From Rhizoclosmatium globosum (lineage: Eukaryota > Chytridiomycota > Chytridiomycetes > Chytridiales > Chytriomycetaceae): a stretch of 64,000 bases of DNA. This document shows, piece after piece, positions 1-64,000 of this stretch (positions are counted from its first letter, which is position 1; each line of letters begins with the position of its first letter). A program made the translations under genes and the position numbers. The stretch spans positions 62,001-126,000 of the forward strand of contig MCGO01000047.1 in the NCBI GenBank assembly GCA_002104985.1, in the 5' to 3' direction. A model generated the notes under the pieces. It did not search any database. It saw only the letters and a list, made by a program, of their open reading frames with translations, and was not told the DNA's origin.

Positions 1-3000
1 GGTTTTCTTGCTCTTTTCATAGGTAGCTAAGGAACCCAAAACAACTACTTGCAGCCCCAGAAATATGCCCAACCTTGTGGGGCATAGCTATTGAAAGAGA
101 TTCAAGTTGTGTAGATGCAGATTTAGGGTCACAAGACGCTGGGGGCCTCTGTTGTTGTGGTAGCAAGTGCCTCTGTCTTTGCTGACAGAGCTCCGAAACC
201 CTTTTTTTCTGTGTTTACTACATCATACAATACTTTTCATAGTATTTTTGATACAGATTTAGGGTTAAACACTTTGAACCAGCTTGGTTTTCTTGCTCTT
301 TTCATAGGTAGCTAAGGAACCCAAAACAACTACTTGCAGCCCCAGAAATATGCCCAACCTTGTGGGGCATAGCTATTGAAAGAGATTCAAGTTGTGTAGA
401 TGCAGATTTAGGGTCACAAGACGCTGGGGGCCTCTGTTGTTGTGGTAGCAAGTGCCTCTGTCTTTGCTGACAGAGCTCCGAAACCCTTTTTTCTGTGTTT
501 ACTACATCATACAATACTTTTCACAGTATTTTTGGTAAGATTTAGGGTTAAACACTTTGAACCAGCTTGGTTTTCTTGCTCTTTTCATAGGTAGCTAAGG
601 AACCCAAAACAACTACTTGCAGCCCCAGAAATATGCCCAACCTTGTGGGGCATAGCTATTGAAAGAGATTCAAGTTGTGTAGATGCAGATTTAGGGTCAC
701 AAGACGCTGGGGGCCTCTGTTGTTGTGGTAGCAAGTGCCTCTGTCTTTGCTGACAGAGCTCCGAAACCCTTTTTTTCTGTGTTTACTACATCATACAATA
801 CTTTTCATAGTATTTTTGTATAGATTTAGGGTTAAACACTTTGAACCAGCTTGGTTTTCTTGCTCTTTTCATAGGTAGCTAAGGAACCCAAAACAACTAC
901 TTGCAGCCCCAGAAATATGCCCAACCTTGTGGGGCATAGCTATTGAAAGAGATTCAAGTTGTGTAGATGCAGATTTAGGGTCACAAGACGCTGGGGGCCT
1001 CTGTTGTTGTGGTAGCAAGTGCCTCTGTCTTTGCTGACAGAGCTCCAAACCCTTTTTTTCTGTGTTTACTACATCATACAATACTTTTCAAGTATTTTTG
1101 ATAAGATTTAGGGGTTAAACACTTTGAACCAGCTTGGTTTTCTTGCTCTTTTCATAGGTAGCTAAGGAACCCAAAACAACTACTTGCAGCCCCAGAAATA
1201 TGCCCAACCTTGTGGGGCATAGCTATTGAAAGAGATTCAAGTTGTGTAGATGCAGATTTAGGGTCACAAGACGCTGGGGGCCTCTGTTGTTGTGGTAGCA
1301 AGTGCCTCTGTCTTTGCTGACAGAGCTCCGAAACCCTTTTTTTCTGTGTTTACTACATCATACAATACTTTTCATAGTATTTTTGGTAAGATTTAGGGTT
1401 AAACACTTTGAACCAGCTTGGTTTTCTTGCTCTTTTCATAGGTAGCTAAGGAACCCAAAACAACTACTTGCAGCCCCAGAAATATGCCCAACCTTGTGGG
1501 GCATAGCTATTGAAAGAGATTCAAGTTGTGTAGATGCAGATTTAGGGTCACAAGACGCTGGGGGCCTCTGTTGTTGTGGTAGCAAGTGCCTCTGTCTTTG
1601 CTGACAGAGCTCCGAAACCCTTTTTTTCTGTGTTTACTACATCATACAATACTTTTCATAGTATTTTTGGTAAGATTTAGGGTTAAACACTTTGAACCAG
1701 CTTGGTTTTCTTGCTCTTTTCATAGGTAGCTAAGGAACCCAAAACAACTACTTGCAGCCCCAGAAATATGCCCAACCTTGTGGGGCATAGCTATTGAAAG
1801 AGATTCAAGTTGTGTAGATGCAGATTTAGGGTCACAAGACGCTGGGGCCTCTGTTGTTGTGGTAGCAAGTGCCTCTGTCTTTGCTGACAGAGCTCCAAAC
1901 CCTTTTTTTCTGTGTTTACTACATCATACAATACTTTTCATAGTATTTTTGGTAAGATTTAGGGTTAAACACTTTGAACCAGCTTGGTTTTCTTGCTCTT
2001 TTCATAGGTAGCTAAGGAACCCAAAACAACTACTTGCAGCCCCAGAAATATGCCCAACCTTGTGGGGCATAGCTATTGAAAGAGATTCAAGTTGTGTAGA
2101 TGCAGATTTAGGGTCACAAGACGCTGGGGGCCTCTGTTGTTGTGGTAGCAAGTGCCTCTGTCTTTGCTGACAGAGCTCCAAACCCTTTTTTTCTGTGTTT
2201 ACTACATCATACAATACTTTTCATAGTATTTTTGGTATAGATTTAGGGTTAAACACTTTGAACCAGCTTGGTTTTCTTGCTCTTTTCATAGGTAGCTAAG
2301 GAACCCAAAACAACTACTTGCAGCCCCAGAAATATGCCCAACCTTGTGGGGCATAGCTATTGAAAGAGATTCAAGTTGTGTAGATGCAGATTTAGGGTCA
2401 CAAGACGCTGGGGGCCTCTGTTGTTGTGGTAGCAAGTGCCTCTGTCTTTGCTGACAGAGCTCCAAACCCTTTTTTTCTGTGTTTACTACATCATACAATA
2501 CTTTTCATAGTATTTTTGGTATAGATTTAGGGTTAAACACTTTGAACCAGCTTGGTTTTCTTGCTCTTTTCATAGGTAGCTAAGGAACCCAAAACAACTA
2601 CTTGCAGCCCCAGAAATATGCCCAACCTTGTGGGGCATAGCTATTGAAAGAGATTCAAGTTGTGTAGATGCAGATTTAGGGTCACAAGACGCTGGGGGCC
2701 TCTGTTGTTGTGGTAGCAAGTGCCTCTGTCTTTGCTGACAGAGCTCCAAAACCCTTTTTTTCTGTGTTTACTACATCATACAATACTTTTCATAGTATTT
2801 TTGGTATAGATTTAGCGGTTAAACACTTTGAACCAGCTTGGTTTTCTTGCTCTTTTCATAGGTAGCTAAGGAACCCAAAACAACTACTTGCAGCCCCAGA
2901 AATATGCCCAACCTTGTGGGGCATAGCTATTGAAAGAGATTCAAGTTGTGTAGATGCAGATTTAGGGTCACAAGACGCTGGGGGCCTCTGTTGTTGTGGT

Positions 3001-6000
3001 AGCAAGTGCCTCTGTCTTTGCTGACAGAGCTCCAAACCCTTTTTTTCTGTGTTTACTACATCATACAATACTTTTCATAGTATTTTTGGTATAGATTTAG
3101 GGTTAAACACTTTGAACCAGCTTGGTTTTCTTGCTCTTTTCATAGGTAGCTAAGGAACCCAAAACAACTACTTGCAGCCCCAGAAATATGCCCAACCTTG
3201 TGGGGCATAGCTATTGAAAGAGATTCAAGTTGTGTAGATGCAGATTTAGGGTCACAAGACGCTGGGGGCCTCTGTTGTTGTGGTAGCAAGTGCCTCTGTC
3301 TTTGCTGACAGAGCTCCAAAACCCTTTTTTTCTGTGTTTACTACATCATACAATACTTTTCATAGTATTTTTGGTATAGATTTAGGGTTAAACACTTTGA
3401 ACCAGCTTGGTTTTCTTGCTCTTTTCATAGGTAGCTAAGGAACCCAAAACAACTACTTGCAGCCCCAGAAATATGCCCAACCTTGTGGGGCATAGCTATT
3501 GAAAGAGATTCAAGTTGTGTAGATGCAGATTTAGGGTCACAAGACGCTGGGGGCCTCTGTTGTTGTGGTAGCAAGTGCCTCTGTCTTTGCTGACAGAGCT
3601 CCAAACCCTTTTTTTCTGTGTTTACTACATCATACAATACTTTTCATAGTATTTTTGGTATAGATTTAGGGTTAAACACTTTGAACCAGCTTGGTTTTCT
3701 TGCTCTTTTCATAGGTAGCTAAGGAACCCAAAACAACTACTTGCAGCCCCAGAAATATGCCCAACCTTGTGGGGCATAGCTATTGAAAGAGATTCAAGTT
3801 GTGTAGATGCAGATTTAGGGTCACAAGACGCTGGGGGCCTCTGTTGTTGTGGTAGCAAGTGCCTCTGTCTTTGCTGACAGAGCTCCAAAACCCTTTTTTT
3901 CTGTGTTTACTACATCATCAATACTTTTCATAGTATTTTTGGTATAGATTTAGGGTTAAACACTTTGAACCAGCTTGGTTTTCTTGCTCTTTTCATAGGT
4001 AGCTAAGGAACCCAAAACAACTACTTGCAGCCCCAGAAATATGCCCAACCTTGTGGGGCATAGCTATTGAAAGAGATTCAAGTTGTGTAGATGCAGATTT
4101 AGGGTCACAAGACGCTGGGGGCCTCTGTTGTTGTGGTAGCAAGTGCCTCTGTCTTTGCTGACAGAGCTCCAAAACCCTTTTTTTCTGTGTTTACTACATC
4201 ATACAATACTTTTCATAGTATTTTTGGTATAGATTTAGCGGTTAAACACTTTGAACCAGCTTGGTTTTCTTGCTCTTTTCATAGGTAGCTAAGGAACCCA
4301 AAACAACTACTTGCAGCCCCAGAAATATGCCCAACCTTGTGGGGCATAGCTATTGAAAGAGATTCAAGTTGTGTAGATGCAGATTTAGGGTCACAAGACG
4401 CTGGGGGCCTCTGTTGTTGTGGTAGCAAGTGCCTCTGTCTTTGCTGACAGAGCTCCAAAACCCTTTTTTTCTGTGTTTACTACATCATACAATACTTTTC
4501 ATAGTATTTTTGGTATAGATTTAGCGGTTAAACACTTTGAACCAGCTTGGTTTTCTTGCTCTTTTCATAGGTAGCTAAGGAACCCAAAACAACTACTTGC
4601 AGCCCCAGAAATATGCCCAACCTTGTGGGGCATAGCTATTGAAAGAGATTCAAGTTGTGTAGATGCAGATTTAGGGTCACAAGACGCTGGGGGCCTCTGT
4701 TGTTGTGGTAGCAAGTGCCTCTGTCTTTGCTGACAGAGCTCCAAAACCCTTTTTTTCTGTGTTTACTACATCATACAATACTTTTCATAGTATTTTTGGT
4801 ATAGATTTAGCGGTTAAACACTTTGAACCAGCTTGGTTTTCTTGCTCTTTTCATAGGTAGCTAAGGAACCCAAAACAACTACTTGCAGCCCCAGAAATAT
4901 GCCCAACCTTGTGGGGCATAGCTATTGAAAGAGATTCAAGTTGTGTAGATGCAGATTTAGGGTCACAAGACGCTGGGGGCCTCTGTTGTTGTGGTAGCAA
5001 GTGCCTCTGTCTTTGCTGACAGAGCTCCAAAACCCTTTTTTTCTGTGTTTACTACATCATACAATACTTTTCATAGTATTTTTGGTATAGATTTAGCGGT
5101 TAAACACTTTGAACCAGCTTGGTTTTCTTGCTCTTTTCATAGGTAGCTAAGGAACCCAAAACAACTACTTGCAGCCCCAGAAATATGCCCAACCTTGTGG
5201 GGCATAGCTATTGAAAGAGATTCAAGTTGTGTAGATGCAGATTTAGGGTCACAAGACGCTGGGGGCCTCTGTTGTTGTGGTAGCAAGTGCCTCTGTCTTT
5301 GCTGACAGAGCTCCAAAACCCTTTTTTTCTGTGTTTACTACATCATACAATACTTTTCATAGTATTTTTGGTATAGATTTAGCGGTTAAACACTTTGAAC
5401 CAGCTTGGTTTTCTTGCTCTTTTCATAGGTAGCTAAGGAACCCAAAACAACTACTTGCAGCCCCAGAAATATGCCCAACCTTGTGGGGCATAGCTATTGA
5501 AAGAGATTCAAGTTGTGTAGATGCAGATTTAGGGTCACAAGACGCTGGGGGCCTCTGTTGTTGTGGTAGCAAGTGCCTCTGTCTTTGCTGACAGAGCTCC
5601 AAAACCCTTTTTTTCTGTGTTTACTACATCATACAATACTTTTCATAGTATTTTTGGTATAGATTTAGGGTTAAACACTTTGAACCAGCTTGGTTTTCTT
5701 GCTCTTTTCATAGGTAGCTAAGGAACCCAAAACAACTACTTGCAGCCCCAGAAATATGCCCAACCTTGTGGGGCATAGCTATTGAAAGAGATTCAAGTTG
5801 TGTAGATGCAGATTTAGGGTCACAAGACGCTGGGGGCCTCTGTTGTTGTGGTAGCAAGTGCCTCTGTCTTTGCTGACAGAGCTCCAAAACCCTTTTTTTC
5901 TGTGTTTACTACATCATACAATACTTTTCATAGTATTTTTGGTATAGATTTAGCGGTTAAACACTTTGAACCAGCTTGGTTTTCTTGCTCTTTTCATAGG

Positions 6001-9000
6001 TAGCTAAGGAACCCAAAACAACTACTTGCAGCCCCAGAAATATGCCCAACCTTGTGGGGCATAGCTATTGAAAGAGATTCAAGTTGTGTAGATGCAGATT
6101 TAGGGTCACAAGACGCTGGGGGCCTCTGTTGTTGTGGTAGCAAGTGCCTCTGTCTTTGCTGACAGAGCTCCAAAACCCTTTTTTTCTGTGTTTACTACAT
6201 CATACAATACTTTTCATAGTATTTTTGGTATAGATTTAGGGTTAAACACTTTGAACCAGCTTGGTTTTCTTGCTCTTTTCATAGGTAGCTAAGGAACCCA
6301 AAACAACTACTTGCAGCCCCAGAAATATGCCCAACCTTGTGGGGCATAGCTATTGAAAGAGATTCAAGTTGTGTAGATGCAGATTTAGGGTCACAAGACG
6401 CTGGGGGCCTCTGTTGTTGTGGTAGCAAGTGCCTCTGTCTTTGCTGACAGAGCTCCAAAACCCTTTTTTTCTGTGTTTACTACATCATACAATACTTTTC
6501 ATAGTATTTTTGGTATAGATTTAGGGTTAAACACTTTGAACCAGCTTGGTTTTCTTGCTCTTTTCATAGGTAGCTAAGGAACCCAAAACAACTACTTGCA
6601 GCCCCAGAAATATGCCCAACCTTGTGGGGCATAGCTATTGAAAGAGATTCAAGTTGTGTAGATGCAGATTTAGGGTCACAAGACGCTGGGGGCCTCTGTT
6701 GTTGTGGTAGCAAGTGCCTCTGTCTTTGCTGACAGAGCTCCAAAACCCTTTTTTTCTGTGTTTACTACATCATACAATACTTTTCATAGTATTTTTGGTA
6801 TAGATTTAGCGGTTAAACACTTTGAACCAGCTTGGTTTTCTTGCTCTTTTCATAGGTAGCTAAGGAACCCAAAACAACTACTTGCAGCCCCAGAAATATG
6901 CCCAACCTTGTGGGGCATAGCTATTGAAAGAGATTCAAGTTGTGTAGATGCAGATTTAGGGTCACAAGACGCTGGGGGCCTCTGTTGTTGTGGTAGCAAG
7001 TGCCTCTGTCTTTGCTGACAGAGCTCCAAAACCCTTTTTTTCTGTGTTTACTACATCATACAATACTTTTCATAGTATTTTTGGTATAGATTTAGGGTTA
7101 AACACTTTGAACCAGCTTGGTTTTCTTGCTCTTTTCATAGGTAGCTAAGGAACCCAAAACAACTACTTGCAGCCCCAGAAATATGCCCAACCTTGTGGGG
7201 CATAGCTATTGAAAGAGATTCAAGTTGTGTAGATGCAGATTTAGGGTCACAAGACGCTGGGGGCCTCTGTTGTTGTGGTAGCAAGTGCCTCTGTCTTTGC
7301 TGACAGAGCTCCAAAACCCTTTTTTTCTGTGTTTACTACATCATACAATACTTTTCATAGTATTTTTGGTATAGATTTAGCGGTTAAACACTTTGAACCA
7401 GCTTGGTTTTCTTGCTCTTTTCATAGGTAGCTAAGGAACCCAAAACAACTACTTGCAGCCCCAGAAATATGCCCAACCTTGTGGGGCATAGCTATTGAAA
7501 GAGATTCAAGTTGTGTAGATGCAGATTTAGGGTCACAAGACGCTGGGGGCCTCTGTTGTTGTGGTAGCAAGTGCCTCTGTCTTTGCTGACAGAGCTCCAA
7601 AACCCTTTTTTTCTGTGTTTACTACATCATACAATACTTTTCATAGTATTTTTGGTATAGATTTAGGGTTAAACACTTTGAACCAGCTTGGTTTTCTTGC
7701 TCTTTTCATAGGTAGCTAAGGAACCCAAAACAACTACTTGCAGCCCCAGAAATATGCCCAACCTTGTGGGGCATAGCTATTGAAAGAGATTCAAGTTGTG
7801 TAGATGCAGATTTAGGGTCACAAGACGCTGGGGGCCTCTGTTGTTGTGGTAGCAAGTGCCTCTGTCTTTGCTGACAGAGCTCCAAAACCCTTTTTTTCTG
7901 TGTTTACTACATCATACAATACTTTTCATAGTATTTTTGGTATAGATTTAGGGTTAAACACTTTGAACCAGCTTGGTTTTCTTGCTCTTTTCATAGGTAG
8001 CTAAGGAACCCAAAACAACTACTTGCAGCCCCAGAAATATGCCCAACCTTGTGGGGCATAGCTATTGAAAGAGATTCAAGTTGTGTAGATGCAGATTTAG
8101 GGTCACAAGACGCTGGGGGCCTCTGTTGTTGTGGTAGCAAGTGCCTCTGTCTTTGCTGACAGAGCTCCAAAACCCTTTTTTTCTGTGTTTACTACATCAT
8201 ACAATACTTTTCATAGTATTTTTGGTATAGATTTAGCGGTTAAACACTTTGAACCAGCTTGGTTTTCTTGCTCTTTTCATAGGTAGCTAAGGAACCCAAA
8301 ACAACTACTTGCAGCCCCAGAAATATGCCCAACCTTGTGGGGCATAGCTATTGAAAGAGATTCAAGTTGTGTAGATGCAGATTTAGGGTCACAAGACGCT
8401 GGGGGCCTCTGTTGTTGTGGTAGCAAGTGCCTCTGTCTTTGCTGACAGAGCTCCAAAACCCTTTTTTTCTGTGTTTACTACATCATACAATACTTTTCAT
8501 AGTATTTTTGGTATAGATTTAGGGTTAAACACTTTGAACCAGCTTGGTTTTCTTGCTCTTTTCATAGGTAGCTAAGGAACCCAAAACAACTACTTGCAGC
8601 CCCAGAAATATGCCCAACCTTGTGGGGCATAGCTATTGAAAGAGATTCAAGTTGTGTAGATGCAGATTTAGGGTCACAAGACGCTGGGGGCCTCTGTTGT
8701 TGTGGTAGCAAGTGCCTCTGTCTTTGCTGACAGAGCTCCAAAACCCTTTTTTTCTGTGTTTACTACATCATACAATACTTTTCATAGTATTTTTGGTATA
8801 GATTTAGCGGTTAAACACTTTGAACCAGCTTGGTTTTCTTGCTCTTTTCATAGGTAGCTAAGGAACCCAAAACAACTACTTGCAGCCCCAGAAATATGCC
8901 CAACCTTGTGGGGCATAGCTATTGAAAGAGATTCAAGTTGTGTAGATGCAGATTTAGGGTCACAAGACGCTGGGGGCCTCTGTTGTTGTGGTAGCAAGTG

Positions 9001-12000
9001 CCTCTGTCTTTGCTGACAGAGCTCCAAAACCCTTTTTTTCTGTGTTTACTACATCATACAATACTTTTCATAGTATTTTTGGTATAGATTTAGCGGTTAA
9101 ACACTTTGAACCAGCTTGGTTTTCTTGCTCTTTTCATAGGTAGCTAAGGAACCCAAAACAACTACTTGCAGCCCCAGAAATATGCCCAACCTTGTGGGGC
9201 ATAGCTATTGAAAGAGATTCAAGTTGTGTAGATGCAGATTTAGGGTCACAAGACGCTGGGGGCCTCTGTTGTTGTGGTAGCAAGTGCCTCTGTCTTTGCT
9301 GACAGAGCTCCAAAACCCTTTTTTTCTGTGTTTACTACATCATACAATACTTTTCATAGTATTTTTGGTATAGATTTAGGGTTAAACACTTTGAACCAGC
9401 TTGGTTTTCTTGCTCTTTTCATAGGTAGCTAAGGAACCCAAAACAACTACTTGCAGCCCCAGAAATATGCCCAACCTTGTGGGGCATAGCTATTGAAAGA
9501 GATTCAAGTTGTGTAGATGCAGATTTAGGGTCACAAGACGCTGGGGGCCTCTGTTGTTGTGGTAGCAAGTGCCTCTGTCTTTGCTGACAGAGCTCCAAAA
9601 CCCTTTTTTTCTGTGTTTACTACATCATACAATACTTTTCATAGTATTTTTGGTATAGATTTAGCGGTTAAACACTTTGAACCAGCTTGGTTTTCTTGCT
9701 CTTTTCATAGGTAGCTAAGGAACCCAAAACAACTACTTGCAGCCCCAGAAATATGCCCAACCTTGTGGGGCATAGCTATTGAAAGAGATTCAAGTTGTGT
9801 AGATGCAGATTTAGGGTCACAAGACGCTGGGGGCCTCTGTTGTTGTGGTAGCAAGTGCCTCTGTCTTTGCTGACAGAGCTCCAAAACCCTTTTTTTCTGT
9901 GTTTACTACATCATACAATACTTTTCATAGTATTTTTGGTATAGATTTAGGGTTAAACACTTTGAACCAGCTTGGTTTTCTTGCTCTTTTCATAGGTAGC
10001 TAAGGAACCCAAAACAACTACTTGCAGCCCCAGAAATATGCCCAACCTTGTGGGGCATAGCTATTGAAAGAGATTCAAGTTGTGTAGATGCAGATTTAGG
10101 GTCACAAGACGCTGGGGGCCTCTGTTGTTGTGGTAGCAAGTGCCTCTGTCTTTGCTGACAGAGCTCCAAAACCCTTTTTTTCTGTGTTTACTACATCATA
10201 CAATACTTTTCATAGTATTTTTGGTATAGATTTAGCGGTTAAACACTTTGAACCAGCTTGGTTTTCTTGCTCTTTTCATAGGTAGCTAAGGAACCCAAAA
10301 CAACTACTTGCAGCCCCAGAAATATGCCCAACCTTGTGGGGCATAGCTATTGAAAGAGATTCAAGTTGTGTAGATGCAGATTTAGGGTCACAAGACGCTG
10401 GGGGCCTCTGTTGTTGTGGTAGCAAGTGCCTCTGTCTTTGCTGACAGAGCTCCAAAACCCTTTTTTTCTGTGTTTACTACATCATACAATACTTTTCATA
10501 GTATTTTTGGTATAGATTTAGCGGTTAAACACTTTGAACCAGCTTGGTTTTCTTGCTCTTTTCATAGGTAGCTAAGGAACCCAAAACAACTACTTGCAGC
10601 CCCAGAAATATGCCCAACCTTGTGGGGCATAGCTATTGAAAGAGATTCAAGTTGTGTAGATGCAGATTTAGGGTCACAAGACGCTGGGGGCCTCTGTTGT
10701 TGTGGTAGCAAGTGCCTCTGTCTTTGCTGACAGAGCTCCAAAACCCTTTTTTTCTGTGTTTACTACATCATACAATACTTTTCATAGTATTTTTGGTATA
10801 GATTTAGCGGTTAAACACTTTGAACCAGCTTGGTTTTCTTGCTCTTTTCATAGGTAGCTAAGGAACCCAAAACAACTACTTGCAGCCCCAGAAATATGCC
10901 CAACCTTGTGGGGCATAGCTATTGAAAGAGATTCAAGTTGTGTAGATGCAGATTTAGGGTCACAAGACGCTGGGGGCCTCTGTTGTTGTGGTAGCAAGTG
11001 CCTCTGTCTTTGCTGACAGAGCTCCAAAACCCTTTTTTTCTGTGTTTACTACATCATACAATACTTTTCATAGTATTTTTGGTATAGATTTAGCGGTTAA
11101 ACACTTTGAACCAGCTTGGTTTTCTTGCTCTTTTCATAGGTAGCTAAGGAACCCAAAACAACTACTTGCAGCCCCAGAAATATGCCCAACCTTGTGGGGC
11201 ATAGCTATTGAAAGAGATTCAAGTTGTGTAGATGCAGATTTAGGGTCACAAGACGCTGGGGGCCTCTGTTGTTGTGGTAGCAAGTGCCTCTGTCTTTGCT
11301 GACAGAGCTCCAAAACCCTTTTTTTCTGTGTTTACTACATCATACAATACTTTTCATAGTATTTTTGGTATAGATTTAGGGTTAAACACTTTGAACCAGC
11401 TTGGTTTTCTTGCTCTTTTCATAGGTAGCTAAGGAACCCAAAACAACTACTTGCAGCCCCAGAAATATGCCCAACCTTGTGGGGCATAGCTATTGAAAGA
11501 GATTCAAGTTGTGTAGATGCAGATTTAGGGTCACAAGACGCTGGGGGCCTCTGTTGTTGTGGTAGCAAGTGCCTCTGTCTTTGCTGACAGAGCTCCAAAA
11601 CCCTTTTTTTCTGTGTTTACTACATCATACAATACTTTTCATAGTATTTTTGGTATAGATTTAGCGGTTAAACACTTTGAACCAGCTTGGTTTTCTTGCT
11701 CTTTTCATAGGTAGCTAAGGAACCCAAAACAACTACTTGCAGCCCCAGAAATATGCCCAACCTTGTGGGGCATAGCTATTGAAAGAGATTCAAGTTGTGT
11801 AGATGCAGATTTAGGGTCACAAGACGCTGGGGGCCTCTGTTGTTGTGGTAGCAAGTGCCTCTGTCTTTGCTGACAGAGCTCCAAAACCCTTTTTTTCTGT
11901 GTTTACTACATCATACAATACTTTTCATAGTATTTTTGGTATAGATTTAGCGGTTAAACACTTTGAACCAGCTTGGTTTTCTTGCTCTTTTCATAGGTAG

Positions 12001-15000
12001 CTAAGGAACCCAAAACAACTACTTGCAGCCCCAGAAATATGCCCAACCTTGTGGGGCATAGCTATTGAAAGAGATTCAAGTTGTGTAGATGCAGATTTAG
12101 GGTCACAAGACGCTGGGGGCCTCTGTTGTTGTGGTAGCAAGTGCCTCTGTCTTTGCTGACAGAGCTCCAAAACCCTTTTTTTCTGTGTTTACTACATCAT
12201 ACAATACTTTTCATAGTATTTTTGGTATAGATTTAGGGTTAAACACTTTGAACCAGCTTGGTTTTCTTGCTCTTTTCATAGGTAGCTAAGGAACCCAAAA
12301 CAACTACTTGCAGCCCCAGAAATATGCCCAACCTTGTGGGGCATAGCTATTGAAAGAGATTCAAGTTGTGTAGATGCAGATTTAGGGTCACAAGACGCTG
12401 GGGGCCTCTGTTGTTGTGGTAGCAAGTGCCTCTGTCTTTGCTGACAGAGCTCCAAAACCCTTTTTTTCTGTGTTTACTACATCATACAATACTTTTCATA
12501 GTATTTTTGGTATAGATTTAGCGGTTAAACACTTTGAACCAGCTTGGTTTTCTTGCTCTTTTCATAGGTAGCTAAGGAACCCAAAACAACTACTTGCAGC
12601 CCCAGAAATATGCCCAACCTTGTGGGGCATAGCTATTGAAAGAGATTCAAGTTGTGTAGATGCAGATTTAGGGTCACAAGACGCTGGGGGCCTCTGTTGT
12701 TGTGGTAGCAAGTGCCTCTGTCTTTGCTGACAGAGCTCCAAAACCCTTTTTTTCTGTGTTTACTACATCATACAATACTTTTCATAGTATTTTTGGTATA
12801 GATTTAGGGTTAAACACTTTGAACCAGCTTGGTTTTCTTGCTCTTTTCATAGGTAGCTAAGGAACCCAAAACAACTACTTGCAGCCCCAGAAATATGCCC
12901 AACCTTGTGGGGCATAGCTATTGAAAGAGATTCAAGTTGTGTAGATGCAGATTTAGGGTCACAAGACGCTGGGGGCCTCTGTTGTTGTGGTAGCAAGTGC
13001 CTCTGTCTTTGCTGACAGAGCTCCAAAACCCTTTTTTTCTGTGTTTACTACATCATACAATACTTTTCATAGTATTTTTGGTATAGATTTAGCGGTTAAA
13101 CACTTTGAACCAGCTTGGTTTTCTTGCTCTTTTCATAGGTAGCTAAGGAACCCAAAACAACTACTTGCAGCCCCAGAAATATGCCCAACCTTGTGGGGCA
13201 TAGCTATTGAAAGAGATTCAAGTTGTGTAGATGCAGATTTAGGGTCACAAGACGCTGGGGGCCTCTGTTGTTGTGGTAGCAAGTGCCTCTGTCTTTGCTG
13301 ACAGAGCTCCAAAACCCTTTTTTTCTGTGTTTACTACATCATACAATACTTTTCATAGTATTTTTGGTATAGATTTAGCGGTTAAACACTTTGAACCAGC
13401 TTGGTTTTCTTGCTCTTTTCATAGGTAGCTAAGGAACCCAAAACAACTACTTGCAGCCCCAGAAATATGCCCAACCTTGTGGGGCATAGCTATTGAAAGA
13501 GATTCAAGTTGTGTAGATGCAGATTTAGGGTCACAAGACGCTGGGGGCCTCTGTTGTTGTGGTAGCAAGTGCCTCTGTCTTTGCTGACAGAGCTCCAAAA
13601 CCCTTTTTTTCTGTGTTTACTACATCATACAATACTTTTCATAGTATTTTTGGTATAGATTTAGGGTTAAACACTTTGAACCAGCTTGGTTTTCTTGCTC
13701 TTTTCATAGGTAGCTAAGGAACCCAAAACAACTACTTGCAGCCCCAGAAATATGCCCAACCTTGTGGGGCATAGCTATTGAAAGAGATTCAAGTTGTGTA
13801 GATGCAGATTTAGGGTCACAAGACGCTGGGGGCCTCTGTTGTTGTGGTAGCAAGTGCCTCTGTCTTTGCTGACAGAGCTCCAAAACCCTTTTTTTCTGTG
13901 TTTACTACATCATACAATACTTTTCATAGTATTTTTGGTATAGATTTAGCGGTTAAACACTTTGAACCAGCTTGGTTTTCTTGCTCTTTTCATAGGTAGC
14001 TAAGGAACCCAAAACAACTACTTGCAGCCCCAGAAATATGCCCAACCTTGTGGGGCATAGCTATTGAAAGAGATTCAAGTTGTGTAGATGCAGATTTAGG
14101 GTCACAAGACGCTGGGGGCCTCTGTTGTTGTGGTAGCAAGTGCCTCTGTCTTTGCTGACAGAGCTCCAAAACCCTTTTTTTCTGTGTTTACTACATCATA
14201 CAATACTTTTCATAGTATTTTTGGTATAGATTTAGCGGTTAAACACTTTGAACCAGCTTGGTTTTCTTGCTCTTTTCATAGGTAGCTAAGGAACCCAAAA
14301 CAACTACTTGCAGCCCCAGAAATATGCCCAACCTTGTGGGGCATAGCTATTGAAAGAGATTCAAGTTGTGTAGATGCAGATTTAGGGTCACAAGACGCTG
14401 GGGGCCTCTGTTGTTGTGGTAGCAAGTGCCTCTGTCTTTGCTGACAGAGCTCCAAAACCCTTTTTTTCTGTGTTTACTACATCATACAATACTTTTCATA
14501 GTATTTTTGGTATAGATTTAGCGGTTAAACACTTTGAACCAGCTTGGTTTTCTTGCTCTTTTCATAGGTAGCTAAGGAACCCAAAACAACTACTTGCAGC
14601 CCCAGAAATATGCCCAACCTTGTGGGGCATAGCTATTGAAAGAGATTCAAGTTGTGTAGATGCAGATTTAGGGTCACAAGACGCTGGGGGCCTCTGTTGT
14701 TGTGGTAGCAAGTGCCTCTGTCTTTGCTGACAGAGCTCCAAAACCCTTTTTTTCTGTGTTTACTACATCATACAATACTTTTCATAGTATTTTTGGTATA
14801 GATTTAGCGGTTAAACACTTTGAACCAGCTTGGTTTTCTTGCTCTTTTCATAGGTAGCTAAGGAACCCAAAACAACTACTTGCAGCCCCAGAAATATGCC
14901 CAACCTTGTGGGGCATAGCTATTGAAAGAGATTCAAGTTGTGTAGATGCAGATTTAGGGTCACAAGACGCTGGGGGCCTCTGTTGTTGTGGTAGCAAGTG

Positions 15001-16460
15001 CCTCTGTCTTTGCTGACAGAGCTCCAAAACCCTTTTTTTCTGTGTTTACTACATCATACAATACTTTTCATAGTATTTTTGGTATAGATTTAGCGGTTAA
15101 ACACTTTGAACCAGCTTGGTTTTCTTGCTCTTTTCATAGCTAAGGAACCCAAAACAACTACTTGCAGCCCCAGAAATATGCCCAACCTTGTGGGGCATAG
15201 CTATTGAAAGAGATTCAAGTTGTGTAGATGCAGATTTAGGGTCACAAGACGCTGGGGGCCTCTGTTGTTGTGGTAGCAAGTGCCTCTGTCTTTGCTGACA
15301 GAGCTCCAAAACCCTTTTTTTCTGTGTTTACTACATCATACAATACTTTTCATAGTATTTTTGGTATAGATTTAGCGGTTAAACACTTTGAACCAGCTTG
15401 GTTTTCTTGCTCTTTTCATAGGTAGCTAAGGAACCCAAAACAACTACTTGCAGCCCCAGAAATATGCCCAACCTTGTGGGGCATAGCTATTGAAAGAGAT
15501 TCAAGTTGTGTAGATGCAGATTTAGGGTCACAAGACGCTGGGGGCCTCTGTTGTTGTGGTAGCAAGTGCCTCTGTCTTTGCTGACAGAGCTCCAAAACCC
15601 TTTTTTTCTGTGTTTACTACATCATACAATACTTTTCATAGTATTTTTGGTATAGATTTAGCGGTTAAACACTTTGAACCAGCTTGGTTTTCTTGCTCTT
15701 TTCATAGGTAGCTAAGGAACCCAAAACAACTACTTGCAGCCCCAGAAATATGCCCAACCTTGTGGGGCATAGCTATTGAAAGAGATTCAAGTTGTGTAGA
15801 TGCAGATTTAGGGTCACAAGACGCTGGGGGCCTCTGTTGTTGTGTAGCAAGTGCCTCTGTCTTTGCTGACAGAGCTCCAAAACCCTTTTTTTCTGTGTTT
15901 ACTACATCATACAATACTTTTCATAGTATTTTTGGTATAGATTTAGCGGTTAAACACTTTGAACCAGCTTGGTTTTCTTGCTCTTTTCATAGTAAGGAAC
16001 CCAAAACAACTACTTGCAGCCCCAGAAATATGCCCAACCTTGTGGGCATAGCTATTGAAAGAGTTCAAGTTGTGTAGATGCAGATTTAGGGTCACAAGAC
16101 GCTGGGGGCCTCTGTTGTTGTGGTAGCAAGTGCCTCTGTCTTTGCTGACAGAGCTCAAACCTTTTTTTCTGTGTTTACTACATCATACAATACTTTTCAT
16201 AGTATTTTTGGTATAGATTTAGGGTTAAACACTTTGAACCAGCTTGGTTTTCTTGCTCTTTTCATAGGTAGCTAAGAACCAAAACAACTACTTGCAGCCC
16301 AGAAATATGCCCAACTTGTGGGGCATAGCTATTGAAAGAGATTCAAGTTGTGTAGATGCAGATTTAGGGTCACAAGACGCTGGGGGCCTCTGTTGTTGTG
16401 TAGCAAGTGCCTCTGTCTTTGCTGACAGAGCTCAAACCCTTTTTTTCTGTGTTTACTACT
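1..16460. repeat. Satellite array, about 57 tandem units of 283-286 bp
   Basis: Head-to-tail copies of one unit start at 1, 286, 569, 853, 1136, 1420, 1704 and so on to about 16248, where a partial unit ends near 16460. The window start cuts the array, so its true length is unknown. Units are near-identical in the core. Two marker sites vary: GATTTAGGGTT versus GATTTAGCGGTT near the unit end, and CTCCGAAACC, CTCCAAACC or CTCCAAAACC in the middle. The first units (1-6) mostly carry the CCGAAACC form and the last three units have scattered 1-4 bp deletions, so the edges are more diverged than the core, as expected from unequal exchange. Each unit contains one or two TTTAGGG heptamers as single motifs, not runs, and three short hairpins. 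Minus-strand 70-codon frames in some units are broken by the one-base insertion in most units, so I treat the array as non-coding. Subtelomeric or centromeric location is possible but not shown. Confidence 0.97.
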
Positions 16461-16494
16461 TCATACAGTACTTTGCAAATGGAAACACGATACG

Positions 16495-16590
16495 CTTGCA
16501 ACAGAGCCCACAGACAACCGGATCGGTGGTCTGGGTTGAAAATATGAAATAATCATCTTGAATGATCCGGAAACAGAAGAACAACATTAA
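16495..16590 (+). pseudogene. Plus-strand relic of the same LINE family
   Basis: Translation in the frame starting at 16495 gives LATEPTDNRIGGLG, then a stop, then a stretch ending NDPETEEQH. The minus-strand LINE segment at about 18.06-18.15 kb encodes FATEPTASRICGLG and NDPETEEQHYGE at matching spacing. This is therefore a second, diverged and broken LINE copy in the opposite orientation, abutting the satellite edge. Only about 95 bp can be recognised. Confidence 0.75.
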
Positions 16591-17192
16591 TCCTGATAAT
16601 CAACTGGAACACTTTCCAGCCATCTATAAAATCGCTCTATCCCTGTATAAGGTCAGAGTTGCGGTTTTGAAGCACAGCCTATTGTGGTGTTTCTTCATAG
16701 TGGTTTTGGTGGTGAAAAGCAAAATCTGTTAACTGCTGGCAGTATGTGTAATTGCACAAAAATTTGTCTGCCCCAAAGAAAAGACACCCACAATTCTGCA
16801 AGAAATTTATTAATAGAACTGCAAGGAAAGTGGCCCAACCGCCTCAAACCCCCCCCTTTCAGAAACAGGTTGGCAAGCAACCTGCAATGAGCACTGATTT
16901 GCTGTATTAACTTGGGTTGATATTGACCTAAATCAAGCAACTACGGGATTGGATTGTCACCATCCCATTGAAAGAGTATGTCTACTTCATCTGAATCACC
17001 TGAATCTGTCACTAACATCTTCTCAAGAGTCATGTCCCAAAACTAACACTGCCAATTACAACCAGCCAAACAAGTCCCTGCCTATTTTTACTGTGCTTGC
17101 AATAGTACGCGTTTTTATTGTTGCTTGTGAGAGCTTGTTTCTGCAGAGTCTTTATCCTGAAACAAACAAACCAACTGTTTGATTTGATTATA
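16591..17192. other. Non-coding stretch between LINE relic and LINE 3' end
   Basis: No convincing gene. Short frames on both strands lack recognisable domains. The part next to 17193 is probably 3' untranslated sequence of the minus-strand LINE; the rest is unassigned. Confidence 0.5.
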
Positions 17193-18545
17193 CTAACAAG
17201 CAAGGACATCTGTTTGGAACGTGGCTGCCATCTCACAACAGACCCCAAAACTATACATTAGACAGTGTGAATAATTCTCTTTGTTTGATGTTGAATTTGC
17301 TTCTTTCCAGACATTTGAATGTTTGGATAACTGCCATGTTGTCAATGTACCGTTTACTCCTAGAAGGGCAGCGTTGGCGGCATACATTTCCGCGTTGGTT
17401 GAGGATGCATTTCCCTCAATTCCAAAGTTGATTCTTCTTCCTTTTTGGGTGCCGTCCCAGGCAACTACAGCGCCAGCTAGACTGGGTTTTCCATTGATAA
17501 ATGTAAGGGACCCATCTGAGTATATGGTGTCTCTTGTGTTACACTCTCTAGCTCTCAGTGTTCCTATAGCTGTGATCAGCTCTTGTGGACCTTCAAAGTA
17601 GATTGCTGCTCTGTTTTGACCATTTGTTTTTTCCTCCTCTGTCACTCCTAGTGGGCTTTCATGTTTTGTTTCGAGGTCATTGGTTTCCCTTGGTATTGAG
17701 TCGTTTACAGATGTATTTGTTTTACATTCTATTATTTGGCGGGATGTAAATTGCTGTCGGTCTTCTGCTGGTTGTTCATTTGTTTATGTCAGCAAGTTCA
17801 TAGAGTTTGTTTGACTGGTCTTTGTTCGACCATATGTTCATGAAGCCGTCTTGTTTGTAAAGTATGCATTTTCCATTGTGAAGGTAGCCCTGAGTGCAGG
17901 TCTTTCCATTGCACTCAACAATGAATGTTCTGTTTTGGTGTTCTATTGCAAATGTATATTTGTTGTTACCCTCGTAGTCATTTTCTGTCAATTCAACATA
18001 ATGATGAAGTCTGTGTGTTGTTGTTCCTTCGTCTTGCTCAATTCCCATGATTTCTCCATAATGCTGTTCTTCTGTTTCAGGGTCATTCCTGGTGACTATC
18101 TCGTGCTTTTTACCCAGGCCACAGATTCGGCTGGCTGTGGGCTCTGTTGCAAACGGGTTTGGTCTTGTCCTTTTTATAAGACTGAGCCTGGTTCTGTTGG
18201 TGGTGTCCTTCCTGTTCAAAGCATTTGTTAGCTTCCTAAACCAGTTGTAGTCAGTCTTGTCAAATTGGGGAAATCGTGTTTCCATTTGCTTGGGAGTGAG
18301 TATCTTTTCACTGAAGTAGCATAGTACTTGTTCCACAAAGATTATGTTGTGTCTGCTGAGGTGTTTGGAGATCTGGTTATAGATTACCCAGTTGTCTATT
18401 GCATGGAAGACTGATGTTTCTCCTCCCCTAACTTTGCCAAATTCTTTTTTTATTTCCTGGGTGATTGGATCAATGTGCCTGATTGCATTCATTGTTATGG
18501 CCTTGGAGTGAAATCTATGTACCTCAGTTTTATAAACCACTAGTG
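17193..18545 (-). pseudogene. LINE C-terminal region with RNase H domain, frameshifted
   Basis: This continues the LINE frame on the far side of the inserts. A 250-residue frame (18545-17776) of unassigned post-RT sequence is followed, after a frameshift at about 17.75 kb, by a frame (17645-17193) with RNase H features: the TIYSDGSLTF block carrying the first catalytic Asp, and SSTNAEMYAANAAL carrying the catalytic Glu. The C-terminal catalytic residues are not obvious. The frameshift and the split by other elements make this a pseudogene. Confidence 0.75.
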
Positions 18546-18697
18546 CGTTAACCGTTATATGATATTATTTATTATTTACTATATATATTGTGTTGGTGTA
18601 TTATGAATAGACCTTGAGGGAAGGAATTAAATCTATTCATAATACACCAACACAATATATATAGTAAATAATAAATAATATCATATAACGGTTAACG
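18546..18697. mobile_element. 152-bp perfect foldback (MITE-like) with 65-bp arms and TAGTG direct repeats
   Basis: Left arm 18546-18610 is the exact reverse complement of right arm 18633-18697 (65 of 65 bases), with a 22-base spacer 18611-18632. The arms start CGTTAACCG and are AT-rich. The element is flanked by TAGTG at 18541-18545 and 18698-18702, which looks like a 5-bp target duplication within the LINE. There is no coding capacity. No second copy is visible in this window. Perfect arm identity suggests recent formation. Confidence 0.8.
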
Positions 18698-18720
18698 TAG
18701 TGAATCCTTTTGCCTGGCTC

Positions 18721-19906
18721 ATGGACGCTGAAGATGACTTGCGTGCTATTCGTGGGCCTGATCGTATCAAGGCCAGGGAGTGGCGCAATCTAATCTTTGG
18801 TCCTGCAACTGGGTCAGAAGAGTTCCGAAGAACTTTCAGAGTGACACGGGCCACTTTTGATCACATACTGACCCACATTCGTCCACGTCTTGACAAGGGT
18901 CCATTGGATTCCAAAGTAGGCAAGCCACGTACTCCAAGTCGTGATCAGTTGGGAATGGCACTTGCGTATGTTGCCACAGGACAACCACTCCGCACTGTTG
19001 GAGGCTGGTTTGGGTACGGTGAAATGACTGCTGGAGATTCTGTGCGACGATGTGCTACTGCTATTATTGAATCATTTGAGGATGTGATCAGTCTTCCAGA
19101 CGTTGGATCAGTTTGCTGAGTTGGGTGGACTCCCAAATGTGGGTCTGGATATGGATGGGAGCTACACCCTGATTGAAGCTCCAGGAGAAGGAGCTGATGT
19201 CCCCGGTGGTCCATACGTCAAGAAAGATTTCTTTTGCCACAAACAGTTCTATGCAATCTTGCTTCTAGCTGCTTGTGATGCAGATATGCTATTTTGATTT
19301 ATTGATGTGGGATGGCCTGGATCCACTTCTGACTCGGCAGCGTTCGAAAACAGTGAGCTGGGGCGGAATGTTGATACTTTACTGCCTCCCCATGTTGTTA
19401 TTCTTGGAGACAAGATTTTTACCAACTCTGATCGTGTTATTACGCCCTTCAAAAGGAACAGACGAACACTGGCAAACCTTCGAACAAACCGATACAACAA
19501 GCGACATTGCAAGACTCGTGTAGTCATTGAAAACGCATTTGGACGCCTCAAAACTCGCTTTAGAATATTGCGTGGATCTATGGGTGTGGATACTCGTGCC
19601 GTTCCGGATGTGGTCATGATGTGTTGTATTCTGCACAACATCTGTCAGTCACGAAACGATCCTTTGGAGGAGGAAGAAGTACAGGAATTTATTGAACGGG
19701 AGCGATTGACAGATGTGGAGAATAGGGAAGCATACTTGATGAGTCTTGAGGAACTTGGGGAGGATGAGGAAATGTTGGATTTACTCTTGCATCCTGTCTT
19801 TGACTTGGATGTCAATCGTATGAATCTGCAGTATACTTCGCGAACTGGAAACGTGGCTGCTCCTGGGATGCGAATGAGGGAGGCATTTGCAGAGTTTTTG
19901 ATGTGA
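18721..19906 (+). pseudogene. Harbinger-type DDE transposase, broken by a frameshift and a stop
   Basis: The first ATG is at 18721. The family resemblance (HARBI1/DDE_4 type) is clear: a helical N-terminal region with PSRDQLGMALAYVATG and TVGGWFGYG, the first catalytic Asp in VGLDMDGSY, the second in VILGDKIF and the catalytic Glu in VVIENAFGRLKTRFRIL, followed by CILHNIC. All three acidic residues are present. The reading frame shifts near 19101-19105 and a TGA stop lies at 19295-19297 between LLF and FIDVGWPGS, where relatives usually have Arg, so CGA to TGA is likely. An intron does not explain either lesion. The enzyme is therefore probably inactive from this copy. Confidence 0.85.
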
Positions 19907-19989
19907 GCACTGAGCAATAAAGCATATATTCAATTATTCATACATAAAATACTATCATACTATCATACAAATACATAAAACAACAAAAC

Positions 19990-21274
19990 TCATTCAGACT
20001 GGCCATCAGTTGGAGGCTTTGACGGGGCAAGAGCGCCCAAGAGGGCCAAAAACTTGGCGTTCTCAGTAGCAGCATGGAGGGCAGCATCTTTTCGGGTCTG
20101 ATCTTGGTCCTTACGCTTCTCGTCTTGGTCAAGACCGTGTTGGCGAAGGGACTCCATATTGGTGGCTTGGGATTCCTTTTGGATGGCCAACGAAGCAACA
20201 CCAGTTGCGTTTGCTTCACCCATCAACGTCAAGTACTGCGATTGAAAGTCTGACATCCCTCTTTCACCACCACTAGTTCTTGCAGCAGCTTCCTTTTTGT
20301 TTTTGGCAGGCTTTGGTGTCTTCTTCACTGCAGACCCCTCAGCTTCCCTGATACGTTCCAATTCTTTAGCTGCTTTCTCTTTGCGCATTGCCTTCTTTCC
20401 ACTTCCTTCTCCAGCTGGAGTCTCCTTGGCTTTTCTCTTCTTCCCTCTTTCCCCGTCTTCCATTACCTCCTCTTCAACCACCACCCCTTTCTTCTTCTTC
20501 TTCTTCTCCACCACTTCCACAACGTCTTCTTCCTGCACGACCATCTCAAACTCAGCTTCACAATCCTCTCCAACCCCAGACTCTTTCCGTGTCACAGCAG
20601 CAAGATCTGCCGAGATACCGCGTACACCATCCTCTTCTGCCACCTTCTTGGCATCATTTTCGTCGTACCCTTTTGCAAAGGCAGTCATTGGAGTGTCAGA
20701 CTTTGGCTCCAGTGGCGGAGCACGGTCAATGCGGCCAGATGACATGGAGTTGCGACTACTATATGGACCCTTCACGGCTGACGAGTTCCCAAGGATTGTA
20801 GTGATTTTGTCGTAGTAAGGTGGCTTGGGTTCTGAGGCAGATCCTGAGCCCTTGTCCCCTTTCACCTTCTTTGCGAACTTAGTGACAAGGCCCAACAGAG
20901 CCTTCCATTTCGACTTGCAGGAATCTCCATTCAAGGTTGGTGGGACGTCATCATCTTCCTCATCAGACTTGTCACTATCAGCATTCATTGTATCATAGAT
21001 CTAAAGATACAGACAATGAGCAGGCAATTGAGACATCAGTTGGAGTCATAAAAACCTTTTCTGGCATCGCATTCCAAGAGGCCATCTGGACCTGTGCTTG
21101 AGAAAAGACCAACTTCCAGTCATCCTTGACACAACTGAGTAGCCCCTCAACTTCCTTCTCATTCCATCGATGGGATGCCTTCCGTATGACTGGAATTGGG
21201 GCAGGAGCAGGGATGGGAGCCTTATTGGCCTTAGTCTTTGTCGTCATCAGTTTGTTCAGAGTTTTTGCTTTCAT
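19990..21274 (-). CDS. Myb/SANT-like partner protein of the Harbinger element
   Basis: The model is complement(19990..21000, 21056..21274) with one 55-nt GT-AG intron at 21001-21055; phase is kept and the protein is about 409 residues. The N-terminal part has a trihelix/Myb-like region with tryptophans in RKASHRWNEKEVEGLL, DDWKLVF and, after the intron, SCKSKWKALLG. An acidic stretch (DKSDEEDDDVP) follows, then a long Lys/Glu-rich coiled-coil-like segment and a helical C-terminus. In PIF/Harbinger elements such a protein helps the transposase enter the nucleus and bind element ends. Unlike the neighbouring transposase, this frame is intact. The start at 21274 is the first ATG after an in-frame stop. 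Confidence 0.75.
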
Positions 21275-21357
21275 TAAATCCTCATCGACCGAAAAACAAC
21301 CCAAATCCTCGTCAAATCCAGCTTATCAGGATTTTTTCAAAAAAACCACTTGGGTGC

Positions 21358-23500
21358 TTAAAAATCCTTTAATATCTGGGGACCTCTAATGGTTTGTTTC
21401 TGTTTGGCTTTTTGTTTTACAACTTTCTTGACAAGACTATAGTAGTGGTCAACCTCATTTTCTGTAAGGGAGAGTGTTTGCCACTTATATCTGATTTGCA
21501 TCAGTAGCACTGTGTTCATTATGAGTATTATGCCCTTGTCTGTTATGCGTTTTGTCTGGAGTATTTTAATTGTGTCTTTGATTTGCTTTTCAATCATTGT
21601 TCTGCCAGTTTTGCCAAGGTTATCTGCTGAAAAGTCATTTCCTAGTAGTCTCTCTCCTTGTTTTGGGTTCAAGATTTCTATGCTGGTGTTATCACCCCAA
21701 GTGAGTTGTGTGTATTCGTTTGTTGGATTGATGGCAATGATTTTAACTTTGTTGGTGTTGGATTTTATAGTATTCCCTTCTTGGAACTCATATATGATTG
21801 ATGCTTGTTTTTGTAGTTCTTGCCAGGATCTTGCAACATTTGTTGTGTCATCTACATAGGCTAGGGCGGTGATTTCTTCTGAGAGGATGTCTTCCTTCCA
21901 TTCACCATCTACAAATTCGGTTTTTTGTTTTGCTTCTAGTGTCACACCTTTTGTATGTTTGTCCACGATGCAGAGCAGTGTATCCCAGAAAATTATCCAT
22001 TCAATTGGTGCTAGTACTGATCCTTGTTGGATCATGGTGCCAACTGTGATGGTGTTTGTCTCACCAACTGCTGTTCTAACCTTGGCCTTGAGGCGTTTCT
22101 GTGTGTTGTATTTCCATGCTGAGTATTTGTAAGGGAGCTTTATGCGCTTATGTGACCACATTACTGCTTTTGAGCTCACTGAGTCATATGCCTTGGGAAT
22201 GTCATTGAGTAGTAGATATGCTTCTCCATTTGTCTCAACACATGTGTCAATAACTGCTTGTATAATGTGGAGTACAGGATCTGTTGATTCTCCCGGGAGT
22301 GCAGAGAAGTTTCGCCCTTTCAGGATATTGTTTTCTTGGAGGATTGGTTTAAGTCTAAGGTATATTATCATCTCGTGTAGCTTGTATGCTGTTTCCAAGA
22401 GGGCAATTGGTCTTGTTTTCTTGATGTCAGCTCCCCAGTCTTCACTTTTTGGGATTGGGTTGATAATACTTAACAGCCATTGATCAGGTGAGTCAGCATA
22501 GTCAATGCACATTTGTATTACAATGTGAGAGTTTGGATGCAGATTTGGCCTCCATGAAGAAACAATTCCCTTTGAATTTTGCTGTCTCCTGGTGCTTTGT
22601 TTGCTCCCATTGATTTAAGGCTTTCCATGACTTCTGCCTCCGTTATTGGATCGTCCAAGGTGAGGAAGATCTCTGAGTCAATTTCGGGCCTTGGTTTGTA
22701 TTCCTCTGCAAATATTGAGTCACTGCTAAATTCTTTATCAGGTCCAGCCTTAAACCACATTTCAACCTCTCTTGCAGTTTCAGCAAGAACTTTTGCTGGT
22801 TCATGTTCAATATAGGATTTACCATTCTCATCTTTCATTTGGATTTTGTTTAGTCTGACATTGCTATTTCTGTTGAGCATGCTGTTCATATATTTTCCTT
22901 GGTTTTCTTTGCAGTTGTGATCACGTTTGTCCGTGTTGTGTTTAATGTTGGCTTCTGTGATCTCCTTTTGTTTGTCTTCCATCAATTTTTTCGCTGAGTC
23001 TCTTTCTTTTGTGAGCCATTCAATTCTTTTCTGTTTTAGTTCATTTTTTGTCAAGATGTTGCTTCCCATTTTAGGTGGGTCTGTGCTGTATTTGTGTTTG
23101 GCCACTTGGTATTGTAGTATGAGCAATTTGTTTTGCCGTTCAGTGATCCTGCCAGTGAGGTTTGATGGCTGTTTTGCTTCTTGAGGCATTCTTCTAGACG
23201 GCTGTATAGTTTGATATAGTTATTGCAGACTATTTCTTCTGCCCGTCTCCCCCCAACTGTCTTTGTTGGAATCAGGGTTTTAGCTGTGTCTAGTATTGTA
23301 CGTTCAAGGTCGGTGATGAGATTTGTTAGTTCTTTCATAACAACTTCTTTAGTTTTCAGATCACATAGTCTCTCCTTTGTGGCTGGAGGTGAACAACCCA
23401 TTGCTACTGCTTTTTCACTGTGTTCTTGAATGAGTTGTGGATTGTTTTGTTGCATAGGGAATTTTGCCTGTAAAAATTGTGCTCTTGGGAGTATGTTCAA
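21358..23500 (-). pseudogene. LINE linker and reverse transcriptase, frameshifted
   Basis: Three overlapping minus-strand frames (23500-23051, 23189-22518 and 22512-21358) together cover the region between endonuclease and RT and the RT itself. RT signatures are IPKAYDSV (the block holding the first catalytic Asp), QQGSVLAP (the QG-P block), ALAYVDDTTN (catalytic YVDD) and a downstream LGNDFS-like block. Changes of frame at about 23.05-23.19 kb and about 22.515 kb mean no single protein is encoded. The frame runs into the Harbinger insertion at its C-terminal end (after ...GPQILKD). Confidence 0.85.
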
Positions 23501-23539
23501 GGCTTCTAGGGCCTCAGAGGTGAGTTTCCCATAGTTTTC

Positions 23540-24079
23540 CTAGAGTTCTTTTGTCATTGCCTCAAGGTTAAGGATCTTTCGTTTGGGACACGCATATTCT
23601 GAGCCGGTCTGGAACAGGTCTTGTGTTGTTAGACATGCTATTACAGGCACATGGTTGGATATTTGGTATTCATACCACTCTGTTACGCTGTCACAGTGTG
23701 TGATTTTTCCAGTGAGTTTGCTGTTGATCCATATGCTGTCTATTCGACTGGCTTGTACTGTTTTGTTGTTGTGTTTTGTGAATTTTGTGAATTGTTTGGT
23801 GTTGCCATTTACTAATCTAGATGCATCTTCATGCCCCGTCTTTGAGAGCATGTCAAGTATGCTGTTTCTTTTGGGAGGTCTTTGGTGTGTTCTCAGCGAC
23901 ATGGCATCTATCGAGTGTTTTGCTTCATTGCTATCTCCCATATAGATTCCGTTGGTGCCATCCATTTCATCTTGTTGCATCGTACTCATCAGCCAGGTCT
24001 TGTACTCCATTGTATTGTTACGAATGTCATCAGTTGGCCAGTAGAAGTTGGTTATTCTTAATTTTCCTTGTTTGGGCAC
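23540..24079 (-). pseudogene. LINE endonuclease domain (APE type), partial
   Basis: A 179-codon minus-strand frame has late motifs of the endonuclease/exonuclease/phosphatase fold: GIYMGDSNEAK (the GD-N block), SRIDSIWIN (the RID block) and ISNHVPVIA (the S-D/N-H block, here N in place of the usual D). The N-terminal blocks with the QET motif are missing upstream of 24079, where the DNA turns AT-rich. The enzyme would nick target DNA for target-primed reverse transcription. As it stands the domain is incomplete and the SDH Asp is replaced by Asn, so it is unlikely to be active. Confidence 0.7.
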
Positions 24080-27036
24080 ACAATTTATTCTTCACAGTAA
24101 TGAAAAGTATTTTTTTGTATCTATAATATTTATAAAGTATATGGACCTATTTTGTTTATCAATATATATAGGTATAGAATATAGCTGACTAATCCAATGT
24201 TTGGGGAAACTTTTGGGATGGAGATGGCATGCAGAAGGTGCATGCTCTGATGGCTGCCAGCCACAAACACTCCCACTGACTCTAACTCCACCAATACTGG
24301 TCCAATTCAGACCATTCCAAATTCATTGGAAAGCTCTTAATGCGCTCTACATATTTGCACTATTTTCACGCTGTGATCGCGTATTTCAGAATGCATTTAT
24401 TCCCCAGCTTTGGATTCAACAGAGTCCTGCTCTCTCTATCTGTTTTATTAAGCTGAAGTAATTCTGGAGGCTCTAAAGTGCTTCTAGGTAAGTGATGGAG
24501 ATGGCATGCAGAAGGTGCATGCTTTCTTGGCTCTCCAGCCACCCAATTTTTTTGGTGTCACCCACTTTAAAAGTAAAATATCTATGCCAAATCTCATTAA
24601 AGCATCTTCCATTTAACAAAAATGGAAAGCTCTAAACGAGCTCTTTACGTTGATACCCAACTTTAAAGGTCATTTATTGTGTTTGTCACCTTGTAACAAA
24701 TTCATTACTGTAACTCCAGCTAGAAGTATCAGATTTGGGTGATTTTTGATTCATTAGAAAGCAACAAATTAGCTCTTTATTTTTCTTTGCGCGGTGAAAA
24801 TTGTGCGTATTCAGAGTTCCCACTACTATCCAACACTAAACCCATTCCACAACTGTTACTTGTTCAAGAAGTTGATAAATTTAAATATCTGGAAAGAAAC
24901 TCCACAATTACCAACCTGCTATGTGAGAAGAATGAAGTGGCTCAAGCGTATGACTCTAGTCATATCAGTAGTATTACCTCTTTAACGCAAAATAGACAGA
25001 GTAACAAGACTGGCAGCATCTGAATGATGTGGTTTGGTTGAGTTTGGTCAACTCCCCAGGCCCTATCACTGAACTAGAAGTCAGATCCCTTGCATACCAG
25101 GTCTAATATGCTAATACAAGTACTACATACATTGTAGAAGACACTGAAGCTGGTCTTCCCTAAAACTAATAAATTTTTTTGTTGGATGGGCAAAAATGCT
25201 TTGCTATGCCACTAGGTAAAATCTTTACAAGTTTTTGGATTCAGCTCTCAGTGTTCCGAGGAAAATAGTGCTCCTAGAGCATTACAGGCTTTATTATCTT
25301 CTTTACTTTCATCTATGCCAAGTAACAGATGAAATCTACACTCAGAGTAGTCAAACCATTGAAAAACTTTCACACAAGCAACAGCAGCTGTTGTATTTGT
25401 GATAATGAAAGAAACAACCATTTCGCTTTCTTTCTCAACAAAAAATCGAGGCTTTAACCAAGATATTTATCTTCAAGCGGTCTCTTGCTTCCTTAACAAC
25501 CTCATTATTCTTAAGATTACGAATCTCTGTCATTGCTAAAATTCTGCTCTGTCAACAAAACAATTGTGGTCTGTTTTGAAGGTAAATTGAATTTTAAACT
25601 TGTTAACACTTCACGAAACTCCTTATCAATGGCAGTGAGTTCAAGGCCTTTGATTTTGTATTGAGCAGTGTTTCCTCTCTGCCAACGTAATAATTCCTAA
25701 TGGCATAGAAGACTGCTCTGCTGGTTCCTTCACACTATGTAAATACACTAACTTCTCAATCAGTTCCTTCTCCTAGCAGCTTAAACAGTTTATCTGTACC
25801 AGGATAAACTTCTACTGTATTTGACAATGACGGGTTTGATGTCTATTCCAAAATTACTCAAAATTCCTGGGACACTGACCTTCACAGCCAACAAGATGTT
25901 TAACCCACACGAGTCAACCAAGACTCTGTAAATCAAGATTTACTTTTGATTTTGTTATCGTTGAAAAGATAGGAGGGAGGAGCAGAAAAATCAATACAGT
26001 TCCAACACAGTTACTGCATGGTACGTTTCCCACTAAAATACAGCTTTTAATCTTCTGGTTGTCAAGTCAGTAACTACAAGCTCGCAGTGTTAATGATTGT
26101 AGTGGGTTGTTTCCTGCTTTGTGCTGGACGAAGCAGGAAGACAAAGTTTAAAGCGCCTGACAGAAGAGACTAGATGACAGAGACAACAGTTTATATTATT
26201 ATAGCTCCTTTACGTTGTCTCGTTTGTAAAACTCGTAATTTTGCTTGACTGAGTCTCACGTCTATTTCAGGTCTATTTCAGGTCGATTCAAGTTTGCAAG
26301 ATCATTTTGGATCGTGCTTCAAAGCTACAAGGAATTGACTAGAAATGAACTCGAAAATGACGTGAAAAACATGTGGAATCAAAGTAAAGATAGATAAGAT
26401 TCCACAAAGAAAAGTGTTTTTGTTTTTACCTCCATAAAAAGGATAATTCGGCATACTGCATCATATCAGAATGAATTGATGAATTATTAAGCGTCCGGCT
26501 TGTCAGCGGTCACACAATGACTGCTGGCCCTTATCGTTACACGTTTACACAACCAAACACCACTGGATACGTACCCTTAAAATTGGACGGACTAGGGTTA
26601 TACGTTTGGAAGAGATTGGTGACACGTGGTTGTGGTCCATTCAGGTTGAGGGTTATATTTTCTGTGGATAATTATTGTGCATTGCAACCACAGTGGCATC
26701 GTCGACACAGCTTGCTTTTTGGCACAAGGTGACAATAGTTAAACAGAATCAACGTGAAATGGAACCAAACAAAAAGCTTTTTAACTGTGCTTCTTTCGTT
26801 CCTTGTGGCTTCCCTCCCTCTTCTTTCTTCGTCTTTTCCCCTTTTTTCCCAAAAGTAAAGGGTGAGTTGGTCAGACATTTTCAGGAACAAAAAAACACTT
26901 GTCACAACACCTTGATTCAAAGGTAAGCTGAGTCTCTCAGTTTGATATATCGCCCTCATATCCATCATTGACAATCAACATGTGTGATATTTAACGTATC
27001 TTCTTCTCACCTCATCACAATTAGAACGCGATATCG
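24080..27036. other. Gene-poor interval with relics and short repeats
   Basis: No intact gene is seen in about 2.9 kb. The part to 24.2 kb is AT-rich. A 40-base block beginning GGAGATGGCATGCAGAAGG occurs near 24219 and again near 24498, and the phrase GGAAAGCTCT followed by GCTCT recurs near 24329 and 24622, pointing to degenerate repeats. A relic of the downstream FCP1-like gene lies at 25298-25395. The segment at 25.92-26.0 kb resembles those at 48.83 and 49.80 kb. The last few hundred bases should hold the promoter of the gene starting at 27037; no clear TATA box was identified. Confidence 0.6.
25298..25395 (+). pseudogene. Relic of exon 3 of the FCP1-like gene
   Basis: The block reading CTTTACTTTCATCTATGCC to CAACAGCAGCTGTTG matches 28363-28455 of the intact gene with scattered substitutions and small indels, and the frame is lost. 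It lies about 3 kb upstream in the same orientation, so it is a decayed tandem duplicate. Flanking sequence at 25170-25230 (with TGCCACTAGGTAAAATCTT) matches 48.0 kb, which ties this relic to the repeated sequences there. Confidence 0.7.
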
Positions 27037-29481
27037 ATGTCCCAATCCAACACTGTCCAGTCACCTGCCTCCACCCCGCACTCGCTTTTCAGCGCGCCAT
27101 CGAACTCTTTGATACCATCAGACGCACCATTTGGTGTCCTAGTGCCTACGTGCTGTTTTGAGGAAGCTGGAGGTATTCGCCACGTGAACCTCTCCAAGCT
27201 TTGTGAAGAATCAAACGAAGCGCATCCAGAAAGACATCCAGTCTTCATTAGCGCCTTAATCCGAAAGAGTTGGTCTCCAAAACCGAGCTCTCTATCTACG
27301 TCCGTTCCAGGAAAGCACTTGACCAGTCTATCCAATCTAAAACGGCCAGGAAAAAAGGAGTTGGACACTCTCACATCCAATATGGCGTTTGTTCTCAATA
27401 TTATCCGTCTTCTGGAGACTGACCGCGTAGCTGATACTATTACGGCCAAAACAATCAAAACGTTGGGTGAATGTGGAACCAACTGGAAAGATAGAGCAAT
27501 TGTTGCCGAAAAAGAACTTCGGCTTTTGACAGAAACTATGACAACGCTAAAACTCCAAGATCCCAAGGTTTGATTAAGTTTCTTGTGAACAAAAGTTTTA
27601 ATGATTCCTTACAGACAATCAGCAAAAAGTTTACTCCTCCATTATCTTACGCCTCCGTACTGTCAACAGTTCAACCTCGGCCCCAGTCTCACCGTGTCCC
27701 ACCGTTAACCTCCTTTCAGCCAAACTTCTCATCATCCGAAATTATTCAATCTCGAACCCCAAACGTTTTGATCCTTCCTGAAAATCCTTTTGCTGTCTTG
27801 GTACCCGCCATCTGTTTTCAGTCAGTTAAAGGCGTTCAACATGTGAATCTCAACAAGCTTTGCGAGGTTTCGAACGAATCACACGGTCCAACGACTCCTC
27901 CAATGTACGCAAGCTTTATTACACGAAAGACATGGTTCCAAGATTTAGTCACTGAATTTGAGTCGAAAAACATTCCCGAGCTTTTGACGGTTGTGTTAAC
28001 AAATCCTGTCAAAAAGAATCCAGACATTCTCACACCGGATATGGCTGTCGTTCTCAAATTTATCCGCGAGCTGGAGACTGGTCGTATTGCTGACATATTG
28101 ACAGCTGAAACAATCATAGTTTTGGGTGAATGCGGAGTAAGCTGGAGAGATAGAGCGACAGTTGCAGAGAAAGAACTCAAGCTTTTGACTGAAACTATGA
28201 ATACATTAAAGCTCCAGGACTCCAAGGTTTGTTTTATATGCTTGTGTGCCTCAGTTCTGAATCTTATAATTGAAACATCACTTAGACAAAAACATTTCCT
28301 GTTGCAGTTTCGACCCCCTCTTCTTTGAGAACGCTTGTAACACCATCTGCTCCAACCTTTTTTACTTTCATCCATGGCGAGGAACAGAAGAAATACACCT
28401 TTAGAGTGACCAAACAGTTGATAAAACTTTCAGACGAACAGCAGCAGCTGTTGCGTCCAGCTCTGACGTCCAGATATCTTCAGAAATTTAGGGAGAACGG
28501 GTTCCAAACGTTTCTTGCGAAACACGTTGATGGTAAGATTATGCCATTTTAACATTTTATAAATCATTTTGACAGCATCCATTGTTTTTGCGGAGCTTGA
28601 AAGCAGTGGAAACACAGTAACTGAATCATTTATCAAGCACCATTTGCAAAAGATGTGTCGCGTGGGGTTGTTCCTCACCTCTGATCCTAATTTTTGGATA
28701 ATTTTGGTGGCGAAAAGTAAAACATGGTACGTCTGAGAAGATAGAGGTTGAATAATATAGAAGCTAATCGAACGTACAGCTGCGAGCTTCATTGGGTCAA
28801 CTTTGGACTTCTTGATCACCGCTGGAAAGAATACGTTCATGACACGCACTCAAACCAGCGTAGCTTTCTCATTCTTGACGTTGATGAAACCCTTCTCGTC
28901 TCGTCTTTGAACCCTAAATGGGACATGGCCATGTTTCCACCTGAAAGAGTTCACCTGTTGTTAAATGGTGCCCCAGTAGCGGTTTCTTCAGACATCAAAG
29001 AGCTTGCACGTTGGTCTGACAAATTTGTGATCTTCATGCAGACAAGTGCTCGAAAGGACATCGCCGAACAATACTTTGAGCTGATCAACAGACTGGTTGG
29101 ATCTAATACTATTTCATCATGGTTTAGTACCGGCTCCCGCCATTTTGCAATGGACCCACAAGGTGGCTTTCCACGTTGTAAGTCGACGTTATGCAGTATG
29201 TTTGGAGGTGTGATTGATAGTTTGGCCATCGATGATAACACACGAGTGTGGGTTGCACACGAGGAGAAGATTGTTATTGTAAGGTCTTTATTTGTTTAAT
29301 TTTTTTTAATTCTTTTCATTAGCGCGTTCCAACCTACTTGCCTTATACTGCTTGGGACTTCAAGCTTTCAAAAGCAACACCCATCTTGAACTATGTACAT
29401 GGAGAATTTCATGCAAATGGAAAAGGCTTTGCAGAAAGCCTTGGTGAATATGGGCGGTTGGGGCTCATAAAAGAGGGATAA
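27037..29481 (+). CDS. FCP1/NLI-family HAD phosphatase with duplicated N-terminal domain
   Basis: The exon model is 27037-27567, 27615-28226, 28286-28532, 28576-28726, 28780-29278 and 29323-29481; it sums to 2,199 nt (732 residues). Exons 1 and 2 each encode one copy of a repeated domain of about 180 residues (shared FGVLVP/FAVLVP, RHVNLSKLCEESNE/QHVNLNKLCEVSNE, LETDRVAD/LETGRIAD, TLKLQDPK/TLKLQDSK) and both end at the same intron phase. I do not recognise that domain. Exon 5 carries the HAD catalytic motif LDVDETLL (DVDET at about 547-551), then FVIFMQTSARKDIAEQYF and SLAIDDNTRVW, matching the DxDxT and DD motifs of FCP1/NLI-interacting-factor phosphatases, which dephosphorylate the RNA polymerase II tail or related substrates. 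No BRCT domain is visible, so the substrate is open. Relics of this gene lie at 25.3 and 48.4-48.8 kb. Confidence 0.85.
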
Positions 29482-29633
29482 TTGAAGAGACTTGGAGGTA
29501 TGAGAGGAGGAGGGGGATGAAATTGGAGTGGACTTCGAAATTATTATCTTTTATACTTTTTGCTTTCAACGTGAATCAACAAGAACACTTGTTTCTCAAA
29601 AAGAATGCTACTCCTTTACTTTTGTGGGCACAA

Positions 29634-30280
29634 TCAGTTCTCAACAACTACAACATTTGCATCCAACCAACTCCTCCTATCAAGACCAGGCACCAGTGGA
29701 TATCTGTTTCTGAAGAGAGCGAGAGGCTTGTGGTTGATAGCTTCGGGCCACATGAGGTTTGGCAGTTCGTCGACAGCCCTTCTAAATTCATCGCGTTCCC
29801 AGTGAATAGTAACCTGGTTTGTCGGAGCCGTATCCTTTCCGAGTTCGATGCACAGTTTCTGAGTTGCTTCCTTCACGGCGACTGGCACTGACCAGCCGGT
29901 CCACTGATCCGCCTTCTCTGGTTGGCGCACACCGAATTCGCGCTTTCCGAGTTTCTTCCGCGGCAGTTTAGTTTGAGCGGCGAGCGGAAGGCGGCGTTCG
30001 TCGCGGGCGAGGAGGCGGCCTGCGTTTGGATCGGCGAGGGCCGCGGCGAGGGCGGCGCTGTGCTCGGCCGACGAAAGACCGGTTGCCACGGCGAACGGGA
30101 CAAGGTGGTCCGTGCGCGAGGTGCCGAGGTGCTTCAGCTGCGATCCCTTGATTGAAAGTGGTGCTCGTCAGTTGCCCCTTCGCCTTCTCCTTCAAAAAAA
30201 GAAGAACTTACCTCTAGCGCAAACTTGGTGGATGCCACAACTTTGCCTGTGATCATGTGCCGGAAGAGGTACAAGTTCAT
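29634..30280 (-). CDS. Probable mitochondrial ribosomal protein mL67/Mhr1-like
   Basis: The model is complement(29634..30146, 30212..30280) with a 65-nt intron; the protein is 193 residues. The N-terminus NLYLFRHMITGKVVAST resembles the start of fungal Mhr1/mL67 proteins, which begin with a short tyrosine-rich strand and a TG(Q/K)V(V/L) segment. The C-terminal WPEAINHKPLAL fits the WPE-V-H-L block of that family. Between them is a basic segment (LPRKKLGKREFG). Known family members sit in the large mitoribosomal subunit, and yeast Mhr1 also acts in mitochondrial DNA recombination. The middle, with an alanine-rich GC-rich stretch, is not typical, so assignment is moderate. It ends about 150 bp from the convergent FCP1-like gene. 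The ATG at 30280 is the first in frame. Confidence 0.6.
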
Positions 30281-30420
30281 TGTTGCAGTTTTGCTTTTTT
30301 GTGGATGAAAGAAAGAAGGAAAGAGACGAGTGACATTGCAGTTTTTAAAAAAAGAAATGATATCCAAGATGAATAGACGAGTCAAAGTTCCTGGTGACGC
30401 TGTCTTGAGTGATGACGCCA

Positions 30421-31298
30421 TTACTCTTGTGGCCAAGAAGGTGGCTTGAAATAGTGGCTGGAAATAAGTACAACATCGGTCAAAGGCTTTATGAAGACTT
30501 CTTGCAGCAAATCCCACGCATACTTTGCGGATACTTTTGGGGTTCCAGGAAATAGTCCTTCGTAAATTGCACAAGACTGGTTCGAATCCGTCAACTTCAT
30601 TTCATTGATTTCTACATTTTTAAACTCTGGAATGGACTAGCACTGTAAGTTAAAAAGAGTGCAAGATTTGAAATGGTTGAACTCACACTATCAGAAATCT
30701 GGGATTGTAGAGTTCTTATCCAAATTGGACGGACTTCAACAAACTTTGACTTTATCTTAGCGAACTGTCCTTGAGATTCTTCGTCAGGCTCGTCGGATTC
30801 TAACTCATCAACCTTGCGAAGGAGGGCTGTTGCGTGCAGAGCACTGTGGAAATATGTTTTGCGAATGTAGTATCAAAACTACCTGATAGAACGATACACC
30901 AAAGTAGACGATGAATGAAATAAATGGAAAAAACTCGACCACTGAGAAGCCGTGTTACTATGGGGTTCTCTAAAACGGATACACTTACAGTGATAAACGA
31001 CAACCGTTGTGACACTGTCCAAAGGATTCATCTGCAAGTATTGTAACGATGCACGAAGACAGCAACATTCAATGTTGCTGTCGTTGTCAAGTTGACAACA
31101 GCCAATAAACCAAGGACAGCAGCAGTTCTTGAGCCAAATAGCGATAGGCCAGAACATCAAACCAATGATCAAAAAACAGAACATGAAGATAGGTGTCTTG
31201 ACAGCTTTCATGGCATGCGAGGCTACAAGCTTTGCAGAATCAATTCCACTGAAAGCTGGAAGTAACGTGTTTGGCGATCCTTTCTCCTTTTGGGCCAT
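30421..31298 (-). CDS. Unrecognised membrane protein with a cysteine cluster
   Basis: The model is complement(30421..30626, 30689..30843, 30883..31298), introns 62 and 39 nt, 258 residues. A hydrophobic stretch (PIFMFCFLIIGLMFWPIAIW, about residues 36-55) is followed at once by a cysteine-rich run (CCCPWFIGCC) and further CCC, suggesting palmitoylation or metal binding next to a membrane anchor. The C-terminal half is soluble and acidic (KVDELESDEPDEES) and ends with a lipase-like or esterase-like feel (GLFPGTPKVSAKYAWDLL) that I cannot assign. Exon joins were chosen because each keeps frame and avoids stops. An upstream exon could exist. It is transcribed divergently from SEC6. Confidence 0.55.
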
Positions 31299-31663
31299 TG
31301 ATATGTTGCATAGAAGAACCTAACACAAAGGACGAAAACATTTCGTTTATGGTGCGACAAAGCTGTTGGTATTTGAGATGCAGACGGCTTGATAAAAGCA
31401 ATAGTCAACTGAATAATTTCTGGGGGTACTTTCGATTGAATGTATGAATAAGAACGTGGTTGTCGTTGAGGCTAGTTTGGTTCAATGAGATGGTCAGAGT
31501 TTCTTCTGCCTTTGTTTGTTGGTCATGTGTATTGACGCCTGCGAATCGTTGATGGTGTGACGAAGACGAAGTTCAGTCTTTTGTGTACAGGGTATAGGTT
31601 GTGATGTTCTACTTGTGAAGTGTCTGTCTGTTTGGAGGTTTGAAAGTTGTTTTTGAAGAACAG
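31299..31663. promoter_or_regulatory. Divergent promoter interval between the membrane-protein gene and SEC6
   Basis: 365 bp separate the ATG codons of the two divergent genes. No clear TATA box or known factor site was picked out. It must hold both 5' untranslated regions and shared promoter elements. Confidence 0.5.
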
Positions 31664-31923
31664 ATGTTCATTGAAGATGAAGCGCGACAGGGAGGAATCC
31701 TGCGCATTCAGGTACCATTCGCGCATCTCTTATTTCGTGTTAATCCCTCTTAATACGTATTCCATTCAGGAGCTTATGAAGCATCCTGACGACCTTGTCA
31801 ACCGCCTTCAAGTACTCAAACGCAAATTCACAAAGGAACGCGCGGCAGTCGACGCACAGCTTAAAACACTCATGGAACAAGCTCTGCACGACCAGAGTTT
31901 AGGCCTTTCGACGATCGCGAAAG

Positions 31924-32222
31924 TGTTACGACGGAGAAGTCTTCTCCGAGTGATCTGTCGACAGGTTAGTCCGCACCCACTCCCTCACCATTCCACTACA
32001 GAACCGACTAACTTACCCAAGCAGGAGGTACGTAGTTGGAAGTGTGATAAGCGACATCAAGGTGAGCGTGTCGGGGTTGCGTGGAGATTCCGGACCGGGA
32101 CTGAACGGAACTACGCTTCCGACCACTCCCGTCCGTCCGTGGATTGCACACGTGATCCCGGTTCTTCGCTTTTTCACAACAAACACTTCCAGTGCCTGCC
32201 ACACAAGTCGCCCGTCCCAACA
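31924..32222 (+). repeat. 5' LTR of the copia element
   Basis: 299 bp, TGTTACGACGG to CGTCCCAACA, identical to the 3' copy. It contains an intron-like segment 31965-32024 with donor GTTAGT, branch-like CGACTAAC and acceptor CAAGCAG. Confidence 0.97.
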
Positions 32223-32236
32223 CAACTACGCCGTTA

Positions 32237-35200
32237 ATGACTGGGTCAAGCAAGTCTACTGTAAACACTACCGACGTCCACCGCCCCAAGCCTGTGGATG
32301 CTTTCGCTCCACACATGGTGTCCACGTCGCTTGATGAGAACGAGGCCTACATCAGGCAACTCTACCCGTCTCTCGTCAATCCCGACCTCCAATCCACGCT
32401 TGTGCTCGCTTCCTACGAAATCTTCGCTCCCACAACCGCTCCCAAACCTATTATGGTGAAAAAGACGGTCACCTCCGAGAATGGTGGGCAGCCTTACGAA
32501 GTAACCGTGGAGAGCGACAAGCCGTCGGATCTGGCTGTTTTCCAGACGAATCAACTCAATCACAACGCATTAGTTGATGCCGCTCTGAAACACCAAAAGG
32601 AAGTCGATGACATCAACAACAAGCGAAAGGAACAACATCGCAAGTTTATTGATGGTCAAGCCGCTGCCCTCCGTGACTACTCCCAGCAGTTCTCTTCCAT
32701 CAAGTGGAAAGAGATTCAGGAGGACCCAACGTTCAAGGCCAACCCAACTCTTTTGAATGCATTCGCTGCTGCGCGATCTGTTTTCCAACAAGACGACCGG
32801 GTTGGGGTGAGTGACTATTTTACGTCTTCCCCTTTTGCCTTATCCATTTCAAATTCGACTTTGTAATGATGACTAATCGACTTTTCATCATATAGATGAA
32901 CTTCACCACGTTCTTGAACAACCTCATGCAGTCTGGACTGTCGAAGGAGCATCGGAACAGTTTGGAGAAGTGGGAAGCTTTCGTCGAAAAGCTCAAGAAG
33001 TCTTCCCAAGGTCTGCAGCAAATCAAGGCTGTTTTCCAGCATTTCCAGTTCAATGACACTGATGCGGAAAAGGCTGCCGATATCTTCTCTCTTGTCCTCA
33101 CTCTGGCCCTTGTCCACAAGAACATGCCAGATCCAAGTTCGGTCCTTGGAAGCCGCTTCATTGGAATCCGACTTGATATCGAGAAAGACGGTTACAAGTT
33201 GTTTCCAAATATGGAAGCTCTTATCACCAAGTTGACAAGCACTTTGACCAATGCTCGCAACCTTTCTGACCCATCTGACAAGTCTGACAAGAATATCAGA
33301 GCAAATGCTGTAAGTCATCATTATCTCCAACTATTGGTTTTGATAAATAACTAACATCAAACCATAGGGGAGAACCGAATCTTCACCAACGGTGTCAAAG
33401 TTCAAGGAGCTTGAGACTTGGCTTTCGAACAACGGATACAAAGCCAATCTCAACAATACGTGTCGCCTCCATCAATCAACCAGAGGTCCAACACATCTCC
33501 TTCGCCATTGTCGTTTTGCTGCCAGTCTGATTGAAAAAGGAGAGGCTGTTGATCTGACCCAACGCTTAGAGAAATCTAAGACCACCCAGTCTTCCCCTAC
33601 CTCAAACTCTGGTCCTTCTTCAAGTTCCCAAGACCGTGACAGAAGAAAAACTGACAAGCGCCACCGTTCTGCTCGCGACGCTTCTGACTCTGACCGAAAC
33701 AACCGTCGCAAGAAGCGTGCGAATGCTGCTGACACTGAGTATGAAACAGACTACTACTCCGACAGTGCCAGTGATGACGAGAAAGACGTCAAGATTGACA
33801 AGAAGGCTCTCAGATCGATTCTGAAGGTGAGTGAAAATGCCGATTTGGTCGATTCCTCCCCCTCTGATTCTGATTTTGATATGCCTGCTCTTGCTGAATC
33901 CTCCAGTGACTCTGAGTCCATGGATGAATATGATTCCGACGATGGTTCTTACACTTCATTGCCCAGACTTCAAAATCTAACAAGGACGTTGAGAAGCAAG
34001 TCCGTAAGCTCGCGGGCAAGTAGAATCCAGAGAGGCTCAACGCTTCTTCAAGTCGATGAAGTTGACAAGTGGCACGATTTTAATGAGTTGTCAAAGCGGA
34101 TTTTTGTTACACGTGGATTGAATGTTTTCAATAAACGTATCCGTTCTTTGATTGATTCTGGTGCTTCCTTGATTATGACTCCCTGTTTAGAACACTTTGT
34201 TCCTGGGACCTACCAGCCAGTTGAAGATGAATTCGTATATATGGCCAACGAAAACAAGATCCCAATAGTCGGTACTGGTACCATCCGAATGTTCAGTAAC
34301 CCTGAGAGACTGATTGAAGGCGCTCTTCATGTCCCTCAGCTTACAGACATGCTTGTGTCAATTTCACACTTGTTACGTGACTCAAAAGATACCATTGAGT
34401 TCACTCAGAACAAGGTACGCTTGAAGCTCAATCAAACGCGTCAAGTCTTGGAAATTGGAGCACGAGTCGGCGATCTTTACTACATTGACCTTGGTTATGA
34501 CGAATCCAAATTTGCTGCACCTGCAAAGTCTATTCCTGCTCTAGATCGCAAAACTTGGTTAGAATGGCACCAAGTCCTTGCCCACTGCAACGACCGTACT
34601 ATGCGTCAAACATTGGACTCTGCAGGTATCACCTACAACTTTGAGCGAGACAAGAAAATCTGTCCTGCTTGTCCTGCCGTAGCACACAGGAAACGAACCA
34701 CCCGTAAGCTTGATGGCCCATCAGACAGGCCAATTCACATGTTAAGCCACATATACGAAGACCTTTATCCAATTGGTTTTCGCACTATTCGTGGTTACAG
34801 GTATATAGCATTCATCCAATGCCGATACACCAAATATATGTGGATTCTACCGCTCAAGTCAAAAGCAGAGTTTACCATCCGATTCACTCGTTTTCTGAAC
34901 ACTTTAGAGCTCAAGTATGGGTATCAGATTCTTGTAATTGGAGGCGACAGAGGTGAACTTGATACCAAGTGGATGGAAACTTGGTGCCTCTCCCATTCTG
35001 ATGTTGAAGTGGAGCTCCGACTTGCACCAGCTTACACTCAAGAATTTAGTTTGGTCGAACGCCCTCTTGGAATCTACCGCGACAGAGCTGAATTGGAATT
35101 GCTGACATCCTTGTTCCCAAAGGATTTCTACTGCTTTGCAATTCAACTTGCAGTCTTTGTCATTAATTCACTCGTAACCGCCGCTCCTAAAAATGGAGTA

Positions 35201-38200
35201 CGCGCGAAGTCACCGTATGAACGTATCACCAAGGTACAACCATACTACAAGTGAGTCTTTCAAACATTCTTTATACTCAATTCTGGAGAGTAACAACTAT
35301 TTACAGTTACTTCATTTCCATGGGTACGTTGGGATATACGCCAGTTGAAAAGAAACTACGGACCAAACGCGTTGGTAGAATGATCAAAGCAGAGCCCGTT
35401 GCCTTTCTTGCATACAAGTCGCGTACTATCATGATTGTTTGGAACTATCGCCTTCAAAAGCCAGTTGAAGTATTTCACGTTCGCTGGTGCCCCACCATCT
35501 TTCTTGGAAAGACCTTTGATCCAACAGTGGTAAATCCGTTTGTCAAGGCCCATGCTGATGCCATGCAGACATCAATGCCAGTGACTCCGGTTGAAGATGA
35601 AGTTTTCGACTACTTCATTGACATACCAGATGATGGTTTCAAGGTACCTGAAGCACTTGTTGACTCCGAATCTGACACTCCAGAGTCTGGTTGGGACACT
35701 GATGCTACTACACTTTCCAAGTCTGAGATGACATATAAAGGTGACGTTGAGGCAGTTTCTTTGGAAGATGAAGGTGAATAGCCGTACACTATCATAAATC
35801 CTTCAAATTCTTATTTAACAATCATACAAATCTTTAGATGATACTATCATGACTGACGATGAGGCAAGTCTTGAAAAGCTATTCTCTAAAGTCCAGCCTG
35901 TTGGCGAATCTATGGCCCATGGTTAGTATTCCTCAATACGCCAAGCAAAATGTAACATTCTTTATGTTTTCCTATAGATTCTGCTGACAGTACCAGCCCA
36001 TTATTTTCGGGACCTTTAATCGATGGCCCTCGCCTTGCCAGAGAACGTGAGGATATTTCTCGTCTCCTCCAAGAGCCTGGTCGAAGCCTGCGAAAGCGAC
36101 CACGTAGCCGCGAGTCTTCGAGTGAACCTCCACAAAAGCCACGTCGTCTCCGAGCAAAGGTTTCCAAGTCGTCTATTTCCCTTGGTACCAGTGATTTAGA
36201 TGAATTCATATCTTATATGCAACACCTTTTCAAGGAAGGTCAAGTCCTTATGTCAGACTCAGATTCAGCATCTGACTCTGAAGCCTCAAGCCCTGGCACC
36301 AAACCTGCTAAGTCCAACGATGAAGCAGAGCCAGCAACCCTATCTGATCCAGACTTTGAAGCTGCATTGAGCCGCCGCGCACTCGAAGCTATAACTACTG
36401 TGGTTCGTGCAAGTACTACATACATTAGGCTTCAACACCGAGTTGAACGTGCTGCCAAATCAACTGGCAAGAAATTCAGTAAACTCCGCCGCCGCGCCGA
36501 ACATGCTCGTGTCGAAATGGATAGCTTTATGAGTTCCCAGATGGAAGAGTTGGAGAAAGAAAGATCTCGCATCAACGCTGCCCGCCGACCAGAACTTCAC
36601 TTTGATTGGTCCAAGGCTGCTCCCTCTGATGTACCAACTGAACGTATTCATGTTTCCAATGCTCCACCTGTTCCTAAGTCAGTTCGTGAAGCTATGGAAG
36701 GACGCTTTGCTGCTTACTTTCAACGTGCAATGCTTTGTGAAATTGAGAGTCTAATGAACCGCGAAGTTTACACCACTTCTCTTTTGCCTGAAGGTCGCAA
36801 ACCCATCAAATCAAAGTGGGTTTACGCATACAAGACTGATCCTGAAGGATTCATCACTCGCTTCAAAGCTCGTCTTGTTGCAGTCGGCTGTGGTCAAACC
36901 CCTTATGATGACTTTGACGAAACTCATTCGCCAACAGTCAAGATCAAGGCAATCCGTGTTCTCATCGCGTTAAGCGCCGCATTTAACCTCAACATTTCGC
37001 AACTTGATATCAAGACTGCATTTTTGTATGGTGACTTGGACCATCCAAACTACATGCATCTTCCCCCAGGGTTCACTGAAAAAGACTCTGAAGGTAGACC
37101 TCTCTTTGCCGAGCTCAAGAAAGCACTCTATGGTCTTCGCCAAGCTGGACGCCAATGGTATAAGAGACTACGCGATTTCTTTGTGAAAATTGGTTTCCAA
37201 CAGTTGAAAACTGATTCCTGTGTCTTCATGAAGATTGATCCAACTACTGGTCAACTTGTCATCATTCTATTCTATGTTGATGATATCCTCATTGCTTGTA
37301 AGGACCAAGCTGTGATTGACCAAATCAAGGAGCTTATTAAGTCTGAGTTTGAGATTTCTGACCTTGGCCAAGCCAAATGGATTCTCAAGATCCAAGTTGA
37401 ACGCACCAAAGCGGGAATATGGATAGGACAACCTCAATATGCTCATGCTCTGCTGAAAGAATACGATATTTGGGATCTGGACTCCAACAATTGGGCCGAT
37501 ACTCCAATGGCCACCACTTGGAATCATGACCCAAGTAGCCCTCCCGTTTCTGCAGAAGGACAACGCAAATACTGTTCAATTATTGCCAAGTTGATTTATT
37601 TGAGTTGTATGACCAGACCAGACCTCATATGCGCTGTGAACACTCTGGCTCAGTTTCAACGTTCCTCCACCACTCAGCATGATTATGATGCGCTGATTCG
37701 AGTTCTACGCTATCTTCGTAGAACTTATGATTGGGGAATTCTTTTCAAGGCAAGTGCTTCTGGTGACCTCACTGTCTACTCTTCTGAAGAGTCTCGAGTA
37801 AGGACTGACCGACCACTTGATATGGAACTGCCAGAAGGATTGGCTCCACATGCTGCTGCTGATTCAAGTTTTGCACAAGAGACTGATCGTAAGTCTCGCT
37901 CTGCGTATGTGATGATGGCTTTCGGAGGTCCAGTTGCCTGGTACTCCAAGAAGCAGTCAACTACTGCTTTGTCTTCTACTGAATCCGAGCTCTATGCCCT
38001 CGTTGAAGCAGTTAAAGAAGCTCTTTGGATGCGTCTATTCTTGCAAGAACTTGGTTTCAAGTTGCCTGGTTCTACAGTAATTGATCAAGACAATCAGTCT
38101 ACAATTGCTATTGCATCCAACCCCATCAACCATGCCCGTGTTAAACACATGGAGGTCAAGGCTCATTTTGTACGTGAACATATTGAAAACAGCAATGTTT

Positions 38201-38373
38201 CTCTGGTTTACTGCCCCACTGAGTTGATGGTTGCTGATGTACTTACTAAGGCTCTGCCTGCTCCCCAACACTACAGGTTATGTGGTATGATGGGAATGTG
38301 TAAGTTATCTGATGTTGACCCTGATTATAAGTTTAAAGCACTTAGAGTCAGATACACAAGGTTTAGTGATTAA
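32237..38373 (+). CDS. Copia Gag-Pol polyprotein encoded by six exons
   Basis: Exons 32237-32806, 32896-33309, 33368-35250, 35307-35773, 35838-35921 and 35978-38373 sum to 5,814 nt, one frame of 1,937 residues. Introns are 89, 58, 56, 64 and 56 nt, all GT-AG. Gag occupies roughly the first 450 residues and includes a CRLHQSTRGPTHLLRHC CHHC knuckle (about 360-376). The protease has SLIDSGAS (Asp about 591). Integrase has the HHCC zinc motif (EWHQVLAHC, CPAC at about 728-763) and a D-D-E triad: EDLYPIG (about 792), GGDRGE (about 853) and LVERPLG (about 890). RT has RFKARLVAVG, QLDIKTAFLYGDL and YVDD (about 1571-1574); RNase H has AADSS, STESELYAL and DNQSTIAIA. RT and RNase H motifs look intact, so the element may be competent. 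Each retained intron brings an in-frame stop. Confidence 0.93.
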
Positions 38374-38602
38374 ATAAACATTTATGAAGTTCAATTCTTC
38401 AAGCTCGCACTCTATTCTGGTGAATTAAATGTTTAGCCTTATGCTTGTAAAAAGCTTCTGTGTCTCCAGTATAGTCTCGTCACAGGGGGGACGCGTGTCA
38501 CGCGCGTGCCGGCACCTCTGGGCTTATTATACGCACTCAATCTAGTCCGACACTCTTATCACTTCACACGTGACTGCAACCTACCCTGTCGTCACAGGGG
38601 GG
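38374..38602 (+). other. Copia 3' internal tail with a duplicated polypurine tract
   Basis: This stretch lies between the gag-pol stop and the 3' LTR. The 14-mer TCGTCACAGGGGGG occurs at 38477-38490 and again at 38589-38602, the latter directly abutting the LTR, where the polypurine tract priming plus-strand synthesis is expected. The upstream copy may be a second or ancestral tract. Confidence 0.75.
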
Positions 38603-38901
38603 TGTTACGACGGAGAAGTCTTCTCCGAGTGATCTGTCGACAGGTTAGTCCGCACCCACTCCCTCACCATTCCACTACAGAACCGACTAACTTACCCAAG
38701 CAGGAGGTACGTAGTTGGAAGTGTGATAAGCGACATCAAGGTGAGCGTGTCGGGGTTGCGTGGAGATTCCGGACCGGGACTGAACGGAACTACGCTTCCG
38801 ACCACTCCCGTCCGTCCGTGGATTGCACACGTGATCCCGGTTCTTCGCTTTTTCACAACAAACACTTCCAGTGCCTGCCACACAAGTCGCCCGTCCCAAC
38901 A
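38603..38901 (+). repeat. 3' LTR of the copia element
   Basis: 299 bp, read as identical to the 5' LTR, preceded by a polypurine tract and followed by the GAAAG duplication at 38902-38906, after which SEC6 exon 2 resumes. Confidence 0.97.
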
Positions 38902-41230
38902 GAAAGCTCAGGACACAACCGCCCATGTCAAAGAGGCCCTCATCACCATCGACAAGTCCTGGGAGAAGGGAAACAACATTAAAAACTACAAAGATATAAA
39001 GAAAGTGAGTGCTGTCATAACTGATGGAGGATATGTATTTATTCCACCCTAGATTTCCCGTACTCATCAAAACTTCTGTGCGACCAAAGACCTCGTCGAG
39101 CAGTTCCTCCAGCTGAATGCTCAAGTTGCAAAGATTCAAAATGTGCTCACTCAAGATGCAGCTAATCCAACTGGACCTGCAGGTATATTTGTGCTTTGAC
39201 AGCTCACCCTCGACTCAATCCCACCTTGCTCCCCAACAGAGAACCTTCTCTACATCCACTACCAAATTCAAAACCTCGAATCTTTGCGAAACTCTACCCT
39301 CGCTAAATCTAGAAAGGCTCCTGCAGATGTATTGGAAACACTCAACAAATATTTCCAACAAGTCGATGATCTGATCAAGCAGTTTGAGATTTACCTATGG
39401 GAAGTTGGCAAAAATACGATTGCGTTGGTAAAAGAGGGAAACAGCGCAGGCGTCTTGAGGCTGGTCAAGATTATTGAGACAGAGGAGAAGGCCGATGAAG
39501 TTGCCGCCATTGCTGAAGCCACGACACCTGTCGAGCTGTTAGAGAGTGCAAGAGCAATGTAAGTTCTTTTTTGTTTAATTATTCTGAATTTGAATATTGA
39601 TTGAATCTCGAATCGAAAGTAAATCCTATCGTATCAAGTTCTTTGACGTACTTCGTGACTCCATCAACGCCCACGTTCATCAAATGTACCAAGCACAAAT
39701 GATTGACTTCCATGAACTCCCACTCGCCATCGACGCTGTTCTTGAAGACCTGATCGTTGTGAATGAGAAACTGTCCCCCCGTTTCCCTAAAAAGTACAAC
39801 ATTTTCCAGTTCTTTGTACTTGAATACCATCGCTCTATTTACGACATGGTCAACAACATCATAGCCGCACCAATGGAAGCCGGTTCTATCCTAATTCTCT
39901 TGAAACTTGTGCGCGATTATTACTCAAATATGAGCAGTCGACTTGGTGTCGGGGAAGAGTTGTTAGAGCCCAGGTTGTTGGATGATCGGGAAGATGAATT
40001 GATTTTGAATTACATCCAGCTTGTGCGTGAGAAACTGGGGGAATGGCTCAACAACTTGTTGAACAACGAAACACGAGGATTCTTGGAACGAACAGGTCCT
40101 CCGGATGTGGATCGCAATGGAAAATACGAGTTGAATGGGAGTGTTATTGTGTTTCAGATGTTCAATCAGCAGATTGATATTGTGTCTGGGTCTAGTCGAG
40201 GGGCATTGATCTTCGATGTAAGTTTTGTGGTGTACTCTAAGCGGATGACTGATGATGAATGCAAAACAGGTCCTCGCTGAGTGTTGCACAGCCCTCGAAG
40301 AATATCAGAGAGCATGGTCGCGAATCCTTGAATTTGAATACGACAAGTTCACTGACCGCTCTCCTGATCTCGCCGAGGGACTCCCAGACTACATTGTCGC
40401 TCTTGCCAACGACTCCATGAAATGTACCGAATTCTCTGAAGTCATGATATCCCGAATCGAAACTTTGATGGACGATCCATTCAAAGCACAGGCTATTGAA
40501 ATGCTGAGAACTTCTTTAGATGGGTTCATGAGGATTGTGAAGCGATGTTACGGAATTTTGATTGACATCACATTGAAGGACACGCTTCCGGCATTGACAA
40601 GACTTTATTGTACTGAATGGTACGAGATGGAACTCGTGAGACTGGTTGTCGGAACATTTGAAGATTGTGAGCACCCAACAAATGAGAAACCAAATACTCA
40701 TTCAAATTCATCTAGACTTCAACGACTTTCAGGAACGTATGCAGGATTACATCTTCACCAAATATGTCAACGAGCTTCAGGACCGTTTCATTCTTCTATA
40801 TGTTGAATCGCTTAGGAACAAGGGAGGAAAACTCAAGCTTCCTTTGGCGACGGAAAAGATGCGATTAGATCTTGAAATGGTGACGGACTTCTTTTCAAAG
40901 TACAAGGCGCCAAAGCGTGTCAAAGCTGCGTTTGATGTGATGGAAAAGATCATCGCGTTTATTGAAAGTAACGGATCTCTTTTGTTTCTGGACTTTTACA
41001 CGTAAGCTCTTTTATTCTAACTAAAGTTGTGGCTAACCAATTTCAGCCTTTGGAAAGCGTATCCGGATATTCCTCTGCCGTTTGTGGAGGAGCTTTTGTT
41101 CAAACGTGATGACTTGGATAGAACACAGGTTCGCGAAGTGTTGGATCAAATCAAAACAAAAGTTGCAGAGGAGAGGGAGTGTAACCAAAACTTACCTGTT
41201 ACTCTCTTTTCAAAGTTTTCGATGAAATGA

Positions 41231-41993
41231 TTAATAAATATTTTTGATTTGCGGGCGGCTTGGTCAAAACGAGCTTCAATCCTTTCAAGCGGTTGTGGCT
41301 AATTTGTCGAGAATTTCTTGGATGATAGTTTCGTGAAAGTTAGCTCAGAACCATCTAAATCATAGCCGAGAGGATCGCAAGAAACGAAGTCATGAAGGAG
41401 TCTTCATTGAAAGACCCGTTCAGCTATTTTTGAAACGGTTAATACGAATTGCTTGGACATTGCCAAACCTGGTTGTGCACTTCAAATAGATCGCGTCCAG
41501 GATTGATAGGGTTTATCGAGATTCTGGAACGTTGGTGCGTCACAGGCGGAGCGTGGACAATGCTGTATTTTAATGTTCAAGGCGTTTCTCACATGATGAA
41601 GGGGACGCACGTTTCCAAGACCGCTGTCACACTGGTTTCTTTCAATACAACGACCAACCGAGCTTCAAATCTGGAAGCGACGCCAGCAACGGTTGTTTCC
41701 TCTGTATCGTTGAACGCCCGAATGGCGTTGAGGTAAGCTTACTTACTGCTTCGTGGGTCGAATGTATTGGTGAAATGGTTATTCTGCTTCTTTTGATTTT
41801 GATATGACTGGGTATGATGGTGGGTAACAAGTCTATTTGGCTAACTCTATTTTGAGGGAGCGCAACTCTTTTAATCACCTCAAACTTATGTCTTAAATGG
41901 TTTTTTCTGTTTACTGAGACTCCCTTAAAAAGGAGAAGCATTTGGAGAACAAAGCAGAAGTCAATTTATTATAATCGAATTGTACAACCCATA
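41231..41993. other. Intergenic, no gene recognised
   Basis: This lies between the SEC6 stop and the U2AF1 stop, which converge. A 95-codon plus frame at 41449-41736 and overlapping minus frames have no recognisable features and no plausible exon joins, so I do not annotate them. Both 3' untranslated regions fall here. Confidence 0.5.
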
Positions 41994-43126
41994 TCAGTAT
42001 CTGTCCCGTCTGTCTCTTTCTCGCCTGTCATCTCTGTCATCCCTTCCACCACGACGATCATCACGCGAAGAACGGTATCGATCATCATCTCTCGAAGACC
42101 GATGTCTTTCTCTGTCTCTGTCACGCTCTCTGTCTCTATCCTCGTCTCCTCCGCTTGATCCCTTCAATATCTTGATACTCGCGCGTTGGGCATCTTGAAG
42201 CTCACGTTTCAAACTGCGTGATACTGTCTTCAGATGCATAAAGTTACACAATCCTCCGCGATTACATTCCGAGTTTTCGTATTGACGACAACACGCTTCT
42301 CCAAAGTCTGTCACGGGTGAGAGTTCCGCAAAGACGGGTCGACCTGGTAGAATCATGAGTATACAATTAAAATATCAACGACATAGCGTACCGGCATAAA
42401 AGCGGTCATTCAATGCTTCGACAGCTTTTGCAGCATCTTCTTCGAATTTGAACATGACGTATACATTCCCCAGCAAATGGTCTCCGACATTATCACACAC
42501 CTACGTACGCGTTACAGAATTAGTAAAACTGATGGCGTCACCTCATCACCAAACCAACAACTCAAAAACACAACTCACATTCAACTCCTCCACCTCTCCA
42601 TATTTACACATCTCAACATACAAGTCCTCAAAAAACAGCTCATAGTGTTCCTGCAACTGTGCCTCCGTCAACGCGCAGTTTGGCTCATGTGCAGGGTTCT
42701 GATAAATGTTTGCAATCAAGACAGTCTGCGAGAAGTTGGGCTTGACGTGCTTTCGCGAGCACCGTTCGCCGTGTCGACAGGCACCGATTTTGAAGTAGAA
42801 GGAGCAGTTAACTTTGTCCTTTGGGTATGAAGTGCGTTAGTTTGGTGTATAGGTTTTAGAAGGTATCCAGCACTCCCAATCCACGCTCCTCCAACAGAGA
42901 ACTTCATACTACTACTCGTTACATTCTCGACCTAAGCAGAGCAGACTAACTGCTGCGGTCCAGATATGTGCGCTACTTAATTCGCCCCTCCTTGTTCCTA
43001 CTCTATGCAAAGAGTCCCAGTCTCACCTTCTCTGTACCGTAAATGGAAGCCAAGTGGTCTATCAATGCGAAAGTATAGTTAATAGGCGCCTTTGAGGGTG
43101 TGAGAGGTAGTTTACGCACCAGCCAT
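41994..43126 (-). CDS. U2AF1: U2AF35, small subunit of the U2 snRNP auxiliary factor
   Basis: The model is complement(41994..42343, 42392..42500, 42579..42818, 43027..43058, 43120..43126), 738 nt, 245 residues (human U2AF1 is 240). The first exon is only 7 nt (ATGGCTG); joining it gives [13 protein letters not shown], very like the family start. Zinc finger 1 is C18-C27-C33-H37 (C-x8-C-x5-C-x3-H). The UHM-type RRM follows ([44 protein letters not shown]). Zinc finger 2 spans [20 protein letters not shown]. The tail is rich in Arg/Asp/Ser dipeptides. The protein recognises the 3' splice-site AG together with U2AF65, consistent with the intron-rich host genes here. It is divergent from ValRS with 160 bp between ATGs. 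Confidence 0.95.
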
Positions 43127-43286
43127 CGTTTCTTTCTTTCTTTGTCTCTTTTTTCTTCAACCCCAAACACAAACTCGAATACTCGAATCAAAAGTGTTTC
43201 TGTTGCGCAGATCGCTGTTCATCGCACCACAACTTCACCACCAACACTTCGCACCAACGACCGCATTCAGCACTTCAATTCGCGCA

Positions 43287-46200
43287 ATGTCTGACCAGGA
43301 AAAGTCCGCAAAACAAAAGGAAAAAGAGGCAAAAAAGGAGCAGGAGCGCCTCGAGAAACTCGCAAAGTTTGCTGCGAAACAGAAGGCCCAGGAAGAGGCG
43401 AAGGCCGCCCAAGCAACGGCCGCTCCAAAGCAAAAGGTGCGTGCGTTTGTTGCGCTTGAAACTTGAGTGAGAAGTATCCGATATTGGATGATTCGACGGT
43501 ATTTGGCAACTGTTCCACAATACACAATGTGGAAGAGGTGGAAGAGGTGGAAGAGGTGGAAGAGGCACTGAAAGAGTTGATCGTCTACTGGGGAGTGTGC
43601 CAAAGGATCAGCTGCATATTGCCATTCTGTCAACCTCAACTTCAAGATCTAACCTTTAAACACCCCAGAAAGAGAAGGTCAAGGAAGACAAGGAACCTGA
43701 AGTCTTCATCCCAGATACTACTCCTGAGGGACACAAGAAGGATATGACCGTTCCATTTGCTGCAGCCTACAACCCTGTTCAAGTAGAAGCTGCCTGGTAC
43801 TCTTGGTGGGAGAAGAGTGGATTCTTTAAGCCTGAATTGATCAACGGAGAGCCACGGTGAGATTTGTTGATTGTGGCAGAATGATTCTAACTAGTTGATA
43901 GACCTGAGGGAACCTTTGTCATTTCAATCCCACCACCAAACGTTACTGGATCCTTGCACTTGGGACACGCTTTGACCAACTCTATTCAGGATACTCTGAC
44001 AAGATGGTACGCTGGCTCTTTCCCAAACTTCATTCACCTACAACACAATCCCTTAGGAACCGCATGTTGGGAAAGACCACTTTGTATGTTCCAGGATGTG
44101 ACCATGCCGGTATCGCGACTCAAATCGTTGTCGAAAAGAAACTCATGAAGGAGCGAAACTTGACGAGACACGATCTTGGCCGTGAAGTCTTTGTCAAGGA
44201 GATCTGGAAGTGGAAGAATGAATACGGAGACAAAATTTACAACCAAATTCGTCGACTTGGAACCTCCGTTGATTGGGACCGTGCCGCGTTCACCATGGAC
44301 CCAGGCCCATCAGCAGCTGTTACCGAAGCATTCGTGCGTCTCCATGAAGAAGGAGTTATTTACAGAGAGAACAGACTTGTGAACTGGTGTACAAAACTCA
44401 AGACTGCTATCTCCAACTTGGAAGTCGAGAACATGGAACTCACAGGATCCACTTTCTTGACTGTTCCAGACCACGATCCCAAAAAGAAGTACGAATTTGG
44501 TGTGATTGTTTCTTTCGCGTACAAGTTTGAGGGAAGCGGTGAGTTCGAAGTCCATTCACTCTATCTCCGAACTAAACATTCTGCATCTAGACGAGGAAAT
44601 CGTAGTTGCCACCACACGTCTTGAAACTATGTTGGGAGACACGGCCATTGCCGTCAACCCAACTGACGAGCGTTACAAGAGCAAGGTTGGAAAGTTTGTT
44701 GTTCACCCATTCAACGGTCGCAAGATCCCAATTATTGCTGATGATTACGTCGACAAAGACTTTGGAACTGGTACGATATTCTCCAGCTGAAAATCGTTTG
44801 TTAAAGCATAAACTAGGTGCTGTGAAGATCACTCCATCCCACGACCAAAACGATTACGCAATGGGAAAACGCCATAACCTTCCATTCATTAACATCTTCA
44901 CTGACGACGGAAAGGTCAATGAAGAGGGAGGGGACTTGTTCACTGTGAGTCTCGTTTTCTACTCTTCATCTTAGTTTCACCAACACGACAAATACTAGGG
45001 GCTCCAAAGATTTGATGCTCGTGTTGCTATTCTTGAAGCTTTGAAGGAGCGTGGATTGTACAAGGAGACAAAGCCAAACCCAATGCAACTTCCAATCTGC
45101 ACGTAAGTCTCAGCAGAGATTGTAGACTTCCATACTTACAAATTCTCAGCCGTTCCAACAACGTTGTTGAGCCCCTTATGAAGCCCCAATGGTGGGTCGA
45201 CTGCAAGGACATGGCTGCCAAGGCTTTGGAAGCTGTCAAGTCTGGTGAACTCGAAATTATCCCAAAAACAAGTGAAAAGGATTGGTTCTTGTGGTTGGAG
45301 AAGATTCAGGACTGGTGCATTTCTCGACAGTTGTGGTGGGGTCACCGTGTCCCTGCTTACTTCATCAAGATCAAGGGACAGGAAAATGACGTAAGTTGCA
45401 ATGAAAGATTCGCTAAAACTCTGCTAATCCATACATCAAGGCTATGGAGAGCAAGTACTGGGTTTCTGGGCGGTCAGAGGCTGAGGCGCTTGAGAAGGCG
45501 CACGCCCGTTTCCCGAACGTTGCCAAGAAGGATATTATTTTGGAACAAGGTAATCTCGAAACCTGATTTACATTTATTCAAGTTACTTTTTTAGATCCTG
45601 ATGTCCTTGACACTTGGTTCTCATCTGGTTTGTGGCCGTTCTCCATCCAAGGCTGGCCTCAACAAACTCTTGGCTTGAAGCACTTCTACCCTAACGCGAT
45701 TTTGGAAACTGGTTGGGATATTTTGTTCTTCTGGGTTGCCAGAATGGTTATGATGGGTATCAAGCTCACTGGAAAGGTTCCCTTCAAGCAAGTATTCTGT
45801 CATGCCATGGTTCGTGATGCTCATGGTCGTAAAATGAGTAAATCACTTGGAAATGTTATCGATCCTTTGGATGTTATCAACGGTACTACTCTGGCTGCTC
45901 TGCAAAAGTCTCTTGAAGGCGGAAACTTGGATCCTCGCGAAGTCAAGAAGGCTCAGGAAGGTCAGGCTAAAGACTTCCCCAACGGAATTCCACAGTGTGG
46001 TACTGATGCCTTGAGATTCACTCTTTTGAACTACTCGTCTGGAGGTAGAGATATCAACTTGGATGTTCTTCGTATTGAAGGATACAGAAAGTTCTGTAAC
46101 AAGCTCTGGAATGCTGTCTTGAAGATGGGTCTTGACAAGCTTGGGGCTCATTTCATCCCTCAACCAGCTGAAATCTACATTACTGGAAAGGAATCGCTTG

Positions 46201-47155
46201 CTGACTTGTGGATCTTGCATAAGCTCAACATTGCAGCTCGCGAAACCAACAAGGCCCTTGAAGACCGAAACTTCATGCAAGCTACCAACGTCGTTTACAA
46301 CTTCTGGATGTATGAGTTGTGTGACGTTTACCTCGAAATTTGTAAGCCAGTGCTGGCCGGTACAGATGAAGTGCAGCGTCGTGCATGCAGAGATACTTTG
46401 TACACATGTTTGGATGCAGGATTGAAGCTTCTGCACCCAATGATGCCATTCGTCACTGAGGAGTTGTGGCAGCGCCTTCCTCGTCGGGATAACGACCCAT
46501 TGTCCAAGACTATTATGAAGGCTAAATTCCCTGTTGAGGTGACTTTTTTAATGAGGGTTTCTTGTCATTTAAGCATCTGCTGTTTAGATGGCCTGTTGGA
46601 ACAACCCACAAGCTGATGCCGACTTTGAGAACGTTAACAAGGTTGTTCGTGCTGCTCGTGTACTTCTCGCCGACTACAACATCAAGAAGGAAGGACAATG
46701 TTAGTAACTTCCTTTGTAATTTGATTATAGCTGACACCAACGATGCAGTGTTTGTTCAAACTAAGAACGAGGTCTTGTACGAAACTCTCCAAACTGAAGG
46801 AGTCACAATTTCCACAGGTCTCATCAAGGGTGCCAAGTCCTTGAAGGTTCTTTCTCAAAAAGAGGTCCCACCAGCCGGTTGCGCCGTTTCTCCCGTCTCT
46901 GGAGACTGTAACGTTTACTTGTTGGTGAAGGGAATGGTTGATTTTGATGCTGAAATCACGAAGCTGCAAGCCAGCAAGGCGAAAGCTGCCACTGCTCTTG
47001 CCGATTTGACCAAGAAAATGTCCGCTGCTGATTATAAGACCAAGGTGAAGCAAGAAGTTCAAGAAACAAATTCGTCCAAGAAGTCTGCTTTGGAGACTGA
47101 GCTGGAGACTTTGTCTGCTGCCATCAAGAACTTTGAGGGGTTGAAGAACATGTAA
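43287..47155 (+). CDS. VAS1: Valyl-tRNA synthetase, likely dual cytosolic and mitochondrial
   Basis: Exons: 43287-43436, 43669-43856, 43902-44006, 44057-44538, 44591-44770, 44817-44944, 44999-45102, 45150-45390, 45441-45549, 45595-46538, 46588-46699 and 46731-47155; 3,168 nt, 1,055 residues. Class I signatures are [13 protein letters not shown] (HIGH) and [10 protein letters not shown] (KMSKS), with the ValRS-typical [10 protein letters not shown]. The CP1 editing domain holds [15 protein letters not shown]. The C-terminus is a coiled coil ([15 protein letters not shown]) as in ValRS. A basic appendix ([17 protein letters not shown]) opens the ATG form. Upstream, in frame and without stops, 43194-43286 encodes a mitochondrial-type leader (FLLRRSLFIAPQLHHQHF) but begins with GTG, so initiation at a near-cognate codon or an unseen first exon would give the mitochondrial form. 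Intron 1 (232 nt) contains a 9-bp minisatellite. Confidence 0.96.
43530..43566 (+). repeat. 9-bp minisatellite in ValRS intron 1
   Basis: Four tandem copies of GTGGAAGAG lie inside the first ValRS intron (43437-43668). The tract is purine-rich. No function is implied. Confidence 0.85.
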
Positions 47156-47690
47156 GAAAGTTGAAATTGATGAGGGAGGTGTAAGGATGGAATAATAAAT
47201 GTTGTTCAACTGAAATTATGTGTATAAACTATTCTTGTGTCCGGAGGTAAATAAAATGGCAAGTACTTAGTCAAGAATATAGAAAAGATCTTACATATCA
47301 TTGTCCTTGCTTTGTTTGAGTATTTGAAATGTGTATCCTCAAATTTCAGAGCATGACCCCTGAATTAGTAGCATATCAAATTCAAAATGTTTCTTGGAGA
47401 ATTTGAATACCATAAATATCAAAATCCAAGAAAAACAGCACAGAATGAGGTAAAGGAAGATATTTTAGAGTATATTCCTTACATGCAAGCAATCATTAGA
47501 TTCGAAATCTCTGCCAAGACCATGGCGTTTCTCTCTGGGCGGCTATAGATTAATTTTCCGCCTCTCGACGAGCTTCAAGTCCGGCGAACTTTCCTCAACC
47601 TCCTGCCTCCACAACATCTCAAACAAACATCCCTACCCGACCTTTATATGGAACAAACACTCTAGAGTTTGCCATTCAGTAAGGTTCCAT
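47156..47690. other. ValRS 3' flank with a partial repeat
   Basis: Non-coding as far as I can see. The block at about 47499-47545 (GATTCGAAATCTCTGCCAAG onward) resembles 47924-47970, so a piece of the following candidate exon is duplicated here. Confidence 0.45.
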
Positions 47691-47993
47691 TTGTTCCATT
47701 TTTTGGAACATCCAAACTGAGAAAACATCCAGGACGGTGGAAGACTTGGAGGCCATTGTCAAGGGACATTCCCAAAATGGCCTCCTTATCAATTACATTA
47801 AGGGAAAAGACTTGAAAAAGTTTGTGGAGGGCCTTCGAAGCTGCGGTGGATTCGCTTCGGAAGAGGTAAAGCGGTATTTCGTAGCATCTTCCTAACGTTC
47901 AATCAAGGCAGACTTCAACATATATAGATTCGAAAGTTCTGCCAAGACAAAAGCATTTCTGTGCAGGCTGAAGATGGTCCTCCCGAACGCTGA
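47691..47993 (+). pseudogene. Unrecognised gene fragment with two candidate exons
   Basis: An open frame ending at 47865 encodes ...EKTSRTVEDLEAIVKGH...FVEGLRSCGGFASEE and is followed by a GTAAAG donor; after an acceptor at 47926-47927 the frame continues IRKFCQDKSISVQ...PPER to a stop at 47991. The frame and splice sites look gene-like, but no start is found and part of exon 2 is duplicated at 47.5 kb. I do not recognise the product; it could be a remnant of an unknown gene. Confidence 0.4.
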
Positions 47994-48419
47994 TCAAGTT
48001 TTTTGGTTGGGCAGAAGTGTTACTCGATGCCACTAGGTAAAAATCTTAGAGAATATTTTCCCATTCCATGTTACAATTAAAGCACAGCAATTTATGCTGG
48101 GAGGCTCGGTTGTATCAAGCACTTCAGGCAGTGCATCCATGTTTCGAGAAATTTGCTGCTTTTAAAGTAACTCAAATTATTGTTTACGATAAATAACCCC
48201 AATATGCAAGTGGAATAGTTGGTTGAAGTATCTATGATAATGGGTGAGCGTGTAATGGATGAATGAAAGTTGAAAAGTGTCATTCTATTTTTGAAAGAGA
48301 ATCCTTCGGTAGAGGCTCGCAATTGTGGATGACGTATGGCATAAGTTGTTCTGGGATTATTTCAGACACGATTGAAGAATACACTGGTTGCATTGGACAG
48401 TTAGTGGGTCTGAGTTACT
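47994..48419. other. Intergenic with shared repeat block
   Basis: The block 48000-48050, with TGCCACTAGGTAAAAATCTT, matches 25175-25225. No gene is seen. Minus frame 48092-48322 has no features. Confidence 0.5.
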
Positions 48420-48800
48420 GAACCTTATTGAGAAACAAGTGTTGATGTTGTTGTTGATTCATGTTGAAAGCAAAAAATATAAAAGATAATTGATAATTTG
48501 AATTCCCCTCCAATTTCGTCCCCCCCTCCTCCTCTCGTACCTCTCTCCATACATCATTTATCCTCCCTCTTTAATGAGCGCCAGCCTACCATATTCACTT
48601 AGGCTTTCTGCAAAGCCTTTTCCATTCCTATGAAATTCTCCATAAACATAATTCAAGACAGGTGTTGCTTTTGAAAGCATGAAGTCCCAAGCAGTTTTAG
48701 GTAGGTTGGAACACGCTAGGGATAAAAATTGACCTGAATAAACAACAAATTAAGACCTCTCAAATAACAATGTTTTCCTTGTGCTGCTAAAACTGCAGAT
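48420..48800 (-). pseudogene. Inverted broken copy of the FCP1-like gene 3' end
   Basis: On the minus strand this runs from the end of exon 5, through the last intron, the whole last exon and about 120 bp of 3' flank, matching 29250-29610 of the intact gene. Long exact runs such as GGCTTTGCAGAAAGCCT and TTTCAAAAGCAACACC are shared. The start of the last exon has a deletion that shifts the frame after VPTY, so the copy is dead. Homology into the 3' flank shows a DNA-level duplication rather than exon shuffling of cDNA. Confidence 0.85.
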
Positions 48801-49250
48801 GCCAACTCCAAGCTAATTAACTTTTGATTTTGTTGTCTTTGAAAAGAAGAGAAGGTGCAGAAATGGGACTGTATTTGACTTAATCTTTAATCAGGGGCCG
48901 TTATATTAACATCAACATTACAATAATCTAAATGGTGAAGCGTTAAGGATATTGTCAGAAAATCTATGAAACGCTTACGGCCACAATGCTTGCCAATTCT
49001 TTTGATAAAAAGCTTTGTGACGAAAAAGCAAGACTTTCTAAAATAAAGCGAAAGGGGTGGATGGCACCGACATTGGCAAGGAGTTTTTGCACCTCTTTTA
49101 CTTGAGAACTCTCCTTGTTAATTGAAACCTGCTCTGACATACTGCTCCCATCACATCAAGCAACTCTTTCTGAATCCATTTATTATAATTAATGGTGACG
49201 ACATGTGGCTGTGACAGAACAATTTGGTCAAACGGCGTCGCTGATTGAGT
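48789..49250. repeat. Direct duplication, copy A
   Basis: It begins AAAACTGCAGATGCCAACTC and continues through CTTAATCTTTAATCAGGGGC and a block ending near 49235 that on the minus strand reads as codons for FDQIVLSQPHVVTINYNKW. The same series recurs at 49765-50200 about 0.95-0.98 kb away in the same orientation. Confidence 0.8.
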
Positions 49251-49764
49251 ATGAAACTCGTATGATATAACGTCACCAACACAATTTATTATTAAAAAGA
49301 GGCATTTATTTGCAACTTAGAAGGGCATACGTACTAGACGGTATGGCAAAATTAAACATATTTCCTCAACGTTTACCCTCTTAGCAGACTGTCCAAGACA
49401 CAGTTCAATTCGTCGTCATCCACCACCTCCTCTTCCAACTCATAATCGAAGTCAGAGATTGTCGCAACCGAAGTTGCTTTCAGTCCTGCTTGGTTGGCGA
49501 TATTATCGCGCATGGGCCGTGAAGGTCTGTCGTCAGGATTATTAATTGACTTGCTAACACCGAGCTTAGTTGAAACTTACATATTCTCGGATAGGTGGGA
49601 ACGAAGTTCTTGTCAAGAACTTTGATGATGCCGACTTTTGAAATCAAGGTCAGATATATCAACCATCTTCAACAAAAAACTCACGACGGCAATGTGACTG
49701 ACCCGTTTCATCGTTGATCTCGAATCCAACAGAATGTTCGCCAACAATATCAGCCCAACAGCCT
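49251..49764. other. Interval between duplication copies, possible minus-strand exon
   Basis: On the minus strand 49526-49373 is open for about 50 codons with an acidic end (DFDYELEEEVVDDDEL) and a stop at 49373-49375, preceded by an AG acceptor. An upstream exon (ending near 49580 at a GTAAGT) is plausible but frames do not join cleanly. I leave it as a candidate coding remnant. Confidence 0.35.
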
Positions 49765-50200
49765 AAAACTGCAGACGCCAACTCCAAACTTATTTACTTT
49801 TGATTTTGTTATATCTTTGAAAAAAAGGAGGGAGGAGCAGAAATGGAACGTTATATGACTTAATCTTTAATCAGGGGCCATTATGTTGATATCACCTGAA
49901 TTAAAGGAACCAATCCAAAAATGTTTTCAATGACTAGCACGATAAACAGCCTTGTGGCGAAAAAGCCTTGTGAAGTGTTACTGTGCTGTATGTGAAAGAC
50001 TTTCTAAAATACATTGGCAAGGAGTTTTTTGCGAAATGATCATCCAGCTCTTTTTCTTGAGGACTCAGAACTGCTGTGACCTACTGCTCCCATCACATCA
50101 AGCAACTCTTTCTGAATCCATTTATTATAATTAATGGTGACGACATGTGGCTGTGACAGAACGATTTGGTCAATCGGCTTTTCGAATAGTGTATTCCACT
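49765..50200. repeat. Direct duplication, copy B
   Basis: The counterpart of copy A, starting AAAACTGCAGACGCCAACTC. Spacing within the two copies differs by about 30 bp, and copy B keeps an open minus-strand frame. A further shorter match lies at about 25.92-26.0 kb. Confidence 0.8.
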
Positions 50201-50240
50201 GATTCCTGACTGGTCTCCATCGTTGAGCCACCACTGCCAT
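50040..50240 (-). CDS. Small unrecognised protein in duplication copy B
   Basis: An ATG at 50240 opens a 66-residue frame (MAVVAQRWRPVRNQWNTLFE..., ending SSESSRKRAG). Its central part (DQIVLSQPHVVTINYNKWIQ) is also encoded in the older copy A at 49.14-49.24 kb, with few amino acid changes, hinting at past selection. It may be only one exon of a larger gene. It lies just downstream of, and on the same strand as, fibrillarin. Function unknown. Confidence 0.35.
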   Translation of the reverse strand: MAVVAQRWRPVRNQWNTLFEKPIDQIVLSQPHVVTINYNKWIQKELLDVMGAVGHSSSESSRKRAG

Positions 50241-50336
50241 TAAAAATCGATTGTAGTAAACAAGCAATTGTTTTTATTGATAAACGTGAAATGATTGCAG
50301 ACTAAAGAACAGATATTAGATAGATTAGAAGTTCCC

Positions 50337-51818
50337 TTATTCCTTCTTCTTCTTAATGGCGCGGTATTCACCGACAACCATAGCGTGGTCTCTCTCATAA
50401 GGCTCGAGAGTCAGCTGTTCCTGTGGCTTAACCTTACCCTCTTGCAATTTCTTGACTTCATCGGCAAACACAACAGCAGCCTCGGCGGTAGAGTCGATAC
50501 AGGAAGCCTTGATAGAGATCATGATGTGACCACCCTGCTTCAAGAACAAGTGGGAGTTCATTGTGATAATACGGGCCTGGTCTGGCTGGGCAACATCGGC
50601 AAAAACAACATCGACCATTCCAACGAGCATACGGTACTTGTGTGGGTGACGGGCATCCTCAACAATTGGAATAACGTTGGTACGCTTCTTGGCCATGTTG
50701 ATCAAGTCACGACCAGAACGGTGGGAGAACTCGACAGCGTAGACGAGACCAGTTGGACCAACGATGTCAGCGACGTGCGAAACAGTGGTACCGTTAGCAG
50801 CTCCGAGGTAAAGAACCTTGGCTCCTGGCTTGATGTGAATGTGGTCAAGACCTCCCAAAATACCAGCGGCAATCTTGGATCTGAAAGGGTTCCAGACACG
50901 GTACTCAGTCTTGGTACCGTCGGTGTTGTCAACACTGATTCTCTTCTCGCCGTAGACAGACTCTCCTGGAACCAAGTTCTTGGTAACGAGCAAATCCTCC
51001 TTTCCACGGGCAATGAAGACTCCCTCGTGTCTGTGGGGCTCAACAACAACCTTGGCACCACCACGGGCTCCTCCACGACCGCCACGGGCTCCACCGCGGC
51101 CACCACGTGGGGCTCCACGGCCTCCTCCACGACCACCACGGTCACCTAATTTTAAAAATCGGGAAATAAGTATGAGGTAAGAATACATGAATAATCAAGG
51201 ATATATACCTCCACCACGGCCACCACGGGCACCTCCACGACCGCCACGGTCGCCTCCGAATCCACCGCGACCTCCACCGCGTCCTCCACGGTCACCACCG
51301 AATCCTCCGCGCTTAACGACACCTCCACCGCGAGCACCGAAACCACCGCCACCGCGGGGTGCACCTCCACGTCCTCCTCTGTCTCCTTTAAATGATGAGT
51401 TAGATATTGAGGGTCGTTGGCAAATACACAGATGAACAAAAACAAAAAAGGTAGATGGACGAGACAGGAGTCGTAGCAAGCAGCTATTGACAGTTAGACG
51501 GCTTCACAATCAAGCAAAGACAGGTTGGCGGAATGTTGAATCAAAAATAGATTACAGCAAACCCTAACTCCTTCTGTACGTTCTCGTCATTTCCAACTGC
51601 CTCCACTCCTCTTGAGACCAGCAGTGAAGCTACGATCAAGACTACGGCGAAGGGCAAAACCTCTGATGAGGTGTCCCATGCGTCAAGATCAAGCAACCAC
51701 TCTTCCCAACCTGCTCAGTACCAGCAACAGGTCAAGCGACGAAGAGGAACGGGCAGTGGATCAGATTTGGTGCAAATAGAAGGGATAGGAAGCTGTGTGA
51801 ATAGTTACCGAAGCCCAT
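50337..51818 (-). CDS. NOP1: Fibrillarin, box C/D snoRNP 2'-O-methyltransferase
   Basis: The model is complement(50337..51145, 51209..51385, 51809..51818), 996 nt, 331 residues. The 10-nt first exon (ATGGGCTTCG) joins to give [16 protein letters not shown], a typical start. The GAR domain (Gly/Arg repeats) covers about residues 1-85. The catalytic domain has the order expected of fibrillarin: EHRHEG-like [41 protein letters not shown]-binding [55 protein letters not shown] and the C-terminal [13 protein letters not shown]. It methylates rRNA guided by C/D snoRNAs in the nucleolus. Intron 1 is 423 nt, much longer than most introns here. Confidence 0.96.
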
Positions 51819-52082
51819 GGTTATAAGTTGGTTTGTTGTTGGGAAGTTTTTGAAAAGAAAAAAAAAGAAAAGAAAGACCCAACCACACATACACAAACCC
51901 CTTCCCCTTCCCTTTTGGATATAAAAGAAGTGAATCGAAAGGTTGAAGAGGTCATCTTTATTCAATTGGATTATGCTTTGTTTCATTCATCAACTTTTCA
52001 TACTGTGCCATGATATAGTAGAATGGTATTCCACATTTAGTGGCCACTCAAGAAAGGCGCGAGTATGTGTGGAGTAAAAAGA
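51819..52082. other. Fibrillarin upstream flank
   Basis: Holds the fibrillarin promoter and 5' leader. It has a pyrimidine-rich leader on the minus strand (TCTTTTCTTTTTTTTTC-like). No other feature is seen. Confidence 0.45.
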
Positions 52083-52226
52083 TTATTGCTTTCGTCTTGT
52101 CCCTGCATTAAACTTTCGGCGAACACCAAAGCGAACTCCATATCCTGAGAGTACCGCTTGCAAGCTTTGGGGATTCCTGGAGTTGGATCCATTAAAACTC
52201 AGACTGCCATCAATCGCAATGGCCAT
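52083..52226 (-). CDS. Possible 47-residue basic small protein
   Basis: An ATG at 52226, with an in-frame stop just upstream, opens 47 codons ending GYGVRFGVRRKFNAGTRRKQ. Codon use is ordinary and the basic tail is striking, but nothing identifies a family. It could be a last exon orphaned by the transposon that starts at 52365, or chance. Confidence 0.25.
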   Translation of the reverse strand: MAIAIDGSLSFNGSNSRNPQSLQAVLSGYGVRFGVRRKFNAGTRRKQ

Positions 52227-52364
52227 TTCCAACTCTCACACAATGCTAATGTATTGACTGTTCCACGATCATCTTCTCGACTGTTCTTGGATATTTATAT
52301 TATGATCAAACTCTTTCGTTCCGCGCAATAGATTTTTATGTTTCAGAGGGAATCATAAATATCC

Positions 52365-53352
52365 GGAAGAATCTATTTGACACCCCCCCCTGTCGCCCTT
52401 ATTCAACAGCCCCCCCTGCCAAATAAGCTCAACAGCCCCCCCTCCCAAATAGACTACAGGTACTATTTGATGCCCCCCCCCCCCCCCCCCCGTTGAACAG
52501 TGGCATTGCTCGTCTGTCTGTGTTGGCGACGGCGACAGCGGAGTCTGTGGCTAGAAGGGAACACTTTAATTCCTCATTTATGGTTAACTTTTTAAGGTAT
52601 TCATAATGGGCAATGTGGATACGGCAGTGATTGAGTCGCAATACCCACCTTCTAACGACCCAACAGCTGCCGTACCCAGGAGACTTCTTCCCTGGCATTA
52701 TCTCATTAAAATAAACTTCTTGTCTGCATCAAAGGCATCTTAGCCTCCCTCTCATTTAACTACTCAACATCCTAACCGTTAACACATAGGTAATCAAAAC
52801 AGCTTCATACGGATTCTGTAGTTCCGTCCTGTTCAAATACGCTGATTTTAACTGAATACGTGGCTCTTTCGCAGCTCAGTCTCGGAAATTGTCAACTGTC
52901 AACCAGCAACAAACCACTTTTGCTCAGCACTACGAGAAATGTGCATTTAACTTGATCGCATTGTATTTCAATTTTCAATTTAGGCAGTGTGTTAAAGGTA
53001 AGTGAGGAAAAAAGTAAGGCATATTTAATACTGCAATCCCGGTGATAATTGTGCGCTTTATATACACCCAATAAACGTAATTGAAAGCGTAATAAAATCT
53101 TTGATGTTAACTGCAACCGCTACTGTTGCCGGCGTTGCAAGGGATCAACCATTCCATCTGCTTTCAGTTCGTAACACAGCAGGACTAGAACCAGAAGTAC
53201 CAGAACTTGCTTTAGTAGGTTGCCATAATATATCACAGGGGGGGCATTGAATAGCACCTGTAGTCTATTTGGGAGGGGGGGTTGTTGAGCTTATTTGGCA
53301 GGGGGGGCTGTTGAATAAGGGCGACAGGGGGGGGTGTCAAATAGATTCTTCC
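52365..53352. mobile_element. 988-bp non-autonomous DNA transposon, MULE-like, with C/G-run terminal repeats
   Basis: The ends read GGAAGAATCTATTTGACACC and its reverse complement. The terminal inverted repeats extend about 120 bp with few mismatches and each contains several runs of 6-8 C (or G on the other strand); the left repeat ends in a run of 19 C where the right has 7. Flanks are TAAATATCC at 52356-52364 and 53353-53361, a 9-bp target duplication as made by Mutator-like elements. No transposase frame lies inside, only an 89-codon frame with no features. It ends 24 bp before the YME2 ATG once the duplication is counted. Confidence 0.88.
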
Positions 53353-53385
53353 TAAATATCCAGGTTATCAAAACGTTTGTTGGAA

Positions 53386-56382
53386 ATGGCATTGAGGCTC
53401 CACCAACGACTGTTGGCGCACCGGATCCACCGAGCACCGGCGCCACTCTTCAGCAGTCGATATCCCGTTTCAGTGCGGGTTCTTTCGACTGCGAATCCAA
53501 GCACAAAGCCGGAGCAGCAGAACGATAAGGCCTTGGCTGTCTGGTTCGAGGGCGTGTATCCGGTCAAACTATCAAGGTGACTTCTTTCTTGTTTTAATTA
53601 AGCAGAAATGGAGAAGCGTGGCTGATCAGGAACGCATCAGATGGGACCCGCGGCACTCGTACGCAACGTACTACTCAAACCAGCTCAAGGAAACCGCAAA
53701 GAAGATCATGATCCCTCCACCAGAAGCGTTCAAGGGAAAGTTCACGTACCTCAATTCGGTGTCGTCGATCAAAGAAGGTGGTCTGTTGGTGCGCTTCCTC
53801 TACGAAGGCGACAAGAAGGAGGCCTACGCTTCAATCAGCAACTGGCTCGAGAAACAAGGGGGAATCCGCTCTTTTTTGACGTTTGGTACGAAGTTGAAGG
53901 CGCATCCGGTTGAAGGAGGTGGGTGGTCGTTGTAACCACGTCAGGTGCAAATTGACTCAGACACTTGTTCTCAGTGCCTTGGATTGAGGACTTGCGCTCA
54001 TCTATCCCGTCTGCTCGGTGGGCTCAAATTAATTAATACTGACCCAAACTGATCTGATTTCATATTAGTATCAACCTCGCTTTCAAGGGACCCGAATTAC
54101 CAATTGAACAACTCTACAACGAGTTCAGAGACTACGGAAAGATTGATAGTGTCGTGGTTCAACCAGGACCCACAAAGGAATCGGCAAAGTATGGTCACAT
54201 TCAGTTTATCAGTTCTCGTTCCGCAACAAGTGCTAGAGTCTGTATGAACGGGAAAGTTATTGATGGTACCACAATTCTTGTTTCATACGAACCAGTGAGT
54301 CTTTGTTTTACCCTTTTGGGCACTCGTCTTGACCACTAATACACCATCTGCCAGGCCTTGCCACGAAACGCCATGCTCAACTACATTCGTGACCACCCAA
54401 GAGTCAGCGTACGTATAATCTCACAATTTTTATATAGAATCTATACGTTTCTTACTGTTTCCACGATAGTTACCCATCATTTTGGCCCTCCTCGCATTCC
54501 TCTCCTTCCTCATCTTTGATCCAATGCGTGTCTTCTTTGTCACCAACGAAATCACGGAACGCTTCAGTTTGAAAAAGTATTCTTCACAAGTAACAGAGTC
54601 TGTGGAAAGTGTCAAAGACTTGTTGATGCGTTGGTTGTTTGGACGTATTCCTCAAAAGAAGGCTGAAGAGGACGGTTTGAGTGATGCACTCAAGGAACGC
54701 AAAGAGTATGAAAGTCGCTTGATGACATATTTGAAGGAGACTCCTGGTTTGTCTCCCCCTTCTTTCTCGTAGCTTCGACTAAAACCCCAAGCAGAAACGG
54801 CTCTCCTTATTCATGGGCCTAAAGGCACCAAGAGCGTTGATTTGATTGATAAGTGCACCAAAAACGAACCATACGTCCTTCGCATCAAGTTGGATGAACT
54901 CATCAACCAACCAGACCATATTATGCTTGACAGACTTGCCTCCCAAATTGGATGTTTCCCAATGTTCAACTGGCTCGTTTCATCTGGCTCTATTCTCGAC
55001 ACACTCTTTACGGCTGGAACTGGAATGAAAGCGGGTCTCTCATCGACTTCAATCGATCAAGTCCGAAAAATCTTTGAAATCGCTACTATTGCCATGAACC
55101 GTATCACGGCGGAACAGGAAAAGAGTCACCAGGCAGCCGTTGATAAGCATCACAGACTTGAACAGCAAGGAGCCTTATCGGAGAAGGAAAAAACTACTTT
55201 TACCTTGCCAGATATTGAGTACCCTATTGTTGTAATTGAAGGCTTCTTGGAAAACGAGAAGGCAAAGCAGGCGTTTGTTTACGAGGCCCTTGCAGAGTGG
55301 GCTGGAATGCTCACTGACCTTCACATTGCTCAGGTTGTGTTCTTGAGTGACAACCCAGCTTCATCCAAGTTCTTGGCCCGAGGTGAGCTATCTTATCAAA
55401 GTTTCACTTTTCCTCAGTAAATTTTAATATTTTTTTCATTATAGCTATTCCAAACAGAACTGTTGACACAATTGCCCTCGCTGACGCTTCTCACTCTTCT
55501 TCCATTGCATACGCCCAACGTCGTCTTGGTTTCCAACCAACTCAAAAGCTCCCCGCCGAATTTGAAGAGTACATCAAGGCTCTTGGTGGTCGCTTGAACG
55601 ACTTGGAGCAGCTTATGCAAAAGACAAAGGCAGCCTTGAAAGCCGAACGTCACCGACCCACTGAAAACAACGGCAGCACCACAATTCTGGACAGACTTGC
55701 TGGAAAACCCAAAGCTTCCAACTTTGAAAACGAAGACGACGTTGCCCTCCTTGCAACTCCCGAACAACTCGTCGATGCTGTCAAAAAAGCATTCAACGAC
55801 ATTGTTGTTCGTGGTGAAACCGAAATCCGTAAAGTCGGACTCTTTGAAGACGCAACCCCAGGACTCCTCGCCAACGCGAAGGAGGAGAAGAAGTCTTGGA
55901 ACGCAGTACAAATGTGGAAGATTGTGCAGCTCTTGACAAAGTACGATGAAGTCTCATACGACGATTTACGGTTCCACCCACTGTTCAAGGGCGATGAAGC
56001 ACCCATTCAAGCTATTGAACGGGCTGGATTGATTAGCGTTGTGTTGAAGGAGGGAAGACCGTATATCATCAAACCTGGAAGACCTGTATACCGCACTGCG
56101 TTCACGCGTCTTCAGTCTGATAAGAAATATGCAGCAATTATGGGACTCAAGACTGTAAAGGTCTTGATGAATGATGAGCTTGCGAAAGTGAAGGATTACG
56201 AGGCTGAACTTGCTACTTTGACAGGTCAAGTATCTACTGACAGAATGAGTTTCTGGGGTGCAAGTGATTTGAAGGGACGTGTCACTTTCTTGGCTGGTTT
56301 GATTGGAGAATGTCATGGTAAATTGAAGGCATTGGATGCAGAGGAGAGGCGGTTGAAGAAGATTGTCAAGTTGGTTGAGTAG
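53386..56382 (+). CDS. YME2: Mitochondrial escape protein 2 (RNA12 family)
   Basis: Exons: 53386-53576, 53641-53918, 53975-54017, 54069-54294, 54355-54408, 54470-54746, 54795-55382 and 55445-56382; 2,595 nt, 864 residues (yeast Yme2 is about 850). The N-terminus (MALRLHQRLLAHRIHRAPAP) is a mitochondrial presequence. An RRM-like domain follows (RINLAFKGPELPIEQLYNEF, YGHIQFISSRSATSARVCMNG), then a transmembrane helix (LPIILALLAFLSFLIF) and a large RNA12/AAA-like domain with ALLIHGPKGTKS as the P-loop. A coiled coil ends the protein. Yme2 sits in the mitochondrial inner membrane and affects mtDNA nucleoid and escape phenotypes in yeast. The promoter region has been replaced by the transposon ending 24 bp upstream. 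Confidence 0.93.
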
Positions 56383-56492
56383 TTTGTGTTTTTTTTTGCC
56401 GTTCCTCCGTCAAACAGTATAATACATTTTCCATACTATTTTCATGATTTATTAATATTTTATACAACGGAAACTGAAATCGTCAAAAGATT

Positions 56493-57899
56493 TTATCGCT
56501 TCTTTGTGAGTCCGCGAACCAAGTTCATGGCAGCCTCTTTCAGTTTCGCAGGCGCGATACGAACTTCGCCATCTTCATCATCATTATCAGGTACTCTTCC
56601 ATTCTTTGAGGTAGTCACACTCCGTGCCAGTTTCTCCCATCCAGTAGCACCAGCCTCCTGCGTCTTTTGAATCTGATCAATCACATATTGCCGACCGCCC
56701 GGATGTTCATACTGCACGGTCCCAGAATCCTGATGAAAATAATAAGGCGAGTTCCCGTTCGTAGGAACCAGTTTGATCCACCCCGGAAAGTCAGGAACGG
56801 GTTCCGGGTTCACTTTGATGGCAGGCGTGAGGGAAAAGGGTGCGGAGGTGTGTGGACCCGTATCAGAGAGCCAGGGGTGTTGCAGGCATTGGAGGGCTGT
56901 TGGACGGCCAGAGGGGGGCTCGGAGAGGAGAGGAGAGATGAAGGATTGTGTGAGAGGGGGGAGAGTGTATATGGGTGGGAGGAGACGGAGAAGAGTTTCG
57001 CCGAGAGAGTATATATCGACGGGTCTACCGTATCGAGATGTTTTTGTTATTTCGGGTGCCTAGTAGATGGAATAGAGTCAGAATTCGCATCTATGCATTC
57101 ATTCTTTCATTCACACGGCGGCATTACATTGCTTCCTTCATGCACACATTCGTTTCGGTCGGCCCACTGGTTCCAGCTTGTCCTTTGATGATTTGGGTTT
57201 GTTACAGACAATCATTCCATCACATTCCAAGTTCCAAAGCATAATCCTTCTTGGTTGCAGCCCATTAAAAAGCGTCGCTATCTACTAAATATCTCGCTCC
57301 AAACACATTAGCTGAGGACTCACCCGAAATCCTTCAATCCCCTTCAAACCAGAAGCCGAATTGAAGCCATTCTCATCGGTGACGCAAGCAAAGTTGCCGA
57401 GTTTGAGGGAATTGAGGTCATTTGAAGTGAAGAAGAAAGAGGAAGGATGAATGTTGCGGTGGATGTGGTAGTTGTTGTGGACAGTGAGGAGAGCCTCGAG
57501 AGCACCAAATGCAATGACCTTGACTTCATGTTCAGTGAAAGAGTGGTTTGCCTCAATAAGCTGCTGAAGGGTGCCAACAGTCCTACAAGCAAGTGAGTTA
57601 GCTTCCAAGCCCTTCCTATTACACACCGCAACCCACTCTTCAGTCACCAGCACAAACTGGTTCTGATCGTTCCGAAAGAATGCCTTCAAACTGACAATTC
57701 TCTTCTCGTTCACGGCACTCAAAAGCTGCTGCGCCTCCGCTTCCTTTCGCACAACATCGTTTTCCGACTCGGACCGACTCACATCGACGAGCTTCATCGA
57801 CACAACTTGGCCCGTGGCGTTGTCGGTTCCGCGCCATTCGCTTTGGCCCTGGCGCGTCGTTGCTTGGCTCTTGCGCGTGGTGAGTGTGAACCGATCCAT
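56493..57899 (-). CDS. Pseudokinase with a C-terminal WW domain
   Basis: The model is complement(56493..57059, 57324..57582, 57625..57899), 1,101 nt, 366 residues. The protein kinase fold is visible: VVSMKL (beta-3 Lys about 36), a helical C region, IHRNIHPSSFFF in place of HRDLKPxN, LGNFACV in place of DFG, APE at about 179 and VDIYSLGETLL (the DVWSLG block at about 193). The glycine loop, catalytic Asp and metal-binding Asp are all absent, so it should be catalytically dead. Residues about 272-297 (GWIKLV...YYFHQDSGTVQYEHP) form a WW domain with Trp, the aromatic pair and the final Pro; the second Trp is Tyr. WW domains bind proline-rich ligands, so a scaffold role is likely. The second intron (264 nt) is long and could hide a small exon of the activation segment. 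Intron 1 could alternatively be retained. Confidence 0.8.
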
Positions 57900-58249
57900 T
57901 TGTAATGACTTATTTTTGATTCAAATACCCTTTCAAACTTTGTTCACCTTCGAATGTTTTGATACACGTTGAATAATTAGAGCGTACGGGACAGTTGAAA
58001 TGCGGAATGCTGGAATTAAACGGACACTTTATGCACATAAATAGTTCCTCATTTGAGATACGCCTATCGCTCAATCGTTTGTAATTGTTGGGAGGAAAGA
58101 TGAGGAAGAATGTAGAACCGGAAGGGGATTCTGTTGAGTCTTTATGAGTCAGTATAACTTGACAAAGTGTGACGTGTTCCTTCACATAAAAGGGAACACC
58201 AGTCAAAAAAACACCTCCCTCAAAAACACAACTAAATATACAACCCAAC
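57900..58249. promoter_or_regulatory. Divergent promoter interval (pseudokinase and Stf2-like gene)
   Basis: 350 bp between ATGs of divergent genes. A long minus frame across it has no protein-like features. A repeated-A leader (TCAAAAACACAACTAAATATAC) precedes the plus-strand ATG. Confidence 0.45.
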
Positions 58250-58465
58250 ATGCCACACACTGAACGCAAGGAAGGCAAGAATGACCGCCAATCGCACTCT
58301 GGCCACTCCCACAACGAACCAATGAAAAAGGACGGCCACGGCAAGTTCAACTTTGGATCCGTTGAAGATGATATCGAAAGCGCACCTCAAGTTACTTCCA
58401 CTGAGGCTCAAAAGAAGGTGGAAGTTGTGAGTCAAGAGGAGTTTGAGAAGGCCAAGGCTTTGTAA
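58250..58465 (+). CDS. Stf2/HABP4-like small RNA- or ribosome-associated protein
   Basis: A single exon of 71 residues. The middle HSHNEPMKKDGHGKFNFG resembles the NHIKK-GSGKGNWG core of yeast Stf2 and the wider hyaluronan/mRNA-binding (HABP4/PAI-RBP1) motif, with NFG in place of NWG, followed by an acidic EDDIE and a charged tail. Yeast relatives are small hydrophilins linked to ATP synthase regulation or ribosome storage. Highly charged and without hydrophobic core, so likely disordered. The ATG at 58250 has CAACA upstream, a good fungal context. Family assignment is moderate. Confidence 0.6.
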   Translation: MPHTERKEGKNDRQSHSGHSHNEPMKKDGHGKFNFGSVEDDIESAPQVTSTEAQKKVEVVSQEEFEKAKAL

Positions 58466-58603
58466 ATACCCGCATCTATATCTTATGATGATATATATTC
58501 TAAATAAAGCGCAATTGCATATTTAATCATATTTGTGGTTAGTTTCGGTGATATGCCCGTTGAGTGTTTCTCAATGAACAGTAAACTAGACGATACCAAT
58601 CGT

Positions 58604-59687
58604 TTATTTTCGTCGTCCTCTCTCGTACAACGCTTCCAAGTGCTCACTAATCACTTCCATATCTTCCAACACAGCATCAAACAGTTCCCACCATGGCGGA
58701 GTGGTTGGCAACGCGACATTTAATTTCCGTGATCCATAGTATATCGCAGCGCATGCAATCACGTTGGGCTGAAAATACACGACGACTTCAGTCCGGACTC
58801 TATTAATTTAGGAAAATGTTAAGCGGTATTCATGCGATTATCCACAGTAATAAGCTCTCCCCATCCACTTTAGAGAAAAGAAGTTACTCTCATATGCATC
58901 ATTTTGTGACGAGACACCTCGCTCTTCCCTTTCTTGAATTCTGTGACTGACTTTATCCATCCTGTGTTGCCTAAACGCAACGACGTCCCCCGCAGATTCT
59001 CGTTGCTCAAGAATTAAGTACTCACAAGTCATTCAAACAGTTCCAGCAATACTGAGCAAACTCAGTATGCTCTCCTGTAGCAAGACCAAGACTCTGCAGG
59101 TAATTGACCATGAATCCGTGCGGATGCTGTACGTGGACTTGGAATCCAAGACGAGCAAGAATATGAATTTCAGATTGAATGATGGCGTCCTTGTATTCAT
59201 TGTATGTATCGTATGGGACATCCACGAATGCTGCGGTTTCGGCATTGGGTTGGTTATTGAATATCTGGTTGGGTGAGTGTCGTTAGAAGGTGCGACAGTC
59301 ATATAAACCAACCCAACACCTCAGGGTACTCACTTGAAGAGCAAAGTACACATTAACAATGTCTTTAATCTTTCGGGCACATTCTTCAGTCTTGCTGGCT
59401 AAAAAGAGAACACCTAGAACAGTGTCGCTGATAGGATACTGGTTCACTGATGAAACGGAGTAGAAACGAATAAGGATAGTTTGAGCAGTTGCAATCGCAG
59501 TCTGGGGTAGTTTAAGCAGGATGCCGCACTGCGCAATCAGATTTGTAGCCTTGAACAGGTCTCCGGATGCTGGTACTCAATTAGCAAGTAGGTATTTACT
59601 TCAAACTTCAAAGCCAAAGACGGCCAACGCACCCGCACATTCTCTGATCAAATGCGTGTCTTTTGCAACTGAGTTTGCCAGGATCAT
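58604..59687 (-). CDS. Cyclin L-like (transcription/splicing cyclin), compact
   Basis: The model is complement(58604..58799, 59026..59264, 59334..59569, 59639..59687), 720 nt, 239 residues. Cyclin-box blocks match cyclins L/K/T: LIAQCGILLKLPQTAIATAQ, RFYSVSSVNQYPISD, VLGVLFLASKTEECARKIKD, second box with ILARLGFQVHVQHPHGFM, then RTEVVVYFQPNVIACAAIYYGSRKLN and LPTTPPWWELFDA. The HVQHPH and PPWW features point to cyclin L, partner of CDK11-type kinases acting on splicing factors. The RS-rich tail of animal cyclin L is absent; the protein is essentially just two cyclin boxes. It is divergent from the TFIIIC gene, with 86 bp between the ATGs. The first intron join is the least certain. Confidence 0.85.
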
Positions 59688-59773
59688 TTGTTTGTTACTT
59701 TTCTTCTTTCTTTCTTTCATTCTTCTTTCTTTTTTACATCTCTTCCAACCAACAACCAACAACCAAACAACAA

Positions 59774-62509
59774 ATGAGCTCAACAATTGTGCGAGGTCCG
59801 CCCTCGAGCACAGACGGACTCCAATTTGCGAATGTGTTTGGAAGTGGCGCCCAAGTTGTTGCCTCGGTCGGTGCGATGCCTTCAGCCCCGTTTGTCTCGG
59901 TCTCAGCGAACGATGCGAAACGGTGTGCCTTCTTTTTTCATTCAACTGGTGCTGTAAAACTATCCTCTAAACACCCCAAATGCGATTACAGACGCTTTGC
60001 TACTGCTGCAACGGCTCCGCTGAAACCAAGGCCATTCCCCTTTGGAACTCAGAAGGCAAACAAACAACTGGGCGCGCGATTGCTTGCTGCAGATACTACG
60101 ACTGTAAAGAGTACAGCTGCCTGTCCTCTCTCTCCGCTGCTCGTAACTCTAGCATCCACATTCCACCTTCCTCTGTATGCACCTGCCAAAGATCCTTCCA
60201 CAAACGAATGGGCTCAAGTTGGGGATTTATTGCCGCCATTAATGCGTCTGTATGGTGTTCAAGGCGGGCGCGAAGGGGATTTGGAAGTTGAGGTGGATGC
60301 GCGTGTGAATTCATTGTTGGAAACAGTATGTGAGTATCTGAGAAAATCTGTCATTCAGCAACTAATAGAAAGCAATCTAGCTCTTTCTTGGTCGGATGTT
60401 TGGATTCATCCTGGAAATATGCATTCTCGATCCGCGTTTTTGGCGATTGGATCGAAGGAAGGAACTATTACTCTGTGGAAGTTGGACGCAGGAAACCATG
60501 TTCCGATCTATCTGACGTCAATCAAGCCCCATAATGCTTGGGCATCAAGAACAGCTTGGTCTCAGTGGCTTTCTGTTGGTCCCATACAATGTAAGTTCTC
60601 CCAATAACGATGATTCCCGTTTACTTACAGTCGCCAGATTGCTACATGCTTTCTGCTTATTCCGATGGACAGCTCTTTTCTCACTTGATTACTTACGACC
60701 CAAACTCTGCAAACCTCACAATCATTGTAACTGCTCAACTCTCTCCTGCCGATAACAAACCTGCTTCTGTACTCAAATTCCATCATTCAAACCCGTCCCT
60801 TATTCGGGCCGCAGTGTCAAAAGGCAGCACCTTGCACATGTGGACAGCTCCAACTCCCACCTCCCTTTTCCCTCCTTCTTTCGCATCCACAGAAACGTCA
60901 CAAATCAGATCTCTGCATCTCCCACTTTCCATGCCCGTCGGCGGAATCACATGGAACCTTCTCGGCGATGAAATCCACGTATACTCAACTGAAGGAAAAT
61001 GTTTCACCGTGGCTCTGATTGCAGACCAACATCCCGGACCCGATACTCCACCTTCTCACACCGACGCGTCCACGTTTTCTGGAGAAGATAATTTCGATCC
61101 AACATCTTCTGCTGCAGCCACACTCGTCCTTCTTGAAGACACCACATCACAGTTTTACAAGGAGATTCTTGGTGACGACGCGTCAGGTGGAAATGCCGAA
61201 GATGACGCAGCGGGAGAGGAAGAAGAAGGAGGAGAAGGAGGTGGGCCCACTTCTTCGCATGGAAAGCAGATTCGATTCTATGGAGCCGTGTCGTCTCCCA
61301 ACGGCCTTGTTGACTTTGTTCTGTATAATGTCAGCATGAGTGAAGGGTTGGAGTACCGCACTGGAAAAACCGATAACTGTCAACTGCTCGTTCACTGGAA
61401 TTATTCGGGTCGCCGCGCTGGGAATGAAGTAGAAGATATCGTGTTACGACGAATCCAGAATGTTCTTGTGAGAGATGATATGTTGTTTCGATTCTCGCCT
61501 GCGCATTTGGTGTGGGATGTGTTGGGAATGTTGCATCATGGATTCAAGGAGGGAGAAGAAGTTGTTGTGCAGGATGATGGACTTGTTGCAAAAGTTCTTC
61601 ATGAGATTATCAAATTTACGATGGAATTCCAAGGTGTGGATGGGCAGAGGGCTATTGTCTCACCAGGAGGCCCAGCTGAGTAAGTTCTTTGATGGTTTTG
61701 AGGTTGTACTGACTTCTGAGTAGATACTTGAAGAACGTCCCCGAAATGCTGTTTTCAAATCGCCGAATGAATGCCTTGAGATTGCAAAACCATATTTATT
61801 TGCATTTGATTGTAAGTGTAATTAGCGGAAAGTACATCGTGAATAACCATTTCAATTTCAGAACACAATTCCATCCCTCAACAAACAAGAAACCGCGAAC
61901 CTCCTTCTCCAAAACTACCGCAACCTACTCCAATCATACATATCAGTCATGCTCCACCACACACACCAATACCTCCAACACCCACGCGTCCTCCTCTCCG
62001 AAACTGACCTCCTCATGCTCACCCTCCTCTCCGACCACTGCCTCCAGAACTCTGCATACATGGGCGAACAAATCAAACAGCTAGTTCACGTCTTTGCAAC
62101 AGTCAAACAACGTGGCGCCGAGCCCCACATTGCATCCATCTGTGACGAATACCTCATCAAGTTCAGGACAGTTATTCAAGGCGGTCCTGGGGATCCTGTC
62201 GGGGGTATGGGAGAGAGCAAAGAGCAGTGTCTTGCGTGTGGTGGCGCTGTTGTGTTTGTGAGTCCGTGGAAGGCTATTTGTTTGAATGGCCATCCGTGGG
62301 ATCGATGTGCTGTTTCGTTGTTGACTGCAGCGACGCCAAAGACGCGTAGTTGTTTGGGATGTAACCGGAAGACGATTTCACCAGAGGCGCTTGGAGATGG
62401 AGAGCCGGAGGGTGGGCAGGGTGAAGGGCCTACACCTTCAGTGGTTATGAAGACTTTGGTTCAATGTATGACTGTTTGTTTGTATTGTGGTAATCGATTG
62501 AAGCTGTGA
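59774..62509 (+). CDS. TFIIIC90-like subunit (beta-propeller plus zinc finger)
   Basis: Exons: 59774-59922, 59992-60590, 60638-61679, 61724-61811 and 61862-62509; 2,526 nt, 841 residues. The first half is WD40-like (SWSDVWIHPGN, FLAIGSKEGTITLWKL, KFHHSNPSLIRAAVSKGSTLHMW). The C-terminus has the TFIIIC zinc-finger pattern: CLACGG, a C-NGHPWDRC block (AICLNGHPWDRCAVS), CLGC and a final CLYC, as in GTF3C4. This subunit helps TFIIIC recruit TFIIIB and RNA polymerase III at tRNA and 5S genes. An acidic low-complexity loop (GEEEEGGEGGG) lies in the middle. The acceptor at 60636-60637 was chosen because it preserves frame; the nearer AG at 60629-60630 does not. Confidence 0.82.
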
Positions 62510-62540
62510 ACGAATAAAAAATTTATTGAAAATCTTAGGG

Positions 62541-63560
62541 CTAGGGCTTGCTTGTATTCTTCAAGGTGAGTGACTCCAACCTTGAGTCGTGTATCAAAGT
62601 GATTTTCATGGCCAACTGCACGAATATATAGACAAGCATTGTGCCGTGAGAATAATGCAGTAACTCACAATGCTCATTGGGGGCGCAGTAGAGATTGCAG
62701 AAAATGCAGAAATAACAGCGACAGCAGACGTGCTACCTTCAAGCAACACAATCCAAAAACATCCAAGTACTCCATAAATGCACAGTATTTTTTCACGCCG
62801 CGTGCATATTTCCAAATTACCTTTTTGTATTCTGACCAAATATGCGACATACATTCCAGTTACAAGGAGATCGAATACAACAGCAACCAATCCAACAACC
62901 AAAGCCAGCCATTGCAAAATTGCTGAAGTAGTAAACAGAAGATTCATGTCTGTACTCCACAATGTGACGGCAATCAACGCGTCTTCAACGATTGCAAGAA
63001 CTGCGTACAGAACGATCATCAAATATAAATGCCGTCGAAGTGCTGGAATCACTATTCTTGCAATTGGAGCTCCACGTATCCACGTGTATGTCATGGCTAA
63101 TATATGAAACATAGCGAATAAGATATTTCCAAATTCCGCGGCTAATGGGGATGTCGATAAAAAGACTTGTGGAGCAAATATGATGCTGTTTAAGATTATC
63201 ATGGCGACGAGCATTATGTTGAAGGGCTTGAAGATGGTATTGTGGGGTGGTTCGTTGCTTGCAGCAAAAACTTCAAATGTATGATGGATTCCATTGATGG
63301 CTCGCACTCAAGAGAACCGAATTTACTTCGACCCTTACACATCACTGGAATAGTGGAGTATGCTTGGAAGAAGAAGACTGTGGAGAGGGTACCGACAGAG
63401 GTACCGAATATCACATTGCCCAATCCGTCTCCAGATTTAACATCCAATATCCACAAACATCTATCCCAAAGATAAGTCCAAATAAAGCAATCACACAAAA
63501 TGTGGTGTTCTTCTCCAAGGCTTCAAATGCGTTTCCAGGGTCCGCAGAATGGCTGTGGTG
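62541..63560 (-). CDS. Multipass membrane protein, 7TM-like, boundaries uncertain
   Basis: The main exon (about 63287-62606 on the minus strand) encodes a series of hydrophobic helices: IMLVAMIILNSIIFAPQVF, FGNILFAMFHILAMTYTW, LYLMIVLYAVLAIVED, ILQWLALVVGLVAVVFDLL and IYGVLGCFWIVLLEG. An upstream exon ends at a GTAAGG donor near 63342 and joins in frame (IPVM-FFAASNEPPHNT) with more hydrophobic sequence (GTLSTVFFFQAYSTIPVM). The last exon may splice (GTGAGT near 62670) to end at 62541. The 5' end is unclear: three frames compete between 63500 and 63693. Topology suggests a receptor-like or uncharacterised fungal 7TM protein; I do not assign a family. Confidence 0.55.
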
Positions 63561-63708
63561 TCACTCGTGTGGAATCCAGCGTACATTTAACAGACAGGGA
63601 ATCCCTCTCGTCCGCTTGTCTGAACTGATCCGAGCATAACAGGAGGACATTCACGGCAATGAACGATGCGATTCTGATTTTGGCTTTGGTCATTTCTGAA
63701 AAGAGAAG

Positions 63709-64000
63709 ATGGATGAAACAGCCCCAACTGCGCCGCCCACCAGTGCCGACCCTCCAGTCCAGCTGGCACCAAACCTGCTTCATGTCGATCCTATGCAAGC
63801 ACAAGTTAATGCAGACACGATGGCGAATGATATGGTGGACCTCCGTGCGAGTGTGGAGCAGTTGAAAGCAAAGATTGCGGAACTGGAAGCCAATGTGAAG
63901 AAGGCGGAAGACCAGATTGAAAGTTTGAATGGAGAACTGAGCGAGTTGAAGGGAGAATTGAAGGACTTGAATGAAGAACGGAAAGTGCTGAAGGAAAGGG
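63709..64000 (+). CDS. Coiled-coil protein, 5' end only (runs off window)
   Basis: The ATG at 63709 opens a frame still open at 64000 (97 codons). A proline-rich N-terminus (TAPTAPPTSADPPVQ) leads into a heptad-rich coiled coil (VEQLKAKIAELEANVKKAED and onward). It resembles the start of many structural or motor-adaptor proteins; identity cannot be judged from this part. The neighbouring membrane-protein gene on the other strand may start as close as 63693. Confidence 0.65.
   Translation, partial: MDETAPTAPPTSADPPVQLAPNLLHVDPMQAQVNADTMANDMVDLRASVEQLKAKIAELEANVKKAEDQIESLNGELSELKGELKDLNEERKVLKER

Follow-up and report, generated by a model that had tools for sequence, protein, structure and literature searches.

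Five predicted introns retained through recent insertions of a copia retrotransposon family in Rhizoclosmatium globosum

The loss of introns is the textbook mark of retrotransposition. Penelope-like elements have a different reverse transcriptase (RT), a GIY-YIG endonuclease and no LTR-type cycle. They keep introns after retrotransposition, and an antisense template has been considered for them (PMC3846280). Spliced LTR elements with fewer introns than the one studied here are also in print, namely Ogre, BARE and EVD. Ogre, a Ty3/gypsy element of legumes, has its RT before the integrase and one intron between gag-pro and RT. The plant Ty1/copia element BARE splices, dividing its RNA between translation and copying (PMC3735527); its unspliced gag-pol is already a single frame, and one facultative intron leads to a Gag-only mRNA. 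EVD/EVADE, a plant copia element with splicing, is mentioned in PMC12786077. GalEa and FunCo1 are copia elements of fungi, FunCo1 with a tRNA-type primer site and fungal GalEa with none, and the word 'intron' is absent from the main text of the paper (PMC5445492).

The element and its split gag-pol frame

The window is the whole stretch of 64,000 nt that we analyzed. It contains, on the forward strand, a copia element of 6,978 nt (31924..38901) with LTRs, a target-site duplication (TSD), a polypurine tract, and a split gag-pol frame. The 5′ LTR (31924..32222) and the 3′ LTR (38603..38901), both TG..CA, are 299 nt each with 0 differences. The TSD GAAAG stands on the left (31919..31923) and on the right (38902..38906), and the polypurine tract AGGGGGG (38596..38602) lies just 5′ of the 3′ LTR. 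The earlier note had read recent movement from identical LTRs and an intact TSD, and the features as well as the recent movement are borne out. The insertion disrupts a SEC6-like gene, and we found the empty-site allele, with a single GAAAG, on another contig (C391). A search with a valyl-tRNA synthetase exon of the host gave best matches at 66-75% identity; Linderina (66%) and Coemansia (61-63%) head the named ones and animals lie near 60%, which makes a fungal host probable.

The same note had claimed one gag-pol frame after the removal of five GT-AG introns of 56-89 nt, which also holds. The exons sum to 5,814 nt, a multiple of 3; the sole stop within them is the final codon, and none of the three codons divided by introns is a stop. 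Exon 1 (32237..32806, 190 codons) and exon 2 (32896..33309) encode gag and are separated by intron 1 (32807..32895, 89 nt, phase 0). Intron 2 (33310..33367, 58 nt, phase 0) precedes exon 3 (33368..35250), which holds the end of gag, the protease, Pol_BBD, and the integrase. Beyond intron 3 (35251..35306, 56 nt, phase 2), exon 4 (35307..35773) carries the C-terminal part of the integrase and the start of a linker. Intron 4 (35774..35837, 64 nt) and intron 5 (35922..35977, 56 nt), both of phase 1 with the junction codon GAT, enclose the 84-nt linker exon 5 (35838..35921), and exon 6 (35978..38373) runs from the linker through the RT and the RNase H region to the stop. The only GTGAGT inside the exons belongs to a candidate alternative intron of 140 nt at the gag/protease boundary (33827..33966), the splicing of which might conceivably yield a Gag-only end of 18 residues.

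Scanning the exon pieces with Pfam, we find an RVT_2-type RT in exon 6 (PF07727, E 1.7e-57, about 36763-37509) and Pol_BBD in exon 3 (E 1.2e-11), while the RNase H region gave an RVT_3 match at E 0.087 only. Exon 3 residues 400-612 match the PDB chain 7z0h_W, molecule 'Integrase' (E 1.1e-5); Pfam rve itself had no match in the exon pieces, and a PDB search with exon 6 returned nothing at E <= 0.01. We take DSGAS in exon 3 to be the protease motif. Gag was assigned from where it lies and from a weak resemblance to gag in the sister families; the gag exons gave no Pfam gag match, and exon 4 gave no Pfam match. An RVT_2-type RT, an integrase upstream of it, TG..CA LTRs, a 5-bp TSD, and a polypurine tract are the features of Ty1/copia. 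The candidate primer binding site, immediately 3′ of the LTR (32223..32230), begins CAACTACG, not TGG, and is complementary to the element's own LTR, a tRNA-type site being usual but not universal in Ty1/copia.

Insertions of family A in the genome

We call the family of this element family A. The earlier note had suggested a search for other full-length copies, and most of these turn out to share the introns. We count at least 11 distinct insertions in the genome, taking C394/C34 once and C372/C109 once because their flanks and TSDs agree, and 8 of the 11 keep all five introns. Each of these eight has GT-AG ends at all five introns, its own 5-bp TSD, and 0 LTR mismatches. Own TSDs and matching LTRs argue that the eight insertions moved via reverse transcription and carried their introns along. 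The agreement of the eight rules out a peculiarity of a single copy or of the assembly, and the own TSD at each of the 11 insertions rules out a DNA-level duplication of copies. One insertion (C380) has in its flank 10 nt that also begin intron 4; an origin inside another copy was rejected for it, as both 100-nt flanks are without an element match.

Comparing the eight five-intron copies, we noticed that segregating sites of the spliced frame fall at codon positions 1, 2, and 3 in 13, 5, and 87 cases of 1,938 each. The third position accounts for 87 of the 105 variable coding sites (binomial p about 2e-25, a nominal value, the copies being related). This distribution indicates that family A's own proteins are under selection, and the predicted spliced frame, by this measure, shows strong purifying selection. 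The introns vary less than third positions (6/323 versus 87/1,938, p 0.023). Their variation is not clearly lower than that of the LTRs (p 0.12), so the comparison does not establish that the sequence of the introns is functional as such.

In one insertion, C394/C34, the 56 nt that make up intron 3 are precisely missing, and the other four introns are present. It confirms the predicted ends of intron 3, and junction 3, searched at <=2 mismatches, was found in this genome only there; spliced junctions 1, 2, 4, and 5 occur nowhere in this genome at the same threshold. Intron 3 alone has a genomic spliced counterpart, and the other four rest on the frame, the splice signals, and the comparison of families. 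A 63-nt gap after the stop codon in the same insertion was also considered as an intron; it is not GT-AG and was set aside as a plain deletion. Probably, a partly spliced RNA was copied once to give C394/C34. The claim of the earlier note that the introns moved with the element stands for eight insertions, but their protection is imperfect.

The opposite direction, with intron 3 a recent gain inside family A and C394/C34 the original state, appears unlikely to us. It draws on the families B, C, D, and E, which also lack an intron at that site, and on the tree of A copies, which has no root and little support near C394/C34 (49.6/51). However, intron 3 is present in C377 and C372/C109, which lie further off in pairwise comparisons, in part through decay, and a DNA search with intron 3 gave matches in family A copies only, at 11 places. 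Moreover, C394 differs from nine other copies at 25 sites, of which 17 change the residue, 1 introduces a stop, and 7 are synonymous, and these differences resemble post-insertion decay; C372 and/or C109 share 3 of the 25. The copying of a partly spliced RNA is the reading that we carry forward.

Related families and the primer site

The sister families B, C, and D have 5, 5, and 4 predicted introns, respectively, some at the same sites as in A; these models are predictions from one copy each, and D is a single locus in which no LTRs were found. Families B and C share the position and the phase of gag intron 1, from which A is offset by 2 nt (aligned by eye), and the nine linker introns of families A-D all have phase 1 and a junction codon of the form GAN. 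An in-frame stop lies inside 16 of the 19 predicted introns of families A-D and soon downstream of the other three, so that intron retention would halt translation.

The sister group E, on the other hand, has an intronless copy with one open frame of 1,958 codons and LTR pairs at 99.5-100%. The introns are dispensable, as family E shows. In the RT tree, families A-D and three outside matches (P0001-P0003) form one starred clade (99/97) adjoining the intronless E. The ORFs of these matches (656-873 aa) begin in the linker, a hint that the frame may be broken at that point; the contigs of P0001 and of a further match, P0004, measure about 2.6 kb. When exon 3 was used to search outside proteins, nothing was returned at E <= 1e-15, and so it is the RT by itself that points to a spread beyond this genome. 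The earlier note described a single element correctly, but the trait belongs to the family and a wider clade, and the close sister family E is intronless.

When anchored at the LTR end, the primer site pairs with the LTR over 8 nt in A and 9 nt in each of B, C, and E. With 20,000 mononucleotide shuffles per LTR, 56 (A), 44 (B), 28 (C), and 12 (E) reached that pairing; the result for A is weaker when 12 start offsets are allowed (71/2,000), and C has a second pairing of 10 nt, 3 nt further on. All four outgroup loci with an LTR pair (L036-L039) show 6 nt or nothing, L035 being without an LTR pair. In the window copy, the candidate self-primer CGTAGTTG lies inside the LTR at 32031..32038. Tf1/sushi and plant TAR elements have a primer site complementary to their own LTR or RNA 5′ end, according to PMC6317226 and PMC7175516, and such complementarity is present in A. 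Tf1/sushi are gypsy elements and TAR is a plant copia group, their likeness to family A being this complementarity; the anchored match of 8-9 nt is below the 10-nt rule of PMC6317226. We infer that A, B, C, and E may be self-primed by their own 5′ end.

These data also bear on trans mobilization, in which an intronless relative such as family E would package and copy the unspliced A RNA and A's own proteins would be unimportant. Family E does coexist with A, and its LTR pairs are young. Nevertheless, the strong constraint on A's own spliced frame speaks against such a role, the A primer site matches its own LTR over 8 nt and the E LTR over 4 nt, and the RT parts of A and E are only 46-51% identical; we consider it very improbable. 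An antisense RNA template, in which introns are unspliceable, has been proposed for Penelope-like elements and would preserve the introns with no escape from splicing required. But the LTRs, the polypurine tract by the 3′ LTR, the 5-bp TSDs, and the primer-site-like stretch fit sense-strand LTR-type replication, and the precise absence of one intron would not come from a wholly antisense template, leaving this account a very slim chance. That the breaks are programmed frameshifts or decay is scarcely credible: frame breaks are common in transposon copies, and some remoter copia loci in this genome have frames open across 1,500-1,749 codons, but 8 of the 11 insertions repeat the five breaks, their GT-AG ends match, and the frame that splicing would leave is open and constrained. 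One copy is without exactly one break, intron 3, for which this account is already difficult to maintain.

A working model and its place among known systems

We think it likely that family A is an autonomous, recently active copia of an intron-bearing clade, with the spliced RNA as Gag-Pol mRNA and the unspliced RNA as the copied genome, the latter being the simplest account of the sequences. The LTR promoter would drive a single pre-mRNA, presumably spliced in the cell, and Gag-Pol would be translated solely from its fully spliced fraction. The fraction escaping splicing would be exported, packaged, and reverse-transcribed, perhaps with a primer from the RNA's own 5′ end, and an unspliced template would leave the introns in new copies. 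An occasional partly spliced template would cause the permanent loss of one intron. More tentatively, splicing may serve as a switch between mRNA and genome, with Gag-Pol made from fully spliced RNA only and no RNA but the unspliced efficiently packaged. Selection for this might have kept the introns while at least four families diverged, apart from precise losses now and then and an intronless E, and with self-priming throughout the clade; we lean slightly against this fuller version.

The earlier note called the element exceptional. In the literature searched, no multi-intron copia was described by title or abstract start, but the spliced LTR elements with fewer introns qualify the word. Here, one genome holds an LTR retrotransposon lineage that is rich in introns and has inserted recently, together with the visible loss of a single intron and a sister that has none. 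This offers a natural comparison for the separation of translated from copied RNA and for the ways in which retroelements gain and lose introns. It also advises caution, as a broken frame in copia elements of this sort may reflect introns and not decay.

Compared with Penelope-like elements, family A has an RVT_2 RT, and the Pfam scan of exons 1-4 and 6, all but the 27 residues of exon 5, listed no GIY-YIG at E up to 1; it does not belong with them. Two outgroup loci of this genome (C5 and C36b) carry the FunCo1-like ATTAAGAGT, which family A is without. Unlike Ogre, family A is a copia with five small introns and the integrase before the RT, and is not of the Ogre type. In BARE, gag-pol needs no splicing, whereas in family A, gag-pol itself requires the removal of five introns.

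Structure of the element and its insertion site

The copia element occupies 31924–38901 on the plus strand. It carries two identical LTRs of 299 nt, a polypurine tract (AGGGGGG) directly before the 3′ LTR, and the target-site duplication (TSD) GAAAG at both sides. Five predicted GT-AG introns (89, 58, 56, 64, and 56 nt; phases 0, 0, 2, 1, and 1) separate six exons of 570, 414, 1883, 467, 84, and 2396 nt, which sum to a 5,814-nt spliced frame whose sole stop is the final codon. Pfam scans, which covered all exons but the 27-residue exon 5, detected Pol_BBD (exon 3, E 1.2e-11) and RVT_2 (exon 6, E 1.7e-57); exons 1, 2, and 4 gave no match above the cut-off. In the PDB, residues 400–612 of exon 3 resemble a chain labelled Integrase (E 1.1e-5). 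As integrase precedes the reverse transcriptase (RT), we assign the element to the copia type.

Contig C391 carries the same region without the element and with one GAAAG (identity 99.8% over 2.4 kb on the left and 99.1% over 2.6 kb on the right). Therefore, of two homologous contigs, one carries the insertion and the other does not. The coordinates in the earlier note were exact to the base; its identical LTRs and intact target duplication were reproduced, and the empty site bears out the recent movement that it had claimed. The insertion (31923/38902) disrupts what reads as a single SEC6-like exocyst gene; the exon scanned, which follows the insertion, resembles Sec6 of the exocyst (E 3.4e-11). 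Another reverse transcriptase (RVT_1, E 5.9e-19), likely of a non-LTR element, lies in the window at 21358–22614 on the minus strand.

Introns in the genomic copies

We searched the genome (57 Mb, 420 contigs) with the LTR, a gag part, an RT part, and two exon proteins. The copy numbers are lower bounds, as such searches score best candidates only. We compared copies matching both gag and RT, leaving out LTR-only and short gag matches (e.g. C212). This set holds at least 11 distinct insertions of family A, the copies of the window element, each of them flanked by a 5-bp target duplication. In eight of them (window, C376a, C376b, C418, C1, C238, C380, and C124), the LTR pairs show no mismatches (the 2 gap columns of C376a are due to fixed-length slicing), and all five introns are present with GT and AG ends intact. 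All eight have an open exon 3, and exon 6 is open across 797 residues in seven, because C376a has a 1-nt deletion there. At C124:180855–192194, the element has a repeated 3′ part (window 37308–38767) and lies beside a separate solo LTR.

The other insertions are C377, C372/C109, and C394/C34; the latter two each appear on two contigs with matching flanks. C377 lost intron 2 inside a 452-nt deletion and lacks 7 nt of intron 4. C372/C109 is decayed and partly inverted, with 33 nt missing across the intron 1 donor. Both its contigs show an old copy with a 325-nt inverted element piece (matching window 34070–34394), absent adjoining sequence, and many stop codons.

The earlier note had asked whether other full-length copies keep the same introns. 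The eight insertions do, while C394/C34 lacks exactly 35251–35306 (intron 3) and keeps the other four. The exactness of this excision confirms where intron 3 was predicted to begin and end, and suggests that an RNA from which only intron 3 was missing was reverse-copied to give C394/C34. At up to 2 mismatches, spliced junction 3 was found in C394 and in C34, and spliced junctions 1, 2, 4, and 5 nowhere in the genome. Alternatively, intron 3 may have been gained after the split from C394/C34, a reading compatible with a copy tree that is unrooted and weak around this insertion (49.6/51). Against a gain, intron 3 is present in C377 and C372/C109, which are more divergent from the rest, and the changes at the 25 sites that set C394 apart from nine others resemble decay (17 replacements, 1 stop, and 7 silent; 3 of the 25 are common to C372 and/or C109). 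On these two grounds, loss is favoured rather than proven, the silent sites being unpolarisable. Both C394 and C34 are further interrupted in the RT region by an insertion of ~5 kb, which is flanked on each side by the same 13 nt of element sequence.

Across the eight five-intron copies, 13, 5, and 87 of 1,938 sites vary at codon positions 1, 2, and 3 of the spliced frame. The third-position excess holds in all six exons (9/12, 4/5, 33/36, 8/10, 2/2, and 31/40 for exons 1–6).

Introns in related families

Four related copia families, B (C224, C26, C111, and C61), C (C388 and C129), D (the single locus C4), and E (C52, C301, C220, and C223), have RTs with 49–56% identity to the window RT. The LTR pairs of B, C, and E are 99.5–100% identical; no LTRs were found within the 9.5 kb examined around C4. 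In family E, a single frame is open across 1,958 codons in both C52 and C301, which are probably one insertion because they are identical and share a TSD; small indels break the frame in C223 and C220. Splicing is needed for frame in B, C, and D, with 5, 5, and 4 predicted introns, respectively (one copy modelled each: C26, C388, and C4). Acceptors are uncertain for B introns 2 and 4 and the C zinc-finger intron.

Families B and C share the codon and phase of gag intron 1 (S[G]LQF); in A, as aligned by eye, the intron lies 2 nt later, and the frame of D and E is uninterrupted at this site. The linker between integrase and RT has two introns each in A (35774–35837 and 35922–35977), B, and C, and three in D. 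All nine share phase 1 and a junction codon of the form GAN (GAT, GAA, or GAG), which may reflect common origin or intron duplication in an acidic linker. Because the linker aligns poorly, matching individual introns between families is uncertain. Relative to C388, C129 has a 12-nt deletion within a linker intron. No intron corresponding to A intron 3 occurs in families B–E.

The midpoint-rooted RT tree had 72 rows, 13 from this genome and 59 of the first 60 outside matches among the 120 listed out of 1,604. Families A–D and outside matches P0001–P0003 form one clade (99/97, starred), whose sister is E with P0004 (99/82, starred). C36/C41 with P0005 fall weakly outside these (86/28), and the other 57 rows lie across the midpoint root. 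Branching inside the A–D clade is weak (88/65, 84/63, and 83/14). We read this as an ancestor of A–D that had introns, kept since with gains and losses; E either lost its introns or never had them.

Copied RNA, priming, and known elements

A retained intron brings a stop inside 16 of the 19 predicted introns of A–D and soon after the other 3. Therefore, unspliced RNA could yield only truncated Gag. Yet new copies keep the introns, and unspliced RNA would be what they record, which suggests two RNA pools, spliced for protein and unspliced for copying. Variation is lower in introns than at third positions (6/323 versus 87/1,938, p 0.023), but a reduction relative to the LTRs is not clear (p 0.12). 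These differences are too small a basis for placing a packaging signal inside the introns.

A perfect donor, AAG|GTGAGT at 33827, is the only GTGAGT within exons, and joined to an acceptor at 33966 it would give a Gag ending TSKSNKDVEKQVRKLAGK. This candidate intron falls on the gag/protease boundary, a position occupied by phase-0 introns in B and D. Its variable sites in the eight copies are third positions of the pol frame, so the stretch is coding when kept. Its splicing may, as a weak candidate, give a Gag-only isoform.

The sequence directly downstream of the 5′ LTR is complementary to a segment in the middle of the LTR over 8 nt in A (32223–32230 with 32031–32038) and 9 nt in B, C, and E, each followed by GAAG or GAGA. 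Equal pairing was reached by 56, 44, 28, and 12 of 20,000 mononucleotide-shuffled LTRs for A, B, C, and E, respectively; with 12 start offsets allowed, A is weaker (71/2,000). In family C, a second, 10-nt pairing may form from a start 3 nt farther along. The pairing is kept among the four families though the letters differ, and no primer site matches another family's LTR as well as its own (with the B LTR, the E site pairs over 8 nt and the A site over 7 nt). Five outgroup copia loci were examined, and the four with an LTR pair showed 6 nt or none. This pairing, kept in A, B, C, and E and weak or absent in outgroups, points to self-priming of the Tf1 type.

Multi-intron copia elements were not found among the open-licence papers searched, judged by titles and abstract starts. 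BARE, as described in PMC3735527, is an experimental precedent for separate RNA pools in copia, and in Ogre, according to PMC6317226, a polyprotein intron is spliced out in some transcripts. The candidate Gag-only isoform of family A would be like that of BARE. According to PMC6317226, self-priming is published for Tf1/sushi, and for TAR, a plant copia group, it is predicted; the candidate in A, B, C, and E is likewise a primer site complementary to its own LTR. Two of the four outgroup loci with an LTR pair, near relatives of each other, carry ATTAAGAGT, which resembles the FunCo1 primer site described in PMC5445492.
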